Shown: one piece after another, positions 1 to 64,000 of the stretch
How positions within the stretch are numbered: position 1 is the stretch's first letter
Layout of the letters: each line of letters begins with the position of its first letter
DNA from: a cyanobacterium endosymbiont of Rhopalodia gibberula
Lineage (GTDB): Bacteria > Cyanobacteriota > Cyanobacteriia > Cyanobacteriales > Microcystaceae
Direction: 5' to 3'
DNA length: 64,000 nt
NCBI RefSeq assembly: GCF_003574135.1
Contig: NZ_AP018341.1
Span: 496,001-560,000 of the forward strand
Translations under genes and position numbers: made by a program
The notes under the pieces: model-generated
What the model was told of the DNA's origin: nothing
Seen by the model: the letters and a program-made list of their open reading frames with translations, nothing else
The model's database searches: none

Positions 1-78
1 ACAGTATGGTGTAATGGAATGGTAGATCTCTTGTGATTTCCTAACCCGTTATTTCAGTGAAACACTGACACACTTTGC

Positions 79-762
79 ATGGAGACTCAATCAATTAGCG
101 AGCTGTTTCCCCTGTTCCATACAGCTAATTCAGAGACATTAGAATGGTTTTTATCAGTTGTAGACCAAGAGGACTATCCCCCTGATATTAAAGTTGTGAG
201 GGAGGATGATTGGGGAAAAGCGGTTTACTTTGTCGTTTCTGGTTGGGTTAAACTCCGCTCCCATTACCAGGGTTCCGAAACAACCCTAGAAATTCTCAGT
301 CGAGGAGATTTTTTTGGAGAAATGGAGGTTCTTGAGGAATCCCTTAGGTCAATTGAGGTTATATCTTTGTCTGAGTTGCAATTATTGAGTATTTCGGCTC
401 AACGCTTCCTACAAATGTTGTTTAAAGATCCTCAGTTACATCATCGAATGTTACAGTTACAAGTCCGGCGAGTTCGTCAACTTTATCGTCGTCTTCAATT
501 GCGCCAACAGTCTCCTAAAGTTAGGTTAGCTAAAACCTTAATTAAGTTAGCAGAAACCTACGGTAAGTCTACTGAAAAAGGAACAGAAATTTGGTATTTT
601 CCTGGGCAAGATTTAGCGGACATCGCTGATGTTTCTTTAGAAGAATTACAGTCAGCAATAACCCAGTTGCAAAGTCAAGGTTGTCTAGAAATAGACCTAG
701 TTGGTCATAATTTATATTTAAGTAATCTTAAGCAAATTCACCATTTTTCCCAACAACTTTAA
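79..762 (+). CDS. Crp/Fnr-family transcriptional regulator
   Basis: The 227-residue protein has the Crp/Fnr layout. Residues about 10-115 form a cyclic-nucleotide-binding-type beta-roll, with GKAVYFVVSGWVKL and an RGDFFGEME motif in the phosphate-binding-cassette position. A long dimerisation helix follows at about 118-150, then a C-terminal helix-turn-helix around DLADIADVSLEELQSAITQL (about 175-200). The length matches the family. The canonical cAMP-contact Arg-Ser pair is not obvious (LEESLRS), so the effector cannot be stated. The stop is 2 bases before the start of the next gene, so co-transcription with the M61 peptidase is likely. It does not look like NtcA. Family is confident; target genes are unknown. 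Confidence 0.85.
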   Translation: METQSISELFPLFHTANSETLEWFLSVVDQEDYPPDIKVVREDDWGKAVYFVVSGWVKLRSHYQGSETTLEILSRGDFFGEMEVLEESLRSIEVISLSELQLLSISAQRFLQMLFKDPQLHHRMLQLQVRRVRQLYRRLQLRQQSPKVRLAKTLIKLAETYGKSTEKGTEIWYFPGQDLADIADVSLEELQSAITQLQSQGCLEIDLVGHNLYLSNLKQIHHFSQQL

Positions 763-764
763 GC

Positions 765-2543
765 ATGACTAGAGCAACAAGAACCGATAGCTCAGATATT
801 CCTAAAACTTCTCCGATTATTGCTTACACTGTAGCTATGCCTCAACCAAGTTCCCATATTTTTGAGGTGAAGTTACAAGTTAGCCAATGGCAAGAGTCTA
901 TTCTAGAATTAGGAATGCCTGTGTGGACTCCCGGTTCATACTTAGTTCGGGAATACGCTAGACATATTCAGTATTTTTATGCATCTTCTAGCCAAGATAA
1001 AACAAAATTATTAAGTCAGAAAATTAGTAAAAACCATTGGATAATTGAAACAGGAAATGTTAACGATATTACGATACATTATCAAGTTTATGCCAATGAA
1101 CTAACCGTCAGGACAAATCATTTAGATAAAACTCATGGCTATTTTAATGGAGCCGCCTTATTCTATTTTATTACAGGGTTAGAAAAACAGTCCATTACTG
1201 TACAAATAATCCCCCCAGTTACTCAATGGAAAGTTAGCACAACCCTACCCAAAATTCCTGGAAAAATCAATTTATTTCAAGCAAATGATTATGACACATT
1301 AGTAGACAGTCCTTTTGAAATTGGTACCCATAATATTTATACTTTTGAAGTTTTAAAAAAATCCCATCAGTTAGTCATTTGGGGACATGGTAATATTCAG
1401 CCTATTTCTCTAATTAGGGATGTTAAAAAAATTATTGAAATAGAAGCTAAATTATATAGAGAACTTCCGTATGATCACTATCTATTTATCCTACATCTAT
1501 CGGGAAGTTGCTTCGGTGGATTAGAACATAAAAGCTCTTGTTCTCTAATTTATCCTCGTTTTGGCTTTCGAGCTAAGGACAAATATAATCGTTTTATTCA
1601 GTTAGTTGCACATGAATTTTTTCATCTGTGGAATGCTAAACGCATTCGACCAAAAGCCCTAGAAACTTTTGATTATGAGCGAGAAAATTACACTAAATCT
1701 CTCTGGTTTTTAGAAGGAACGACTAGCTATTATGACATGATAATGCCCCTGAGAGCAGGAATTTACGATATCGATAGTTTTTTCGAGATTCTAAGCAATG
1801 ATATCACTCAATATTTGAACACACCAGGACGCAAAATTCACTCTTTAAGTGAATCGAGTTTTGATGCTTGGATTAAATTGTATCGCAGTGATACTCATAG
1901 TGATAATGTTCAGATTTCCTATTATTTAAAGGGGGAATTAGTCTCGTTACTTCTGGATTTATTGATTCGATCACGTCATAATAATCAGCGATCACTCGAT
2001 AATGTTATGAGTCAGATGTGGCAAAAATTTGGAAAACCAGAAATTGGCTTCACTCACCAACAACTACAAGACGTGATTGAGTCGGTGGCTGGAATTCAGT
2101 TACAAAACTTCTTCACACATTACCTCGATGCCACTGAAGATTTACCTTTTGATGACTATCTAGAACCCTTTGGATTGAAGCTAAAACCTATCCTAGACTC
2201 CGAAACTATTCCCTTTCTGGGAATACGAATTAAATCGGAAAACAGCAAAGAAGTTATTAAGTTTGTTGAAGCTGGATCACCGGCTGAGATAGGAGGAATC
2301 GATACAAACGACGAGTTATTAGCTATTGATGGAATTCGTGTTAATCCAAACCAATTGAGCGAGCGTTTAAAAGACTACCAAAGCGGTGATATCATTTCAA
2401 TGACAGTCTTTCATCAGGATCAACTGAGAACTCTTCCTGTCACTTTAGCAGAGCCCCAACCTAGTCGCTATGAGGTAACTCGCATTGATCATCCATCCAC
2501 TAGCCAAAAGCAAAATCTGATGGATTGGTTAGGAAAAGAATAA
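765..2543 (+). CDS. M61-family metallopeptidase with PDZ domain
   Basis: This 592-residue protein is a gluzincin aminopeptidase of the glycyl-aminopeptidase (M61) type. The zinc motif HEFFH is at residues 283-287, and a downstream Glu in LEGTTSYYD (E317) is the probable third ligand. An N-terminal beta-rich domain precedes the catalytic region. A PDZ domain sits at about 480-570, with GIRI, AGSPAEIGGI and DELLAIDG motifs. I see no convincing signal peptide, so it is probably cytoplasmic. The first 15 residues are poorly conserved-looking, and translation could start slightly downstream. It follows the Crp-type regulator by 2 bases, suggesting one transcript. All catalytic residues appear intact. 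Physiological substrate is unknown. Confidence 0.9.
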   Translation: MTRATRTDSSDIPKTSPIIAYTVAMPQPSSHIFEVKLQVSQWQESILELGMPVWTPGSYLVREYARHIQYFYASSSQDKTKLLSQKISKNHWIIETGNVNDITIHYQVYANELTVRTNHLDKTHGYFNGAALFYFITGLEKQSITVQIIPPVTQWKVSTTLPKIPGKINLFQANDYDTLVDSPFEIGTHNIYTFEVLKKSHQLVIWGHGNIQPISLIRDVKKIIEIEAKLYRELPYDHYLFILHLSGSCFGGLEHKSSCSLIYPRFGFRAKDKYNRFIQLVAHEFFHLWNAKRIRPKALETFDYERENYTKSLWFLEGTTSYYDMIMPLRAGIYDIDSFFEILSNDITQYLNTPGRKIHSLSESSFDAWIKLYRSDTHSDNVQISYYLKGELVSLLLDLLIRSRHNNQRSLDNVMSQMWQKFGKPEIGFTHQQLQDVIESVAGIQLQNFFTHYLDATEDLPFDDYLEPFGLKLKPILDSETIPFLGIRIKSENSKEVIKFVEAGSPAEIGGIDTNDELLAIDGIRVNPNQLSERLKDYQSGDIISMTVFHQDQLRTLPVTLAEPQPSRYEVTRIDHPSTSQKQNLMDWLGKE

Positions 2544-2706
2544 GGATATCGTTTTCGGTTTTAGGGGATATACTTTTTCTCTAAAATCTTCAATCAGCAA
2601 ACTATAACCTAATACCTAGAAAAATGGCTGATCTGTGCCTATAATTAGGACATATCTTGAGTAATAAAAATATTTAGGGTATTAGACCCAATAAGTCATA
2701 TAAACA

Positions 2707-3621
2707 GTGATGCATCAATTTCTTCCTATTGCTTACTTTCAAAATCAATTTATTCCCTTCGAAAATGCGAACATTTCCATTGCTACTCACGGGCTACATT
2801 ACGGGACAGCAGCTTTCGGAGGAATGCGAGGAATTCCTGATCCTGAAAATTCTTCACAAATCTTGTTATTTCGTTTAGATCGTCACTGTCAGCGTTTAAG
2901 TCAAAGTGCGAAATTCTTAAACTATGAATTGTCAGCACAAAAAATTGAACAGATTATTATTGACTTTGTGAGAAAGAATAGGCCATCAACTTCTTTTTAT
3001 ATTAGACCCTTAGTCTATACTTCAGGATTAGGAATTGCTCCCAGACTTCATAAGATTGAAAAAGATTTTTTTGTTTATGGCTTAGAGATGGGCGATTATT
3101 TATCCTCAGATGGAATTAGTTGTCGTATTAGTTCTTGGTATCGTCAAGAGGATCGCAGTTTTCCTTTACGGGGGAAGATTAGTGCTGCTTATATTACTTC
3201 AGCTTTAGCCAAAACAGAAGCAGTAGAATCAGGTTTCGATGAAGCTATTTTAATAAACTCTCAAGGTAAAGTTTGTGAAGCAACAGGAATGAACATTTTT
3301 TTTGTGAGAAATGGTAAATTAATTACTCCTGGACCCGACCAAGATATACTAGAAGGAATCACCAGAGATAGTGTTTTAAACATAGCTGAAGTCTTAGGAA
3401 TCGAGACTATTGAAAGACCTGTTGATAAATCAGAATTGTTTATTGCTGATGAAGTCTTTTTATGTGGAACCGCCGCAAAAATCATTCCTGTTAAACAAAT
3501 TGAGACTTTTAGGTTATCAGAAGAACGTCCCATTATGGAAAAATTGCGAGATAAATTATTTGCCATTACAGAAAATAAAGATTCAGATTATCAAGACTGG
3601 GTATATCCTATTACTATTTAA
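2707..3621 (+). CDS. ilvE: branched-chain amino-acid aminotransferase (class IV PLP enzyme)
   Basis: The 304-residue fold-type IV aminotransferase carries the N-terminal HYGTAAFGGMRG motif. The PLP lysine is in LRGKISAAY (K157). EATGMNIFFVRNGKL and LEGITRDSV are the usual cofactor-binding segments. It should interconvert Leu/Ile/Val and their 2-oxo acids using glutamate, in the cytoplasm. The frame opens with GTG at 2707, with ATG immediately after at 2710; either could be used. Related class IV enzymes (D-amino-acid aminotransferase, aminodeoxychorismate lyase) are the main alternatives, but the length and motifs favour IlvE. A hairpin at 3638-3688 separates it from the convergent kinase gene. 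Confidence 0.85.
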   Translation: MMHQFLPIAYFQNQFIPFENANISIATHGLHYGTAAFGGMRGIPDPENSSQILLFRLDRHCQRLSQSAKFLNYELSAQKIEQIIIDFVRKNRPSTSFYIRPLVYTSGLGIAPRLHKIEKDFFVYGLEMGDYLSSDGISCRISSWYRQEDRSFPLRGKISAAYITSALAKTEAVESGFDEAILINSQGKVCEATGMNIFFVRNGKLITPGPDQDILEGITRDSVLNIAEVLGIETIERPVDKSELFIADEVFLCGTAAKIIPVKQIETFRLSEERPIMEKLRDKLFAITENKDSDYQDWVYPITI

Positions 3622-3637
3622 AATTTCTCAAAATATA

Positions 3638-3688
3638 GAAGAGGGACATTTTTTTGTTAAAAATATTCGGAAAAAAGGTACCCTCTTC
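3638..3688. terminator. bidirectional terminator-like hairpin between convergent genes
   Basis: GAAGAGGG (3638-3645) pairs exactly with CCCTCTTC (3681-3688). A T-run and an A-run inside can extend the stem. It lies between the ends of the aminotransferase (+) and the kinase-like gene (-), as expected for a shared terminator. There is no strong outer T-tract. Confidence 0.5.
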
Positions 3689-3785
3689 ATTTAAGAACGG
3701 GTGAAGTTATGATTTTATTGACAACAGTATTTTTAAATCTTGTTGAACTTAACATGTCTTGACTCAAACCCTTTTTTAGCTATCT

Positions 3786-5297
3786 CTACCTAATTTTTTG
3801 CTGATAAAGAGGATGTAAATCATGGTTACTGGAATCCTGACTTAAAGGAAGGAAAATGGTGAAAACTTGTTTATATTGCGATCGTTGACGCACAATCAAC
3901 TTACCTCCTAGGACATGAAACATATGTTTCGTTACATCTAAATTGAGACTTAAACCTCCAGTATTGGGATGAAACATCAATAACTGGCCCAAAGCTTTTA
4001 AAGGGTTATGAGGACAAGAAGATTCTGTGCGAAATTGCAATTTCAGCTGATGGCCTGCAGTGGTAACTTGAACGCGAATATTTCCACCTTCAGAGAAACT
4101 ACGGGTAAACTTCTCGATCAATCCCATTAACACCTGATTAAGTATCGCCGGATCACTGACGACTTGGGGTAATTTTTGGGGAACCACTATGTCAAGAATA
4201 ACATTGCGTCGTTGAGCTTGTTTTTTCCAACGAGGAATACTTTCATTTAAGACATTTTCTAACGATGTGTACACCAATCTAACTGACTTCTGTTTTTTGG
4301 AAGTGATTTTAAGTTCAGCCGCACTAAAAATTAACTCCATACGATTAATCTGTTCCGTACATTCTTGATCAATTCCTTCGAGCAATTTAGTCATTTGGGA
4401 AGTTAATCCTTTGTTGCGTAACAACAACTGTGTCATAGTGTGAATGGTAGTTAAAGGTGTGCGGATTTCATGTGTTAATGCCTGGAGTAGGGCTACGTCT
4501 GGGGCATTACTGAAAAGTTCTAAGGACGATTTTTCTTTATCCTGAGATTCCCAATGAACTGAGCGGCGCTGTCCTGAATGAACGACGGAGATTTCAGGTA
4601 AATGGTATAATAATAATTGACTGAAGTGTGTAACTAAGCGATAGTCAGGGTTTGGAGGGGAAAAATGTCGTACTAAAGCATCAAAATGAGATAATTTGGG
4701 ATAATTGGCAGCAATTAGCCGAGCTCGTAAAGCCAACCATCCTTGGTTGATCACTTCTGGGTCAAAGGAAAAAAGAAAAGCAGGAAGTCTTTGAGAATCT
4801 TCTCCTAAAACCGCAATTAACCCGAAATAGGGAGTCAACACTAAGTAGAACTGTTCAGTAGCGATAGGATCTTGAGGAAACAAAGGAAGTTCAGCTACTG
4901 TTGCTATAGTGCGTGACTCAGTCTCACGAGCAGCCGGAAGTTGAGATCGCATTGAGGTCAACTTCTGCCCTGTTTGGGGTGTAAATACCCCTGTTTGGAA
5001 TTGATAATTGAGGGATTGATGGCAAAGGATTGTGGTAGGAGCTGATAAAACTAATCCTCGACAAGTGACATCGTCCGTCTTCGTCTCGTTAACTTGAGAC
5101 AGTAAAATTTCTTCTAAAGTAGCGATAGCTCCAAACCATTGTCTTTGGGCTTTTGACTTGGCTCGGTTAATTTTGTCTGAGGTATGATCGATGTCTTTGA
5201 CAATCGCTGATACAGTTGGCGACAGACAAGTATCAACTGCCATGGCTGCGTGACGATTGATAATATCACTTAATTTCATCAATAATCCCTTAGACAC
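3786..5297 (-). CDS. histidine-kinase-like sensor protein with weak ATP-binding motifs
   Basis: This is a 503-residue soluble protein with no predicted membrane segment. The first 260 residues resemble an uncharacterised cyanobacterial sensory region. A clear HisKA H-box follows: LTHEIRTPLTTI with the phospho-acceptor at H276. The C-terminal third aligns in order with a HATPase domain, but the boxes are poor. The N-box region reads NQVLMGLIEKF rather than N...NAIKF, the DxGxG box is not recognisable (around RTESSCPHN), and a weak GGLSLNLDVTKHM stands in the glycine-rich position. It may be a low-activity or phosphotransfer-only kinase. Start could be the Met at residue 7. No response regulator is adjacent. 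Confidence 0.75.
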   Translation of the reverse strand: MSKGLLMKLSDIINRHAAMAVDTCLSPTVSAIVKDIDHTSDKINRAKSKAQRQWFGAIATLEEILLSQVNETKTDDVTCRGLVLSAPTTILCHQSLNYQFQTGVFTPQTGQKLTSMRSQLPAARETESRTIATVAELPLFPQDPIATEQFYLVLTPYFGLIAVLGEDSQRLPAFLFSFDPEVINQGWLALRARLIAANYPKLSHFDALVRHFSPPNPDYRLVTHFSQLLLYHLPEISVVHSGQRRSVHWESQDKEKSSLELFSNAPDVALLQALTHEIRTPLTTIHTMTQLLLRNKGLTSQMTKLLEGIDQECTEQINRMELIFSAAELKITSKKQKSVRLVYTSLENVLNESIPRWKKQAQRRNVILDIVVPQKLPQVVSDPAILNQVLMGLIEKFTRSFSEGGNIRVQVTTAGHQLKLQFRTESSCPHNPLKALGQLLMFHPNTGGLSLNLDVTKHMFHVLGGKLIVRQRSQYKQVFTIFLPLSQDSSNHDLHPLYQQKIR

Positions 5298-5578
5298 AAC
5301 TATTTACTTTCCTAAAAATTAATATCAGTATAGTTTACCCTTTACCTCCACAATAGTAATTGTACTTAGGGGTCAAATGCAGTAGTAGAACCGAACAAAT
5401 CAGTCGCAATCTCCGACATATATGTAGGACTTTGAGTCTCTTAGATTATTTTTTATATTTTAATCTTGATTAAGCTTTTCAAGTTAACAAGCCGCACAAA
5501 CTTTTACATAGACTACTTTTTAGTAATTTTTTAGTAGAGATAATAAACAAATTTTAAGATTATATTGGAGGAGTATTC

Positions 5579-5618
5579 TTAGGTTTAAGATTTAATAAAT
5601 ATTAAATCTTAAACCTAA
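5579..5618. repeat. perfect inverted repeat, 18-bp arms
   Basis: Arms 5579-5596 and 5601-5618 are exact reverse complements around a 4-base loop (AAAT). The stem is AT-rich (core AGGTTTAAGATTTAAT) and has no neighbouring intact gene. It is the first of three large palindromes within 400 bases. It may be an orphan terminator or a structural repeat. Confidence 0.85.
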
Positions 5619-5822
5619 AGCTAATCAATGGACTTGTCTCTAACAGAGTAAGTGATTAAGTAACTGCTCTAGAAAAATTATCTATCTAAAAACTACCCAA
5701 TTATTTCTAAGAAAAAAATTGTAGTATTAGCTTCTTTGATGATTTTTATTATGCTTTATTTATAATTATGTTAGCTGAATTTTTAGATAGACTGAATAGC
5801 AAATACTTTTTTAAGCTACTTT

Positions 5823-5872
5823 TATATGTTAGCTTTATTTAAGTTTATCTACTTAAATAAAGCTAACATATA
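5823..5872. repeat. perfect inverted repeat, 22-bp arms
   Basis: Arms 5823-5844 and 5851-5872 are exact reverse complements around a 6-base loop (TTATCT). The arm contains GTTAGCTTTATTTAAGT. No intact gene lies within 500 bases on either side. Its sequence differs from the palindromes before and after it, so these are not copies of one mobile element. Confidence 0.85.
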
Positions 5873-5915
5873 ATTTGGATTTTCCAAAAAGTGTTTAGTA
5901 AAAAAGATACGATAG

Positions 5916-5969
5916 TTGTTTAAGCCATATTGATGAAATGTGATTATATCATCAATACGGCTTAAACAA
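5916..5969. repeat. near-perfect inverted repeat, about 21-bp arms
   Basis: The left arm at 5916-5936 (TTGTTTAAGCCATATTGATGA) pairs with 5949-5969, with one G.U-compatible mismatch and a 12-base loop. It is the third large palindrome in this gene-free stretch. No T-tract marks it clearly as a terminator in either direction. Confidence 0.75.
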
Positions 5970-6471
5970 ACAAGACATAAGTAGTGCTTAATTTAATAAT
6001 TAACTAGCCTATTTAACTCTGTAATCTTAGATTTTATTATTATTTACTTATGTTTCAACATTTAAGCCATTACTACTTTTTTAAATCTATTTAAAAATAA
6101 AATTAGAGCAACTTTAATAGTGAATCAAAAACATCATAGTTTACTTTTTAATCCCATTAAACAGAATTATATTATAAATATTTAAGAAAATTACTTAAGT
6201 TAATTTATACTTTTTTATATTTAAAATTCCAGAAGAATATCTAATCAAATCAGGTATTGTATAGGATTCCATTAAATCTTCTTTATTTAAATAAATTCTT
6301 AAAAGATAAGAATTTAAAAAGCACTATTTTAAGAGTTTTTTACTAAATTTTTCTGATTTTTATAAATCAAAAAAAGATATAATTAACAATGAAAGAATGG
6401 GGGTATTTGTCCTTCTTTTAAACTATATTTTTTTGAGATAATTTAAAAAAAAACAATTATTCTGGCTCAAT

Positions 6472-6493
6472 TCCTGTTAGGAAACTAACAGGA
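6472..6493. repeat. 9-bp hairpin with GAAA tetraloop
   Basis: TCCTGTTAG (6472-6480), GAAA, CTAACAGGA (6485-6493) form a perfect stem capped by a stable GNRA tetraloop. It lies just before a decayed reading frame. Function unknown. Confidence 0.6.
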
Positions 6494-6939
6494 GTCTCCA
6501 TCTGAGTGTCAATAATTTTAGCAATTGTTCTAGAATATTAAGTCGTGATGCTACTATACGAGAACTAAGGACTCGCTTACACAGAAATAGTAAGTGTGAC
6601 AGTTAGTATATCTACCATATGTTATTCAGTCTAAAAATTTTACTTAACCCGAAAAAATACTTTATGCCTTGGAGCTTTACAAAGATATAGTTCAGAGCTT
6701 GACATAGGAACATTGACGATACTGAGACAGCTAAAACTTTTACACCTAGTTTTTTTATAGAAAAAACCAGAGTTTATCGAATCATAATTCCTTACCTTAC
6801 AAGAACAGCTAAAGGAGAACACGTTTATGGAAAAAATCCCAATAATCGTATGTTAATAGGAGCAATCGCTGTATTAGGCTTTTTGCCCCTTGTATTTGTG
6901 AACAATGAACAAATAAAAGAAATTTTTCTTAACTTCTGA
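6481..6939 (+). pseudogene. decayed reading frame ending in a hydrophobic tail, unidentified
   Basis: One frame stays protein-like from 6481 to a TGA at 6937-6939, interrupted by three stops between 6604 and 6702. Its last 78 codons are open and end in a hydrophobic stretch, NNRMLIGAIAVLGFLPLVFV. A second reading exists: an AAAGGAG sequence precedes ATG 6827, whose frame dies after nine codons but would join the hydrophobic frame if the six-A run (6831-6836) gained one base. I do not recognise the family. The most likely reading is a dead membrane-protein gene; a slippage-rescued small protein is less likely. Confidence 0.4.
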
Positions 6940-7004
6940 AACAGAATTGCTGACACCACAGATCAGGCTAGGAGCTTATACAATCATGGACAACTTACCG
7001 GCTC

Positions 7005-7202
7005 GTGAAACAGCAAAAGTTAAGAAAATTAATTGAATCTTATAGGATAATTGAATTTATAGGAGCACAGGTCGTATTTTTACTTTTTTATACCCAAAGT
7101 TTTGAGCATTTTATTATCCCTTTTTTACAATCGCTTAGTACAAGCCATAACTTCCTAAAATATTTTTTAAACTCCAACATAGAGAAGTTTATCCTCAGCT
7201 AA
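7005..7202 (+). CDS. possible small hydrophobic protein, unidentified
   Basis: A 65-codon frame starts with GTG at 7005 and has a hydrophobic middle (AQVVFLLFYTQSFEHFIIPF). There is no convincing ribosome-binding site and I recognise no family. It ends 22 bases before a terminator-like hairpin at 7224-7248. It could be a remnant of the neighbouring decayed gene. Treat as doubtful. Confidence 0.2.
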   Translation: MKQQKLRKLIESYRIIEFIGAQVVFLLFYTQSFEHFIIPFLQSLSTSHNFLKYFLNSNIEKFILS

Positions 7203-7223
7203 AACGGCATTCCCTTTAAAGAC

Positions 7224-7248
7224 AGGGGTTTAATTAAATTAAGCCCCT
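7224..7248. terminator. terminator-like hairpin
   Basis: AGGGGTTTAA (7224-7233) pairs with TTAAGCCCCT (7239-7248), with one G.U pair. A T-rich run follows on the + strand (7255-7262). It sits 32 bases beyond the 3' end of the ferritin-like gene on the - strand and could serve either direction. Confidence 0.5.
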
Positions 7249-7279
7249 TACTGATTTTTTTATCAACTAGACATTAGAA

Positions 7280-7714
7280 TCAGACGTAATCTCGTAACAT
7301 TTTCTTTAGTTCAATATTATGAAGTTCTTCTTGTCCAATCATCCCGCGAGCGAACTCCTCGATATAGATACTCCCATCCTCTACGACTTCCAATAATTCC
7401 TTATACAAATCCAAGGCCTTCTTCTCATGGTTAAGACTTTCCGTTAGAATTGCGCGCAAGTCATGTTCATTAGTTTCCTCCATAGAAGCAATTGATAAAC
7501 TAGGATGACCTTCTAATCCGGTTAAAATCTCTCCCACTTGTTGAGCGTGAAGAAGAGATTCAGTGGCCTGTTGTTGAAAAAACTGCACTATGGGAATACG
7601 ATGAGGTCCTGTGACCATTAAACTATAGTGAGTGTAGCGGACGACCCCGGCCAGTTCATACTCCATGATCAAGTTTAGGAGTTTATTTGTTCTTTCGCGA
7701 TCAAGTTCTCGCAT
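7280..7714 (-). CDS. ferritin-like diiron protein (bacterioferritin-related)
   Basis: The 144-residue all-helical protein has the ferritin diiron pattern over four helices: Glu in EYELAGVVRYTHYS, an E..H pair in ATESLLHAQQV, Glu in ESLNHEKKAL, and an E..H pair in GQEELHNIEL. These are the ligands for a dinuclear iron site used for iron oxidation and storage or oxygen scavenging. It is somewhat shorter than typical bacterioferritin (about 156). I cannot place a haem-binding Met with confidence, so ferritin-like is safer than Bfr. It is flanked by about 1.5 kb of non-coding DNA upstream, so it appears monocistronic. Keeping an iron-storage protein fits a nitrogen-fixing lifestyle, but that is inference. 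Confidence 0.8.
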   Translation of the reverse strand: MRELDRERTNKLLNLIMEYELAGVVRYTHYSLMVTGPHRIPIVQFFQQQATESLLHAQQVGEILTGLEGHPSLSIASMEETNEHDLRAILTESLNHEKKALDLYKELLEVVEDGSIYIEEFARGMIGQEELHNIELKKMLRDYV

Positions 7715-9235
7715 TTTAATACCTACGACAAAGGAGAGTTCTATGCCAATAGAAACATTTTTGATAGTAGTCTGTCAAGGTAAATTGAAGTATTTGTTAG
7801 TAGACAATCATTATTTAGAAATTAGCTTTTATTTTTTATGTATTCTTTGTATCTCAAACTACTATAATTATAGTCATTTTTTTTAAAAAAATTTTTTGGT
7901 CACTATTTTTACAGAAATTTTGTGCTTATCTCTATTTATTAAAAGTTGAGTTAGTCTTTTGATAGCAAATGAACTGTTAATTTATTCTAAATAAAGATGA
8001 AAAAAATTTTAGCATAAGAAGTTTAAATAAAACTTGGAACTGATAAAAATGTTGTCCAAATATTTTTTGATTTTGTTTATTCTACATAAGTTTGACACCA
8101 ATTTTTTAAAAAATAGCTATCAATAATATTTTTTTTGCTGCTAAACTATCTATTTTTAAATAAAATTTAATATTTATTTTTATTACTATTTTTAATCTAT
8201 ATTCAGAAAATTTACTTGCTAATTTATATGATTTTATAGTTTTCTATTTGGTTTTAATAACATCGAATACTGAATAAATAATTAGGTAATAAAAAGATGT
8301 ACATGCTCTGTTTATTTGATATTTTCTATTACATTCTTATTTTCGAGACTCTTTAAAGCTATCCCATATCCAAATCTTTATTCACTTTTACTGAATCTGT
8401 TCGATTTTTTTGTTATGGTTTTTTAGATTAACTATTAGTTACAGGCTATCAGAGATTAAAACCTAATTTGCATAGATATTTTTAACTTACTCTCTTACCG
8501 CTTAGCGTAACATTTTATGAAGTCCATTAATCTAAGTTAATCACATAAAAAAATATGCGCTTTTGTTCTCAGAGAAACTTTTGAAGCTTTCCTTAACTCA
8601 AATTAAGATGTTCCCTACTTCTACTTTAGAAATTTCCTTAAATTAGGAGATGACATTAATTAATCAGAGTTCTTATGACTAAACCTATTAATGTATTTTG
8701 GGAACTGTTTGTGACGATAAAATATTATCCTAACATAATGCTGCTTATTTGTACATAACTACTTATTAATTTATTATTTGTAATTTAACCGAATACTGGT
8801 AAGATTATCATTATCACCAATAATCTTAATTAGAAGATAAATCGTAATAGATTATTTTTTCTATTGAGTTTAACAGGGAATTACTTCAGGTATAAAAATA
8901 ATACTTGCGTTTTTATATAAAAACCTAAATAAACGAAAAATATGGTTGGAACTATATCATCAATATACCTATTATAATCACTGGCTTATCTATGATAATC
9001 TAACTATTAGAATTTGATTTTTTGTAAAAAAAGTAAAGTAGATTAATTCCGATAATTGAGGTAGTATAAATTTCAAAAAAATCATGTTTTTTTGAAAAAA
9101 ATTAAAACAATTGCAATCAACCTAAAAAATTAATTTAACTAAACTTAATTGAGAGCAGGTAAACTTTTTTTAAAATTAGTGTTTATATTGTTTTATATTG
9201 TTAAATTGAAGTTTAAGTATTTAGTTATTAACCTT
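7715..9235. other. 1.5 kb AT-rich gene-free region
   Basis: I see no translatable or recognisable coding remnant on either strand. The only structure noted is a short 8-bp inverted repeat at 8801-8827. It probably contains fully eroded genes plus the promoters of the two flanking divergent genes. Confidence 0.6.
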
Positions 9236-10522
9236 ATGACAATCTATCCTCAAAAAATCATTGATCTAGCCCTAAAATACGATGTGTCAGAAGCAGAAGT
9301 TTATCAGTTAAGTTCCTTATCTCATCCAGTCTTTTTTGAAGCTAACCGTCTTAAACAACTACAAAGCAAACAGTCCCAAGGAACTGCACTACGTTTATGG
9401 AAACAAGGACGTCCAGGATTAGCAGTGGCCTACGGTTTTATTGATTCTCAGGAATTAGTAGAGAAAGCAATCGCTCTGTCTCAATTAAATCCCCCCAAAA
9501 CCATGGATTTGAGTGAACCCCGCATTGCTATTTATCCTGAAACTGGATCTTCCATCTCGGTTGAAACCCTAATTTCAACGGGAAAAACCGCGATCAATCA
9601 ACTTCGAGATACTTATCCTGAGGCTATTTGTAGCGGTGAATTTAGTTGTGAACAACATACGACTTTATTAATGAATTCTCAAGGACTCCATTGTCAATAT
9701 CAAGAAACATCTATCAACTATTATTTAGGATTGGAATGGGTCAGGGGAGAAAATTTTCTAGGCATTTATGACGGTGAATTAACCAGAAATCAACTGAATC
9801 CAGATAAAGTCATTAAATGGATTTTACAAAGGTTACAATGGGCTAACAAAAACGTAAGTCCTCCCACAGGAAAAATTCCTATTATGTTCACTCCCGATGC
9901 AGTTACTATGTTATGGGAAACAGTTGCTGATGCAATCAATGGAAAGCGAGTCCTAGAAAACTCTTCCCCTTGGAATGGAAAATTAGGCGAAGTAGTTATG
10001 TCCCCAAAAATTACCTTATTTCAAGATCCTCAGCGTTATCCCTATACCCTCCCTTTTGATGATGAAGGAACTCCTACTCAACTCTTACCCTTAATTACCG
10101 AAGGACAATTAAAATACTTTTATAGTGATCACACTATTGCCAGGAAGTTAGGTCAAAAGAGTACAGGGAATGGCTTTCGACTAGGATTAGAACATTATCC
10201 AACTCCTAGTTTAGTAAATATGATCATTGAGTCAGGAACTCAGTCTTTTGAGGAATTAATTAGTCAGTTAGATAATGCCTTAATTGTCGATCAAATGTTG
10301 GGAGGTGGGGCAGATATCTCGGGAGAATTTTCCATTAATGTTGATCTAGGATATCGGATTGAAAAAGGAGAAATTACAGGTAGAGTTAAAGATACTATGG
10401 TAGCTGGGAATATTTATACTGCCCTTAAACAGGTGATCGGATTAGGAAATGATTCTCGATGGAATGGTTCTTGTTATACTCCATCATTATTAGTAGAAGG
10501 ATTGTCAGTTATCGGTAAATAA
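9236..10522 (+). CDS. TldD/PmbA-family protein
   Basis: The product is about 428 residues when started at ATG 9236. The frame is open for 29 further codons upstream, but those encode a lysine/phenylalanine-rich stretch unlike the family, so I chose the internal start (MTIYPQKIIDLALK). The C-terminal half has the PmbA/TldD signature: an STGNGFR segment, then GGGADISGEFSINVDLGYRI and GRVKDTMVAGNIY. The TldD-type zinc HExxxH motif is not evident, which favours the PmbA-type subunit. The pair acts as a cytoplasmic protease on modified peptides and antitoxins. The expected TldD partner is not in this window. The gene stands alone between long non-coding stretches. Confidence 0.85.
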   Translation: MTIYPQKIIDLALKYDVSEAEVYQLSSLSHPVFFEANRLKQLQSKQSQGTALRLWKQGRPGLAVAYGFIDSQELVEKAIALSQLNPPKTMDLSEPRIAIYPETGSSISVETLISTGKTAINQLRDTYPEAICSGEFSCEQHTTLLMNSQGLHCQYQETSINYYLGLEWVRGENFLGIYDGELTRNQLNPDKVIKWILQRLQWANKNVSPPTGKIPIMFTPDAVTMLWETVADAINGKRVLENSSPWNGKLGEVVMSPKITLFQDPQRYPYTLPFDDEGTPTQLLPLITEGQLKYFYSDHTIARKLGQKSTGNGFRLGLEHYPTPSLVNMIIESGTQSFEELISQLDNALIVDQMLGGGADISGEFSINVDLGYRIEKGEITGRVKDTMVAGNIYTALKQVIGLGNDSRWNGSCYTPSLLVEGLSVIGK

Positions 10523-10641
10523 ATTTATATTTATGATTCTACTAAATCTGTCATGTAAAATCATTAATGCTATTGAAAGCTTTATTATTGAATTAGTTTG
10601 GTATCTAAAAGTTTGTTCTATATTAGCATACTTACCAAGTA

Positions 10642-10756
10642 AGACTTTCTTAGAACTTAGCTTATTTTCAGCATTTTAAAGTTAAATATAGCCATATTTA
10701 TTGGCTTTAAATAGTCAACAAATATGGTTATAGTTAAAAAACTTAGAAGAAAGTCT
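10642..10756. repeat. nested inverted repeats, about 115 nt
   Basis: The outer arms AGACTTTCTT (10642-10651) and AAGAAAGTCT (10747-10756) match exactly. Inside, ATAGCCATATTT (10688-10699) pairs with 10720-10731 with one mismatch. The whole could fold as one long branched hairpin. It may be a remnant of a miniature element or a structured RNA. Confidence 0.5.
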
Positions 10757-11757
10757 CTTCTCATAAGTTAAATAAGACGGTAATTAGCTATAGTAGTTTA
10801 TCTAGATTGTAAGATTTTAGATACTATTTTTTACCCCAAAAAATTCCTAATATTATCTAATAGTTAGCTAAATAGCTTTTCAATATAAATAAATAACTGT
10901 ACATAGATATGTTCTACTAGATGATTTAAACTATGATGAACATGATTATAAACACGAATATATTATCAATTATTTCAACGTATAAATTTTTATATTTATA
11001 ATTTTTTACCTAAATCTTTAAGTTTTGTTTCTATTTTTTATTGACCTATTTCATTTATTTTAGCTATAATATTAATATTACTATTTTAAGATATCTTAAA
11101 TAATTTTTATTTTAAATATTTCAGGATATTTTCATTTCTTTTTTTAAGAAATTGACTATTCTATATATGTGTTTTACCTTAATGATATATCGTTTAACAA
11201 CGCTCTCTAGAGAGATAGATGGGTTTCTTTAACTAAGAAAAATATCTTATAGTTAATTCATTATTTTAATCAATTTTTTTGGTGTCAGAACCACAATCAA
11301 TATAAGTTGCTGTCGAGTCTATTTTTTTTTAAAAATTGAACTATTCTTATCTTATTTAAGATCTGATGATGGATAATAGTGAGTTTTTCTAAATTTAGAA
11401 TCTCGTTCATTAGACTAAATTGAGTATTTGATGTCATAGGTATAAATTAAGTTAAGGTATTGAGTTGAGCATAATTTTATTCAGAAATAAACCCCACAAT
11501 AATACCATTTATATAAAAAAATTATTTTTTATAAGCCTATGACTAATAATCAAACCTTGTCTTTATATTTTTAATTTTTACATAGCAGGTTCAGCATAAC
11601 TATGAAAACCTCATGCTCGATCATCATTATAAAGTAAAATATCCAGTTCTTGGTTTATATTAAGTTCGTAAAAAATAATTTAAGTTTAAATACCTCATTT
11701 TTATCACTTACTAGAAGGCTCCAAATAGAAGTTATAAATATGTTTACTTTATTAAAG

Positions 11758-11819
11758 TAATTCAATTGCGCACACCTATATCAAAGATATAAAAGATATA
11801 GGTGTGCGCAATTGAATTA
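11758..11819. repeat. perfect inverted repeat, 25-bp arms
   Basis: Arms 11758-11782 and 11795-11819 are exact reverse complements around a 12-base A/T loop. Unusually for this region the stem contains a GC-containing core, GCGCACACCTATATC. It is about 470 bases past the 3' end of ald and 1.2 kb past the PmbA-type gene, with no T-tract, so it is not an obvious terminator for either. Confidence 0.9.
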
Positions 11820-12291
11820 TTAGTTTTCTAAATATTTTTATAAAATTCTATTTTTTGCAAAATTACTATCTAAATAGTATCGCAAAAATTAGAATTATTT
11901 AGATTAATAATAATTGATTTTCAATATCTACTGAATCTATCTAAACATTCCTGAACACTTTTTTATCTTAACGATTTTCTAAAAAATACCTTCTCAATTA
12001 AGCATTGTTCATTGTACTAAAATCAATTTTATTTATCAAAACACTCTCTCATTTAGTACAGTTTCAGACCATAAATATTCATTATTTTCAGCTAAAACCC
12101 AAAATATATAGATTTTGAGTCTGCCGATTAATACAAACCAAATAGATTAGTTGAAACACCATAAATATTAACTGATAGCTAACATGATATCAACTTTCTA
12201 ATTACTCCTTGATAGGTATCTTAGCTATTTTTTGCTTGATTGTTTTCTTAAAAAATTGTGGAAGCTAATAAAAGTACACTGTTTTCAGTAT

Positions 12292-13389
12292 TTACCTTAA
12301 ATCAGGAAAAACATCTAAAATAGCTGGATGCACTACACGATTTCCTTTAACATTTAAGCCTTTCCCTAAAGCAACATCTTTGTCCAACACATCTAAACTG
12401 TGATCAGCTAATTTCATTACATATGGCAAGGTACTATGGTTGAGAGCTTGGGTAGCTGTCCAAGGAACTGCCCCAGGCATATTAGGAACTCCAAAATGAA
12501 TGACTCCTTCCTCAAGATAGGTCGGGTCAGTATGGGATGTAGTTCGTGAAGTTTCAATACAACCCCCCTGATCTACCGCTACATCAATAATAACTGAACC
12601 TGGGTTCATTGTGCTTACTAATCCTCGTGAAACTAAAATAGGGGCACGTTTTCCTAAAAGTAATACCGCTCCGATTAATAAGTCCGCTTGGGGAACAATC
12701 GACTCAATATTATGTGTATTGCTGTGAAGTAATTCAACTCTCGATCCGAAAAGAGTTTCTAGGTAAAACAAGCGGTCAATATTAATATCGAGAATTTGTA
12801 CTTGTGCACCCATTCCTACAGCAATCTTAGCCGCTTCAGTTCCGACGACACCACCTCCTAGGATAGTAACACGACCTGAACGCACTCCGGGAATTCCCCC
12901 TAACAGAACTCCTCGTCCTCCTTCTTGTTTCCCTAGGTATCTTGCGCCAAATTGTACCGCTAACCTCCCAGCAATGATACTCATAGGAGTCAATAAAGGA
13001 AGTTTGCCATCAGGTAATTCTACAGTTTCATAAGCGATAGCAGTAATTCCTGAGTCCATCAATGTTTCAGTTAAATAACGGTCGGCTGCTAGGTGAAGAT
13101 AAGTAAATAATAATTGGGGTTTATCTAAATAAGGATATTCTTCGAGGAGAGGTTCTTTAACTTTGACCACTAATTCTCTGTCCCAAGCACTGATTGCGGT
13201 GGGAACAATATTTGCTCCTGCTCTTTGGTAGTCCATATCGGAGAATCCTGCACCCATTCCTGCATTAGTTTCGATAAAGACAAGATGACCATGCTCATGC
13301 AATATCCTAACACTACTGGGACTCAACCCTACACGAAATTCTTGGTCTTTAATTTCCTTAGGAACGCCTATCTCCATTGTTGTCCTCAT
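12292..13389 (-). CDS. ald: alanine dehydrogenase
   Basis: This 365-residue enzyme catalyses NAD-dependent reversible deamination of L-alanine to pyruvate and ammonium. It opens with the family signature GVPKEIKDQEFRVGLSP. The conserved Lys is in VVKVKEP and the catalytic His in FTYLHLAADR. A Rossmann motif LGGGVVGTEAAKIA lies mid-protein, and HFGVPNMPGAVPWTAT is near the C-terminus. The length equals the family norm when translation starts at the second Met (residue 5, position 13377), which is preferable to 13389. It is monocistronic, with long non-coding DNA on both sides. In a nitrogen-fixing cyanobacterium it could release or assimilate ammonium via alanine; that role is inferred. Confidence 0.95.
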   Translation of the reverse strand: MRTTMEIGVPKEIKDQEFRVGLSPSSVRILHEHGHLVFIETNAGMGAGFSDMDYQRAGANIVPTAISAWDRELVVKVKEPLLEEYPYLDKPQLLFTYLHLAADRYLTETLMDSGITAIAYETVELPDGKLPLLTPMSIIAGRLAVQFGARYLGKQEGGRGVLLGGIPGVRSGRVTILGGGVVGTEAAKIAVGMGAQVQILDINIDRLFYLETLFGSRVELLHSNTHNIESIVPQADLLIGAVLLLGKRAPILVSRGLVSTMNPGSVIIDVAVDQGGCIETSRTTSHTDPTYLEEGVIHFGVPNMPGAVPWTATQALNHSTLPYVMKLADHSLDVLDKDVALGKGLNVKGNRVVHPAILDVFPDLR

Positions 13390-13604
13390 TCTAAATAAAT
13401 GTTATTTATCATAATGTAACGAGAATTAAAGCTGATGGGATCATTTATAGAAGTAATAATCACTGAGTCTAAGTGATTCAGAAAGAACAAATAGATTGAT
13501 GTTGTCAATAACAACCTTCAGAACACTTAAAAAACTGACAGTTGACCAACAGTTTTTATAGATAAACGGATATTTCCTTTGTTAAGTCCTCTGGTGTCAT
13601 CATA

Positions 13605-13642
13605 GCGTGCTCGATTGCTTTGAAAAAGGCAATCGAGCACGC
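13605..13642. repeat. GC-rich hairpin, 14-bp arms
   Basis: GCGTGCTCGATTGC (13605-13618) pairs exactly with GCAATCGAGCACGC (13629-13642) around a 10-base loop. It is 216 bases upstream of the ald start. It looks like a terminator stem left from a lost gene, or a leader hairpin. Confidence 0.65.
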
Positions 13643-14021
13643 ATAGGCATTGAAATGTTTAAGCTAATCTAAAGATACTTTAAACACTCAGTCGTATAGT
13701 CATAAAATCTAACATTTTTTAAAGCTTATTCTGGTATGTTTCTAATGTCTGCTAAAAGTAGATTGATAATTCTTTAATCTTTTATTGTTGAAGCATAGAT
13801 ATTAAACCATAGATTTTTACGTATTCTCTTATATGTTTTTATGCTTTTTAAGCAGATAATTTAGTTAATTTAAAAAAATTATATTTCTATCTTTCTATAT
13901 TTACTTTTCAATAAATAATTAGATTAAGATTAAAGATTAAGGAAAAATTATTTTTCTATAATTTCTTTGAAATGTGTGTTATCGTAGCAAACGTCATTTT
14001 TTTATTTAAGTTGTTCTTTCC

Positions 14022-14489
14022 ATGAAACTAAATTCACAAAAAATAGCAACTTTATTAGCAATATTTACGATAACTTTTCCCCGTCAGATACTAGCTTAAA
14101 ACCTGTCAGCTGAGACTTATCAGCCTGGCTATTGGCAACCTGTAGATATATTTGATATTAAATGTTAGGTGGAAGTTTTATTAAAAAATAAAACATAAAT
14201 ACCCTTAGAATATGATTTAACTGATCTAAAATTAACCAATCCTTAAGCCCTTAAAGCTGGAGGATTAGGAACCTTAAAAAATTTTGGTCAATCTGCTTAT
14301 ATTGTTGTTTATCCAACTATTTCTGTTGATCCTAATAATCCCTTAACTCTTAGATTCAATGTGGAAGTAGAAAAAGATAATAAAATCATCGTCATTATTA
14401 AAAGAGACATAATCAGTAGAAAGGATTTGAGCTTTTTAGGACATCGAGCCATTAATTTACAAGAAAATGGGGGGATTTATTTGTACTAA
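14022..14489 (+). pseudogene. secreted-protein pseudogene with four in-frame stops, no frameshift
   Basis: A single frame of 156 codons runs from ATG 14022 to TAA 14487-14489. It opens with a signal-peptide-like sequence (MKLNSQKIATLLAIFTITFP) and ends with a coherent domain that includes LKNFGQSAYIVVYPTISVD and LSFLGHRAINLQENGGIYLY. Four stops interrupt the first half (TAA, TAG, TAA, TAA), yet I see no frameshift over 468 bases. Each stop could derive from a Gln codon by one C-to-T change. I do not recognise the family. The gene is dead unless stops are read through. Confidence 0.65.
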
Positions 14490-16771
14490 ATTTTATTCTA
14501 TTGATTCTGAATATTTTAGACTAAAAATACTAAACTAATAGCCAAAAAATTCTAAACCTCTTATTCTAAACGGTATTCTGTAACTTCATAAACTCGGCTT
14601 CTGCAATCGTAAAAAGATTGCAAGGTAAACATTTCAAACCTTTTTACGACTATCTAGATTTCTAAGTTTCAGGAAAACCAAGAGGAATAACACTTAACAA
14701 AATTAAACGATATGGAGGATCATGATTTAAGTTTCGATTATTATAGATCCTCACTTTGCTATGATGATTAATTCCATCATAGACCATTGTTGATATTTAT
14801 TCTCGTTCAGAATAGAGCTCTTTGTTGAAGACCAAAACGGGCAATTATCTCAAATAGTTCTCAATTTGAAGAAGTCTTATTTCAGTGGATTGAAAGATAA
14901 GTATGACGCCAATTATTCTCCACTTGATGGGATAAAACAACGGGGAAATCACAACCACGCTCTAAGTAATTGTTTCGTATTTAAAATATTTCTCATTTGT
15001 AGATTAAGATATATATTCCAAAGAGCTCTTTTAGCGTGAGTGTGGAGTTTTCTGATGATAACTTCTTTTCTCATAGTGCTAGTGAAACCAACACTTAGTT
15101 TTACTGCGACCATAAAATAACAGACCATATGCACTTATTTTGAAAAGGTATGATTATTTTTTAATAATTCTTCTTGTTACACTACTTTGATAGAAATTGA
15201 AGTTTATTTTTACTCTAATAGATAATTAGAAATATTTCTTGTTATTGGATCAATTTTAAGACGGACAAAAAAGTTCTTTTGGGTTTAAGTAAGACAAATG
15301 ATCTAATCCAACAGTTTCTAATCGGAAGGAATAATAACTTAGCTTTAAAAGCTAAAATTAAGGTTTTAGCTAGATTTCCAATTTTCTTTCAATTTTTATA
15401 GAACAATCCCGAGGAGACGATAGCATAATTAGGACATAAAAATTAGTTAATTTAGGTTTCTTGTTGATATATTCTAGTTTGAATAGAACGATATGTCGCT
15501 GTTACATTTTTCTAGTTTACATGTATTGCTACAATAGCACCATCTTTATCTAAAACTAGTAGATGACTATTTTTACTTCTCATTTTAGTCTTACTAGTTT
15601 ATTACGATAGAGTATTTTCTTGAGTCTACGAGGGAAGGGTTTTCTTGATAGAATAGGCAAAGATTGTAAAAAGCATTCTTGAACTATTTGAGTTATTTTA
15701 GGCTAGTTGGGTGATTAATTTTTACTGAGCTAGTATTGAATTTAATGATTAAAAATATCGTATTTTTGTGGTCAAGATCGTAATTTAAATTATGCGAATA
15801 AAAATAATTTTAACTTATCGGTTTTTTTTGATCGTCGATTACTACAATACTTTTGACATTTTAAGGGAAATAATTAGTAATTTAATTTTAATTTTTCCTA
15901 AAATTATTCTTATATTACGACAAACTAATTTTGCGCTAAACAATTATTAACTTTGTTAAAATAGTGATTGAATTAGCTTCAACTAAAGCTGAACAATTAA
16001 TAGTATAGTTGTTTTGATAAAATTTATTAATAGAAAATTAATCCAGTGTAAATTTTAACTTCTTTTATATTCTGAATTATTTTGAATATAGAAAAATATT
16101 GAATCATCAAAAATAACAAATAATTAATTTTACTTATCTATTTATTTTTTAAAAAGCTATCTTTACCTCAAGTTTTAAAAGATTAATTTTAATTCCTAAA
16201 TCTATTTAAAATTGGAAAAAAATAGTTAAGCGGAGTTGAATTAAACAATATCAACATAACTAAAGTTTATAGTTTTATTACAAGTATTAGTATTGATAAT
16301 ATAATTTTCATTGAGATTGTTTAGTTTGTCAATTATCTTAGTTTTTTAAAACTACCTTATCAGAGCTATAACTAACTTTTCTATGTGAATTATATTAAGA
16401 GTTTTTTGAATACTCTCTGAGTAAAATAGTTAACGCTACAGTTTTATTTAGTAACGATCACTCTAGTTTGTTAATAGAAATAATAAGAATTAGTGATTTC
16501 TAAAAAAATAGATTTTTATCAGTTATGTTATCCTCAAAAAAAAGTAATATTTATTGCTATTAATAGTTAATTTTTTTTATTAACTTATTTAAGCCCTCAA
16601 GAAAAGTACTTACTTGGAGAATAAATAACCCGTTCTTTCGTAGCCTTATTAAGTTAAATATAACTGAACTATATAACTATTTCATAACTAAAGATAAACC
16701 TATAATTTTATAGTCTAGAGTTCTATGGACTTAAGAATAAGTTGTTGATAAATATCAAACTATACTCTTAT
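14490..16771. other. 2.3 kb decayed region
   Basis: This stretch is AT-rich with scattered short protein-like frames but no intact gene. A 9-bp inverted repeat (CGTAAAAAG ... CTTTTTACG) lies near 14607-14648. Frames around 15275-15410 (+) and 15489-15696 (-) look like eroded coding sequence. The final 800 bases before the permease gene show nothing recognisable. Confidence 0.5.
15489..15696 (-). pseudogene. unidentified decayed coding fragment
   Basis: On the - strand, about 35 codons (ITQIVQECFLQSLPILSRKP and on) are followed, after a stop and a frame change, by KNSHLLVLDKDGAIVAIHVN and a short tail. The composition is protein-like in both pieces and much less AT-biased than its surroundings. 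I cannot name the family. Confidence 0.35.
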
Positions 16772-17800
16772 TTATGATTTGTCTTGCCAAACATCTAAAA
16801 TATCTGTTACTAGTATTTCCTGCACCCAAACTTTACTAACTACTGCTAGAGGCAAAGCAAGAAAAAATCCTAAAATACCGAAAATAATTGTAAAAAATAG
16901 TTGGGATAATAGAATAAATGCTGGGAGTAAAGATGCTTTTCTACGTATAACTAAGGAATTTAAAAAGTGAATTTGTATTTGGTATATTGAAACATATAAA
17001 ATAATTACAATAATCGATTTCCAGGGACTTTCTAAAAGAGCAATAGCCACAGGAGGAACAACACTTAAAACAAAACCTATATTAGGTATAAAAGCAAGAA
17101 TTCCTGCCAACATAGCTTGAGATAGTGCTAAAGGAATTCCTAATATTAATAATCCCAGAAAACTTAATAAAGCAATCACTAAAATATCAAATAAAACGCC
17201 AATTAACCATCCTTGTAATGCTTCATCACATTGACACAAAATACTATCAATTTTTTTTCTGTAAAATGATGGAAATAATCTAATAAATCCCTGGCGATAA
17301 GGTTGAGGATTAGTCAATAACATCAGGGTTAATGCTAATAATAAAAGTGAACTTAGTGGAATGGCAAGAGTATTGTAAAATACAGACAAGCCCTGTCCAG
17401 CAATTTGACTAACTAAAGGTCGTAATTGTTGAGTTAATTCTTGTGTATTGGGAAAATTAGGAATCCATTCTGGATCAAGTTCAGAAATAAATTTTCTTAG
17501 GCTGACGATTAACTGTTCAATACCTTGAGAAACTAACTGAATTAACTCTGGAAATTGATTAATAAAAGGAGGAACAATAACCCAAAAAAAACCAACTATA
17601 GTAGCTATTAATATTCCCGTAGAAAGTAAAACTCCATAGCTCCGTCTTATGCCCTTCTCTTGGAACCATTTAACTAAATGATTCAATCCATTAGCAATCA
17701 CAACAGCTGCAAAAAATAACGATAATAGTTGGCGGATTTGCCATAAAATATGAAGAGCAATAGCTATAACTATAAATCCAAGCCATTGAGAAAAATTCAT
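16772..17800 (-). CDS. AI-2E family transporter (PerM-type permease)
   Basis: The 342-residue protein has about eight hydrophobic segments arranged as in the AI-2E exporter/PerM family: two or three at the N-terminus, a long amphipathic middle region (residues about 60-150), then a C-terminal cluster containing LGIPLALSQAMLAGILAFIPNIGF. The substrate cannot be inferred; characterised members include the TqsA quorum-signal exporter and Na+/H+ antiporters. It starts at 17800 and overlaps a small upstream frame by 4 bases (ATGA). It appears intact and of normal length. Confidence 0.85.
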   Translation of the reverse strand: MNFSQWLGFIVIAIALHILWQIRQLLSLFFAAVVIANGLNHLVKWFQEKGIRRSYGVLLSTGILIATIVGFFWVIVPPFINQFPELIQLVSQGIEQLIVSLRKFISELDPEWIPNFPNTQELTQQLRPLVSQIAGQGLSVFYNTLAIPLSSLLLLALTLMLLTNPQPYRQGFIRLFPSFYRKKIDSILCQCDEALQGWLIGVLFDILVIALLSFLGLLILGIPLALSQAMLAGILAFIPNIGFVLSVVPPVAIALLESPWKSIIVIILYVSIYQIQIHFLNSLVIRRKASLLPAFILLSQLFFTIIFGILGFFLALPLAVVSKVWVQEILVTDILDVWQDKS

Positions 17801-18027
17801 CTGATTGAATCCTTATCAATAGATAGATTGATTGAGGGTTGATTTCTCAGTCTACACACTAGGACACAAATTATCGACAGAGGAGTAATGTCAATTCGCA
17901 TTGTTACTTTGAATGAGGTGAGAGCAATCGCTACCTGTTCTTTTCTATACTTAGTGGCAATCAAAAGAACGATCAAAAATCCCAAAACTTTTACTATAAA
18001 GCAAATTTGATGATCAATTATATTCAT
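17797..18027 (-). CDS. possible small membrane protein upstream of the permease
   Basis: A 76-codon frame ends in a TGA overlapping the permease ATG (ATGA), an arrangement typical of translational coupling. Residues about 8-24 are hydrophobic (CFIVKVLGFLIVLLIATKY), a second hydrophobic stretch lies at about 47-58, and the tail is polar. There is no clear ribosome-binding site and I recognise no family, so it could equally be a chance frame or a truncated gene remnant. Confidence 0.3.
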   Translation of the reverse strand: MNIIDHQICFIVKVLGFLIVLLIATKYRKEQVAIALTSFKVTMRIDITPLSIICVLVCRLRNQPSINLSIDKDSIR

Positions 18028-18279
18028 GGTTTTGTCTACATTAGTTAAATTTCACTAAAATTCAATCTTTATTACTTTTTGCCTTAATAGGCTCTTTTCT
18101 CAAATACAAAAATCCTAAGAGTCTTTACTGAAAAATATAAGTCTAAGTTTAATAACTAATCATCAATATAGTCAAGCTCTAAATGAACAGTATCGTTAAA
18201 ATCTTTCATATCTAAAAGTAAAGATAAAAAAAAAAGATTTTATTATTTCTGAAAAAAATTTTACTAATCATAAAGATTG

Positions 18280-18599
18280 TTAACAGCTTTAAACCCAAAA
18301 TACATATAAGTTGATACAATTATCCATAAGTAAAAAAAGATTAAAGTAATGATCACAAACGCCCAAAATAAACTAAGTATTCTTAGCCAAGTCCACTAAA
18401 ATAACGCAAACAGAATGAGAGATTAAAATTAATTTTAATAACAAGTAGTTGGCCAATCTTACACTGGAGGTATTAGGTCACTTGGGGGTAGAATTAAAAT
18501 TCGATATTTGTATTGATTAGCTGGATTTAACCACCGTTTATAATGAGAAGTGCGAATATAAGTTGACCATTGATAAGTATAAGGTTTAAGATTTTTCAT
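18280..18599 (-). pseudogene. broken membrane-associated protein gene, unidentified
   Basis: From ATG at 18599 a frame runs 46 codons (including KPYTYQWSTYIRTSHYKRWL) to a stop at 18459. After a disrupted stretch, a downstream frame encodes a transmembrane-like segment (WAFVIITLIFFYLWIIVSTY), reaching about 18290. The two parts together look like one small membrane protein that has lost its frame. Family not recognised. Confidence 0.45.
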
Positions 18600-18790
18600 A
18601 ATCACTAGGAAAAGTCTCCGGCTTAAGTGGACCAAGTATTGTCTTTTATGAAAAAAAATACAAAAATTTACGAAAATAACTATTTAAGAAATTAGATGTT
18701 AGAAGTTTAAAACTCTAATCTAGACCCTACGATAATATATTAAATCTTGTGACAAAATTAGTTCCAGTTATTTATAATTGTTGTTTAAAA

Positions 18791-18863
18791 TGGAGAATAG
18801 GGGAGTCGAACCCCTGGCCTCTGCGGTGCGATCGCAACACTCTACCAACTGAGCTAATTCCCC
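18791..18863 (-). tRNA. tRNA-Ala (anticodon CGC)
   Basis: The 73-nt cloverleaf has acceptor stem GGGGAAT/ATTCTCC with the G3.U70 wobble pair that defines alanine tRNAs, a D arm with AGTTGGTA, and a T arm containing GGTTCGACT. The anticodon arm is TTGCG-ATCGCAC-CGCAG, giving CGC at positions 34-36 (reads GCG). CCA is not encoded (the gene ends with discriminator A). The anticodon arm contains a complete HIP1 octamer (18828-18835). Confidence 0.93.
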
Positions 18864-18896
18864 ATAAGGTTTCACAGCTTATTATCATAACATTGA

Positions 18897-19190
18897 ATGC
18901 TCATATTTGTTGTTGTCTGTAATTTTCTGCTAACAATTCTTAATTTTTATATTGCTTTCCGCCTCTGGAAAGTTAACCGTATCCTTGTTAAAATTACTAA
19001 AATCTCGACAAAGATTGAACGAAATACCAATTATATTCTCGAGCAAGTCTCTGTCGTGATTATGAGTAGACAACTCCAAACTTATCAAATTAGACAACTC
19101 TATCAAGAACTAACTTGGAAACTTCAAAAACTGCAACAAAGTATACAGTTGATTAATCTAGGATTATATGTTTGGAAACGTTATTTTTGA
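18897..19190 (+). CDS. small membrane-anchored coiled-coil protein, cyanobacterial conserved hypothetical
   Basis: The 97-residue protein has one N-terminal transmembrane segment (residues about 3-24). A basic, helical region follows (RLWKVNRILVKITKISTKIE), then a heptad-rich tail with LYQELTWKLQKLQQSIQLI. Similar short proteins occur in cyanobacteria, though I cannot give a function. It begins 34 bases from the 5' end of the divergent tRNA-Ala(CGC) gene, so the two share a very small promoter region. It appears intact. Confidence 0.7.
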   Translation: MLIFVVVCNFLLTILNFYIAFRLWKVNRILVKITKISTKIERNTNYILEQVSVVIMSRQLQTYQIRQLYQELTWKLQKLQQSIQLINLGLYVWKRYF

Positions 19191-20461
19191 ATAGTAATAG
19201 ATAACATTCTAATATTCATCTAGTATCAAATCTTGAATTAGTTAATTGATTTGTAATTTACCTATTAAGTACTTCTAACAGATTGCTCTAAACTCTATAT
19301 AATGTAATGTCTATATTCATAGTTTATCTTTGATAAAAGAGTAATTATTGAATTACTATTGTATAGTCTGCTAATTTTAGTTTTTCACTAGTTATTTACT
19401 ACCTTATCTTGATATACTAAAAATTATTGTGAGTTAGATTAAAATAATGATTATTATCATTATTAAACTACTTATTCTTTTGCCATATAAATTCCATAAA
19501 CATTCGATTTTACAATTTAACTGTTTCTAATTAATTATTCAATATTAATAATTTAGTTTTCTATATTTAGATTTAACAATAATTAAAAAATATAAGTACT
19601 ATGTAAACTATAAATAGTAATTTTTTTGTCTATCTTTTGTATTTTTACAATTAATAAATTTTGTCTATTAATTTAGAATCAACAATATGATTATATTCCA
19701 GTTTTTCAAATAAAAAACTGGATTTTCTGAAGAAACAGCAAATATCGCCAAAGTTAAATTTTATAAGCTTTTCTTCCTATACTATTTATATAAATTAGGA
19801 TTCCTTGAATCTTTACTTTTATTGAAATTATTTTGTAGTATTTAAATCAACTTCTTATGGTACCTGATTTCTCCTTATTAAGGAGAGTTAATTTTATTAA
19901 TATTTACAAATACATTATTGTCTTAATATGCAATAATTTTAAGTTAAAAAGCTAAAGATAAAGAATGGGATAAGAAATGGAGATTTTAAATAAAAATTAC
20001 TCAATAATCTGTATTCATTCTTATCATAACTGCCTCCTATTTTATAGGGTTAATTAGTTGATAACTATGTTTAGTTATTTCTGTTTTACTTTTATATCTA
20101 AAATTTAAAAAAACTGTAACATGATGTTGTAATATTGTAACTAATTTTTAGTAAATAGCTACTTAGTTAGCATATTTATAATTTTGTATATTAGATTAAT
20201 GTTTATAACAACTATTAAAAATATTAATTAGATCGAGTTAATCATAATTAATTTTATATTCATAAATAGTGAATATAAATATATTTACTAACAAATAAAT
20301 TTACATTTTACTTTTTTTAAAAAATCTTAATTACTAGTGTTATCATTAACAATCAATTATAATTGACTCATGTAAAGTTATAGGTATAAAACTCTAAATA
20401 TAGATTTTTTATTATTTAGCTTTGGATTATTATATTTTCTTTATTTACATTAAAATCTTCA
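19191..20461. other. 1.3 kb AT-rich gene-free region
   Basis: No coding remnant is recognisable. Two hairpins are present: 19697-19722 (10-bp arms, TCCAGTTTTT/AAAAACTGGA, followed by TTTT on the + strand) and a small TCTCCTT/AAGGAGA stem near 19870-19886. The first could be a terminator for a lost + strand gene. Confidence 0.55.
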
Positions 20462-20490
20462 ACAAAGTGGACAATAATTGTCCACTTTGT
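20462..20490 (-). terminator. leuS terminator hairpin
   Basis: ACAAAGTGGACAA (20462-20474) and TTGTCCACTTTGT (20478-20490) form a perfect 13-bp stem with a 3-base loop. It starts 5 bases after the leuS stop codon. The following - strand sequence is T-containing rather than a clean T-run. Confidence 0.75.
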
Positions 20491-20494
20491 AATA

Positions 20495-23059
20495 TTATTT
20501 ACTAACCACAAAATTAACTAATTTTCCGGGAACAACAATAATTTTTGTTACTTCTTTTCCGTCTAAATAGCGTTGCGCAATTTCTGACTTATAAGCCAGT
20601 TCTTTCAACTTATCTTTGGTTGCAGTTGGTGATACTTGAATAGTTCCCCTTGTTTTACCCATGACTTGAATAACGAGGGTAGTTTCATCTATGATTAAAG
20701 CATCAGAATCCAGTTTTGGCCAACTTTCTAAATGAATAGAGTTTTTATGACCTAAATTATGCCACAATTCCTCAGCAATATGGGGAGCAAACGGTGCAAG
20801 CAAAAGCAATAAAGTTTCTATTCCTTCTTGATATACTTCAGAATCTAAACATCTTTCTTCATTAAGTGCATTACTCAATTTCATCAGTTCTGACACAGCA
20901 GTATTAAATTGATAGTCTCCTTTCAAATCTTCAGATACTTCTTTAATTGCTATATGGATTGCCCGTCGTAAGTCCTTTTCAATTTTAGTTAGTTCATTAG
21001 TTTTTCTAACTGTTTTAGATTTATGGTTCACATAGTTAGCAACTAACCGCCAAACTCGATTTAAAAACCTAAATTGTCCTTCAACATCTGCATCATTCCA
21101 TTCTAAATCTTTTTCCGGGGGTGCTTTAAATAAAATAAACATTCGTGCTGTATCTATTCCATATTTTTTAATCACTTTTTCTGGATCAACCCCATTATAT
21201 TTAGACTTTGACATCTTTTCATAAAAGACTTCTAATTTATCTCCTGTACTAGGGTCTTTAGGATCATCAGAGTTTACTTGATCTGAGGGAATATATTTGC
21301 CTGTTTTGGGATTTTTGTAAGTTATTGCTTGTACCATTCCTTGAGTTAAGAGACAATTAAAAGGTTCATCTACATTAATTAACCCTCTATCTCGTAAAAC
21401 TTTAGTAAAGAAACGAGAATATAAAAGGTGTAAAATGGCATGTTCAATACCTCCTACATATTGATCAATGGCCATCCAATCATTAACTTTTTCTAAGTTA
21501 AAAACTTCCTCCTTATTGTTTGCATCGGTGTAGCGCAAATAATACCAAGAAGAGTCAATGAAAGTGTCCATGGTATCGGTTTCCCGTTTTGCCGGTTCTC
21601 CACAATTGGGACAAGCAACATTGATCCAACCTTCCAATTTTGCCAAAGGAGATGCACCTATTCCTGTAATTTTGATATTTTTTGGTAATTTTACAGGTAG
21701 ATCTTCATCAGGAACCGCAACTGCACCGCAACTAGGACAATGAATAACAGGAATAGGACACCCCCAATAACGCTGACGAGAAATCAACCAATCCCGCAGA
21801 CGATACTGTATCTTAGCCTTGCCATAGCCTTCTCTTTCTGCATATTCAACAATTGCTGTTTTAGCTTCTGTAGACTTCATTTTATTAAACTTACCTGAAT
21901 TAACCATAATTCCAGGTTCTGTATATGCTTCTGTTAGAATGGGGCTAGTATCCTTTGAGTTTTCGGGAATAATAACTACTTTAATAGGTAACTTCTTCTG
22001 GATTGCAAACTTAAAGTCACGTATGTCATGTGCAGGAACTCCCATCACTGCACCTGTACCATATCCATAAAGGACATAATCTGCAATTAAAATGGGTATT
22101 TCTTGATTATTAAAAGGGTTTATGGCAATTCCTCCCGTTAAAACCCCGCGTTTTGGTTTATCCTCTGTAGTTCGTTCTATTTCACTTTCATTAGCGACTG
22201 TCTTCGTAAATAAGTCTACTGCTATTTCTTGTTCTTTTGTGGTAACTTTAGTGGTTAAGGGATGTTCTGGTGCTAAAACCACGTAGGTTGCACCATAGAC
22301 AGTATCAGGACGAGTCGTAAAGACAGCTATCTTCTCTTGACTTCCTTTAACAGGAAATTCTAAATATGCACCCAAAGATCTGCCGATCCAGTTTTCTTGC
22401 ATTAATTTAACGCGCTCAGGCCATCCAGGGAGTTTGTCGAGATCGTTTAATAATTGTTCCGCATAATCAGTAATTTTAAAGAACCACTGACACAATTGTC
22501 TCCGTTCTACTTTAGCACCTGACCTCCAGGAATAACCTTCACTATCCACCTGTTCATTCGCTAACACGGTTTGATCGATGGGGTCCCAATTAACCGCCGC
22601 TTCCTTCTGATAAGCTAACCCTGCTTGATAAAATTGTAAAAATAGCCATTGTGTCCATTTATAATAATCAGAAGAACAAGTGACAAGCTCCATGTCCCAG
22701 TCGATAGACAATCCTAAAGTTTGCAATTGTTGCTTCATTTGGGCGATGTTTTTATATGTCCACTCTGCAGGGGGAATACCGCGCTCGATGGCTGCATTTT
22801 CAGCTGGAAGTCCAAACGCATCCCACCCCATTGGGTGTAAGACACGGTATCCTTGCAGTCGCTTAAGACGGGCGATAACATCAGTAATAACATAGTTGCG
22901 AACATGACCCATGTGTAGGTTTCCCGAAGGATAGGGAAACATAGATAGGGCATAAAATTTGGGTTTATTTCTGTCTTCTAGGGTTTTGTTTAATCCCCGT
23001 TTAACCCAGTCTTCTTGCCATTTATGTTCGATTGCTGCTGCCTTATATTGAGACTCCAC
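20495..23059 (-). CDS. leuS: leucyl-tRNA synthetase
   Basis: This class I synthetase of 854 residues, normal for bacterial LeuRS, charges tRNA-Leu in the cytoplasm. The HIGH-type signature is [11 protein letters not shown] near residue 50, and the KMSKS loop is [10 protein letters not shown]. The CP1 editing domain carries the [12 protein letters not shown] motif. A two-Cys-pair cluster (CPSCG ... CPNCG) is in the ZN-1-type insertion. The anticodon-binding domain and C-terminal region are complete. It is monocistronic, with a strong hairpin just after the stop and 1.1 kb of non-coding DNA before the start. All catalytic motifs are intact. Confidence 0.98.
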
Positions 23060-24081
23060 GAATGTTTCTCCACCGTTAACATTTTCTTATAATTAATTAT
23101 CCATGATTGTCGGAGGAAGTTCGAAGTCTTCAGGTCAGAAGTTCTTATCAGTTGTTGTCCTGATGGAGATAAGCAATTAAAAATTCCTGTCATTCCAGAT
23201 GAATGTTCATCTATCTGGTAGAAGTGTCAATAAAAACTTGATTGTATTTCATAATAGCTAAGATGTTAAATAGGTTAATTATCTTAATAGTTTACAAAAC
23301 ATATTTTGTATGTTTACTATTTTTCCTTATCTTCGTACCATTCTTTTTTAAATCAATCAAAACCATCGGTTAATGATTCAACGGCGCAAACGTTATGCTT
23401 AATCATACTTTAAAATTATTATCATACATAGTTTGATTTCTAATATAAAACATTCTTATTTCATTTATTTGGATAAATTTATAGAAGGAGTAAAGGTAAG
23501 ATCAATAATCGTATATTATTGTTTCAGTCTAAAATTTAAAAGCCGAAATTATGAAATCAATGAGATTAAATAATTTATTGTTTCAAGGTCTAAATACCAA
23601 AAATAAGGTCATTTTATACTTGATTTTAGTCTTTATTTATCTTTAAAATAGATATTGTTTCTCTCATATATAATTTATAATTTTTAAGTTTCGTGGATAG
23701 AATATTTATGTAATTGATTAAAACCAAACAGATATTTAAATAAGTAATTCGATAATTGTCACTGACTAAGTTATCTCTTCTTTTAAACTAAAAAGTGTCA
23801 GTAAAAACTGAGGATATTGTAGTTATCTATCTCAATCTCAAACTCATTAAGTTTAGCTCATGCTTGTCCAGATTTATGATTGCCTGAAAACGATTAAATA
23901 AATGATATTGATATGTAAATGTATCATAACATATCTACCTGTAAATTTATTTTTGTAAGTATCAACAGTTGTCAATCTATAACTCTGCTTGTTATCTTGA
24001 GCCAAATTTTCATACTCCCTTATTATTTCTCAATTTAATTCTAATTCTCTGATTTATTCAGTTTTATGACTAAATTCATCT
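23060..24081. other. 1.0 kb intergenic region between leuS and rpmI
   Basis: This separates two divergent genes and is far longer than promoters require. Near the leuS side, a + strand frame from 23126 to a TAG at 23219 reads protein-like (VLISCCPDGDKQLKIPVIP), possibly the tail of a lost gene. The rest is AT-rich, without recognisable content. Confidence 0.4.
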
Positions 24082-24111
24082 TTGTACAATTCTGTAGGAC
24101 TGTGGTACAGT
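24082..24111 (+). promoter_or_regulatory. sigma70-type promoter for rpmI-rplT
   Basis: TTGTAC (24082-24087) and TACAGT (24106-24111) are spaced by 18 bases, 31 bases before the rpmI ATG. Both boxes match four of six consensus positions or better. The leader would be about 20-25 nt. Confidence 0.5.
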
Positions 24112-24141
24112 GAGGAGTTGTTTCAAATTTGTCCTTAGTTC

Positions 24142-24345
24142 ATGCCTAAACTAAAAACTCGCAAAGCTGCTGCTAAGCGTTTTCGTCCAACTGGAAGTGG
24201 TAAAAAGATTTTTCGTCGAAAAGCCTTTAAAAACCACCTGTTACAACACAAAAGTTCGGAGCGCAAGTATCGTCGCTTATCCCAACTGTCTTTGGTCAGC
24301 GAACAGGATGAGTCAAATGTACGTCTAATGCTTCCTTATATGTAA
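24142..24345 (+). CDS. rpmI: 50S ribosomal protein L35
   Basis: The 67-residue, strongly basic protein has the L35 signature [20 protein letters not shown] at the N-terminus and [12 protein letters not shown] in the middle. It is a structural component of the large ribosomal subunit. The stop is 77 bases before rplT, the usual partner. infC, which heads the operon in many bacteria, is absent here; cyanobacteria commonly have only rpmI-rplT together. A plausible promoter lies 31 bases upstream. Confidence 0.97.
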
Positions 24346-24422
24346 GAGAAAGATGCAAGAATCTAATCACTGAAACCTAACTTACATGACAACTGTTTAG
24401 AAAATTAAGTAGAGAGTTATTT

Positions 24423-24776
24423 ATGACAAGGGTAAAACGGGGCAATGTTGCTCGCAAGCGCCGTACGAAAATTCTCAAATTAGCCAAAGGTTTTAGAGGA
24501 TCTCACTCTAAACTATTCCGTATTGCAAATCAACAGGTAATGAAGGCGTTGCGGAATGCTTACCGTGATCGCCGGAAACGGAAACGGGACTTTCGTCGCC
24601 TGTGGATCACTCGGATTAATGCTGCGGCACGGATGTACGGGGTGAGTTATAGTCAACTCACTGGACAACTCAAAAAAGCCAACATTGAACTTAACCGTAA
24701 GATGTTAGCGCAATTAGCCATTACAGATCCCCAAGCATTTGAAAAAGTGGTCGAGATGGCCAAAACAGCTAAATGA
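24423..24776 (+). CDS. rplT: 50S ribosomal protein L20
   Basis: The 117-residue basic protein has the L20 signature [20 protein letters not shown], then [19 protein letters not shown] and [19 protein letters not shown]. It binds 23S rRNA early in 50S assembly and, in other bacteria, represses its own operon by binding the leader. It is co-directional with rpmI, 77 bases apart. Length is normal and no damage is seen. Confidence 0.97.
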
Positions 24777-24910
24777 TTACAATAGAGTCAACAGCGAAGA
24801 ATTCAGTTAATTGAGCAAACTTCGCTGCGATTCGTCAATCAACAAATGAGGTCAGACATTAGAAATAAAGCTTTTATGGGACAATAACAAAGGTGGTATC
24901 TAGAATAACC

Positions 24911-26224
24911 ATGAATGCACCCCTAAAAATTATTGTCCTTGATGATGACCCCACAGGTTCTCAAACAGTGCATAGTTGTTTGCTACTGATGAATTGGGAT
25001 GTCGACACCCTGCGGTTGGGTTTAACAGATGAGGTTCCCATTTTTTTTGTTCTTACCAATACGAGAGCATTAACTCCAAAAGATGCTGCTGTTCTTACGA
25101 AAGAAGTTTGTCATAATCTAAAATTAGCTATTAAGGCAGAGGGCGTTGAAGATTTCCTACTAGTCAGTCGGTCTGATTCTACACTAAGGGGACATTATCC
25201 CATCGAAACCGATGTCATTACCCAGGAATTAGGTGAATTTGATGCTCATTTTCTTATCCCTGCTTTTTTTGAAGGGGGAAGAGTAACCCGTGATAGTATT
25301 CATTATCTACACACAAATGGCGTCCCTATCCCTGTTCATGAGACAGAATTTGCCAAAGATTCCGTTTTTGGCTATCATCATAGTTATCTTCCTGACTATG
25401 TGGAAGAAAAAACTAATGGACGTATTAAATCAACAGAAGTAAAACGATTTTTACTCCGGGATATTCGTCAAGGAAGTTTAGAAAGATTAATGAGATTAAA
25501 AAGAAATCAATGTGCAGTTGTTGACGGAGAAAATCAACAAGACTTGGATCAATTTGCACAAGATTTATTGACTGCAGCAGCATCGGGTAAACGATTTTTG
25601 CTTCGTGGTGCAGCCAGTATTCTAACGTCTTTGGCACAATTGGGATTTCAACCTAGCGCCCCCGAAGAAATGAATAAGTATAAACCCACCATCAACCCTG
25701 GGGTCGTTTTAGTGGGATCTCATGTTGAAAAAACTACTCAGCAGCTCAAGCAATTACTGAAAGAAGAAGATGTAGTAGGAATTGAAATAGATGTTAAACA
25801 GTTACGAGATAATCCCAATCAACGTGAAAGCTTACTAGCACAAACTTTAGATAAGGTCAAGGTTGTTTACCAAGAAAATAAAACCCCGGCTATATATACC
25901 AGTCGGGAAGAATTAACCTTTGAAAGGACACAAAAACGCTTAGATTTTGGGTTTAAAGTGTCTGGGTTATTGACAGATGTGGTGCAGGGGTTGCCCCATA
26001 ATATTGGGTTTTTAATTAGTAAAGGGGGTATTACATCTAATGATGTTCTCAGTAACGGACTAAACTTAAGATCAGTCCGTTTGTTGGGTCAGATTTTAGC
26101 AGGATGTTCGATAGTAAGAACATCAGTAGATCATCCAATCTTTCCTAATTTGCCGGTAGTTTTATTTCCTGGTAATGTGGGAGATGATCAAGGGTTAGTC
26201 GAAGTGTATCGCCGCTTAAGTTAA
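24911..26224 (+). CDS. four-carbon acid sugar kinase family protein
   Basis: The product is about 437 residues from ATG 24911; an in-frame GTG at 24893 gives six extra residues. The N-terminal domain begins IIVLDDDPTGSQTVHS and contains SRSDSTLRGHYPIE, the substrate-binding motif of the family formerly called DUF1537. The C-terminal nucleotide-binding domain includes GFLISKGGITSNDVL and a glycine-rich PGNVGDDQG end. Known members are ATP-dependent kinases of four-carbon acid sugars such as D-threonate or erythronate. The exact substrate of the cyanobacterial form is unknown. It follows rplT by 134 bases and appears intact. Confidence 0.85.
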   Translation: MNAPLKIIVLDDDPTGSQTVHSCLLLMNWDVDTLRLGLTDEVPIFFVLTNTRALTPKDAAVLTKEVCHNLKLAIKAEGVEDFLLVSRSDSTLRGHYPIETDVITQELGEFDAHFLIPAFFEGGRVTRDSIHYLHTNGVPIPVHETEFAKDSVFGYHHSYLPDYVEEKTNGRIKSTEVKRFLLRDIRQGSLERLMRLKRNQCAVVDGENQQDLDQFAQDLLTAAASGKRFLLRGAASILTSLAQLGFQPSAPEEMNKYKPTINPGVVLVGSHVEKTTQQLKQLLKEEDVVGIEIDVKQLRDNPNQRESLLAQTLDKVKVVYQENKTPAIYTSREELTFERTQKRLDFGFKVSGLLTDVVQGLPHNIGFLISKGGITSNDVLSNGLNLRSVRLLGQILAGCSIVRTSVDHPIFPNLPVVLFPGNVGDDQGLVEVYRRLS

Positions 26225-26269
26225 AATTTGGGGTTGGCTGAATAGATACATTATTGACAACCCAAATTT
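26224..26269 (+). terminator. hairpin after the acid sugar kinase gene
   Basis: AAATTTGGGG-TTG (26224-26236) pairs with CAACCCAAATTT (26258-26269) with one bulged G. It begins at the last base of the stop codon. No T-tract follows, so its strength as a terminator is uncertain. Confidence 0.5.
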
Positions 26270-26690
26270 AAAGGCTTAAAAGGTTTGAAAGTCCTAAACT
26301 CCGAGTTTTAGTTTGCTACAAGACATATCAAAAATTTAAATTTTTTTAAAATTAACTTTATTACGTTAATTTGAATCAAAAGGTTAGAGCGAACTACTAG
26401 GAAGCAATCAGTACTTTATCCCTACCAAGTTTGTCAATATTCACATTAACAATCATAAGATTCTTGCTATTACCTACGATAACTTTCCTCCCATCACAGG
26501 AAAAAGTCGGTTAATTCACACTCGCTTCACTCTATTAGCAATATCATGACAGTGAAGACAACAAAATATTGTTCCATAAATGCTGTTTAAGTCCAAGTGA
26601 GAAAAGAAGGACTAAAAGTATTTATTGCCTCAAGTTTCTTCAATAAAGTTAATCTGATTGCTTTGAAAACTACTACAATTCATTTATGTC
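26270..26690. other. 0.4 kb non-coding region between convergent genes
   Basis: Short protein-like stretches occur on both strands (about 26380-26560), but none is long enough to name. It probably holds eroded sequence. No RNA gene is seen. Confidence 0.4.
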
Positions 26691-29276
26691 TTATTTGAGT
26701 TTGTTGTCTGTTAGGATCAACTGTTGACGATGAATCTGTAATAATCGTAATTTCTGTTGAGAAATCTGCTCTAACATATAAATCACTTGTTCAGGTTTTA
26801 ATACTGTTCCATCATTGCGACAACTCCCCAAATATCTCAAAATAACAGAATTATCGTTATTGTAATATTTTAGAGATAAACTAAATAGGCTATCCCCCAA
26901 GTTCACTACAATTTTCTTACCAGATTTTGTGGTCTTTTCCCAATTAATCTCCGGACAATGATTTAACTGATCAATCCAATGTTGCCATTCTCCTAATGAG
27001 ACCAACTCATTTGTTTTAACGGTAATTAGATAAGCGGCCTTGTCTAATAACTGAGTAGCTGCTAAGGATTTAATTGGAACTTCTTCAACTTGATAAATTG
27101 GAATATCTGACGGAAGTTGTGTCGATAAAAGTTGAAGAAAGTCTCCAAGTTTTATTCTTTCAGTCAATTCAAAATCAACAATTTCCCCGTCACTTGTAAT
27201 TCCTAAACTTAAAGCATTTGCAATCGAAACTCTAGGTCCAGGGTGATATCCCCCTGTACAAGAAATTGGTAATGACCCACGATGGATTGCTCGATTAAAT
27301 AATCTAACTAAATCTAAATGACTTACTAAAGCCATTTCCCCAACTTTGCCAAACCAAACGCGTATGCGTTGCGCTTTATTTTGATTGGGTTGATACTTTC
27401 CCTGAAACTCAGGAATTGGCGGAGGTTCTATTGCTATATTATGACCAAAATCTGGTCCACACACTCCACAATTAGAGCAGCTATTAAAGGTACAATCAGG
27501 AACAGTTACTGTTTCTAAGGCCCGTTTTAAGTCCTCTTTAAGCCAGGCTTTGTTAATTCCCGTATCAAGATGATCCCAAGGTAAGGCTACGTCATAATCG
27601 TCTATCGTTTCAAAAACATTCCATTCTCCATTTTTAACCTTACGGTATTTCCAGGTTAACTCCGCCTCGTCGATGGCTTGTTCCCAAGCAGAATGAGCTT
27701 TATCTGTATTTTCCCACCAAGAATCCATTCCTGCCCCCAATTCCCAAGCACGACGTACCACAGGAGCTAAACGGCGATCACTCCGTCCAACAAAATCTTC
27801 CATAGCGGAGATCCGAATATCAGTATAATTGACTTTAACTCCCTGAACTTTACGGAACGCTTCTCTCAATAATTCCTGTTTGCGACGAAATTCACTGGTA
27901 GATACCGAATGCCATTGAAAGGGAGTGTGGGGTTTAGGAGTAAAGTTAGAAATTGTTAAGGTAAGTTGGAGTGATCGCTTGCCCCTGGGACGACATTCTC
28001 GTTTTAACCAGCGCACAGTTTCTACAATACCAAGCACATCAAGATCCGTTTCCCCTGGCAAGCCAATCATAAAATAGAGTTTGATTTTATCCCATCCTTG
28101 CTCAACAGCAGTTTTGATGCCCCTAAGTAATTCTTCGTTGGTTAATCCTTTATTAATAACATCTCGCAGCCTTTGAGTTCCTGCTTCGGGGGCAAAAGTT
28201 AACCCTGATTGGCGAATTCCTCCAATGATGTTGGCGATATTTTCATCAAAACGATCAACCCGTTGACTGGGCAAGGACAAGGAAATATTTTTCCCTTTGA
28301 GTCTGTTTTTGATTTCTAATCCTACTGATGGGAGAGAAAGATAGTCGGAACAGCTTAACGAAAGTAGAGAAAATTCGTTATAACCTGTCTGACGAATTCC
28401 TTCTTCGAGGGTATTAATAATTTGCTCAGGTTCTACATCTCGTGCAGGACGGGTCAACATTCCTGGTTGACAAAAACGACAACCACGGGTGCATCCTCGA
28501 CGCACTTCTAATACTAGGCGATCATGTATAGTTTCTACAAAGGGGACTAACCCAATTGAGTAAGCAGGAAGAGGGGTCGCTACTCTCCGTAAAATTCGTC
28601 TAGGGACATCGGGATGGTTAGGATGGACTGAACTATCATCAGCGACATCATAAAAACGGGGAACGTAAACTCCTGGAACTTGAGCTAAATCTAAGAGTAA
28701 GTCTCCTTTACTCAAGTTGTTAGTTTTTCCCTCTTCGAGCACTAAGCCAATCTCTGGAAGTAATTCTTCCCCATCTCCTAAAGCGATAAAATCGAAAAAG
28801 TCGGCGAAAGGTTCTGGATTAGAGGTTGCAGTTTGTCCTCCTGCAAAAACCAAAGGATAGTTTCTTTGGTTGCGTTCTTGCCACGTTAGGGGAATTTGAG
28901 CTAGACTAAGCATTTCTAGAACATTAGTTACCCCTAGCTCATAGCTAAGGTTAAAACCCAAGATATCAAACTCAGTGAGGGAACGACGAGATTCCAAGGC
29001 AAATAGGGGAGTTTTAGTATCTCGGAGTTTAGTTGCTAAATCTGGGGCGGGGAGATAAGCGCGGTCGCATAGTTGTCTAGGTTGAGCATTTAGGATATTG
29101 TAAAGGATGATATGACCTAAATTAGAGGCTCCAAGTTCGTAAATTTCTGGATAGGTAAGAACCCAATACACATCCGCTTCATTCCAAGGTTTATGCTTAG
29201 CTCCTAATTCATTGCCTAGGTAACGGGCAGGCTTGTTTATCTCAGGGGTAATTAATTTTTCTATTGCAACTTTCAT
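26691..29276 (-). CDS. radical SAM protein with C-terminal DUF2344 domain (TIGR03960-like)
   Basis: The 861-residue protein begins with a B12-binding-like/Rossmann region containing TYPEIYELGASNLGHIILYN. A radical SAM core follows, with the 4Fe-4S motif C262xxxC266xxC269 (RRGCTRGCRFCQPG) and downstream FAPEAGTQRLRDVINKGLT. A Cys-rich patch (TFNSCSNCGVCG) separates it from the C-terminal DUF2344 domain (about 645-861), whose motifs include VSHLDLVRLFNRAI and TGGYHPGPRVSIANALSLG. The architecture matches a widespread family often found next to ribonuclease E or G genes. Substrate unknown. All cluster ligands are present. Confidence 0.9.
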   Translation of the reverse strand: MKVAIEKLITPEINKPARYLGNELGAKHKPWNEADVYWVLTYPEIYELGASNLGHIILYNILNAQPRQLCDRAYLPAPDLATKLRDTKTPLFALESRRSLTEFDILGFNLSYELGVTNVLEMLSLAQIPLTWQERNQRNYPLVFAGGQTATSNPEPFADFFDFIALGDGEELLPEIGLVLEEGKTNNLSKGDLLLDLAQVPGVYVPRFYDVADDSSVHPNHPDVPRRILRRVATPLPAYSIGLVPFVETIHDRLVLEVRRGCTRGCRFCQPGMLTRPARDVEPEQIINTLEEGIRQTGYNEFSLLSLSCSDYLSLPSVGLEIKNRLKGKNISLSLPSQRVDRFDENIANIIGGIRQSGLTFAPEAGTQRLRDVINKGLTNEELLRGIKTAVEQGWDKIKLYFMIGLPGETDLDVLGIVETVRWLKRECRPRGKRSLQLTLTISNFTPKPHTPFQWHSVSTSEFRRKQELLREAFRKVQGVKVNYTDIRISAMEDFVGRSDRRLAPVVRRAWELGAGMDSWWENTDKAHSAWEQAIDEAELTWKYRKVKNGEWNVFETIDDYDVALPWDHLDTGINKAWLKEDLKRALETVTVPDCTFNSCSNCGVCGPDFGHNIAIEPPPIPEFQGKYQPNQNKAQRIRVWFGKVGEMALVSHLDLVRLFNRAIHRGSLPISCTGGYHPGPRVSIANALSLGITSDGEIVDFELTERIKLGDFLQLLSTQLPSDIPIYQVEEVPIKSLAATQLLDKAAYLITVKTNELVSLGEWQHWIDQLNHCPEINWEKTTKSGKKIVVNLGDSLFSLSLKYYNNDNSVILRYLGSCRNDGTVLKPEQVIYMLEQISQQKLRLLQIHRQQLILTDNKLK

Positions 29277-29364
29277 AATAAAACCTCCGGCACTTAGACT
29301 TCAGGATAAAATCCTGTCGCTTTCCTAAATATATACCGGAAGTTTCGGGAGGTGAGATGCAAGT

Positions 29365-29724
29365 TTAGGCTGCTACAGTGTTGGGCATCAACAATTCAAA
29401 CTGACGACGATTCTCAAAAATGTCTAAAGCCTTATCTAACTGGGTTAGCTCAAAGATTATACGCACCGAGGGTTCTAAAGAACACACACTGAACCGCTTA
29501 CCCAAACTTTCAGCTAAAGAATAGACATACACTAATGCCATTAATCCTGCACTGTCAAGAAACCCTACACTGTGCATATCGATCAAAAAGGTAGAATGCT
29601 TGGAAGAAATTATCGCTTGAGTTAGTTCCTGTTGAAAACTAGCTGCATTAGCAGCTGTGATGTAGCCACTGGGCTCAAGGATGGCTAGTTCGTGATCAAT
29701 AAAATTACTCCTCATCATTGCCAT
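29365..29724 (-). CDS. STAS-domain anti-sigma factor antagonist-like protein
   Basis: The 119-residue single STAS domain resembles SpoIIAA/RsbV. The conserved phosphorylatable Ser is S58 in DMHSVGFLDSAGLMAL, the standard acceptor position for a partner-switching kinase. It probably relays a phosphorylation-controlled protein interaction in the cytoplasm. No RsbW-type kinase or PP2C phosphatase is adjacent. It lies 88 bases downstream of nothing intact and 88 bases upstream of the radical SAM gene on the same strand, so co-transcription with it is possible. Start could be any of the first Mets (residues 1, 3 or 4). Confidence 0.85.
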   Translation of the reverse strand: MAMMRSNFIDHELAILEPSGYITAANAASFQQELTQAIISSKHSTFLIDMHSVGFLDSAGLMALVYVYSLAESLGKRFSVCSLEPSVRIIFELTQLDKALDIFENRRQFELLMPNTVAA

Positions 29725-30320
29725 GTATCCTCTGTTTAAAGCAGTTTCCGTGATTAATGTGTACTCAAATTATAACCAGTTATCCTGGAAAAACAGTTAA
29801 CCGAAATCAGTTGCGTAACTGCAACTTAATTTTAGACAGTACTTTAGACAGTTAGCTAACATCAAAGTATAGTATTATGACTTAAATTATTCTTGGTCAA
29901 CGAGAAAATTAATTTCCTTGATAATAGAAATTTTGACCAAATCCTAGTTAGCTTCAGTTATTTTTCAGCAGATGTAGATTTCTCGGATTGTTTTGAATCA
30001 AACTCCAAACTTGGAATCTTAACTGTGGACCAGTTTAAGATTCCATAGACAGAAAGTTGAAAATCATACTAAAGTTAGTCAAATCTGGACTACTTAAACT
30101 AGTCGATAACCTCAGTATAAATCCGAAACAACAGTCCCACGACACCTTAATCTAAATATTTTGTAAAATTAAAATTTTTTAAAAAAATGAATAAAACGCA
30201 AATTCAGGTTGTGTAAAGTTGTCCAAACCTCTTCATTGTTGGTTTAGACTCCTATGATAGTGTAATGATGACAGTAATTAAAACCTATTAGGAAAACTGC
30301 TGATAACAGCGAATGTTACT
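29725..30320. other. 0.6 kb region between the STAS gene and the Flv pseudogene
   Basis: No gene is seen. A hairpin with exact 11-bp arms (TGGAATCTTAA/TTAAGATTCCA, 30012-30045) is present. The sequence upstream of 30321 probably includes the dead promoter of the flavodiiron gene. Confidence 0.5.
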
Positions 30321-30840
30321 ATGGACACCATAGCCATTCGTTTTCTTAACTGAGATCGCGATCACTTTAATATCTAATTTAGACTACAATATCGAACGAC
30401 TTAATAATTCCTAATATTATTCGAGGAAATAGACTTGTGTTAGTCGATATCTACTACACTAGACTCAGTCAGTTTTTCCTCAATGCGTTAATGGAGATTG
30501 ATCTGTCTATTATTGATTATTCAATCATACAAAACCTTATCATAATGAGCTAGCAAGAAAAATCTTGGAGTCAGTCCTAAAGGTTACTGTTGTAAGTTCT
30601 GAAGCAGCGATTTAATACTTCAAAAAATTTGTTTATCAACCATTTATTAAGGTATACTTTGACAAAAGTGAGGAAATTATAGACTTAGGGAAAAGTCATT
30701 CTTTAACGTTAGTGACTGCACCGAGTCTACTTTAGATTGATGCCATTCAAACCTATGACCACGGAACCAAAACTCTATTTATCTGTGATGTATTTGAAAT
30801 ACATTATCATTCTGATAGTCTCTATATGAGTAGATTTTTT
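30321..30840 (+). pseudogene. flavodiiron protein (Flv) pseudogene, N-terminal part only
   Basis: Read across three frames, the sequence reconstructs the beta-lactamase-like domain of a cyanobacterial A-type flavodiiron protein. Frame one has TIAIRFLN-stop-DRDHFNI (family: IRxLDWDRDRFDIE). Frame two has IRGNRLVLVDIYYTRLSQFF. Frame three has NHTKPYHNELARKI, then VTVVSSEAA, FVYQPFIK, IIDLGKSHSLTLVTAPSLL and TYDHGTKTLFICDVFEIHYH. Shifts fall near 30412-30419 and near 30521, and there are several in-frame stops. The diiron motif HxExDH has become HTKPYH. Only about 175 of the usual about 570 residues remain; the flavodoxin and flavin-reductase domains are gone. Confidence 0.85.
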
Positions 30841-32083
30841 TTTAAAAAAATAGAGTAAAACTGAAGCAAATTACAAGAAAAGCCTGAAGTCCTATTAATG
30901 AAATAAACCTCATGAAATTGAATTTCAAAAATGAATAGAAAATAGTTAAATTGAGTTGATGAACATTTAGCTAAAAATGTAAGTATATCTAAAAAAAGTC
31001 TTACTAATTAAGAATAATCTTAATTTAGTGTTAAATTATATAGTAATTTTTTTGTCCTTTGAGCAAAGCAACTTTATCAATTACTAACCATTTTAACGCC
31101 TAAAGTTTTTATCTATAATTTTTGCTCTAATTCCTTGAGTATTGTTTCTATTTCTTGTTCATTCACATTATTAATTTTGTCTAAATTATTAATGTTACTA
31201 TTTAATATTTCTTCAAATTTATTGATTTTTATTTGATAGAGATTGTTTTTAATACATACAGTTTTTATAGATACAGAAAATATAATAGTTAATTCATTAT
31301 TTTGATAAATTTTATTAGTAATTAAGCCACAACAAATATAGATTTTTATTGGGTATATTTTTTCTATAAATTAGTATGTCTGTATATTATTTATATAATA
31401 AATTGCACAAAATAATTGTGATAAAAAATATTAATTAAAATTATATAAACTAAATACAATTTATTTTTTAAAGTATATTTATATCTGTCTACTTGAAAAA
31501 TATCTGTGTAAAATAAACCTGGATAAAATAACAGCAGCATTCGTAAATAATATTTTATATTTATAAATTACATCTAGTGCATTAAAAACTTTGTAAGAGA
31601 CTATCGTATTGAGATGATTGCTGATTTATTTTCTTAAAATCTCAAGTAAATCTGCCGCATTAAAAAAATTTTCTAAAGTATAGTTACAAACTATAAAGTT
31701 AGTATACTAATTTTTATATTTATTTGAATAATAATGTTAAATAAGTTGGACTAACTCAGCGCTAATATCAAACTTAATTAGACTAAATCTGATAAGTAAG
31801 GCTAACACTTTCCTTATCTTAAAAATTAATAATTATTTCTAACTATTTTTCTGAAAACAGTCCTGTTTTTTTAGATAAAATTGTATGAGTTTTGTTATTA
31901 ATTAATCTAAATTTCTGCTATGTCTAAACATCTAATATATTCTCATCTTTTTATCTTAACTGTTTCTCATTCTTTATTTTATGTTTTCTTTTCCTGATTG
32001 CTAACTATCAGTTTACTAACTTGAGTTCAGTAGAACTATTTTTTCTCTTTTTTCTTTTTCAACAAACGAAAATAAAATAATCA
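30841..32083. other. 1.2 kb AT-rich region after the Flv remnant
   Basis: The rest of the flavodiiron gene is not recognisable here. On the - strand at about 31130-31375 an open stretch of about 80 codons without a start ends in a polar coiled-coil-like tail (NVNEQEIETILKELEQKL); I cannot name it. Otherwise nothing is seen. Confidence 0.4.
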
Positions 32084-33064
32084 TCAGTTATTATATCGAT
32101 AAAACTCTTGATACCATGCAACAAATTGTTGAAGACCTAGGGTAATTGTAGTTGTTGGTTTGAATCCGATATCGTTGATTAGTTCATCTATATCAGCATA
32201 AGTAGATACAACATCTCCAGGTTGCATCGGTAAGAAATTTTTGACGGCTTTCATATTTAAAGCTGTTTCAATTACCTCAATAAATTCTTTTAATTCTACT
32301 GGGTTATTTTTTCCAAGATTATAAATCTTATATGGTGGTTGATTAAAAGTATTTAAGGGATACTTAGGGATAATCCTTACCATAGCTTCAATGACATCAT
32401 CAATATAAGTAAAATCGCGCTTCATCCTGCCATGATTATAAACGTCAATAGGTTTTTTTTCTGTGATCGCTCGAACAAATTTAAAATATGCCATATCTGG
32501 TCTTCCCCAAGGACCATACACCGTAAAAAAGCGCAATCCAGTAATAGGAATCAAATATAAATGACTGTAGGCATAAGCCATTAATTCATTTGCTTTTTTA
32601 GTAGCTGCATAAAGAGAAACCGGTCTATCTACATTATCAGTAACAGAAAAAGGAACCTTTTTATTAGAACCATAAACTGAACTAGAAGAAGCAAATACTA
32701 AATGATTAATATGGTTATGACGACATCCCTCTAAAAGATTAGCAAATCCTACTAAGTTACTATCAATATAAGCTTCAGGGTTTTCCAAGGAATAACGAAC
32801 TCCAGCCTGGGCAGCGAGATGAACAACATACTCAAAAGAATATTCTTTGAAGAGATCCATAACTAAAGATCTATGGCTAATATCTAAACGGTTAAATTTA
32901 AAGTTCTTTTGGGATAACAATTGTTCTAGACGAGCTTGTTTGAGGGTAACATCATAATAGTTGTTGAGATTGTCGATGCCATATATTTGGTGTCCTTCTG
33001 CTAACAATCGTTGTGCTAAATGATATCCAATAAAGCCAGCTACGCCTGTAATTAAAATTTGCAT
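32084..33064 (-). CDS. NAD-dependent epimerase, UDP-glucuronate 4-epimerase-like
   Basis: This 326-residue extended short-chain dehydrogenase has the NAD-binding motif GVAGFIGYHLA at residues 7-17, catalytic SSSSVYG, and the YAATKKANE motif with Tyr and Lys of the YxxxK pair. The segment GIDNLNNYYDVTLKQARLEQL and the TVYGPWGRPDMA motif are typical of UDP-glucuronate 4-epimerases that feed capsule or LPS synthesis. A related hexose or pentose epimerase is possible. A dead glycosyltransferase lies immediately upstream on the same strand, so this is probably the survivor of a surface-polysaccharide cluster. Intact and of normal length. Confidence 0.85.
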   Translation of the reverse strand: MQILITGVAGFIGYHLAQRLLAEGHQIYGIDNLNNYYDVTLKQARLEQLLSQKNFKFNRLDISHRSLVMDLFKEYSFEYVVHLAAQAGVRYSLENPEAYIDSNLVGFANLLEGCRHNHINHLVFASSSSVYGSNKKVPFSVTDNVDRPVSLYAATKKANELMAYAYSHLYLIPITGLRFFTVYGPWGRPDMAYFKFVRAITEKKPIDVYNHGRMKRDFTYIDDVIEAMVRIIPKYPLNTFNQPPYKIYNLGKNNPVELKEFIEVIETALNMKAVKNFLPMQPGDVVSTYADIDELINDIGFKPTTTITLGLQQFVAWYQEFYRYNN

Positions 33065-33240
33065 TTTTATTTATTAAAGGTTTTGATTGAAAATTAAAGA
33101 ATCAGTGAATAAGGGATTTTATTAAGTTTTTATCTAAAGACCGTATCATAAATTTTCATTAGACGACTATTGTTTTCCTTTTCTGTATATTAGTTTATAA
33201 TCTTTATTATAACTGCATGATATATTCCATTATGCTCAAC

Positions 33241-33566
33241 TGGATATTTCCATAACCACTCTATTTTAGCTGCTAAATCAATTGAATTGTTAGAATAAAA
33301 AAGAAGTCCAGGAAGACTGTAGTCAACTAATTTGGTGATCATCTCGGTATTAGAGACAATAACAAGAGTCCCTGTAGCAAAAGCTTAAATTACTAATTGA
33401 CTAAAGATCTCATCTTTTTTTGAGGAATACACTAAAAACATAGCTTTTCTCATCACTTAATAAATTTTCACCATTAGTCGATAGCCTAGCCATTCTAACT
33501 TAAGAAAATTGTTGAGTAGTCTCTATTGCTTAGTTAGACCGAAGAACATCTCCGACAATTTTCAGG
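33241..33566 (-). pseudogene. family 4 (group 1) glycosyltransferase pseudogene
   Basis: On the - strand, LKIVGD opens a recognisable C-terminal GT-B domain. After a frameshift come LEWLGYRLMVKI, then KAMFLVYSSKKDEIFSQLVI, AFATGTLVIVSNTEMITKLV, GLLFYSNNSIDLAAKIEWLW and KYP. The family consensus around the nucleotide-sugar site (E-AxAxGxPVIAS-xGG-xE) is clear, but at least four stops and one frameshift break it, and the catalytic Glu before AFATG is lost to a stop. It was probably involved in surface polysaccharide synthesis together with the adjacent epimerase. Confidence 0.8.
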
Positions 33567-34789
33567 ATAATTGAGTAATTAAACTGTTTCTAGGATTCTA
33601 AAAGAACATTGAGTTTTTTGCTTACAAAAAGTCGGCTAAAAAAAGATTATAGTCCCTTTGTACTTGTTCTATAATCTAATTTATATCAATTAGATGCACT
33701 TAACCACAATCTTTTGTAATTCCACTCTATGTTCATAAGTTTCTGTTGTGCAAACTGGCTAATATAAATATATTTACTTGTCTGGTCCAAGTCAGTATAT
33801 TTAGGTTTAGGCTGGGGATAGCACTAGTTACATTAGACTAATAGTACCTTTGTCTTGTCGGTAACAAATAGAAGCAATTCCAAGCTAGAGAAACAACTTT
33901 CCTAAGCAATTTTTGCACACTTATCCATCATAAAAAAAATTATATCGGGACATGGCAAGTAATGGTTTCGTAGAGTTTAAATACAGTATAGATATTTCTA
34001 ATAAAATCATAGAATCTAACAATAATACCAATTAATAAACTTAACAACTAGTAGAATATTTTTAAGTTAGTTATACTTTATTTCCGTAAAAAAATGATAA
34101 TCTTGTTTATTCTTTTATTTTTCTTTAAAAGATTTTTTTAGCAAAATAAGCTTTTATTTTCTATATTTTAATCTAGTGCTCTGACAAGAGTATCTGATAT
34201 TTATTGATTCATCTTTTTATCTTTGTACCTAAACTTTTTCAAAATATTTTTTTTCCACAACAAGTTACCCTAATTATTATCTATATTCATAGATATTACT
34301 TTTTAAATTTAAAGAATAATTTATTAAGCTAATTATAGTTTGTAATGTTTTTTCCTTACTTTTTACTTCAAATCCTCATCACTAAAATTCTTAACCTATT
34401 TTTCTTTTAATCTATATATTTTTTGATAAATTTTCTACTACAACTAAAATTTATTTCTACAGTAAGTAGACTATTTTTGACAGTCTATACTCGTAATACT
34501 TTTTAGAGTAAATATTATCTTTTTGATTCTACAGAAGTTTTACTGCTTAGATCCCCAAACTTAGTTTACTTAAACTAAGTTTGGGGTTTTGTTAGGTTTT
34601 ACGGACATTGTTTTCACCTAGATTATTTCCTTCCTATCACAAGTAGATTATCACGACCATATTTAGTGTTGTTTTCACAATAACTTTTAAATCTATACGG
34701 CTGGGCAGAAAATACTCACGCATTGATGTAAACGTTGATTTGATTAAGGTTAATATTCATGATTGCTGTCCGAATATTGCCCTAGAAAA
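33567..34789. other. 1.2 kb AT-rich region with an orphan terminator-like palindrome
   Basis: The N-terminal half of the decayed glycosyltransferase may lie at the start of this stretch but is not readable. No other gene is seen. A strong palindrome is at 34553-34586. Confidence 0.45.
34553..34586 (+). terminator. perfect 16-bp-arm hairpin followed by TTTT
   Basis: CCCCAAACTTAGTTTA (34553-34568) pairs exactly with TAAACTAAGTTTGGGG (34571-34586) around two bases, followed by TTTTG on the + strand. This is a strong intrinsic-terminator form. There is no intact + strand gene upstream, so it is probably left from a lost gene. It is also about 200 bases past the end of the sucD-like gene on the - strand. 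Confidence 0.65.
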
Positions 34790-35707
34790 TCATGTACCTA
34801 ATTGTCTAGGCAAGGATTTCCGAGAGATGGCCATTTTAACTAGCTTAATAATCTCAGTGGGATGTTGAGCCACTTTTACCTTAGCTTTTTTAAAACCATC
34901 TATGATGGACTCTTCAGGAGGAATTTGTATCACTGACGAAGAGAGTTGGGCGGCTACAATTGTTTTAGCATCCCGAAAATTACGTTCTATGGGAGTATAA
35001 AGCCCAGCAATATAAGCAATCACGGGTTTTTCGATAGCTGAGGCAATGTATTCAACCGCACAGAGTTCAGCATGACTATTACCTCTTCCTAAAATAACAA
35101 TTACTTTAGTGCTACTGTCCTCTTCAAGTATCTGTAACCAATGTTCGAAATTTGAGCCGATAATGAAATCTTTGCCTAAACTAACAACGAGAGACTGACC
35201 TAACTTAGCTCGGGTTAATTCTCTAGCTATTTCATCAACTAGGCGATCACAACGACTAACAATCCCCACAGATCCCGGACTATAAAAGGAATGCTCACAT
35301 ATCCCTAACCAAAACTGATTAGGAACAACTAGTCCCTGACTGCCCGAACCCAAGATAAAAGTCTGGTTAACTTGTGCTTTATGGAGAAGATCAATCATAT
35401 CTAAAGGAGGAACCCCCCCGGATACAATCACCAGTTGTCTAATTCCTGAAGCCATTGCCTCTAAAGCTGCATCTAAGACTTTATAAGGAGGGGTAAAAAT
35501 AACACTAATATCGATGTTTTCGAACTCACTGATAGCTTTTTCTACTAAGTTAAAGACTGGAATTCCATCTATTTTTGGACTTTCACCGCTTATACTAATT
35601 CCAGCCACGATATTCATTCCAAAAGCTTTCATCTGTTTCCCGTAGACGGTCCCTAGAGGAGTTGTAATCCCTTGAATAATAACTTTACTATTAGCTTGCC
35701 ATTTCAT
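34790..35707 (-). CDS. SucD-like CoA-binding protein (succinate-CoA ligase alpha family) lacking the active-site His
   Basis: The 305-residue protein aligns end to end with succinyl-CoA synthetase alpha: an N-terminal CoA-binding fold (VIIQGITTPLG, PVFNLVEKAI, VIFTPPYKVLDAALEAM), then PGSVGIVSR and KPVIAYIAGLYTP. Key residues differ. The phospho-acceptor region GHAGAI reads FRDAKTI, placing Asp at 246 where His is expected. GPNCPG reads GSGSQG, and the EIGGSAE loop reads GRGNSHAE. The canonical ligase mechanism should not work unless the alignment is misleading. It lies 105 bases downstream of the beta-like gene, so a complex is likely. Whether this divergence is cyanobacteria-wide cannot be judged here. 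Confidence 0.8.
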   Translation of the reverse strand: MKWQANSKVIIQGITTPLGTVYGKQMKAFGMNIVAGISISGESPKIDGIPVFNLVEKAISEFENIDISVIFTPPYKVLDAALEAMASGIRQLVIVSGGVPPLDMIDLLHKAQVNQTFILGSGSQGLVVPNQFWLGICEHSFYSPGSVGIVSRCDRLVDEIARELTRAKLGQSLVVSLGKDFIIGSNFEHWLQILEEDSSTKVIVILGRGNSHAELCAVEYIASAIEKPVIAYIAGLYTPIERNFRDAKTIVAAQLSSSVIQIPPEESIIDGFKKAKVKVAQHPTEIIKLVKMAISRKSLPRQLGT

Positions 35708-35812
35708 AAATCAATATAGTCGTCGTGTGATTGAATTGCAATTTTAATCAGATTAAATTAGAAAATAACCTAATTTTTTATTAACTTTTGCCTAGACTGA
35801 GGTGAGAAAGTC

Positions 35813-37084
35813 CTATTTTTTTTGAGCCTTAGCTAGAGAAACCGTTGTAGTGATCGCTTGTCCCAAATCCTCAGTCGAGTTAATGTCTAATCCAGAAAGA
35901 CTTTCTTTAATTGAGTCAAAATCGTCCCCGAGTAAACGAACCACTAAAGATGGTAGTTTCGTAACTTGGGACAGACGATTTTGGGGTTGACCATCCTGTT
36001 GATGATCAAGAGAGTTAGTCCTGGTGGGCCTTGGGAAAGGGTCTTCACGGAAGTCTGTCTCGCGTTTCAGATAAGGTTGAAAATAATCAGCAATCCCTTT
36101 TGCGATTACTCCGGAAGTTTCAATATTACCCAAAATGTTAATTAACAGAACCTTTATATGAGTTGATTTAATGGCTTGTTCTAACGCGGTAGTCAACTGC
36201 TCGATAAGAGAGATTAATCCTTCCTGTTCGCTGAGCATCCAACCACAGGCTGGATTACCTTGTTCATGAACTAACAGCTCCCAACTGGTAAGAGTCAATC
36301 CCCAGCCATTACTAATGATTCCGATATTACCCTCTCCTGAGGTAGCTTTAATAACACAAACTTGAGGGAGAGTTAAAGGTTTAGGGATAACAGGGTTGAA
36401 TACTATTGACGAAGTTTCTAGTTTAGAGGATGTGAGTAATTCCACTAGATCTCGATGGCGAGACAAAGCTGCATCGTTAACCGCAATTTTCCCATCGAGA
36501 GCCATAACTTCTCCAGTTGGACTTACCGCTAAAGGATTGATTTCAATCAAATCTAAATCTTTCTCTCGAAAAATCTGGTACATCTTTTCAAGAATGGAAC
36601 TTACTGTCTGGATAAGTTCCCCTTGGAGTCCCATTTTTACGGCTAAACGGCGGGCATAAAAGGGCGAAAAATCGCTATCAACTACTACTTTTTCCATATG
36701 CTCGAGGAGAGTTTCCACGTCAATTCCTCCTTTGGGTGAACCAAGCAAAACTGGACGCTGAAGTTTATAATCAAGCAGAACCGAAAGAAAAAATTCAGAT
36801 TTGGTATCGTAGCGAGCTTCTGCCAGAATAACTTCTGGATATTCTCCTAAAATTGCCAGACTAAAAATTGCTTGGGCAGCTACAATTGCATCAATCGTAT
36901 TTTCCACGAAACGAATGCCCCCGGCTTTTCCACGACCTCCAGAACGGACTTGTGACTTCAACACGACAGGATAAGGGATATGAAGGTGTTTAATTTCACT
37001 GAGATTAACGATAGGTTGGGAGGGTAAAATAGGAATACCCACCTGATGAAAAAGTTTTTTAGCTTGATATTCAAGTAAATCCAT
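35813..37084 (-). CDS. SucC-like ATP-grasp protein (succinate-CoA ligase beta family)
   Basis: The 423-residue ATP-grasp protein starts MDLLEYQAKKLFHQVGIPI. It keeps the nucleotide-binding KSQVRSGGRGKAGGIRF segment and the metal site EINPLAVSPTGEVMALDGKI with the following NDAALSRH. The C-terminal ligase domain is divergent: NGAGLAMATMD reads NGWGLTLTSWE, and the GGIVRCD loop reads GNIETSG. A polar insert of about 30 residues (around TNSLDHQQDGQPQNRLS) precedes the last strand, making it longer than the usual about 390. It is followed by the alpha-like gene 105 bases on, probably one transcript. Substrate may not be succinate. Confidence 0.85.
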   Translation of the reverse strand: MDLLEYQAKKLFHQVGIPILPSQPIVNLSEIKHLHIPYPVVLKSQVRSGGRGKAGGIRFVENTIDAIVAAQAIFSLAILGEYPEVILAEARYDTKSEFFLSVLLDYKLQRPVLLGSPKGGIDVETLLEHMEKVVVDSDFSPFYARRLAVKMGLQGELIQTVSSILEKMYQIFREKDLDLIEINPLAVSPTGEVMALDGKIAVNDAALSRHRDLVELLTSSKLETSSIVFNPVIPKPLTLPQVCVIKATSGEGNIGIISNGWGLTLTSWELLVHEQGNPACGWMLSEQEGLISLIEQLTTALEQAIKSTHIKVLLINILGNIETSGVIAKGIADYFQPYLKRETDFREDPFPRPTRTNSLDHQQDGQPQNRLSQVTKLPSLVVRLLGDDFDSIKESLSGLDINSTEDLGQAITTTVSLAKAQKK

Positions 37085-37320
37085 GACACTTTTAATCTCA
37101 GAGGTATAGTTTTTAGAAAGATAGGAAAATATGTCAGTTAGTATCCTAATATTCTCCTATCTGGAATTTATTATCAAATTATAAAGAAAAAAGTAAAAAA
37201 CAAGACCACATGAAGTAGTCTATAAAAATTTTAGTACTCGAAGCATTACATCAGATAAATACTCTTCTAATTTAAGATAAAGAAAAGTAGAATATTTCTC
37301 ATAAACATACTTGATTAACA

Positions 37321-37680
37321 GATTTGTTTGAGATTCTCTACTTTCTTTTTAAATAGTTCAGTCATTAGATTCATTGCTGTGCGATTCTCTCGGACTTTAA
37401 TATTGATAGTAACGGACATTCCTGATTGCAAAGAAATTTAACGATAATGGGCTCTCAGAAATTGTTGATTCGATTTAATTTTAGTAGGAAAGCGATAAAA
37501 GTAATGAATTTTATCAGTTTTTAGGACATCTAAAGTAATGGAGATCACTTCACTTTTAATATTATCAAACTTACTAAAGAGAAGCGAGTCGTTCCGAACG
37601 TCTGCTTTTTGTTTAGTGTGAACGACCAAATATCTTCGTTAGTGACATTCACTTCGGCTAATAAGCTATTGTTGGGAACG
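37321..37680 (-). pseudogene. HlyD-family membrane fusion protein pseudogene, C-terminal fragment
   Basis: The - strand reads as the C-terminal part of a type I secretion adaptor: LLAEVNVTNEDI, then SKFDNIKSEVISITLDVLKT, KIHYFYRFPTKIKSNQQFLR, a stop, and ISLQSGMSVTINIKVREN ending in LMTELFKKKVENLKQI. This matches the cyanobacterial HlyD pattern (D-YRFPAKV-LNQQ...LQSGMSV-VNIKVR). At least one frameshift and one stop are present, and the N-terminal membrane anchor and coiled coil are missing. An open piece of 63 codons (37438-37629) is part of this remnant, not a gene. Confidence 0.85.
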
Positions 37681-37953
37681 ATTCTTTAAGAGCAGGAGCA
37701 GTACGTATTATAGCTAATAGCTATTGTAAACCTGCTTGAATTTTGGTATACCATTATAATTCAATGAGTTTTTTTAAAAAAACTATGTATCTTGTATTTA
37801 AGTAAAAACACATTAAACAACCTATCAAAACACCCTCAAAATGTTAGGTTTGGAAATGATGTAGAAAGCCTACGCTGCAACTCGTCAAAACGGATAACAA
37901 AGCTCATCCAACTAATATAGTCGATTTAACCTGTTTGAGGTTTTACAAAAATT
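37681..37953. other. upstream region of the HtrA-type protease
   Basis: About 270 bases contain the last unreadable part of the HlyD remnant and the promoter region of the protease. I cannot point to a convincing -35/-10 pair. Confidence 0.3.
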
Positions 37954-39168
37954 ATGAAGTTTACAAAACTGCTACGCCAATTGGGTAGTTACCTGATATC
38001 ACTTTTACTTGGTATGCTTTTGTGCTTTGGTGGCTTCCATTTTCTCTCGTCTCAAGCTGAGCCTTTTGCGGAACCATCCCTAAATAATCAGGAAAATACT
38101 TCTGCTCCCTTAGACTTAGCTAAAAATCTCGTTGCTAAAGATCGCGATAGCTTTGTCTCCGCAGCTGTAGCCCGCACTGGTTCTGCAGTGGTTCGTATTG
38201 ACACAGAAACAGTTGTCACCAGAAGCATTGATCCGTTTTTTAACGACCCTTTCTTTCGAGAATTTTTTGGAGAACAATTTCGCTCTCATCTTCCTCAAGA
38301 ACGAAGAATTGCGGGACAGGGTTCAGGGTTTATTATCGACGGAAATGGGATAATTTTAACCAATGCTCATGTAGTCAACAAGGCTGATAAAGTCACCGTT
38401 ACCCTTAAAGATGGACGTACTTTTAATGGACAAGTCCGAGGAACCGATGAAGTCACTGACTTGGCAGTGGTGAAAATATCTCCCCAAGAGGATAAATTGC
38501 CAGTTGCTCCTCTAGGAGACTCAGCTAATCTTAAAGTAGGAGATTGGGCTATTGCCGTAGGGAATCCGGTAGGATTGGATAATACTGTCACCTTGGGGAT
38601 TATCAGTACCATCGGCCGTTCAGCCGCTAAAGCTGGAATTCCTGATAAGCGTCTCGATTTCATTCAAACTGATGCGGCAATTAACCCGGGGAATTCTGGA
38701 GGCCCTCTCTTAAATTCTCAAGGGGAAGTGATTGGCATTAATACAGCTATTCGTGCCGACGCGATGGGAATCGGTTTTGCTATTCCTATCAATAAAGCCA
38801 AAACTTTGCAAAATATTTTAGTCAGTGGACAAAAAGTTCCTCACCCCTATATTGGGGTCCAGATGGTTAATCTCACTCCTGAACTGGCTCGGGAAAATAA
38901 CAAAAATTCTAACTCACCCATTCTCATCCCTGAAGTTGAAGGAATTTTGGTAGTACAAGTTGTCCCTAATACTCCTGCTGCTAAAGCTGGAATCCGTCGA
39001 GGAGACGTCATTGTAGGAGTTAATGGAAAATTGGTGACTGACGGTAGTGAATTACAATCCATTGTAGAAAATTCAGGTCTCAATGCTCCTTTAAAGCTCC
39101 AACTTTATCGTGGTGATCACGTTACTTATTTAACGGTAAGAACTGCTCAATTAGAAGGAACACCCTAA
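37954..39168 (+). CDS. HtrA/Deg-family serine protease (S1C) with PDZ domain
   Basis: The 404-residue protein has an N-terminal hydrophobic segment (residues about 13-32), a signal peptide or anchor to the periplasm. A trypsin-like domain follows with a complete triad: H139 (LTNAHVVN), D169 (TDLAVVKI) and S248 (NPGNSGGPL). One C-terminal PDZ domain carries GILVVQVVPNTPAAKAGIRRGDVI. The layout and length match the cyanobacterial HhoA/HhoB/HtrA group; I cannot tell which one. It degrades or refolds damaged envelope proteins. A small hairpin 13 bases after the stop may terminate it. It is intact. Confidence 0.92.
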   Translation: MKFTKLLRQLGSYLISLLLGMLLCFGGFHFLSSQAEPFAEPSLNNQENTSAPLDLAKNLVAKDRDSFVSAAVARTGSAVVRIDTETVVTRSIDPFFNDPFFREFFGEQFRSHLPQERRIAGQGSGFIIDGNGIILTNAHVVNKADKVTVTLKDGRTFNGQVRGTDEVTDLAVVKISPQEDKLPVAPLGDSANLKVGDWAIAVGNPVGLDNTVTLGIISTIGRSAAKAGIPDKRLDFIQTDAAINPGNSGGPLLNSQGEVIGINTAIRADAMGIGFAIPINKAKTLQNILVSGQKVPHPYIGVQMVNLTPELARENNKNSNSPILIPEVEGILVVQVVPNTPAAKAGIRRGDVIVGVNGKLVTDGSELQSIVENSGLNAPLKLQLYRGDHVTYLTVRTAQLEGTP

Positions 39169-39181
39169 ACAAACACGGACT

Positions 39182-39206
39182 GGTGTGGTAGTTGATTTGC
39201 CACACC
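39182..39206 (+). terminator. hairpin after the protease gene
   Basis: GGTGTGG (39182-39188) pairs with CCACACC (39200-39206) across an 11-base loop, 13 bases after the stop codon. There is no strong T-run, so moderate confidence. Confidence 0.45.
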
Positions 39207-39543
39207 TCGACAATTTATTTAGAAGACTATGAATCGCCTGTGGATCAAAAACTATTTCGAAATTCGACGAAGAAAGATTACAATCTTAAACTTATTAAGA
39301 TGTATAAATCAAAAAATTGTGGTTTGAAGGTATAAACTAGAATTTTCGGAGCGACGACATAAACAAGTACCAATCGATAATAGATCAGTAACGTTATTGT
39401 TAGTATCTACGTCATTGTTAAAATCCTAAGCGGTCTTCTGCATCCAAAAGATGAATGTGGTGTTCACAGGGACTCAACTTCTTCTATAGTTTATCATAGA
39501 CAATGAACTTAGGCATAATTGCAGAACGGATTAAATAACGATT
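39207..39543. other. 0.34 kb spacer before the TonB-like gene
   Basis: A + strand frame around 39335-39430 reads protein-like (FSERRHKQVPIDNRSVTLLL) and then stops. It may be a gene remnant. No promoter could be assigned with confidence. Confidence 0.3.
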
Positions 39544-40944
39544 ATGACTTCCACTTTTTTTATTAAACCCATGTCCATTAGAGTGTTTAACTCTAATAGT
39601 TTGTCCATGATAACATCGGTTGGGATTCATGCGTTGTTGTTGGGTCTGCTGCTTCCTAACTTAACTTACTTAAATCCTTTACAAAAGTCGGACTCTAATC
39701 GACGTGACGTTGAAATAATCGAGTTAACCTCTGCTGAAATAGCACGTTTACCAGATCAGTTGCCATTGTCGGATATACATAACTCTCTTGAGAGTTTACC
39801 CGCCGATATACCTGTCCTAGACTCCTTTTCCTCAAACTATTCCGCGCCCAATACTTTTAATACTTTACCAGTTCCTCCTGCTTTACCTGCGTTACCTGCC
39901 CTTCCGTCCCTAAGTTATACTCGTCCTTCTTTTCCTAGATCACTTCCTAAACCACAGCGATCACTACCAACTGCTCCCCCTCTAAATCTGCCTTCAAGAC
40001 TGCCCGTCCCCCCTCAATCTACTTTTAGGCTGGACAAACCCCAATCTCCAACTCCCCGATTTCCACCTATCTCTGAAAGACCCGATTTCGGTCTGTCGAA
40101 AGCTCCAGTTCCCATTGATCAATTAATCAATCAAGGTAGAAATGATCGTCCATATGCACCTACTTCGCAAAACCCCATTACCCGCGATGTTACGCCTCCT
40201 CAAGTAGCCCTTAATGCAGAGCAAGCCCGAAAAGATAAACTGATTAGTAATTTAGTACGTGAGACAATTGAAGGAGCGGACAATCTTCGTTACAACAGGA
40301 ATAATACAACTAATGAAGATGCAAGGCGCAATGATGCTCAGTGGATGGCAAAAATAGGCAGTCCTGTTACTAAAAAAGAGAATTGGCAAGCTTTAAGAGG
40401 AGATTATCCCAAAACGGCTTGTTTAAGACATTTAGAGGGGACAGCTATCTATGGTATCACTGTTAACCCTGGGGGTGATGTGGCTAAAAATCCTTATCTT
40501 ATTAAAAGTTCAGGTTATGGCGTTTTGAACCAACAAGCTTTTAATCAAATTAAGTCCACTAATTTTAGTACAGACGGTCAACTTCAACACTACCGAGTAA
40601 AGATATCTTTTAATTTTGATCCAAAAATTTGTCCTGATGTTACCCAACGTTCACAAAGCCAACAAGACAAATCCACAACACTAGAGACTCCAGCTGAATC
40701 AGCTCAACCAACTTCTGAGGGGAACCCAGAACCAACAATTCGGGAAGGGTCAATACCAGAGACTCCGGCTGAATCAGCTCAACCAACTTCTGAGGGGAAC
40801 CCAGAACCAACAATTCGGGAAGGGTCAACACCAGAGACTCCGGCTGAATCAACTCAACCAACTTCTGAGGGAAACCCAGAACCAACTACTACTCCAACCT
40901 TTAGCAAGAATGCTCCCCCTCTCCCTCCTAGTACTAAAAAATGA
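39544..40944 (+). CDS. TonB-like proline-rich periplasm-spanning protein
   Basis: The 466-residue protein has one transmembrane segment near the N-terminus (about 23-42, ITSVGIHALLLGLLLPNLTY). A long Pro-rich spacer (about 95-200) follows. A globular TonB-C-like domain lies at about 275-365, with VTNPGGDVAKNPYLIKSSGY-like features. The order matches TonB-type energy transducers that couple the inner membrane to outer-membrane receptors. The tail contains almost three copies of a 25-residue repeat (ETPAESAQPTSEGNPEPT...). No ExbB/ExbD or receptor gene is nearby. Family assignment rests on architecture rather than on a diagnostic motif. Confidence 0.65.
   Translation: MTSTFFIKPMSIRVFNSNSLSMITSVGIHALLLGLLLPNLTYLNPLQKSDSNRRDVEIIELTSAEIARLPDQLPLSDIHNSLESLPADIPVLDSFSSNYSAPNTFNTLPVPPALPALPALPSLSYTRPSFPRSLPKPQRSLPTAPPLNLPSRLPVPPQSTFRLDKPQSPTPRFPPISERPDFGLSKAPVPIDQLINQGRNDRPYAPTSQNPITRDVTPPQVALNAEQARKDKLISNLVRETIEGADNLRYNRNNTTNEDARRNDAQWMAKIGSPVTKKENWQALRGDYPKTACLRHLEGTAIYGITVNPGGDVAKNPYLIKSSGYGVLNQQAFNQIKSTNFSTDGQLQHYRVKISFNFDPKICPDVTQRSQSQQDKSTTLETPAESAQPTSEGNPEPTIREGSIPETPAESAQPTSEGNPEPTIREGSTPETPAESTQPTSEGNPEPTTTPTFSKNAPPLPPSTKK
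40684..40889 (+). repeat. 75-bp in-frame tandem repeat, about 2.8 copies
   Basis: Copies begin at 40684, 40759 and 40834 with exact 75-base spacing and only a few substitutions (for example GCTGAATCAGCT versus GCTGAATCAACT). Each encodes 25 residues starting ETPAESAQPTSEGNPEP. The near-identity implies recent expansion or active homogenisation within the coding sequence. Confidence 0.95.
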
Positions 40945-41072
40945 GTAACTCCAGTTACTTTAGAGAACTTTTAGCAAAACCTGTTCAATGGTCAATAATG
41001 TTTTGATAACCTAATTAAGGACTTTGAAAGTTATTTAGCAATTGTCGTCCAAAACTTCTAGACTAGAAAAAC

Positions 41073-41102
41073 TTGACAAGGATGTTAAATTCCAAGTAGT
41101 AT
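41073..41102 (+). promoter_or_regulatory. sigma70-type promoter of tRNA-Ala(GGC)
   Basis: A consensus TTGACA (41073-41078) and TAGTAT (41097-41102) are separated by 18 bases. The expected start is about 41109, 14 bases before the mature tRNA. This is among the best-matching promoters in the window. Confidence 0.75.
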
Positions 41103-41122
41103 GGTAAGTCGACGGTGCATCA

Positions 41123-41195
41123 GGGGCTATAACTCAGTTGGTAGAGTGTCACAATGGCATTGTGAAAGTCAGCGGTTCGAGTCCGCTTAGCTCCA
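41123..41195 (+). tRNA. tRNA-Ala (anticodon GGC)
   Basis: The 73-nt cloverleaf has acceptor GGGGCTA/TAGCTCC with the alanine G3.U70 pair, and a D arm with CTCAGTTGGTAGAG. The anticodon arm is TCACA-ATGGCAT-TGTGA, giving GGC at 34-36 (reads GCC/GCU). The T arm is GCGG-TTCGAGT-CCGC. CCA is not encoded. A strong promoter precedes it. Confidence 0.95.
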
Positions 41196-41290
41196 TCAGG
41201 GAATGGAAGAGAAAGTAAATTAGTCGTTCATTTTTACGATTTGTTCTTATTGATTCTCAAAAGCGTCTAGGTCTAGTAAATAACACGGCT

Positions 41291-42403
41291 TCAGCTTGTT
41301 TTTTTTTGGAGAAACTTGATAATTGACGCTTTTTCTAAAAACCCTAATACAATGCCATTTTTTTGAATCACGGTTAGTTGCTGACGAGGATCATCCTCTA
41401 AAATTTTTACTACTTCTAACAAAGATTTATCTGCTTCAATTGTGATTATACCATCATTAATGGGCTGCATTATTTCTGAAATTTTTAACTCAGTCCATTG
41501 GGAAGTAGAAATTTTATTCAAAGCATCTGGTTCGAGAATTCCCGATAGTTTTCCTTCTTCATTAATTATTAAAAACTTCTTCCACTTCCTCTTACCAATT
41601 ACATAATCATTAACAAATTTTCTCAGGTTAAAACTATCAGGAACTACAGGACTATAAGGAATTACTGCATCTTGGGCTGTATAACCACTTAAAGTTTCTT
41701 GAAACCTAGCAGACTGACCAGAAAATACTGCATTTTGTAATAGGAAGAAACCAATTAATAATGTCCAAAAATTTCCAATAGGACTAATTCCTAAAATTGC
41801 TAACCCACTGATAGTAACAGTCAACCAACCGAAAATTTGTCCAACGCGACTAGCAAAAATAATTCCTTTATTTGGATTTCCAGTGATTTTCCAAACTAAT
41901 GCTTTAAGAATATTGCCACCATCTAAAGGTAGACCAGGAATTAAATTAAATAATCCTAGAATTAAGTTAATTGAAGCAAGTAGTGAAACAATTGCTTCAA
42001 CCGGTGCACTAAAGGAGAAATTAACTTGAATTAGGTTCAATACAGCAAAGATCACTAAACTAACAGCGGGGCCCGCAATCGCTACCCAAAATGCTTCTAA
42101 GGGTGTTTCAGATTCTTTTTCTAAACTAGCTAATCCTCCAAACAAAAATAGAGTAATGGACTTAACATTAATTCCTTGGGAAAGTGCAACAAAACTGTGC
42201 CCCAATTCATGAACGACCACAGAAGAAAATAGTAACAATGCAGCAAAAAGACCTAAAACCCAAGGGACAATCCCTACTAATTGCGGAAATAATGCCAACT
42301 GTCTCCCATAACTGACAGCAACTAACCCCAGAACTAGGAACCAAGAAGGATTCACATAAAAAGGAATCCCGAACAAATTGCCAACCCTTATATTATTATT
42401 CAT
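41291..42403 (-). CDS. site-2-protease-family (M50) metalloprotease with CBS domains
   Basis: The 370-residue protein has about five or six membrane segments in the first 225 residues. The zinc motif is H65-E-L-G-H69 (VVVHELGHSF), with the third ligand in D161 (LPLDGGN). The C-terminal about 135 residues form a pair of CBS-type domains (around GILEPDALNKI and VIQKNGIVLGFLE). Intramembrane proteases of this class cleave membrane-bound regulators, and the CBS part may sense adenosine nucleotides. Its substrate is unknown. It is convergent with the tRNA and divergent from argF. All catalytic residues are intact. Confidence 0.9.
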   Translation of the reverse strand: MNNNIRVGNLFGIPFYVNPSWFLVLGLVAVSYGRQLALFPQLVGIVPWVLGLFAALLLFSSVVVHELGHSFVALSQGINVKSITLFLFGGLASLEKESETPLEAFWVAIAGPAVSLVIFAVLNLIQVNFSFSAPVEAIVSLLASINLILGLFNLIPGLPLDGGNILKALVWKITGNPNKGIIFASRVGQIFGWLTVTISGLAILGISPIGNFWTLLIGFFLLQNAVFSGQSARFQETLSGYTAQDAVIPYSPVVPDSFNLRKFVNDYVIGKRKWKKFLIINEEGKLSGILEPDALNKISTSQWTELKISEIMQPINDGIITIEADKSLLEVVKILEDDPRQQLTVIQKNGIVLGFLEKASIIKFLQKKTS

Positions 42404-42653
42404 GGGTGGAACCTCCTATTTAATTTATAAAATCTGTTTCAACGACTCCACTCTTACCTAATCTCATTGTAACGAGATGTAAAATTAATGAGACTTAAAA
42501 ATAACAGTAAAATCCGTCTTACTAAGTTCGGTTATCTACAGCAATTATGAATTATGCCTTATGAATCCACGGTTAACCATAGTTCGGTCGATACAATGAC
42601 GGTCTGTTCTTTACAGACAAAAAGACACTATTTATACATAGATTGAAATAACT

Positions 42654-43577
42654 ATGACAACTCTAACTCGACGAGATATTCTAGGAATTGCTGATCTTAA
42701 TGCTACCGAACTTAAGAATGTTCTAGAATTGGCAGCACATCTTAAAAATGGGGGACAGTCGCCTATCTCTCAAAAGGTCCTAGGACTTTTATTTTATAAA
42801 GCTTCCACTCGCACCCGTGTTTCCTTTAGCGTGGCGATGTATCAGTTAGGAGGACACGTAATAGATCTTAATCCTAGTGTTACTCAAGTGGGGAGAGGGG
42901 AACCTATTGCCGACACTGCTAGAGTTTTAGATCGCTATTTAGATATTTTAGCTGTTCGCACATATAAACAAGAAGACTTAGAAACCTTTGCCAAGTATGC
43001 GGAAATTCCCATTATTAATGCTTTAACTGACTTGGAACATCCCTGTCAAACTTTAGCCGATTTGTTGACAATTCAAGAGAATCTAAACACCCTATCCGGC
43101 ATTACGGTTACTTATCTTGGGGATGGAAATAATGTTGCCCATTCTCTAATTTTAGGAGGAGCGTTAATGGGGATGAAAGTTAATATTGCCACTCCTGATG
43201 GCTATCAACCAAATAGTCAGATTGTTGACAAGGCTAAAGAATTAGCAGTAGACGGATTTGAGGTTATGATAACTAATGACCCTATTAAAGCTGCTAAAGA
43301 TTCTCAAGTACTTTACACTGATGTTTGGACAAGCATGGGACAAGAAGATTTAGCAGCTTCAAGAATTCCCTTATTTGAACCCTATCAAGTTAATGAAGCC
43401 CTACTGAATTATGCTGATAAGGAAGCCATTGTTTTACATTGTTTACCTGCTCACCGCGGAGAAGAAATTACTGATTCAGTTATTGAAGGGAAACATTCCC
43501 GAGTATGGGAACAGGCAGAGAACAGAATGCATGCCCAAAAAGCATTGATAGTAAGTTTATTAGGAATAAATAGTTGA
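42654..43577 (+). CDS. argF: ornithine carbamoyltransferase
   Basis: The 307-residue enzyme makes citrulline from ornithine and carbamoyl phosphate in arginine synthesis. Carbamoyl-phosphate binding motifs are S51-T-R-T-R (KASTRTRVSF) and H129-P-C-Q132. The ornithine site has HCLPAHRGEEI (H262-P265), and the loop TDVWTSMGQE is present. The HCLP Cys and the absence of an aspartate-type loop distinguish it from aspartate carbamoyltransferase. Length is normal. It is monocistronic and followed by decayed DNA. Retaining arginine synthesis is consistent with cyanobacterial nitrogen storage or export, by inference. Confidence 0.97.
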   Translation: MTTLTRRDILGIADLNATELKNVLELAAHLKNGGQSPISQKVLGLLFYKASTRTRVSFSVAMYQLGGHVIDLNPSVTQVGRGEPIADTARVLDRYLDILAVRTYKQEDLETFAKYAEIPIINALTDLEHPCQTLADLLTIQENLNTLSGITVTYLGDGNNVAHSLILGGALMGMKVNIATPDGYQPNSQIVDKAKELAVDGFEVMITNDPIKAAKDSQVLYTDVWTSMGQEDLAASRIPLFEPYQVNEALLNYADKEAIVLHCLPAHRGEEITDSVIEGKHSRVWEQAENRMHAQKALIVSLLGINS

Positions 43578-43602
43578 TGGGTGGTGAACCTTCCGTCAAT
43601 TT

Positions 43603-43880
43603 TTGAATACATTAGTCAGAAGCAAAATTCCAGAAATCATTGAACAACCTGGAAATAGGCTTGAAGTGAGAACTCTGTCTGCAGTGGAATACTTACAGAG
43701 CTTAAAAAATAAATTGATCAAGGAATCCCAAGAACCTGCCCAGGCTAATTCTAACAATATTTCGTAGGAGTTAGGAGATTTATTTGAAGTTATCGATAAT
43801 ATTCTAATTGCTTACGATATTCCTCGTGAGAAGGTAATTAATAAACAGTAAAGAAAAAGGATGAGGCAGCTTCAATCAAT
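43603..43880 (+). pseudogene. MazG-like NTP pyrophosphohydrolase pseudogene
   Basis: One + strand frame reads LVRSKIPEIIEQPGNRLEVR, then TLSAVEYLQSLKNKLIKESQ, a TAG, ELGDLFEVIDNILIAYDIPR and EKVINKQ, then a TAA followed by RKRMRQLQ. It matches the short MazG-like/phosphoribosyl-ATP-pyrophosphohydrolase-like family, with the KLVRDKIPEII start and E-EL-D-EV--D metal-binding pattern. Two in-frame stops are present, and there is no frameshift. The initiating codon is unclear. The house-cleaning function is therefore probably lost here. Confidence 0.8.
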
Positions 43881-46183
43881 GTCTTCAGTTGATTTGGACT
43901 GAAACTTAACCCTAGGAATAGTAAAATACAAACAGATATTTTTCCAAAAATTATCACGGAAGAAAACTTATTAAAATATGTAATGACATACATATTTACT
44001 CAAAATGATACCGAAATATTCAAACAAACTTTTAAAGCAACGAGTAGTTACGGGTTATTCAGGTTGAATGTTCCTCAACAATGGGATACAAAAAGGGTAT
44101 CTTAACTTAACCTATCGTCATTTTCAAATTTTAGTAGTTCAGCGTTCTGATGTTAGCTTTCTTGCAAACCTAACATCAGAATGCTGTCTCAAAGTTTATA
44201 TTGAATCCTAACGTTCTCTTCATACAAATCTATCTACCCTTGATGGCTATTGGAAAAACTTTAGTAGAAATAGAATTCTCACGATTGTATCGCTAAGGAA
44301 AACCCTTGATGTAAGCTGTCCCACTGAAAAGAGAATATTGCTTAACGGAAAAAGTTTTTTGTATCATGGGGCAGAATATCTTTAAAGAGTTTATCGTCGG
44401 CACAATTTTATCCACATCAGAAAATCTTTATGGGATAATCTCTTTTCATACAGAAACGGGATAAAGTGTTAATCTTCCTATGGAATTAGCCGTGATGGGA
44501 GTCGTCGGTAGGTACAACCTTAACAGATTGGTTTTTACCTAGTGCTCGTCTAGTCTCTTTGTATCTTCTGTAAACTATTCAAAAAAATAGACAAGAATGT
44601 CCTTCAAGATAGATTTTTTGTCTTAGAAAAGGCTAAAGCAGGTTTAAATATTCTTGAACAAGTCTATCAAAGAAAAAATTTTCTTTTTTTTCCCAAGTCT
44701 TAGATTTTCTGAGAGAAGACGTTACTCATTGTACGAAGATAATCTTAGAATATTTGTTGTCTGATCGAGTTTTCCATAAAAAATGGTTACGGTTGCGGAG
44801 ATAAGTTATTAATTTGGACCAAAAATACACTCAGACCACGGTCACGGCTTCTGGGGGAAAAGTCCATTTCTTATACCATCCAGCCTAGCTTGTCTATTGA
44901 GAAGTGTTAATGTTTACAGTATCAAGATAAATCATTCAAATTATGGAAAAATTAAGTCAGTTGCGTTCCCGATCATTTTGAAAATACAACTGAGAATTGT
45001 AGCACTGCAGATATAGTTTGGTGGTAGGATATCGCCTTCCCAATCTCAATTTCATGGGGTCGAGTTTCACCATCTGCTTTTTTGGAATAATGAAATGATG
45101 CTACTGCTTATTGATTCTGAAAATGTATTCAAGACAACATGAATATCAGCAGGTATTTTAGAGCAGATTAAATACACTATCAAAGCTTACTTCCAAGAAG
45201 CGGTAATCTTAAACTTTTAAAAAAACAAAACGGTTCTAATAGATTCTAATTATGACTAAAATTTTACTTTTGCCCGTTGCCCGATTCTAAGTCTCTTCTT
45301 CTGAGGGAGGGGAGAGAATAAGTAGGCAACTCTAAATAAACCTTAAAAAAGCAAATAACTTTATAATTTTGTATTTAGGCAATTAGACTGTAATTCATAC
45401 TATTTTCATTGATATTTTTTATAGTGTTTAGTTTAGAGTATTATTTTGGCAATTTTATAATTCTTTATTGAATGCTATTTCTCTTTTATTTTATTCAGTG
45501 ATAATTCTTTTTGAAGAAATAGACATGATATTTTCTTAAAAATTCCAGTTTAGTTTAAATTTAATTAATTGTGTTAATTAGTTCTTTATAAAAAAATATT
45601 TATCGTATTTATTCTTTTGTTCTTTCCGTATTGTTTGATTTTTTTTGACCATTTTGATTGAAATATCTTTACTATTTAAGAGTCTTTTTATTCAGAAATA
45701 ATATCAAGTCTGATCATCTTTTTTTAGAAAAAGTAAAGTAATTGTTGGTTCCTAATTAAGTTTTTAAATACTTCTCTGAGAGCTATTCAAAATACTTTAT
45801 ATTTTTTCTTTCCAAGTTTTTTCTTTCCCTTCTACTTTTAGGACAATTCTACAATTACTATTTTCCTTGAGTAATAAATTCATAAATCGTTTTTGTAATC
45901 ATAATTTCTGAGATGTTTACAAATCTGTATTTTTTTTCACTTTATCTTACCTTGTATCTGAACACAACGCCTCTACCTCTTATTTCAGAGGTGATTTTCA
46001 AGTCAAAAGCAAACTTTCACAGCTCCCGATTTTTGTAATTATGTTAGCCGAATTGCTGGGCAGGTTGTCAGTCAGCTATCGTTTTTTATTTAAAAATTTT
46101 TCCATTTTGGATTTATTGCAACTTACAGTATTTACTATTTAATTTGAGTCAAACTAAACTTCTTATAACAAGAATAATAAAAA
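43881..46183. other. 2.3 kb decayed region
   Basis: No intact gene. Several + strand stretches look like eroded coding sequence: about 44010-44105 (TFKATSSYGLFRLNVPQQWD), about 44300-44460, and about 44960-45090 (ENCSTADIVWW, stop, DIAFPISISWGRV). I could not assign families. From about 45300 to 46180 the sequence is AT-rich, with nothing recognisable. Confidence 0.45.
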
Positions 46184-46199
46184 GAGGGCAAAAGCCCCC
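46184..46199 (-). terminator. intrinsic terminator, - strand
   Basis: On the - strand GGGGGC-TTTT-GCCCTC (46184-46199) is followed by TTTTTATTATT, a textbook intrinsic terminator 10 bases past the end of the small gene at 46210. Confidence 0.85.
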
Positions 46200-46209
46200 G
46201 CTCAAAATG

Positions 46210-46410
46210 TTAGTAAGCTAAGGTTTCTAGAGTTTCTCGGAGATAACAGCGCACCTGTTGGTCGAGAAGAGAAGAATCATGATCTGTGGTCTGGCGGCGA
46301 GACTGCCACTGTTTAAAACCAGAACAATCAGCAATTGCCTGTTTTAAATGCTCCCAAATTTCATGATCTTGATCATACTTACGATTACGGGAGAGAGTTG
46401 AACTCAACAT
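46210..46410 (-). CDS. small conserved cyanobacterial protein, function unknown
   Basis: The 66-residue soluble protein includes KYDQDHEIWEHLKQAIADCS and ends YLRETLETLAY. The KYDQD...IW..LK.AI..SSGF pattern and the LRETLETLAY end are, as I recall, conserved across cyanobacteria. Function is unknown. It is followed by a strong terminator and lies 114 bases downstream of the end of the low-complexity-tail protein gene on the same strand. Appears intact. Confidence 0.75.
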   Translation of the reverse strand: MLSSTLSRNRKYDQDHEIWEHLKQAIADCSGFKQWQSRRQTTDHDSSLLDQQVRCYLRETLETLAY

Positions 46411-46524
46411 AAGAAATTCATCACATGACTAACATTATATTTCTTTAAGAATAACTCAGATAATTCGGAAGATTCTGATAACTTTGAGACAAATTTTTAA
46501 AAAATATGAAGTTTTTGGATAAGT

Positions 46525-47136
46525 TTATTCAGAAGAGGACGAAAATTCAACTTTGATCGGGAGAATTTTTTGTACACGAAGTCCACAAACGGTAAAGTCT
46601 TGGAAAATTTTTTCGGTTGTATAAGGTTCAATGGTTAGCCATTGTTGTTGAGGAGTCAAGAGAATACCAATAATTGCGATGGGGATTTGAACAAACAGAT
46701 TACTCAACAAAAAACCGATCGCCGCAATAAACAATCCTAGTATTCGCCATTGAGGTAGTGTAGCGACCGTCATTGCCCCTAGGGGAGCGAATAGATAAAG
46801 TTCCCATAGAACACCTAACATAGCAAACGCCGCGACCACCGTCAAAATTCGGATGTTTCGAGTTTTTAATGATCTTAAAATTTTACGTTGTTCAACGGTC
46901 AAACTATCAGGATGAAGGGAGAGCAATAATACACTAAAAATATCGAAGGGTCGAGTCAACTGCATCAAGAGAATTGGAACCACTCCAAACACTCCAACAA
47001 TGAAAAGTTCTAGCCAAAACAGAGGTAAGGGTTCTCCTACAGCTAGTCCTAATAAAACTAATTGTAAGCTTAAAGGAGCAACAGCGATTCCGGCTAGATG
47101 AATCCATAAAAACGGTTCCGAACGAAAGTTATTCAT
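46525..47136 (-). CDS. low-complexity-tail membrane protein (cyanobacterial conserved)
   Basis: About 203 residues from ATG 47136 (MNNFRSEPFLWIHLAGIAVA). An in-frame start at 47175 would add 13 atypical residues, so the internal Met is preferred. There are four or five hydrophobic segments (about 10-32, 36-58, 100-120 and 130-160) and a short Ser-rich acidic tail (SSSSE). It resembles the cyanobacterial family named for its low-complexity C-terminal tail, here shortened. It follows infB on the same strand, probably in the same transcription unit or using its own promoter in the 78-base gap. Function unknown. Confidence 0.75.
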   Translation of the reverse strand: MNNFRSEPFLWIHLAGIAVAPLSLQLVLLGLAVGEPLPLFWLELFIVGVFGVVPILLMQLTRPFDIFSVLLLSLHPDSLTVEQRKILRSLKTRNIRILTVVAAFAMLGVLWELYLFAPLGAMTVATLPQWRILGLFIAAIGFLLSNLFVQIPIAIIGILLTPQQQWLTIEPYTTEKIFQDFTVCGLRVQKILPIKVEFSSSSE

Positions 47137-47214
47137 AATACCAAAAGAACATAATTCAGAATAAATAAAGCCCATAATTGCTGATAAACTAGCTATTATG
47201 GACTTTTTGTTGTC

Positions 47215-50200
47215 TTACCTCCCCGCTAAGGTACGACGTTTCATCACCATTTCGTAAGCTTCAATGATATCCCCCTCTTGCCAATCACTGAATTTGTCGA
47301 TTCCGACACCACATTCATAACCGGCGTTAACCTCACGGGTAAGTTCTTTAACCCGTTTAAGAGAATCGAGATTTCCTTGATAAACTATATTGTCGCCGCG
47401 CCGAACTCTAACAAAGCGGTTTCGTACCACCTTGCCAGACTGGACATAACAACCAGCCACTGCTCCCCGTCCGAGGGGAAAGACAGCCCGAACCTGGGCT
47501 TGTCCAAGGGGAGATTCCACTTCTTCAGGTTCGAGTAACCCTTCCATAGCTCCTTGAATATCATCGAGGAGTTTGTAGATAATGTCGTATTCTCGAATAT
47601 CTACTCCTTCGTGGTCAGCCGTTGCCCTAGAGCCACTAGCAAGGGTAGTATTAAAGCCGATTACCACCGCACCACTGGCGGCCGCTAAGTCTACATCAGT
47701 TTCAGTAATTTCCCCAGGAGCAGCCAGGAGAATTCGGATTTGAACTTCATCTTGAGGTAACTGTTCTAGGGAGCCAAGAATTGCCTCTACAGACCCTTGA
47801 ACATCAGCTTTAACAATAAGATTGAGTTCTTTAAGTTCTCCTTCTTGAGCTTGAGCCGAAATGGTACTGAGAGTAACGCGACGAGAAGACGTTGCTTGTT
47901 GCAGACGGGTTTGACGTTGGTCAGCTGCTCCTTGTTCAGCTACGACGCGGGCTTCTTTTTCACTGGCATAGACATCAAATTCATCTCCCGCAGAGGGAAC
48001 GTTATTAAGTCCGAGAACCTCAACAGCAAATGAGGGAGAAGCGGCCTCAACTTTTTCTCCGCGATCATCAATCATGGCACGGATTTTACCGAAGACTGAG
48101 CCAGCAACAATGGCATCTCCTACCCGTAAAGTTCCATTCTGGATAAGGAGGGTGGCTACTGGTCCCCTAGTACGATCAAGGTTAGCTTCGATGACTGTTC
48201 CTTTAGCGAGACGATGTGGGTTAGCTACCAATTCTTCTATTTCCGACACCAGGATAATCATCTCTAGGAGAGTATCAAGGTTTTCCCCTTTGAGGGCACT
48301 AACGGGAACCATAATGGTATCTCCTCCCCATTCTTCAGAAAGTAAACCCAATTCTGCTAATTCTTGTTTGATGCGATCAGGGTTAGCTTCAGGTTTATCG
48401 ACTTTATTGATAGCTACTAATAAGGGAACCTTTGCTGCTTGAGCGTGACTAATCGCTTCTCGTGTTTGAGGTTGAACTCCATCATCAGCAGCTACTACCA
48501 GGATCGCAATGTCTGTTACCTTAGCTCCGCGCGCTCGCATAGCGGTAAAGGCTTCGTGACCAGGGGTATCCAAAAAAACAATCTGTTCTGATTGTCCATT
48601 ATGTTTAATATCCACATGGTACGCCCCGATGTGTTGAGTAATTCCTCCAGCTTCTCCTTGAGCGACCTTGGTTTGACGGATGGAGTCGAGCAAGGTAGTT
48701 TTTCCGTGATCGACGTGACCCATAATAGTGACTACTGGAGGACGACGCTGAAGATTATCTAAGTCGTGTTCATCGAGCATTTCCGTATCTTTAGTCGCTG
48801 CAGCTTTGACTTCGGGGACTTCCACTTCCACCCCTAATTCTTTTGTGACTAACTGAGCCGTTTCGAGATCTAGCGTCTGGGTAATATTAACTGCAATTCC
48901 CTTAGAAAAAAGATTTTTAATAATTTCAGTTTCAGGAATTTGCAGCCTATTAGCGAGTTCTCTAACTGTCAGATTACTGTCGAGAATAATAATTTCAGGA
49001 CGTTGAACAACTTCTTGACGTTCGCGACGTTCTGTTTTCTGACGCGTTGTTGATCCCCCACCGGTATCTGGTTTGGGCATTGGCTTTTTAGGCTTGCTGA
49101 CAGCAGCTGGTTTCGTCTGAGATTGAGGTTTAGGGGGACGAGCTGTAGAGAGACTTGCAGTTAAAGGAATAGGATTGAGACCAGTTGTTGACTCAAAATC
49201 TTCATCTTCTTCGTCAAGACGTTTAGTCCGACGTTTCGCTTTTGCAGCTCCTTTGTTTTTCGCCTTAGACTCACGTTCTTCCTCTTCTTCTTCCCATTTT
49301 TTCTGTTTTGAAGGACGCGCTGATGTGGGACGTTTTAAGGTTGGTTTCGGTTTTAAAGCCGTTTCAAGAACATCATCATCGACTTCTGAATCATCAATTT
49401 CGTCTGATGGGGGTTTTACCGAAGGAGCAATTAATTCAAGGGTTTCCTCTTTTTGCAGCCTCGCAACTTGCGGTCGCTGGAGATCCAGTTTAGCTTTGAT
49501 TTTAGTTATTTTTTTATTAGGAGCCGGAGTTTCAGCGGAAACTGTTTTTGGAGTCTGGATAGTCTCTAACGAGAGTTTATTCTGTGGCTCAACTCTGTCT
49601 GTCGGTTCAGGTTTAGAGATAAGCTTCAAATCTGACTTCCCGGAAGAAGATTTCTTAGAAGATTGAACTAGAGGTTTAGATAGTTGGGGGGGATTAAGAA
49701 GGGTCGGAGTAGGTTCAAGTTCTTGGCTATCTTCAACTAGAGGAGTTATAAGTTTTTCGGAGGGCTTAGTTTTATCAGGAAGTTTTGGCTTCTCACTAGG
49801 ATTAACGACCGTTTCCTCTTCGTTTGATGCTTTTTGAGGCGATTCTTGGGAGTATGCAGGGGGTTGAGGGAGTTGTGGTTTAGCAGGTGGACGAGGGGGA
49901 GCTACTAAGGTTGGAGAAGAACCCTGAGGTTCTCTTGGGGCTTGAGTAGAGGAACTCTTATGAATTTGCTTATGATGAATAGCTAAAATTTGTTGTTTGT
50001 TTTTTCCCTTAGGAGATGCTTGTTCTTTTTGGTTTGTTGTTTGGCTTGCAACGTATTTAATTGCCATGGCCTTGATCCGTTCAGCCTGGGATTCACTAAT
50101 CGTGCTACTGTGGCTCTTAACAGGAATGTTAAGCTGGGTGCAAATTTCTAGGATATCTTTATTTTCTAGGTTCAACTCTTTCGATAAATCGTAAATTCTA

Positions 50201-50220
50201 ACTTTTTGTGCGTTGTTCAT
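47215..50220 (-). CDS. infB: translation initiation factor IF-2
   Basis: This is a 1001-residue GTPase that places initiator tRNA on the ribosome. The N-terminal half is long, Pro/Lys/Glu-rich and disordered, beginning with a small IF2-N domain ([20 protein letters not shown]). A second IF2-N-like domain lies at about 415-465. The G domain starts near 495, with G1 GHVDHGKT (501-508), DTPGHEAF and NKVDKPEA. Domains II-IV with the C-terminal fMet-tRNA-binding module follow. Length is typical of cyanobacteria. It lies downstream of ylxR and nusA in the conserved order. Intact. Confidence 0.98.
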
Positions 50221-50408
50221 CCACTATCCCCTTGACTAGGTTTGTGTTGGTTTAAAGACTTAGCCCCTTGGCTTTTGAGCAACGGGCAAGTTCTGGGTTT
50301 GGTCAGTTCCATCCGACTACAATCATGATGATCTTATAAAATGACCTTACTCTTATGCTAACGACCAAAGACATCAAGACGCATCCGTAATCCGTAATAA
50401 CCTAAATG

Positions 50409-50696
50409 TTAGGAATTGGGAAGTTTAGCTGATACAGACTCGGCACTTAGTATCTGCCAACGACTCCATAGGATTTGATAAATACTGTCAGGGACATTAG
50501 TCCTAAGCATTTTACCCAAACGGTCCTTTTTGCTGGCGTTGTACAAGCAACTCTCCTGAGGACAGATATAAGCAGATCTCCCCATCCCCTTATCTAATTG
50601 TACCTGTCGAGATGAATGAACTCGAACAATACGCCAAAATGTCTGTTTTGGTGCTATCTTACGACAACTAATACAACGTCGATAATTAGGCTGCAT
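50409..50696 (-). CDS. ylxR: YlxR family (DUF448) RNA-binding protein
   Basis: The 95-residue basic protein has the YlxR signature RRCISCRKIAPKQTFWRIVR followed by GMGRSAYICPQESCLYNASK. YlxR proteins sit between nusA and infB across bacteria and are thought to bind RNA or nucleoid-associated partners. Here it is 33 bases after the nusA stop and 188 bases before infB, all on the - strand. Intact. Confidence 0.92.
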   Translation of the reverse strand: MQPNYRRCISCRKIAPKQTFWRIVRVHSSRQVQLDKGMGRSAYICPQESCLYNASKKDRLGKMLRTNVPDSIYQILWSRWQILSAESVSAKLPNS

Positions 50697-50729
50697 AACT
50701 AATGAAATGATTATTCACTCTCCTGAGAT

Positions 50730-51956
50730 TCAATGTTTAAATACAAGGTCAGTTTCGTCATTGTCTTTTTCATTACTCAAAAGCTCTGATTTATCAGAGA
50801 GTTGTTGTTCTTTGTTGATTTCTAGCTGATAGGTAGCCGTATCTTTGATGTCAATTTTCCACCCAGTTAAACGGGCAGCTAAGCGGACATTTTGACCCTC
50901 TTTGCCAATGGCTAAGCTCAATTGGTCTTCGGCGACCAAGACTAGAGCATGGCGTTCATCAGGGTTAATTAAAACCACTTGATCTACTCGGGACGGACTG
51001 AGGGCATTGGCAATATAGGTAGCAGGATCGGGAGACCAACGGATCACATCAATTTTTTCTCCCCGCAGTTCGTTAACTACTGCTTGAATTCGAGAGCCTC
51101 TAGCTCCAATACAGGCTCCTACAGGATCTACATCTCGCTCTAGGGTATCTACCGCAATTTTAGTTCTCGGACCGACATAGCGAGAAGGGGGATTAGCTTC
51201 ACGGGAAACAGCCACGATCCGCACGATTTCTTCGTCTATTTCAGGGACTTCTACAGTAAATAGATCGACAACTAAACCAGCTGCTGAGCGCGAAACGATC
51301 AGTTGAGGTCCACGATGGGAGCCTTCTCGAACTTTTTTAAGGATAACTTTGAAACTAGAATTGGCACGATAATTGTCATTAGGTAGCTGTTCTCGTTTGG
51401 GTAGGATTGCTTCAACCTCGGGTTGGCTAAAAGAACTTTGGACGGCGACGATCGCATCTTGGCGCTCAAAGCGTAAGGATCTTGCATTCAGAACTGTCCC
51501 TTCAAGATCATTAAATTCTTCTTGAATAATTTTACGCTGTTGATCTCGTAATTTTTGCAAAAGAACTTGTTTGGTTTGAATGGCCGCCATGCGCCCAAAA
51601 TCCTTTTGATTTGGGGTTACATCTAAAACTACTTCGTCTCCTAGTTGAGCTTCTGAAGCAACTTCTTGGACTTCTTTTAGAGAGATGTGATGGTCGGTGT
51701 TATCGACTAATTCCACAATTCTTTTAGTAGAGAGGATGCGAAACCCTTCTTCTTCAATGTCTAGTTCTACTTCAAAATTATTAAAGTATTCATCATGAAA
51801 TTGCTGACGATCTAAGCTTTGGGAACGACGATAACGCTCATATCCTTTGAGTAACGCTTCTCGCAAGGCTTCTTGGACGGCAGATTTCGGCAAATTGTGC
51901 TGTTGGCTAATTTCATCAATCATTTTAGCCAGACCAGGTAAGCTGATAAGGGACAT
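50730..51956 (-). CDS. nusA: transcription termination/antitermination factor NusA
   Basis: The 408-residue protein has an N-terminal RNA-polymerase-binding domain (about 1-125, beginning ISLPGLAKMIDEISQQHNLP), an S1 domain (about 130-200, EGTVLNARSLRF), and two KH domains (GPRTKIAVDTLERDVDPVGA and LAIGKEGQNVRLAARLTGW). It lacks the acidic repeats found in E. coli NusA, as usual outside gamma-proteobacteria. It modulates pausing and termination. It sits 38 bases after rimP and before ylxR-infB in the standard operon. Intact. Confidence 0.97.
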   Translation of the reverse strand: MSLISLPGLAKMIDEISQQHNLPKSAVQEALREALLKGYERYRRSQSLDRQQFHDEYFNNFEVELDIEEEGFRILSTKRIVELVDNTDHHISLKEVQEVASEAQLGDEVVLDVTPNQKDFGRMAAIQTKQVLLQKLRDQQRKIIQEEFNDLEGTVLNARSLRFERQDAIVAVQSSFSQPEVEAILPKREQLPNDNYRANSSFKVILKKVREGSHRGPQLIVSRSAAGLVVDLFTVEVPEIDEEIVRIVAVSREANPPSRYVGPRTKIAVDTLERDVDPVGACIGARGSRIQAVVNELRGEKIDVIRWSPDPATYIANALSPSRVDQVVLINPDERHALVLVAEDQLSLAIGKEGQNVRLAARLTGWKIDIKDTATYQLEINKEQQLSDKSELLSNEKDNDETDLVFKH

Positions 51957-51994
51957 GGTTATGGACCTCCTTGACTTAAAGATATAGAGTTTGG

Positions 51995-52456
51995 TTAGGA
52001 ATGGTCATCAAGTGTGATTGTGGTAATTAGGTCCCGAGGAATTGTAATTGCCCGTCCTTTTTGGTTCAAATAAACGCTCTCCGTATCTCGTTCCTGAAGT
52101 CTGCCTCGCCATTCTTTTTGATTTAAATACGGGGTATAGGTTGTAACAATGACGGCAAATCCCTTGAATGACATAAAATCACGATCGCTATTTAGTTCTC
52201 GAGAAACTCCTGGGCTAGAAATTTCTAAAACATAGGAACCTGAAATGACTTGGGACTCATCAAGACTAGTTTCTAAGGAGCGACTTACCCCTTCACAATC
52301 ATTTAAGCTTATATCCCCTTGTGGGTTACAAATATTTATACGTAACACAGGGGGTCTTTTGTTGGTCTGAAAAACAACATCAACGACTTCCAGTCCGAGG
52401 TTTTCGGCGATCGGGGTAGCTATTTTAATAATTTGTGAGATTATAGGGTTATTCAT
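51995..52456 (-). CDS. rimP: ribosome maturation factor RimP
   Basis: The 153-residue protein has the RimP two-domain layout. The N-terminal alpha/beta domain includes LGLEVVDVVFQTNKRPPVLR and DCEGVSRSLETSLD, with the conserved YVLEISSPGVSREL segment. A C-terminal SH3-like barrel follows. It assists 30S subunit maturation. It is the first gene of the rimP-nusA-ylxR-infB cluster. A weak stem (AAGCGGG/CCCACTT, about 52481-52500) lies just upstream and may terminate the preceding gene. Confidence 0.95.
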   Translation of the reverse strand: MNNPIISQIIKIATPIAENLGLEVVDVVFQTNKRPPVLRINICNPQGDISLNDCEGVSRSLETSLDESQVISGSYVLEISSPGVSRELNSDRDFMSFKGFAVIVTTYTPYLNQKEWRGRLQERDTESVYLNQKGRAITIPRDLITTITLDDHS

Positions 52457-52634
52457 TGCGGCTTAGGCACTAAAAAAAGCGGGTTTCAGCCCACTTCCTT
52501 TGAACGTCAATAATTTGGAAGGGTTGCAAAAGATACCATGATTACCTGTCCTGGTTTACTAGTCTAGCAAACTTTTAGTCCCTTTTTTCTAGTTTGGAAT
52601 TAGGGACACTTTGGTGTATTTAAAGAATTTATAT

Positions 52635-54149
52635 TCAACTACTAGTGATCTTAGCTTCTTGGCGTAAGGTACGAGTCCGTTCTAAAATTTGTTCAAAATC
52701 TTCGGTAGAAAGTCGTCTAACATAATTGATTTTAAATTTTTCTAGCAAATCATAGAGAAATATTTCTATCTGTTCAATACTTTGTTGGTCTTGTAATTCT
52801 ATGATCATAGTGTGTGTTAATTTATCGACTAATTTCTCAAAAAATTTATTAAAACTAGGATCTTGAATTAACACTTGTTTGAGTCCTTTAGATAATCCTT
52901 GATAAAGTTGAGAAGCAAGTTTTTGGGTTAATTGGTCTTTCATAAATTCAAACCCAGGTAAATTTACTAAGTTAGAATAAGCTGATATCTCAATTAAAGC
53001 TTTCTTAAGATTGTACTCAATAAATACCTCTGCTTCTGGACGAATTTCCGGAATAACTTTTTCCACTAATAAATAACCAATTATTTTAATAATTTCTCCA
53101 ATTTCATTAGTATCTTCAGCATTGATATATAGATTAGTATTAGTCTTTTTTAAGATATTACGGATTGTTCCTTTTTGAACATAAAATTGAACTTGATTAA
53201 TAACGTTAATGATCACTATTTCGGTAATTTCTTGGGCAATTCCGGAAACAAATCCTTGACTTGTTTGTTTTTTAATCGCTTTTACATTAATTAAATTAGA
53301 TTTATCTAAGCGAATAATTAAGGGAATAATCCTCAACCAACGAAATATAGGAATCAACAAAAGAATATCATACCAACGCCACAACATGGCATCAAACCAA
53401 TTTATTCCGGTATGACGACGACTAATATACCAACTTCGTGCCATAAGTTCTATAAAAAAGATAAGGGAAAAAGGAAAATCAATTAAGCCAAAATTATTAA
53501 TAGGTTCTCCATTTTCCCCCACTGGACGAAAATAATTAGTTTCTAATAATGGTCTAATTTGATTGTTAAAAAAAATTAACTCATTTTTTAATCTATTTTT
53601 TTGCCAATTTTCTTGACTCCAAAATAGCTTAAAAGATTCTTTAGATGAAATATTTTTACTTCCAAATACATGCTTTCTTATTTTATTTTTTATTCTTTCT
53701 AAGGTTCCTATTTTATCAGCAACCAGAAATGGATTTTGTTCAATCATTTCTATACTTTGTTTACGGAGATAAAATAAAAGATAACTAATTTTTTGATCTT
53801 GGACTAAGTCACCTGTTTTGTTTATAAAAAAATTAAGTTTATTTACCGTTTTTAAATAATTTTCTGTTTCTCGATTAGGTTCAATTCCTTTCACCCAATC
53901 ATAATATTTTGTTAATCTAAAAGGTAGAACTATTATAGGTTCTTTCGGTATTTCTTTCTCAAAAGCTCCAATCTTCAAATATAATTGAACTCTTCCTTGT
54001 AACCAAAAATCTCGTAAAGAAATATAGGTTAAATCAAAAATAACAAATCCGTAATTAACTAAAACTATTAAAGCTATTAATTTTTCAGAGAATGATTGTA
54101 AATGTAGATATTTTTTTCGAAAGTTTAAAAACAAATTTGTTAATGTCAT
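52635..54149 (-). CDS. large membrane-associated protein, conserved hypothetical
   Basis: The 504-residue protein has an N-terminal transmembrane segment (about 23-42, EKLIALIVLVNYGFVIFDLT). A central pair of hydrophobic stretches lies around FSLIFFIELMARSWYI and WRWYDILLLIPIFRWLRIIP (about 228-270). A long helical C-terminal half has no obvious catalytic motif. The central part recalls the start of a voltage-gated-channel-like fold (an RW.R.IPL.IRL segment with spaced Arg), but no pore signature is seen. I do not recognise a named family. It is divergent from the AAA/WD40 gene across 303 bases. Intact despite the decaying surroundings, so probably functional. Confidence 0.7.
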   Translation of the reverse strand: MTLTNLFLNFRKKYLHLQSFSEKLIALIVLVNYGFVIFDLTYISLRDFWLQGRVQLYLKIGAFEKEIPKEPIIVLPFRLTKYYDWVKGIEPNRETENYLKTVNKLNFFINKTGDLVQDQKISYLLFYLRKQSIEMIEQNPFLVADKIGTLERIKNKIRKHVFGSKNISSKESFKLFWSQENWQKNRLKNELIFFNNQIRPLLETNYFRPVGENGEPINNFGLIDFPFSLIFFIELMARSWYISRRHTGINWFDAMLWRWYDILLLIPIFRWLRIIPLIIRLDKSNLINVKAIKKQTSQGFVSGIAQEITEIVIINVINQVQFYVQKGTIRNILKKTNTNLYINAEDTNEIGEIIKIIGYLLVEKVIPEIRPEAEVFIEYNLKKALIEISAYSNLVNLPGFEFMKDQLTQKLASQLYQGLSKGLKQVLIQDPSFNKFFEKLVDKLTHTMIIELQDQQSIEQIEIFLYDLLEKFKINYVRRLSTEDFEQILERTRTLRQEAKITSS

Positions 54150-54452
54150 ATTTTAAACAGTTAGAGGTTAGAAGTATTTAGAAAAAATGATTTGAACTAG
54201 TTTAGTTTACCTTGTCTTCTGGAATAATGCTCATCTATTGAGTCTTTTCTTAATTAAGTCATTTGATTAATTTTGTTAGTTCTTGATGAAGTGATTACGT
54301 ATAAATTCTAGTATCATATCTTTTTATTTTAAGCAGTACTCAAGAGAGTATATCAATAAAAGTTGTGAAGATTTTGCCTAGATTAGAGCGTAAGTTGTCT
54401 TTAGATATTTATAATAAAAATGTTATTTTAATTTTTAATTGTTATTGTTTTT
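54150..54452. other. 303-base divergent promoter region
   Basis: This separates the unknown membrane-protein gene (-) and the AAA/WD40 gene (+). It is AT-rich; several TATAAT-like boxes occur (for example 54410-54415), but no well-spaced -35 was found. No RNA or gene remnant is seen. Confidence 0.35.
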
Positions 54453-57400
54453 ATGATAGATAAAAATAATTATATCCAAAAAAAATACACCTACAAAATA
54501 GGTGGAAGTCTTTCTTTTGATCATCCAACCTATGGAGAACGTGTAGCGGATAAGGACTTATTAGAAGCTTTAAAAGCAGGAAAATTTTGTTATATATTTA
54601 ACTGTCGTCAGATGGGAAAATCTAGTCTTAGAGTTCGTATGATGCATCAACTTAAAGAAGAGGGAATGACCTGTGCTTCAGTAGATATCACCAGTTTGGG
54701 AAGTAATATTAGTCAGCAACAATGGTATAGTGGAATTATCACCCAATTGTTTTTAGGATTTAATTTAACTGAAAAAGTCAATTTAAAAACTTGGCTAAAG
54801 GAAAAAAAAGATTTATCGGGGGTTCAAAAATTTCTTCTCTTCTTAGAAGAAGTTCTTTTAATTTATTCTCAAGGAGAAAAGAAATATATTTTTATTGATG
54901 AAATTGATAAGGTCATTAGTCTTGATTTCTCCCTTGATGATTTTTTTACCTTAATTCGATTTTGTTACAATCAACGAGCAGAAAAGCCTCAATTTAATAA
55001 GATTGTTTTTGCATTATTTGGAGTTGCTACTCCTTCGGATTTAATCCGTGATAAAACTCAAACACCGTTTAATATTGGGCAACCTATTGAATTAACAGGA
55101 TTTACTCTGGAAGAGGTTAACCCATTAATTCCTGGATTAACTACTATTACAAATTCTCCAAAAAAAGTTTTAAAAGTAGTTTTAGATTGGACAGGAGGAC
55201 AGCCTTTCTTGACACAAAAACTCTGTCAATTACTTCTGAACAAAGTAGATATTATTTATCCAGGAAAAGAATATGAAATTATTACTAGTATTGTACAAGA
55301 ATTTATTATAAAAAATTGGGAATCTCAAGATGAGCCTGTTCACCTAAAGACGATTCGTGATCGTCTTCTTCTCAATGAGAAAAGAACTGGAAAATTACTA
55401 GGATTGTATCAAAAAATTTTAAAAAATGGCTTAGTTGAGGCTGATAATAGCCCAGAACAAACGGAACTGCGTCTATCTGGATTAGTGGTTAAGTGTAATA
55501 GTAAACTCATTGTTTATAACAAAATTTATCGAGAAGTTTTCAACTCCAAATGGGTCAGCAAAGAACTTGAAAAAATTCGTCCTTATTCGGAAGCAATTAC
55601 TGCTTGGATTAACTCAAATCATCAAGATACCTCTCGTTTATTGCGTGGAAAAGCTCTTGAAGATGCCTTGAACTGGGCAATAGATAAAAACCTTAGCAAT
55701 ATTGATTATCAATTTTTAACGGCGAGTCAGAATTTAGATAAACAGCAAGCAGAAATTAACTTAGTAGCCGAGAAAAAAGCTAATGAAATTTTAACCCAAG
55801 CAAATCAAAAAGCTCAAAAAATGATCCGTTTTGGAATTGCTATTTTAGTCTTTTCTTTAGTAGGAGCAATTATTTTCTTTACTCAGGCAAGGTTAGCAAT
55901 TAAAAAACAACAAGAAGCACAAAAAGGAACTCAATTAGAACAAGCTGGTAATAGTGCATGGAGACGATTTAGATTTGAACAAATTGAGGGATTGTTATCA
56001 GCAATGGAAGGAGTACAGCAATTACAAACTATCGTCAAAGACAAACGAATACTACAAGACTATCCCGCTACTAGTCCCATTTTAGCCTTAGAACAAATTC
56101 TAAATAAAATTCACGAAAAAAACAAATTAACTAGTCATCAAGATGCCGTTAATAGTGTTAGTTTTAGCCCGAATGGACAATTAATAGCTACCTCATCAAG
56201 TGATGGAACTATCCGTTTATGGGATTGGCAGGGCCGAGAGCAATTGATCATAACCGATCATCAGGGAAGTATATATCGTGTAGCTTTTAGCCCTGATGGT
56301 AAAAGTATCGCCACCGCCTCCCAAGATGACACCGCCAAAATCTGGACTTTACAAGGAAAAAAATTAGCAACTCTGAAAGGACATAAGTCATCAGTCTATA
56401 GTGTTAGTTTTAGTCCTAATGGAAAACGCTTAATTACGACTTCTAGGGACTATACAGCCAGAATTTGGGATCTCCAAGGACGACAACTGGCTATTTTAAA
56501 AGGTCATCAAAAATCCATTGATCATGGAATATTTAACCCAGATGGACAACGTATCGCCACTGCGTCACGAGATGGAACCGTTAAAGTATGGAATAGTAAA
56601 GGTAATCTTCTAACAACTCTGAAAGACGATGTAAACTCCTTCTATAGTGTCAGTTTCAGCCCTGATGGGCAACAATTAGCCGCCTCAGCCAAGGATGGGA
56701 CTGTCAGAATTTGGGATAATCAAGGAAAATTAACTTTAACCTTGAAGGGACATCAGGAGTTGGTCAAAAATGTGACTTATAGCAAGGATGGTAAATGGAT
56801 AGTGACAGGATCAAGTGATGGGACTGCCAGAATATGGAATAGCCAAGGGGAAGAAGTAACGGTTTTTCATGGACATCAAGAGCCCATTTATGATGTCGCC
56901 ATTAGCAATAATGGTCAAAAGTTAGCTACTGCATCAAGTGACGGGACAGTGAAGCTTTGGGACATGACTTCTCCTATAACCAATGGGTTTAAAACCATTG
57001 ATAATTATGTCACGGCGGTTAGTTTTTCTTCTGACAGTCAGTTATTAGCGATTGCTGCTGAAAATGGGAACGTTTATCTTTGGGATTTACACGGTAAACA
57101 GGTAAGACAATTCCAAGCCCATAATAGTGGCATTAATGATGTAAAATTTAGTCAAGATAATCAGAAACTAGTGACGACTGATAACAATGGTCGTGTCAGA
57201 TTATGGAACTTACAAGGCAAATTACTCAGCGAATTATTTGATAATTTAGTCAGGGTTTATAGTGTTACTCTGAGTCCTGACAGTCAATTATTGGCGACAG
57301 CGACTCGTTCAGGAGAAGTTTGGCTATGGGATATTAAAAGTGCGTTTCCAAAGTTAATTAATAAATTTGCTGCTCATAATGAAACCATCCATCATATTAG

Positions 57401-57947
57401 TTTTGGTACAAGTGCCCAAACATTAGCCACTGCATCTGGAGATAGAACAGCTAAATTATGGGATTTAAAGGGAAATTTACAACAGTCATTTCTTGGTCAT
57501 AAAGATCGGATTGATTGGCTAGATTTTAGTCCAGATAGTCAATATTTATTGACTGCTTCTAAAGACAGAACTGCAAGATTGTGGAAAATGAATGGCAATC
57601 TTTTAGAAGTATTTAAAAGTGATCTTTTCCCCATTTCTCATGTCAGTATTAGTCCTGATACTAACTATTTGGCAACTGCTTCAAGCGATGGAACTATTCG
57701 GTTATGGGATTTTCAAGGAAATCTTCATGCCAAAATAAAGGGCTATCAGCAGCCTATTGTAGGACTTAAATTTAGTCAAGATAGTCAACAGATTATAACG
57801 GTTGCTAGGAATGGCATTGTAAAAATATGGCCAGTACAAGAAGAATTTACTCGTTTAGAAAATCTTTTAACTCAAGGATGTCAATGGCTAGAAGACTATT
57901 TTATTGCTCGCCCCCAGGAAAAAGCTAGACTGAAAGTCTGTAAATAA
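54453..57947 (+). CDS. AAA-like ATPase / transmembrane / WD40-repeat protein
   Basis: The 1164-residue protein has three parts. Residues about 15-440 are an AAA-like STAND-type ATPase (AAA_35 type): N50-CRQMGKSSL with K56 as the Walker A Lys, KYIFIDEID (D149/E150) as Walker B, and a helical winged-helix-like tail. One membrane span follows at about 459-478 (IRFGIAILVFSLVGAIIFF). A linker leads to about 14 WD40 repeats (about 560-1135), many with SPDGQ, TASSDGT and RLWD signatures. Such proteins are abundant in larger cyanobacteria and are thought to act as signal-sensing platforms. No effector domain is visible. It is fully open over 3.5 kb, which is notable in this genome. A hairpin follows the stop. 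Confidence 0.88.
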   Translation: MIDKNNYIQKKYTYKIGGSLSFDHPTYGERVADKDLLEALKAGKFCYIFNCRQMGKSSLRVRMMHQLKEEGMTCASVDITSLGSNISQQQWYSGIITQLFLGFNLTEKVNLKTWLKEKKDLSGVQKFLLFLEEVLLIYSQGEKKYIFIDEIDKVISLDFSLDDFFTLIRFCYNQRAEKPQFNKIVFALFGVATPSDLIRDKTQTPFNIGQPIELTGFTLEEVNPLIPGLTTITNSPKKVLKVVLDWTGGQPFLTQKLCQLLLNKVDIIYPGKEYEIITSIVQEFIIKNWESQDEPVHLKTIRDRLLLNEKRTGKLLGLYQKILKNGLVEADNSPEQTELRLSGLVVKCNSKLIVYNKIYREVFNSKWVSKELEKIRPYSEAITAWINSNHQDTSRLLRGKALEDALNWAIDKNLSNIDYQFLTASQNLDKQQAEINLVAEKKANEILTQANQKAQKMIRFGIAILVFSLVGAIIFFTQARLAIKKQQEAQKGTQLEQAGNSAWRRFRFEQIEGLLSAMEGVQQLQTIVKDKRILQDYPATSPILALEQILNKIHEKNKLTSHQDAVNSVSFSPNGQLIATSSSDGTIRLWDWQGREQLIITDHQGSIYRVAFSPDGKSIATASQDDTAKIWTLQGKKLATLKGHKSSVYSVSFSPNGKRLITTSRDYTARIWDLQGRQLAILKGHQKSIDHGIFNPDGQRIATASRDGTVKVWNSKGNLLTTLKDDVNSFYSVSFSPDGQQLAASAKDGTVRIWDNQGKLTLTLKGHQELVKNVTYSKDGKWIVTGSSDGTARIWNSQGEEVTVFHGHQEPIYDVAISNNGQKLATASSDGTVKLWDMTSPITNGFKTIDNYVTAVSFSSDSQLLAIAAENGNVYLWDLHGKQVRQFQAHNSGINDVKFSQDNQKLVTTDNNGRVRLWNLQGKLLSELFDNLVRVYSVTLSPDSQLLATATRSGEVWLWDIKSAFPKLINKFAAHNETIHHISFGTSAQTLATASGDRTAKLWDLKGNLQQSFLGHKDRIDWLDFSPDSQYLLTASKDRTARLWKMNGNLLEVFKSDLFPISHVSISPDTNYLATASSDGTIRLWDFQGNLHAKIKGYQQPIVGLKFSQDSQQIITVARNGIVKIWPVQEEFTRLENLLTQGCQWLEDYFIARPQEKARLKVCK

Positions 57948-57978
57948 CTTATAGTCCATTCCCTAAATTCTATATCAA

Positions 57979-58012
57979 AAGTTATTGTTTATATAAATAA
58001 AAACAATAACTT
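57979..58012 (+). terminator. hairpin after the AAA/WD40 gene
   Basis: AAGTTATTGTTT (57979-57990) and AAACAATAACTT (58001-58012) form a perfect 12-bp stem with a 10-base loop, 32 bases after the stop codon. It is AT-rich with no following T-tract, so likely but not certain. Confidence 0.55.
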
Positions 58013-58503
58013 AAACTAGATTTATCCTGTATGAATTTTTATCATATCCTTTGGTTTACAAAAAATATGAATACTTTGGCGGGAAACCTGTTCAAAAAAC
58101 GATGACCATCTCGAAGCTTGGAATTAAAGTGAAGGCAGGGTTAAAGTAAATTGGTGTGTTCGTTTAGAACGAAGAGGAAAAAATTGGTGTTATGTTCCTG
58201 ATTTATTTAGATATTTCTTATGAAAGACTGAAAATTATTGTATCAGAAAATAATGTTTATCTAACTGTCTATAAAATGGTCATTGAAATGATCAATGCTC
58301 AAAATTAAAAGCTTAGTTAAATATAGAAATTTATTTATTTTAGTTGATTAATGCTTAAGTAAATTATATCTTTCCAAGACTTTTTTTCAAAAGAAAACAA
58401 TTTAATGATATATTAAAGAATAATTTATTAGCACAACTAATCCGATCATTCAGCAAATTTTAAATAAATTCAATCTAATTATAAGTATATTCAAATAATA
58501 TAG

Positions 58504-58540
58504 AACTCTAAAAAATTAAATGTTCTAATTTTTTAGAGTT
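58504..58540. repeat. perfect inverted repeat, 15-bp arms
   Basis: AACTCTAAAAAATTA (58504-58518) pairs exactly with 58526-58540 around 7 bases. No intact gene is nearby upstream. It directly precedes another palindrome. Confidence 0.8.
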
Positions 58541-58545
58541 AAGCC

Positions 58546-58580
58546 AAATTATAAAGTAAGAAAAACAAGCTTTATAATTT
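58546..58580. repeat. perfect inverted repeat, 11-bp arms
   Basis: AAATTATAAAG (58546-58556) pairs exactly with CTTTATAATTT (58570-58580) around 13 bases, only 5 bases after the preceding palindrome. Confidence 0.7.
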
Positions 58581-58791
58581 AGCTATGTAAATAGTTGTTA
58601 TTCTCAACAAGTTAGAGAATAAAATTGTAGATTACATATAATTATTGATCTTCCTGGACGCAGCTGAAAACAATTACATAAGAAATTACAGATAAAATAG
58701 TTGAAAACTATAACATACTTATATTCTGTTTTGATGTATAAAATTGTGGGATACTGAACCTTTTAAGGAGCCAATTTTAGGAGTAATAACC

Positions 58792-59958
58792 ATGATGAAT
58801 ATAATCACCCCCCATGGTGGTCAATTGATTGATCGTATCTTGAGCGGCGCTAATAGACAAATTGCCCTTGAAAACGCCCATACTTTACCTCGATTAACAC
58901 TTTCTAAGCGTAATCTTGCAGATCTTGAGTGTATTGCGACTGGTGTTTATAGTCCTCTCAATGGCTTTATCACTGAAGAAGAGTATCAAACAATCATTAA
59001 CGATATGCGCTTAAAGGATGGTCTGGCGTGGTCTATTCCTGTTACTTTACAGGTTCCCAAAGCTGGTTCTGAAAAATATCGCCTAGATAATGATATTGCT
59101 TTAGTTCATCCTAATGGTGATATCTTGGCTGTCATAACCATTACCAGCAAATTTAAGCCAGATCAAAACCACGAAGCTCAAAAGGTCTATCGCACTACCG
59201 ACGAAAATCATCCAGGGGTGAAGGCAATGCGAGCTGAGGGAGAAATTTACTTAGGTGGTCCTATCAACCTTGTCAACACTATTCCTCAAAGCAGTTTTCC
59301 TGAACACAGCTTTACTCCAAAAATGACTCGAGAAGAGTTTGCAAAGCGTGAATGGAAGACTGTAGTTGCTTTCCAAACCCGTAATCCCATCCACCGTGCC
59401 CACGAGTATATTACTAAAATTGCTCTCGAACTAGTTGATGGATTATTCATCAATCCCTTAGTTGGGATGACTAAATCTGATGATATCCCAGCCGATGTAC
59501 GGATGCAATGTTATCTAACTTTAATTGATAAATACTATCCCAAAAACCGTACTTTTTTAGGCGTTTTTCCTGCTGCTATGCGTTACGCAGGTCCAAGAGA
59601 AGCCATTATGCACGCGATTGCTCGCCAGAATTATGGCTGTAGCCATTTTATAGTGGGACGAGATCATGCAGGAGTTGGAGATTATTATGGTACCTACGAT
59701 GCTCAACACATTTTTGAAGAATTTCAAGAAGATGAACTAAAGATTCAGCCTATGAAATTTGAACATGCGTTTTATTGTACTCGCACTCAAACTATGGCGA
59801 CTGCCAAAACTAGTCCTAGCACTCCTGAAGAAAGAATAAATTTGTCTGGGACTAAAGTCCGCAAGATGCTCAAAGATGGTAAGACTCCTCCTCCTGAGTT
59901 TAGCCGTCCGGAAATTGCCCAAATTTTGGTGGCATCAATGCAACAAAAATTAAGCTAG
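58792..59958 (+). CDS. sat: sulfate adenylyltransferase (ATP sulfurylase)
   Basis: About 388 residues from ATG 58792 (MMNIITPHGGQLIDRIL). A TAGGAG ribosome-binding site at 58778-58783 decides this start over the in-frame GTG at 58744 (extra 16 residues). The enzyme forms adenosine-5'-phosphosulfate from ATP and sulfate, the first step of sulfate assimilation. The ATP motif is QTRNPIHRAHEY, followed by NPLVGMTKSDDIP and GRDHAGVGDYYG. It is the monofunctional bacterial/cyanobacterial form without a kinase domain. Monocistronic; two hairpins follow. Intact. Confidence 0.95.
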   Translation: MMNIITPHGGQLIDRILSGANRQIALENAHTLPRLTLSKRNLADLECIATGVYSPLNGFITEEEYQTIINDMRLKDGLAWSIPVTLQVPKAGSEKYRLDNDIALVHPNGDILAVITITSKFKPDQNHEAQKVYRTTDENHPGVKAMRAEGEIYLGGPINLVNTIPQSSFPEHSFTPKMTREEFAKREWKTVVAFQTRNPIHRAHEYITKIALELVDGLFINPLVGMTKSDDIPADVRMQCYLTLIDKYYPKNRTFLGVFPAAMRYAGPREAIMHAIARQNYGCSHFIVGRDHAGVGDYYGTYDAQHIFEEFQEDELKIQPMKFEHAFYCTRTQTMATAKTSPSTPEERINLSGTKVRKMLKDGKTPPPEFSRPEIAQILVASMQQKLS

Positions 59959-60076
59959 TCCAGTATCGTAAATCTCAACCTTTCGAGGATTTTAATAAAA
60001 TTGGCCCTTCCAAACTGAGTGTTATAAATTAGTGGCTAATAATTTTTAAAATTTTTATTTTGACCGTATTCTCCTA

Positions 60077-60102
60077 AGTTATAACCTTATAAGGTTATAA
60101 CT
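60077..60102 (+). terminator. 26-nt perfect palindrome after sat
   Basis: AGTTATAACCTTA (60077-60089) is followed directly by its reverse complement (60090-60102), then TTTAACTTTT. As RNA it forms a hairpin with a tiny loop, 119 bases past the sat stop. Possible terminator. Confidence 0.55.
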
Positions 60103-60116
60103 TTTAACTTTTGCTT

Positions 60117-60135
60117 GTTGTGATTTTGTCACAAC
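60117..60135 (+). terminator. second hairpin after sat
   Basis: GTTGTGA (60117-60123) and TCACAAC (60129-60135) form a 7-bp stem with a 5-base loop. It follows the previous palindrome by 14 bases. No T-run. Confidence 0.4.
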
Positions 60136-60396
60136 TAGTCCAGAAAAATTATAATAATCTTCTTCTAAGCCTTTCTCATTCCCAGTCTAATTCTTTTCGT
60201 CCAAATAAACTATTTAAGTTTCATTAAACGACTAATTAATAGTTTGTAGTGAGAATCAAAAACTATTAGGCCATACTTTAATACTTGGAGTAGTTCATAA
60301 ACTTGATATGATTAGCAACGGTTGGCTGTTTCAATCACAAAAAAGTCCGAACTCTGCCAACTTGCAACTTTCAACCTCTGACTTGAAGAATCTATT
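60136..60396. other. spacer before the dihydroorotase-like gene
   Basis: The 261 bases show no gene remnant or RNA that I can support. The promoter of the next gene should be here but was not identified. Confidence 0.4.
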
Positions 60397-61683
60397 TTGA
60401 CTACCTCTACTCTATTCCGAAAAGTCCGATTATTAGATCCTTTCTCCAATACCGACACCATTGCTGATGTTTGGTTAACTGAAGGAAAAATTCAATCCAT
60501 TAACTCTCATATTGACTTTTTAAACCCAGATACCACTGTCATTGAAGGACAAGGATTGATTCTAGGTCCAGGTTTAGTCGAGCTTTATAGTTATAGTGGC
60601 GAACCTGGATTTGAATACCGAGAAACTTTAGCTTCTCTTGCTGCTTCAGCGATTGCTGGAGGGTTTACCCGTGTAGCTATCTTACCCGATACAATTCCAG
60701 CCATTGATACATTAGCGGCTCTATCTTTCTTACAGCAAAAATCCCAAACTTTGCAAATATCCCCTAAGCTTTATTTTTGGGGAAACTTAACTGTGGGAGG
60801 AAAAGGAAGAGAAATGACGGAACTAATAGAATTGGCAACAGGAGGAATTTTAGGATTTACCGATAGTCAAGGAATAGAGGATTTAGGGTTGTTACGACGA
60901 ATATTAGAATATATTAAACCAATAGGGAAACCAGTAGCCTTGGTTCCTGAATGTCGCTCTCTTAAAGGAAATGGAGTGATGCGTGAAGGACCTCTATCGA
61001 TTCGGTACGGACTTGTAGGAAACCCTCATATCAGTGAAACAACGGCTATTGCCACTATTTTAGAGATGGTAACTGTCATCAACACTCCTGTACATCTTAG
61101 GGGAATCTCGACCCATCGGGGAGTGGAATTAGTTGCCTTGGGGAAAGCGAAAGGAATACCCATAACTGCTAGTACATCTTGGCTGAACTTACTATTAGAT
61201 ACCCAAGATATTGCTAATTATGATCCCAATTTACGCTTAGAACCACCACTAGGGTATGTAAAAGACCGTCAAGCTCTCAAAGATGGAGTAAAACAAGGAA
61301 TTATTGACGCAATTACCGTTAATCATCGCTCTTATAATTATGAAGAGAAAACAGTCCCTTTTGCTCAAGCCCCTCCAGGAGCGATTGGGCTAGAATTAGC
61401 CTTACCACTATTATGGGAGAATTTAGTCGTTAGCGGAGAATTAACTCCTCTACAATTATGGAGAGCTTTAAGCAATAACCCTCGAAGGTGTTTAGGACAA
61501 GAGTTAACTCCTTTGAAGGTGGGACAACCGGCAGAATTAATTCTTTTTGATCCCCAAAAACTCTGGACAGTGGACTCATCTAATCTTCACTGTTTAGGGA
61601 TAAATACTTCCTGGTGGGGTCGTCAAGTTAAAGGACGGGTTGTCATGTCAATGAGGTCGCCAACTCAAAAGTCTAATGACTAA
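60397..61683 (+). CDS. dihydroorotase-like protein lacking metal ligands
   Basis: The 428-residue amidohydrolase-fold protein starts with TTG (TTSTLFRKVRLLDP); no better start is visible. It aligns with class I dihydroorotase: LGPGLVELYSYSGEPGFEYR, then AIAGGFTRVAILPDTIPAID, and later LRLEPPLGYVKDRQALKDGV. The zinc HxH reads Y64-S-Y66, the TPHH segment reads STSWLNLL, and the TDHAPH segment reads VNHRSYNY, so most metal ligands are absent. It is probably the non-catalytic dihydroorotase homologue that supports aspartate carbamoyltransferase in many bacteria (PyrC'/PyrX type), rather than the active enzyme. pyrB is not in the window. Confidence 0.8.
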   Translation: MTTSTLFRKVRLLDPFSNTDTIADVWLTEGKIQSINSHIDFLNPDTTVIEGQGLILGPGLVELYSYSGEPGFEYRETLASLAASAIAGGFTRVAILPDTIPAIDTLAALSFLQQKSQTLQISPKLYFWGNLTVGGKGREMTELIELATGGILGFTDSQGIEDLGLLRRILEYIKPIGKPVALVPECRSLKGNGVMREGPLSIRYGLVGNPHISETTAIATILEMVTVINTPVHLRGISTHRGVELVALGKAKGIPITASTSWLNLLLDTQDIANYDPNLRLEPPLGYVKDRQALKDGVKQGIIDAITVNHRSYNYEEKTVPFAQAPPGAIGLELALPLLWENLVVSGELTPLQLWRALSNNPRRCLGQELTPLKVGQPAELILFDPQKLWTVDSSNLHCLGINTSWWGRQVKGRVVMSMRSPTQKSND

Positions 61684-61684
61684 T

Positions 61685-61715
61685 AGATAACTTTGGCATG
61701 CCACTGAGGTTATCT
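61685..61715 (+). terminator. hairpin after the dihydroorotase-like gene
   Basis: AGATAAC (61685-61691) pairs with GTTATCT (61709-61715), with a self-complementary TGGCATGCCA (61694-61703) inside. It begins 2 bases after the stop codon. Plausible terminator without a T-run. Confidence 0.5.
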
Positions 61716-61967
61716 AAGAGGACTTATGTAACAATAAATACTGGGAACGCATAATTATAGCTGGCAAATAAGACACGGTTTAATGCTTAGCACTATGTAA
61801 GCAGGTGTTGTCAATATTAAAAAGCGTAAAGATAAATTGACAAATTATTCTGATAATAAGTACAGTGCAGATTCGTGTTGTGAAACCTGCTATTTTGTTT
61901 TTTATATTATCTGAATCTATAACAGAGTGGTTGGTCTAAGCTAATATTATCGGAAATTTTCACGAAG

Positions 61968-62696
61968 GTGTATCGATTAGTTATCGAATCTATCCAAACC
62001 ATAAATCAGAGTATCAGTCTAAATCCTGAACAACGGCATTATTTAAAGCGAGTTTTGAGATTAAATGACGGTGATCACTTTGTGGCAATGAACGGACAAG
62101 GTCAATCCTACCTAGCACAATTGGTAGAAAATTCGGCTCAAATTTTAGAGATTTTTAAAGAGTTAACAGAACTCCCTATTGCGGTTACTTTAATAATTGC
62201 TCTTCCTAAAGGCAATGGCTTTAACGAAATTGTTCGTTGTTGTACTGAATTAGGAGTAACGACCCTAATTCCAACCATTAGTCGGCGCACTTTGCTTAAA
62301 CCCAGTTCTTACAAACTTGAAAGATGGCGTAAAATTGCTACTGAAGCGGCCGAACAGTCGGAACGTCAAATTGTTCCTACAATCATCGAACCTATACCGT
62401 TTGAAAAACTTTTAACAAATGTAAACGGAACCGCTGTTGATCATTATATTTGTGTCCCCCGTAAGGAAGCAAAACATTTATTAACTTACTTGCCTAATTC
62501 TTCTCGAAGGTCCATAGTGATTGCCACAGGATGTGAAGGAGGTTGGACACATGAAGAAGTAGAAAAAGCTGTCACCTCTGGATTTCAACCCGTTACTCTA
62601 GGTCGTCGTATTCTCCGCGCTATAACCGCTCCCATTGTCGCTTTATCCTTAGTAACTTCTGTTATTGAACGAGAGCTTATGACAATTGAAATGTAG
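61968..62696 (+). CDS. rsmE: 16S rRNA (uracil-1498-N3)-methyltransferase
   Basis: This 242-residue SPOUT-fold methyltransferase modifies U1498 of 16S rRNA using S-adenosylmethionine. The N-terminal PUA-like part holds QRHYLKRVLRLNDGDHFVAM. The catalytic trefoil-knot part carries GNGFNEIVRCCTELGVTTLI, ATGCEGGWTHEEVE and the final LGRRILRAITAPIVALSLV knot motif. The start is GTG at 61968 with only a weak purine-rich site before it. Length is normal. It is probably transcribed alone. Confidence 0.93.
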   Translation: MYRLVIESIQTINQSISLNPEQRHYLKRVLRLNDGDHFVAMNGQGQSYLAQLVENSAQILEIFKELTELPIAVTLIIALPKGNGFNEIVRCCTELGVTTLIPTISRRTLLKPSSYKLERWRKIATEAAEQSERQIVPTIIEPIPFEKLLTNVNGTAVDHYICVPRKEAKHLLTYLPNSSRRSIVIATGCEGGWTHEEVEKAVTSGFQPVTLGRRILRAITAPIVALSLVTSVIERELMTIEM

Positions 62697-62929
62697 TTTA
62701 GAAAATCCTTAAAATTTATTAAAAGACTAATTTAACCTGAAATTTATTGTCAAGAGTTTTAATGTTAATCACTCTCTTCATACTTATCCCGCTCTGTTTT
62801 TTCTGCTACATATCCTATGTTTCTATGCTCGAGCTGATCACTGAAGCTATTTTAAGGTAATGTCCTGAGAATAAATTACTCGATTCAATGCTATGATAGG
62901 TTGAATTGTGACAGTGACTTAAAATTATT
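62697..62929. other. spacer between rsmE and the leader of the HEAT-repeat gene
   Basis: AT-rich and without a recognisable gene remnant. A TATGAT box at about 62891-62896 is a possible -10 for the downstream leader, but no matching -35 was identified. Confidence 0.3.
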
Positions 62930-63120
62930 TCCTGGTCTTAACACAACTGGCAAAAAACAACTTTGAAACTTGTTAGTGGAAAAACTAGAAATTCTTCGTC
63001 ATTGCTCTGGAAAGACAGCGAAAAGTAGCTGAAAGATACCGATGGCTTATCGGCACATGCCCGTGGACTAGTAAGGAGCCACTTCCTAGGATGAGACGGG
63101 AGTTGAACGGTTTTTTGTCT
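62930..63120 (+). ncRNA. candidate structured RNA or leader upstream of the HEAT-repeat gene
   Basis: This 190-base stretch is markedly less AT-rich than other intergenic DNA and folds locally. CCGAT-GGCTT-ATCGG is a perfect hairpin. A two-tier hairpin follows: CCCGT pairs with ACGGG, enclosing CTA/TAG and AGGA/TCCT. A TTTTTT run comes shortly after (about 63111-63116). This could be a small RNA ending at the T-run or a 5' leader that controls the downstream gene. It matches no riboswitch or housekeeping RNA (SRP RNA, RNase P RNA, tmRNA) that I could recognise by core motifs. Confidence 0.35.
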
Positions 63121-63166
63121 AGTATTGCGTAGGTTTCATGAAGCACAATGGCCTATCCTAACAACT

Positions 63167-63916
63167 ATGCACGACGACGACCTTAGCGTAATTGAAACGG
63201 CAGATCAATTTGGTGAACCATTAGATCTCTTGGACTGTGCTCGTTCTGAACTGCCGCCTCCTAACCCAGAGTTAATATTACCCCTGCTAACCGATCCAGA
63301 ACCATCACAACGGATGTTAGCAGCACGTGTGTTCTGTGAACTGCAAGACCAACGGGCGATTGCTCCTTTAATTGATCTGTTGAACGACATTTGTCCTCTG
63401 GTAAGGGTTAGTGCGGCCTACGCCTTGGGAAAAAATACTAGCCCTGATGCAGTAGAAGCATTGATTGAATTATTAAAACAGGATTGGAATGGGTATGTCC
63501 GTAAAGGTATTGTTTGGGCTTTAGGTAATGGAGGCGATCGCCGTGCATTAAATCCTCTAATTCATGCTGTTAAAACGGATATTTCAGCAGTACGTCTTTG
63601 GGCTGCTAGTAGTTTAGCTCAAATCGCTAAGCTAGAATACGAAGATGTCATAGCGACTATTGCCCCTTTGATTGAAGGGTTAAGACAGGACTGCGTAGCT
63701 GCGGTCCGTGGTAATTGCGCCTGGGCAATTGGTCAATTGTGTCGAGAGATACCCTCTAATATGGTTTATGCAACGGCAATAGATGCCTTGATTGAGGCAT
63801 TAGCCGAAGATGAAGATCTAGGCGTTAAAGATGATGCTAGAAATGCACTACTTAAGGTTGGCGATCCTAGGGGACTGCAAATGATTGAAAAACTTGAACT
63901 TGAAGGACTGATTTAA
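63167..63916 (+). CDS. HEAT-repeat protein (IaiH / phycobilin-lyase-like family)
   Basis: About 249 residues from ATG 63167 (MHDDDLSVIETADQFGEPLD). An in-frame upstream codon at 63125 adds 14 residues unlike the family. After an acidic N-terminus, about five HEAT/PBS-lyase-like repeats follow, with DPEPSQRMLAARVFCELQD, LVRVSAAYALGKN, YVRKGIVWALGNGGD, AVRLWAASSLAQIA and AVRGNCAWAIGQL. The pattern resembles the cyanobacterial HEAT protein reported to bind IscA (IaiH); phycobilin-lyase-like relatives are the alternative. If IaiH, it would serve iron-sulfur metabolism, consistent with retention. Intact. A HIP1 octamer lies inside it (63534-63541). Confidence 0.75.
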   Translation: MHDDDLSVIETADQFGEPLDLLDCARSELPPPNPELILPLLTDPEPSQRMLAARVFCELQDQRAIAPLIDLLNDICPLVRVSAAYALGKNTSPDAVEALIELLKQDWNGYVRKGIVWALGNGGDRRALNPLIHAVKTDISAVRLWAASSLAQIAKLEYEDVIATIAPLIEGLRQDCVAAVRGNCAWAIGQLCREIPSNMVYATAIDALIEALAEDEDLGVKDDARNALLKVGDPRGLQMIEKLELEGLI

Positions 63917-64000
63917 TTAATTTAAGCCGTAAAACGTAATCAAACAGTAGTGAGGCTCTCAGATTTATTAATATTTGTTAACATAGAGTTATTGATTATT
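63917..64000. other. 3' end of the window
   Basis: The last 84 bases are AT-rich and contain no feature I can support. Confidence 0.5.

Follow-up and report, generated by a model that had tools for sequence, protein, structure and literature searches.

A decayed flv3 relic in the non-photosynthetic endosymbiont of Rhopalodia gibberula carries lesions shared with sister endosymbionts

The window, a stretch of 64,000 nucleotides (C1:496001-560000) from the single-contig, 3,020,309-bp genome of the Rhopalodia gibberula endosymbiont (RgSB), contains the remains of a flavodiiron gene, flv3, between an intact STAS-domain gene and an intact epimerase gene. RgSB, a cyanobacterium living within a diatom, fixes nitrogen and has lost photosynthesis. 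In photosynthetic cyanobacteria, flavodiiron proteins pass surplus electrons onto oxygen. Four endosymbionts were compared, RgSB and those of Epithemia turgida (EtSB), E. clementina (EcSB) and E. pelagica (EpSB), together with the relatives SU2 and UBA12306, which were assumed to be free-living. The features of the locus, in window positions, are as follows.

29365-29724, minus strand: intact STAS-domain gene, also the left neighbour of flv3 in UBA12306 (gene order)
30268-30825, plus strand: flv3 pseudogene, N-terminal diiron (ODP) half, codons 1 to ~190 of 575 (tblastn, ODP family PF19583, seven indels and seven stops)
30526-30543, plus strand: former diiron motif HTEPDH, now HTKPYH (alignment; HTEPDH in 22 of 22 aligned proteins)
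30885-31018, no strand given: short dispersed repeat bordering the break (further copies in RgSB, EtSB and EcSB)
31040-31401, minus strand: relic of an ISL3-family transposase gene, in blocks 31040-31223 and 31283-31401 (match to a PCC 8801 element; Pfam, NCBIfam)
31566-31757, minus strand: remnant of a gene for a SAM-dependent methyltransferase-like protein, part of the epimerase cluster (match to residues 146-209 of the SU2 protein)
32084-33064, minus strand: intact NAD-dependent epimerase/dehydratase gene, right edge of the rearranged block (gene order)

A tblastn search of positions 29725-32083 with the intact Flv3 of SU2 gave a linked E value of 1.6e-30, through hits that follow the gene order across frames +3, +2 and +1, and the intact Flv3 of UBA12306 gave 3e-28, likewise in three frames with the gene order kept. 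The best segment has 54% protein identity to SU2 Flv3 across 108 residues and scores 107 bits, against 23.1 bits for the highest of 500 mononucleotide shuffles of the region, and in a search of the whole RgSB genome the relic ranked first (E 5.5e-29). The ODP profile PF19583 matches it only partially, with three stops, at E 2.8e-5; the score of 24.7 bits falls short of the 27.2 cut-off. The first-pass annotation had read the region as a flavodiiron gene broken down to an N-terminal fragment, and this reading is confirmed. Its bounds of 30321-30840 need correction, since the relic starts ~50 bp and ends ~15 bp earlier, and of its two frameshifts and several stops only the stops stand: the alignment has stops at seven homologous codons and seven indels, six of them frame-shifting.

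Four close Flv3 proteins score 107, 101, 100 and 100 bits with the relic, three Flv4 proteins score at most 83.6 bits and Flv1 scores 25.2 bits (the paralogues compared were Flv4 and Flv1). The motif HTEPDH is present in 22 of 23 intact Flv3/Flv4-type proteins, the 23rd ending before the motif; these proteins were drawn from 34 loci with a filter of sequence motifs, and the set is hence biased toward the Flv3/Flv4 type. According to passages of PMC4390876, canonical ligands are found in Flv3 and Flv4 and are lacking in Flv1 and Flv2. Because the relic scores higher with Flv3 than with Flv4, derives from an HTEPDH background and belongs to a type with canonical ligands, we assign it to flv3. 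After the Flv4-type gene of SU2 comes another gene, of the Flv1/Flv2 kind, comparable to the flv4-flv2 order given in parts of PMC4390876.

The relic lacks the canonical ligands HxExDH and reads HTKPYH, as the first-pass annotation had noticed. This is a true change, in which two diiron ligands are altered (E to K and D to Y), and both alterations are also present in EtSB. HTKPYH was also considered as the normal non-canonical motif of an Flv1 and rejected, as the Flv1-type proteins of SU2 and PCC 8801 read HVNPNR and the highest score of the relic is with Flv3.

An intact Flv3 of a relative has all three of the ODP, flavodoxin and flavin-reductase domains, and at this locus residues 192-575, which hold the flavodoxin and flavin-reductase domains, have no significant match. 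The 3' two thirds of the gene are absent in both RgSB and EtSB. Positions 30891-32083 were rejected as the 3' half, having no significant flv3 match and being taken up in parts by the repeat, the ISL3 relic and the methyltransferase relic. Elsewhere in RgSB no flv3 3' half was found either, the C-terminal matches being a 171-aa frame that covers the flavin-reductase part only and pieces of the flv1 relic described below. The relic thus resembles cyanobacterial Flv3 (cluster B) in the sequence of its N-terminal ODP half, in its adjacency to a STAS gene as in UBA12306 and in being nearer to Flv3 than to Flv4, and differs from it in its broken frames, stops, changed ligands and missing domains. 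Taken as a whole, the locus is very probably best explained as a unitary pseudogene of flv3 in RgSB.

Gene order of the ancestral type is seen in UBA12306, where a radical SAM gene, the STAS gene and an intact flv3 follow one another. The STAS gene and flv3 of SU2 are both on contig C23, separated by ~250 kb; its methyltransferase and epimerase genes are on a different contig (C1), where they share a strand and are separated by three open frames. Less than 6 kb from the SU2 STAS gene there is a distant paralogue of the epimerase (28% identity), which is not the orthologue. The STAS-to-epimerase junction is present in all four endosymbionts and in neither SU2 nor UBA12306. Between the two genes, methyltransferase relics were found in RgSB, EtSB and EpSB, and none was detected in EcSB. 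The RgSB copy is 52% identical to the SU2 protein over residues 146-209, with three stops (E 4.4e-14), and the SU2 methyltransferase-like protein itself has only weak family matches, below curated cut-offs.

The 3' side of the flv3 stump in RgSB and EtSB is occupied by the short dispersed repeat and then the ISL3 transposase relic, which stands at the corresponding place in EtSB; the combination of repeat and ISL3 relic at the junction is known from these two genomes. The ~130-bp repeat has copies in RgSB, EtSB and EcSB (L152, L154, L156, L157), with none elsewhere in the 59 genomes among the matches listed. The two ISL3 blocks are 71% and 69% identical in DNA (E 1.5e-25 and 8.7e-12) to a PCC 8801 element that is intact, 1418 bp long and bounded by inverted GGTTCTACCGAACTT ends at the five sites compared (L144-L148), with an 8-bp target duplication, read by eye, at three of the five. 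The window copy has no recognisable ends, its match being confined to positions 738-1185 of 1418. Because the relic has no such ends, the case that the ISL3 element caused the break of flv3 is circumstantial. As to the order of events, the point lesions may be older than the rearrangement.

The surroundings hold further differences among the endosymbionts. The TIGR03960 radical SAM gene (window 26691-29276) has a full-length match in RgSB, EcSB and EpSB and survives only in pieces in EtSB (L059 6449-8106). The EtSB orthologues of the genes at 24893-26224 and 41291-42403 were recovered as short open stretches only, with 73 and 161 codons aligned, which suggests that these genes are lost in EtSB. 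Upstream of the STAS gene, a non-coding block (29725-30130) that is perhaps a regulatory region diverges between RgSB and EtSB by K 0.168, compared with 0.257 for the relic.

No intact flv gene was found elsewhere in RgSB. A profile search for the ODP family gave one match in this genome, the flv3 relic below the cut-off; across 59 genomes, 54 matched at E 0.001 and 53 were above the cut-off, and the five with no match were EtSB, EcSB, EpSB and two genomes of the same family (1.4-1.5 Mb), inferred to be UCYN-A. When RgSB, EcSB, EtSB and EpSB were searched with Flv1, a second, internally deleted flavodiiron relic of flv1 type appeared in RgSB (C1 ~2056673-2057382), with another in EcSB (C1:2586113-2586686); codons from ~131-136 to 408-449 are missing in both. 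The genome search proposed in the first-pass annotation therefore yielded only the flv3 relic and the deleted flv1 relic. Its further suggestion, a search for photosystem genes, gave no match for D1 or D2 in RgSB and psaA/psaB in broken pieces, which bears out its view of a non-photosynthetic endosymbiont. PsaA/PsaB were matched in five of seven genomes of the genus, with open frames in SU2, PCC 8801 and UBA12306, mostly stop-filled pieces in RgSB (C1:2492356-2493001) and EcSB (C1:2151964-2153483), and no match in EtSB and EpSB.

Many of the lesions of flv3 are common to the sister endosymbionts. RgSB and EtSB share 7-nt deletions at codons 13 and 89, a 3-nt deletion at codon 78 and a +1 indel at codon 51, that is, four of the seven indels in each relic, as well as stops at codons 8, 12 and 39. 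Of the lesions in RgSB, EcSB also carries two indels (the codon-13 deletion of 7 nt and the codon-51 +1) and three stops (codons 8, 12 and 31). The stump is longest in RgSB, nearly as long in EtSB and reduced to its first part, ~45-50 codons, in EcSB. No significant remains of flv3 were found in EpSB by blastn or nhmmer (best blastn E 0.42), where the loss could be independent. Small deletions at codons 7 and 45 occur in EcSB and EtSB and not in RgSB, which runs counter to a simple split order, RgSB being slightly nearer to EtSB (pooled dS 0.258) than to EcSB (0.269); they could reflect parallel deletion or a near three-way split.

Divergence of the relic itself points the same way. Between RgSB and EtSB, 109 of 501 sites differ (K = 0.257), and the pooled dS of 13 window genes, three of them only partly aligned in EtSB, is 0.258. 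Since the relic K equals the dS of neighbouring genes, the relic has evolved neutrally since before the RgSB/EtSB split. For RgSB and EcSB, K (0.226) falls somewhat short of dS (0.269), but EcSB has kept only 128 sites. Shared lesions together with a relic divergence equal to dS place the death of the gene before the split of RgSB, EtSB and EcSB; it is old and common to these sister endosymbionts.

How long the gene had been dead by then can be gauged from first and second codon positions, limited to those with no variation among four relatives. At 41 of 288 such sites RgSB and EtSB share a change, while private changes number 26 in each and seven sites differ in both. The intact leuS, used as a control with three relatives, has 66 shared changes in 1567 sites (Fisher p 2.5e-9 for the comparison, with sites treated as independent). 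The shared-to-private ratio of flv3 is 1.38 (bootstrap 95% 0.89-2.09), and once the leuS level is subtracted by hand it is about 1, so that, as a rough estimate, flv3 was dead before the RgSB/EtSB split for about as long as after it.

This age bears directly on the view of the first-pass annotation that the loss was relatively recent, which does not hold. A recent loss specific to RgSB would be in keeping with the readable stump, and passages of PMC5638926 report slower pseudogenisation in RgSB than in EtSB. We nevertheless consider it very improbable, given the lesions common to EtSB and EcSB, whose parallel origin is very unlikely with identical 7-nt deletions, and the equality of K and dS between RgSB and EtSB; conservation of Flv3, together with the modest neutral distance, probably accounts better for the readability. 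The same shared lesions leave a negligible probability that sequencing or assembly went wrong in a single genome and that an intact copy lies elsewhere. Such mistakes could in principle produce isolated frameshifts, but no actual support for this was found, the records of EtSB and EcSB carry the same damage, and the missing 3' half did not turn up elsewhere in RgSB; the first-pass annotation had itself raised an intact second half or an assembly error, and both are excluded on these grounds.

It is also extremely improbable that the stump has been retained as a short peptide, a small RNA or regulatory DNA. The spacer toward the STAS gene does evolve more slowly (Rg-Et K 0.168), which could be taken in favour of such a function, but the substitution rate of the relic is the synonymous one, EcSB retains its first part only and EpSB nothing detectable, and no Rfam family was found in 29000-32200 at gathering thresholds. 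An old flv3 pseudogene, dead before the sister endosymbionts separated, remains the preferred reading. Its decay would have begun when the photosystems were lost, as without surplus light-driven electrons to pass to O2 selection on Flv1 and Flv3 would have lapsed. Most of flv3 may then have been removed by insertion, deletion or rearrangement, perhaps via an insertion sequence, and the remaining stump would have been worn down by small indels and substitutions. The proposal of the first-pass annotation that light-driven electron disposal is no longer needed is sound with the photosystems gone, and the absence of Flv is in print, as passages of PMC12903740 state.

The psaB relics allow a comparison with photosystem I. 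Those of RgSB and EcSB have 1-nt and 15-nt deletions in common, with K = 0.187 against a dS of 0.269 and shared changes at 37 of 453 sites, in an alignment with a 503-nt gap that may be wrong beyond the gap. A K below dS and fewer shared changes could mean a later loss of photosystem I. The proportions of shared changes at conserved codon positions, 41/288 in flv3 and 37/453 in psaB, differ (Fisher p 0.0099), for pairs that are not the same (RgSB/EtSB and RgSB/EcSB, respectively) and genes of different baseline constraint, so the order of flv3 before psaB is suggestive only. It is doubtful that the flavodiiron electron outlet, flv3 and perhaps also flv1, disappeared early in the symbiosis and ahead of photosystem I. 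If it were true, the dismantling order of photosynthesis would be readable from relics.

Photosynthesis pseudogenes have been described in the spheroid bodies of rhopalodiacean diatoms, namely bciB in RgSB, rbcL/rbcS in EtSB, and psbC/psbD and fldA in Rhopalodia gibba (passages of PMC5638926 and PMC2246100). As with flv3, these are photosynthetic functions lost by pseudogenisation in the same lineage; flv3, however, is absent from the main text of PMC5638926, in which flv or flavo does not occur (0 occurrences), and the main text of PMC11070190 contains no flavodiiron. The literature passages on these endosymbionts covered here make no mention of the flv3 relic. Passages of PMC12903740 report that Flv proteins are absent in N2-fixing endosymbionts, naming Flv3, and draw a conclusion on oxygen protection, and parts of PMC4390876 give 0 flv genes for UCYN-A. 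Our findings agree with these passages in that there are no Flv proteins and no Mehler-like reaction, and differ from them in that they record absence only, whereas relics, shared lesions and a relative age are given here.

The decay of flv3 is mostly expected as ordinary reductive evolution and is useful as a dated fossil. It backs the claim published in PMC12903740, in the passages covered, that N2-fixing endosymbionts cannot remove oxygen via flavodiiron proteins, and adds physical remains to it. Since its lesions are shared across species and flv3 has evolved neutrally, the relics of flv3, flv1 and psaA/psaB could be used jointly to work out in which order photosynthetic functions were lost in a symbiosis dated to ~12 My (passages of PMC5638926) or 12-34 My (passages of PMC12903740).
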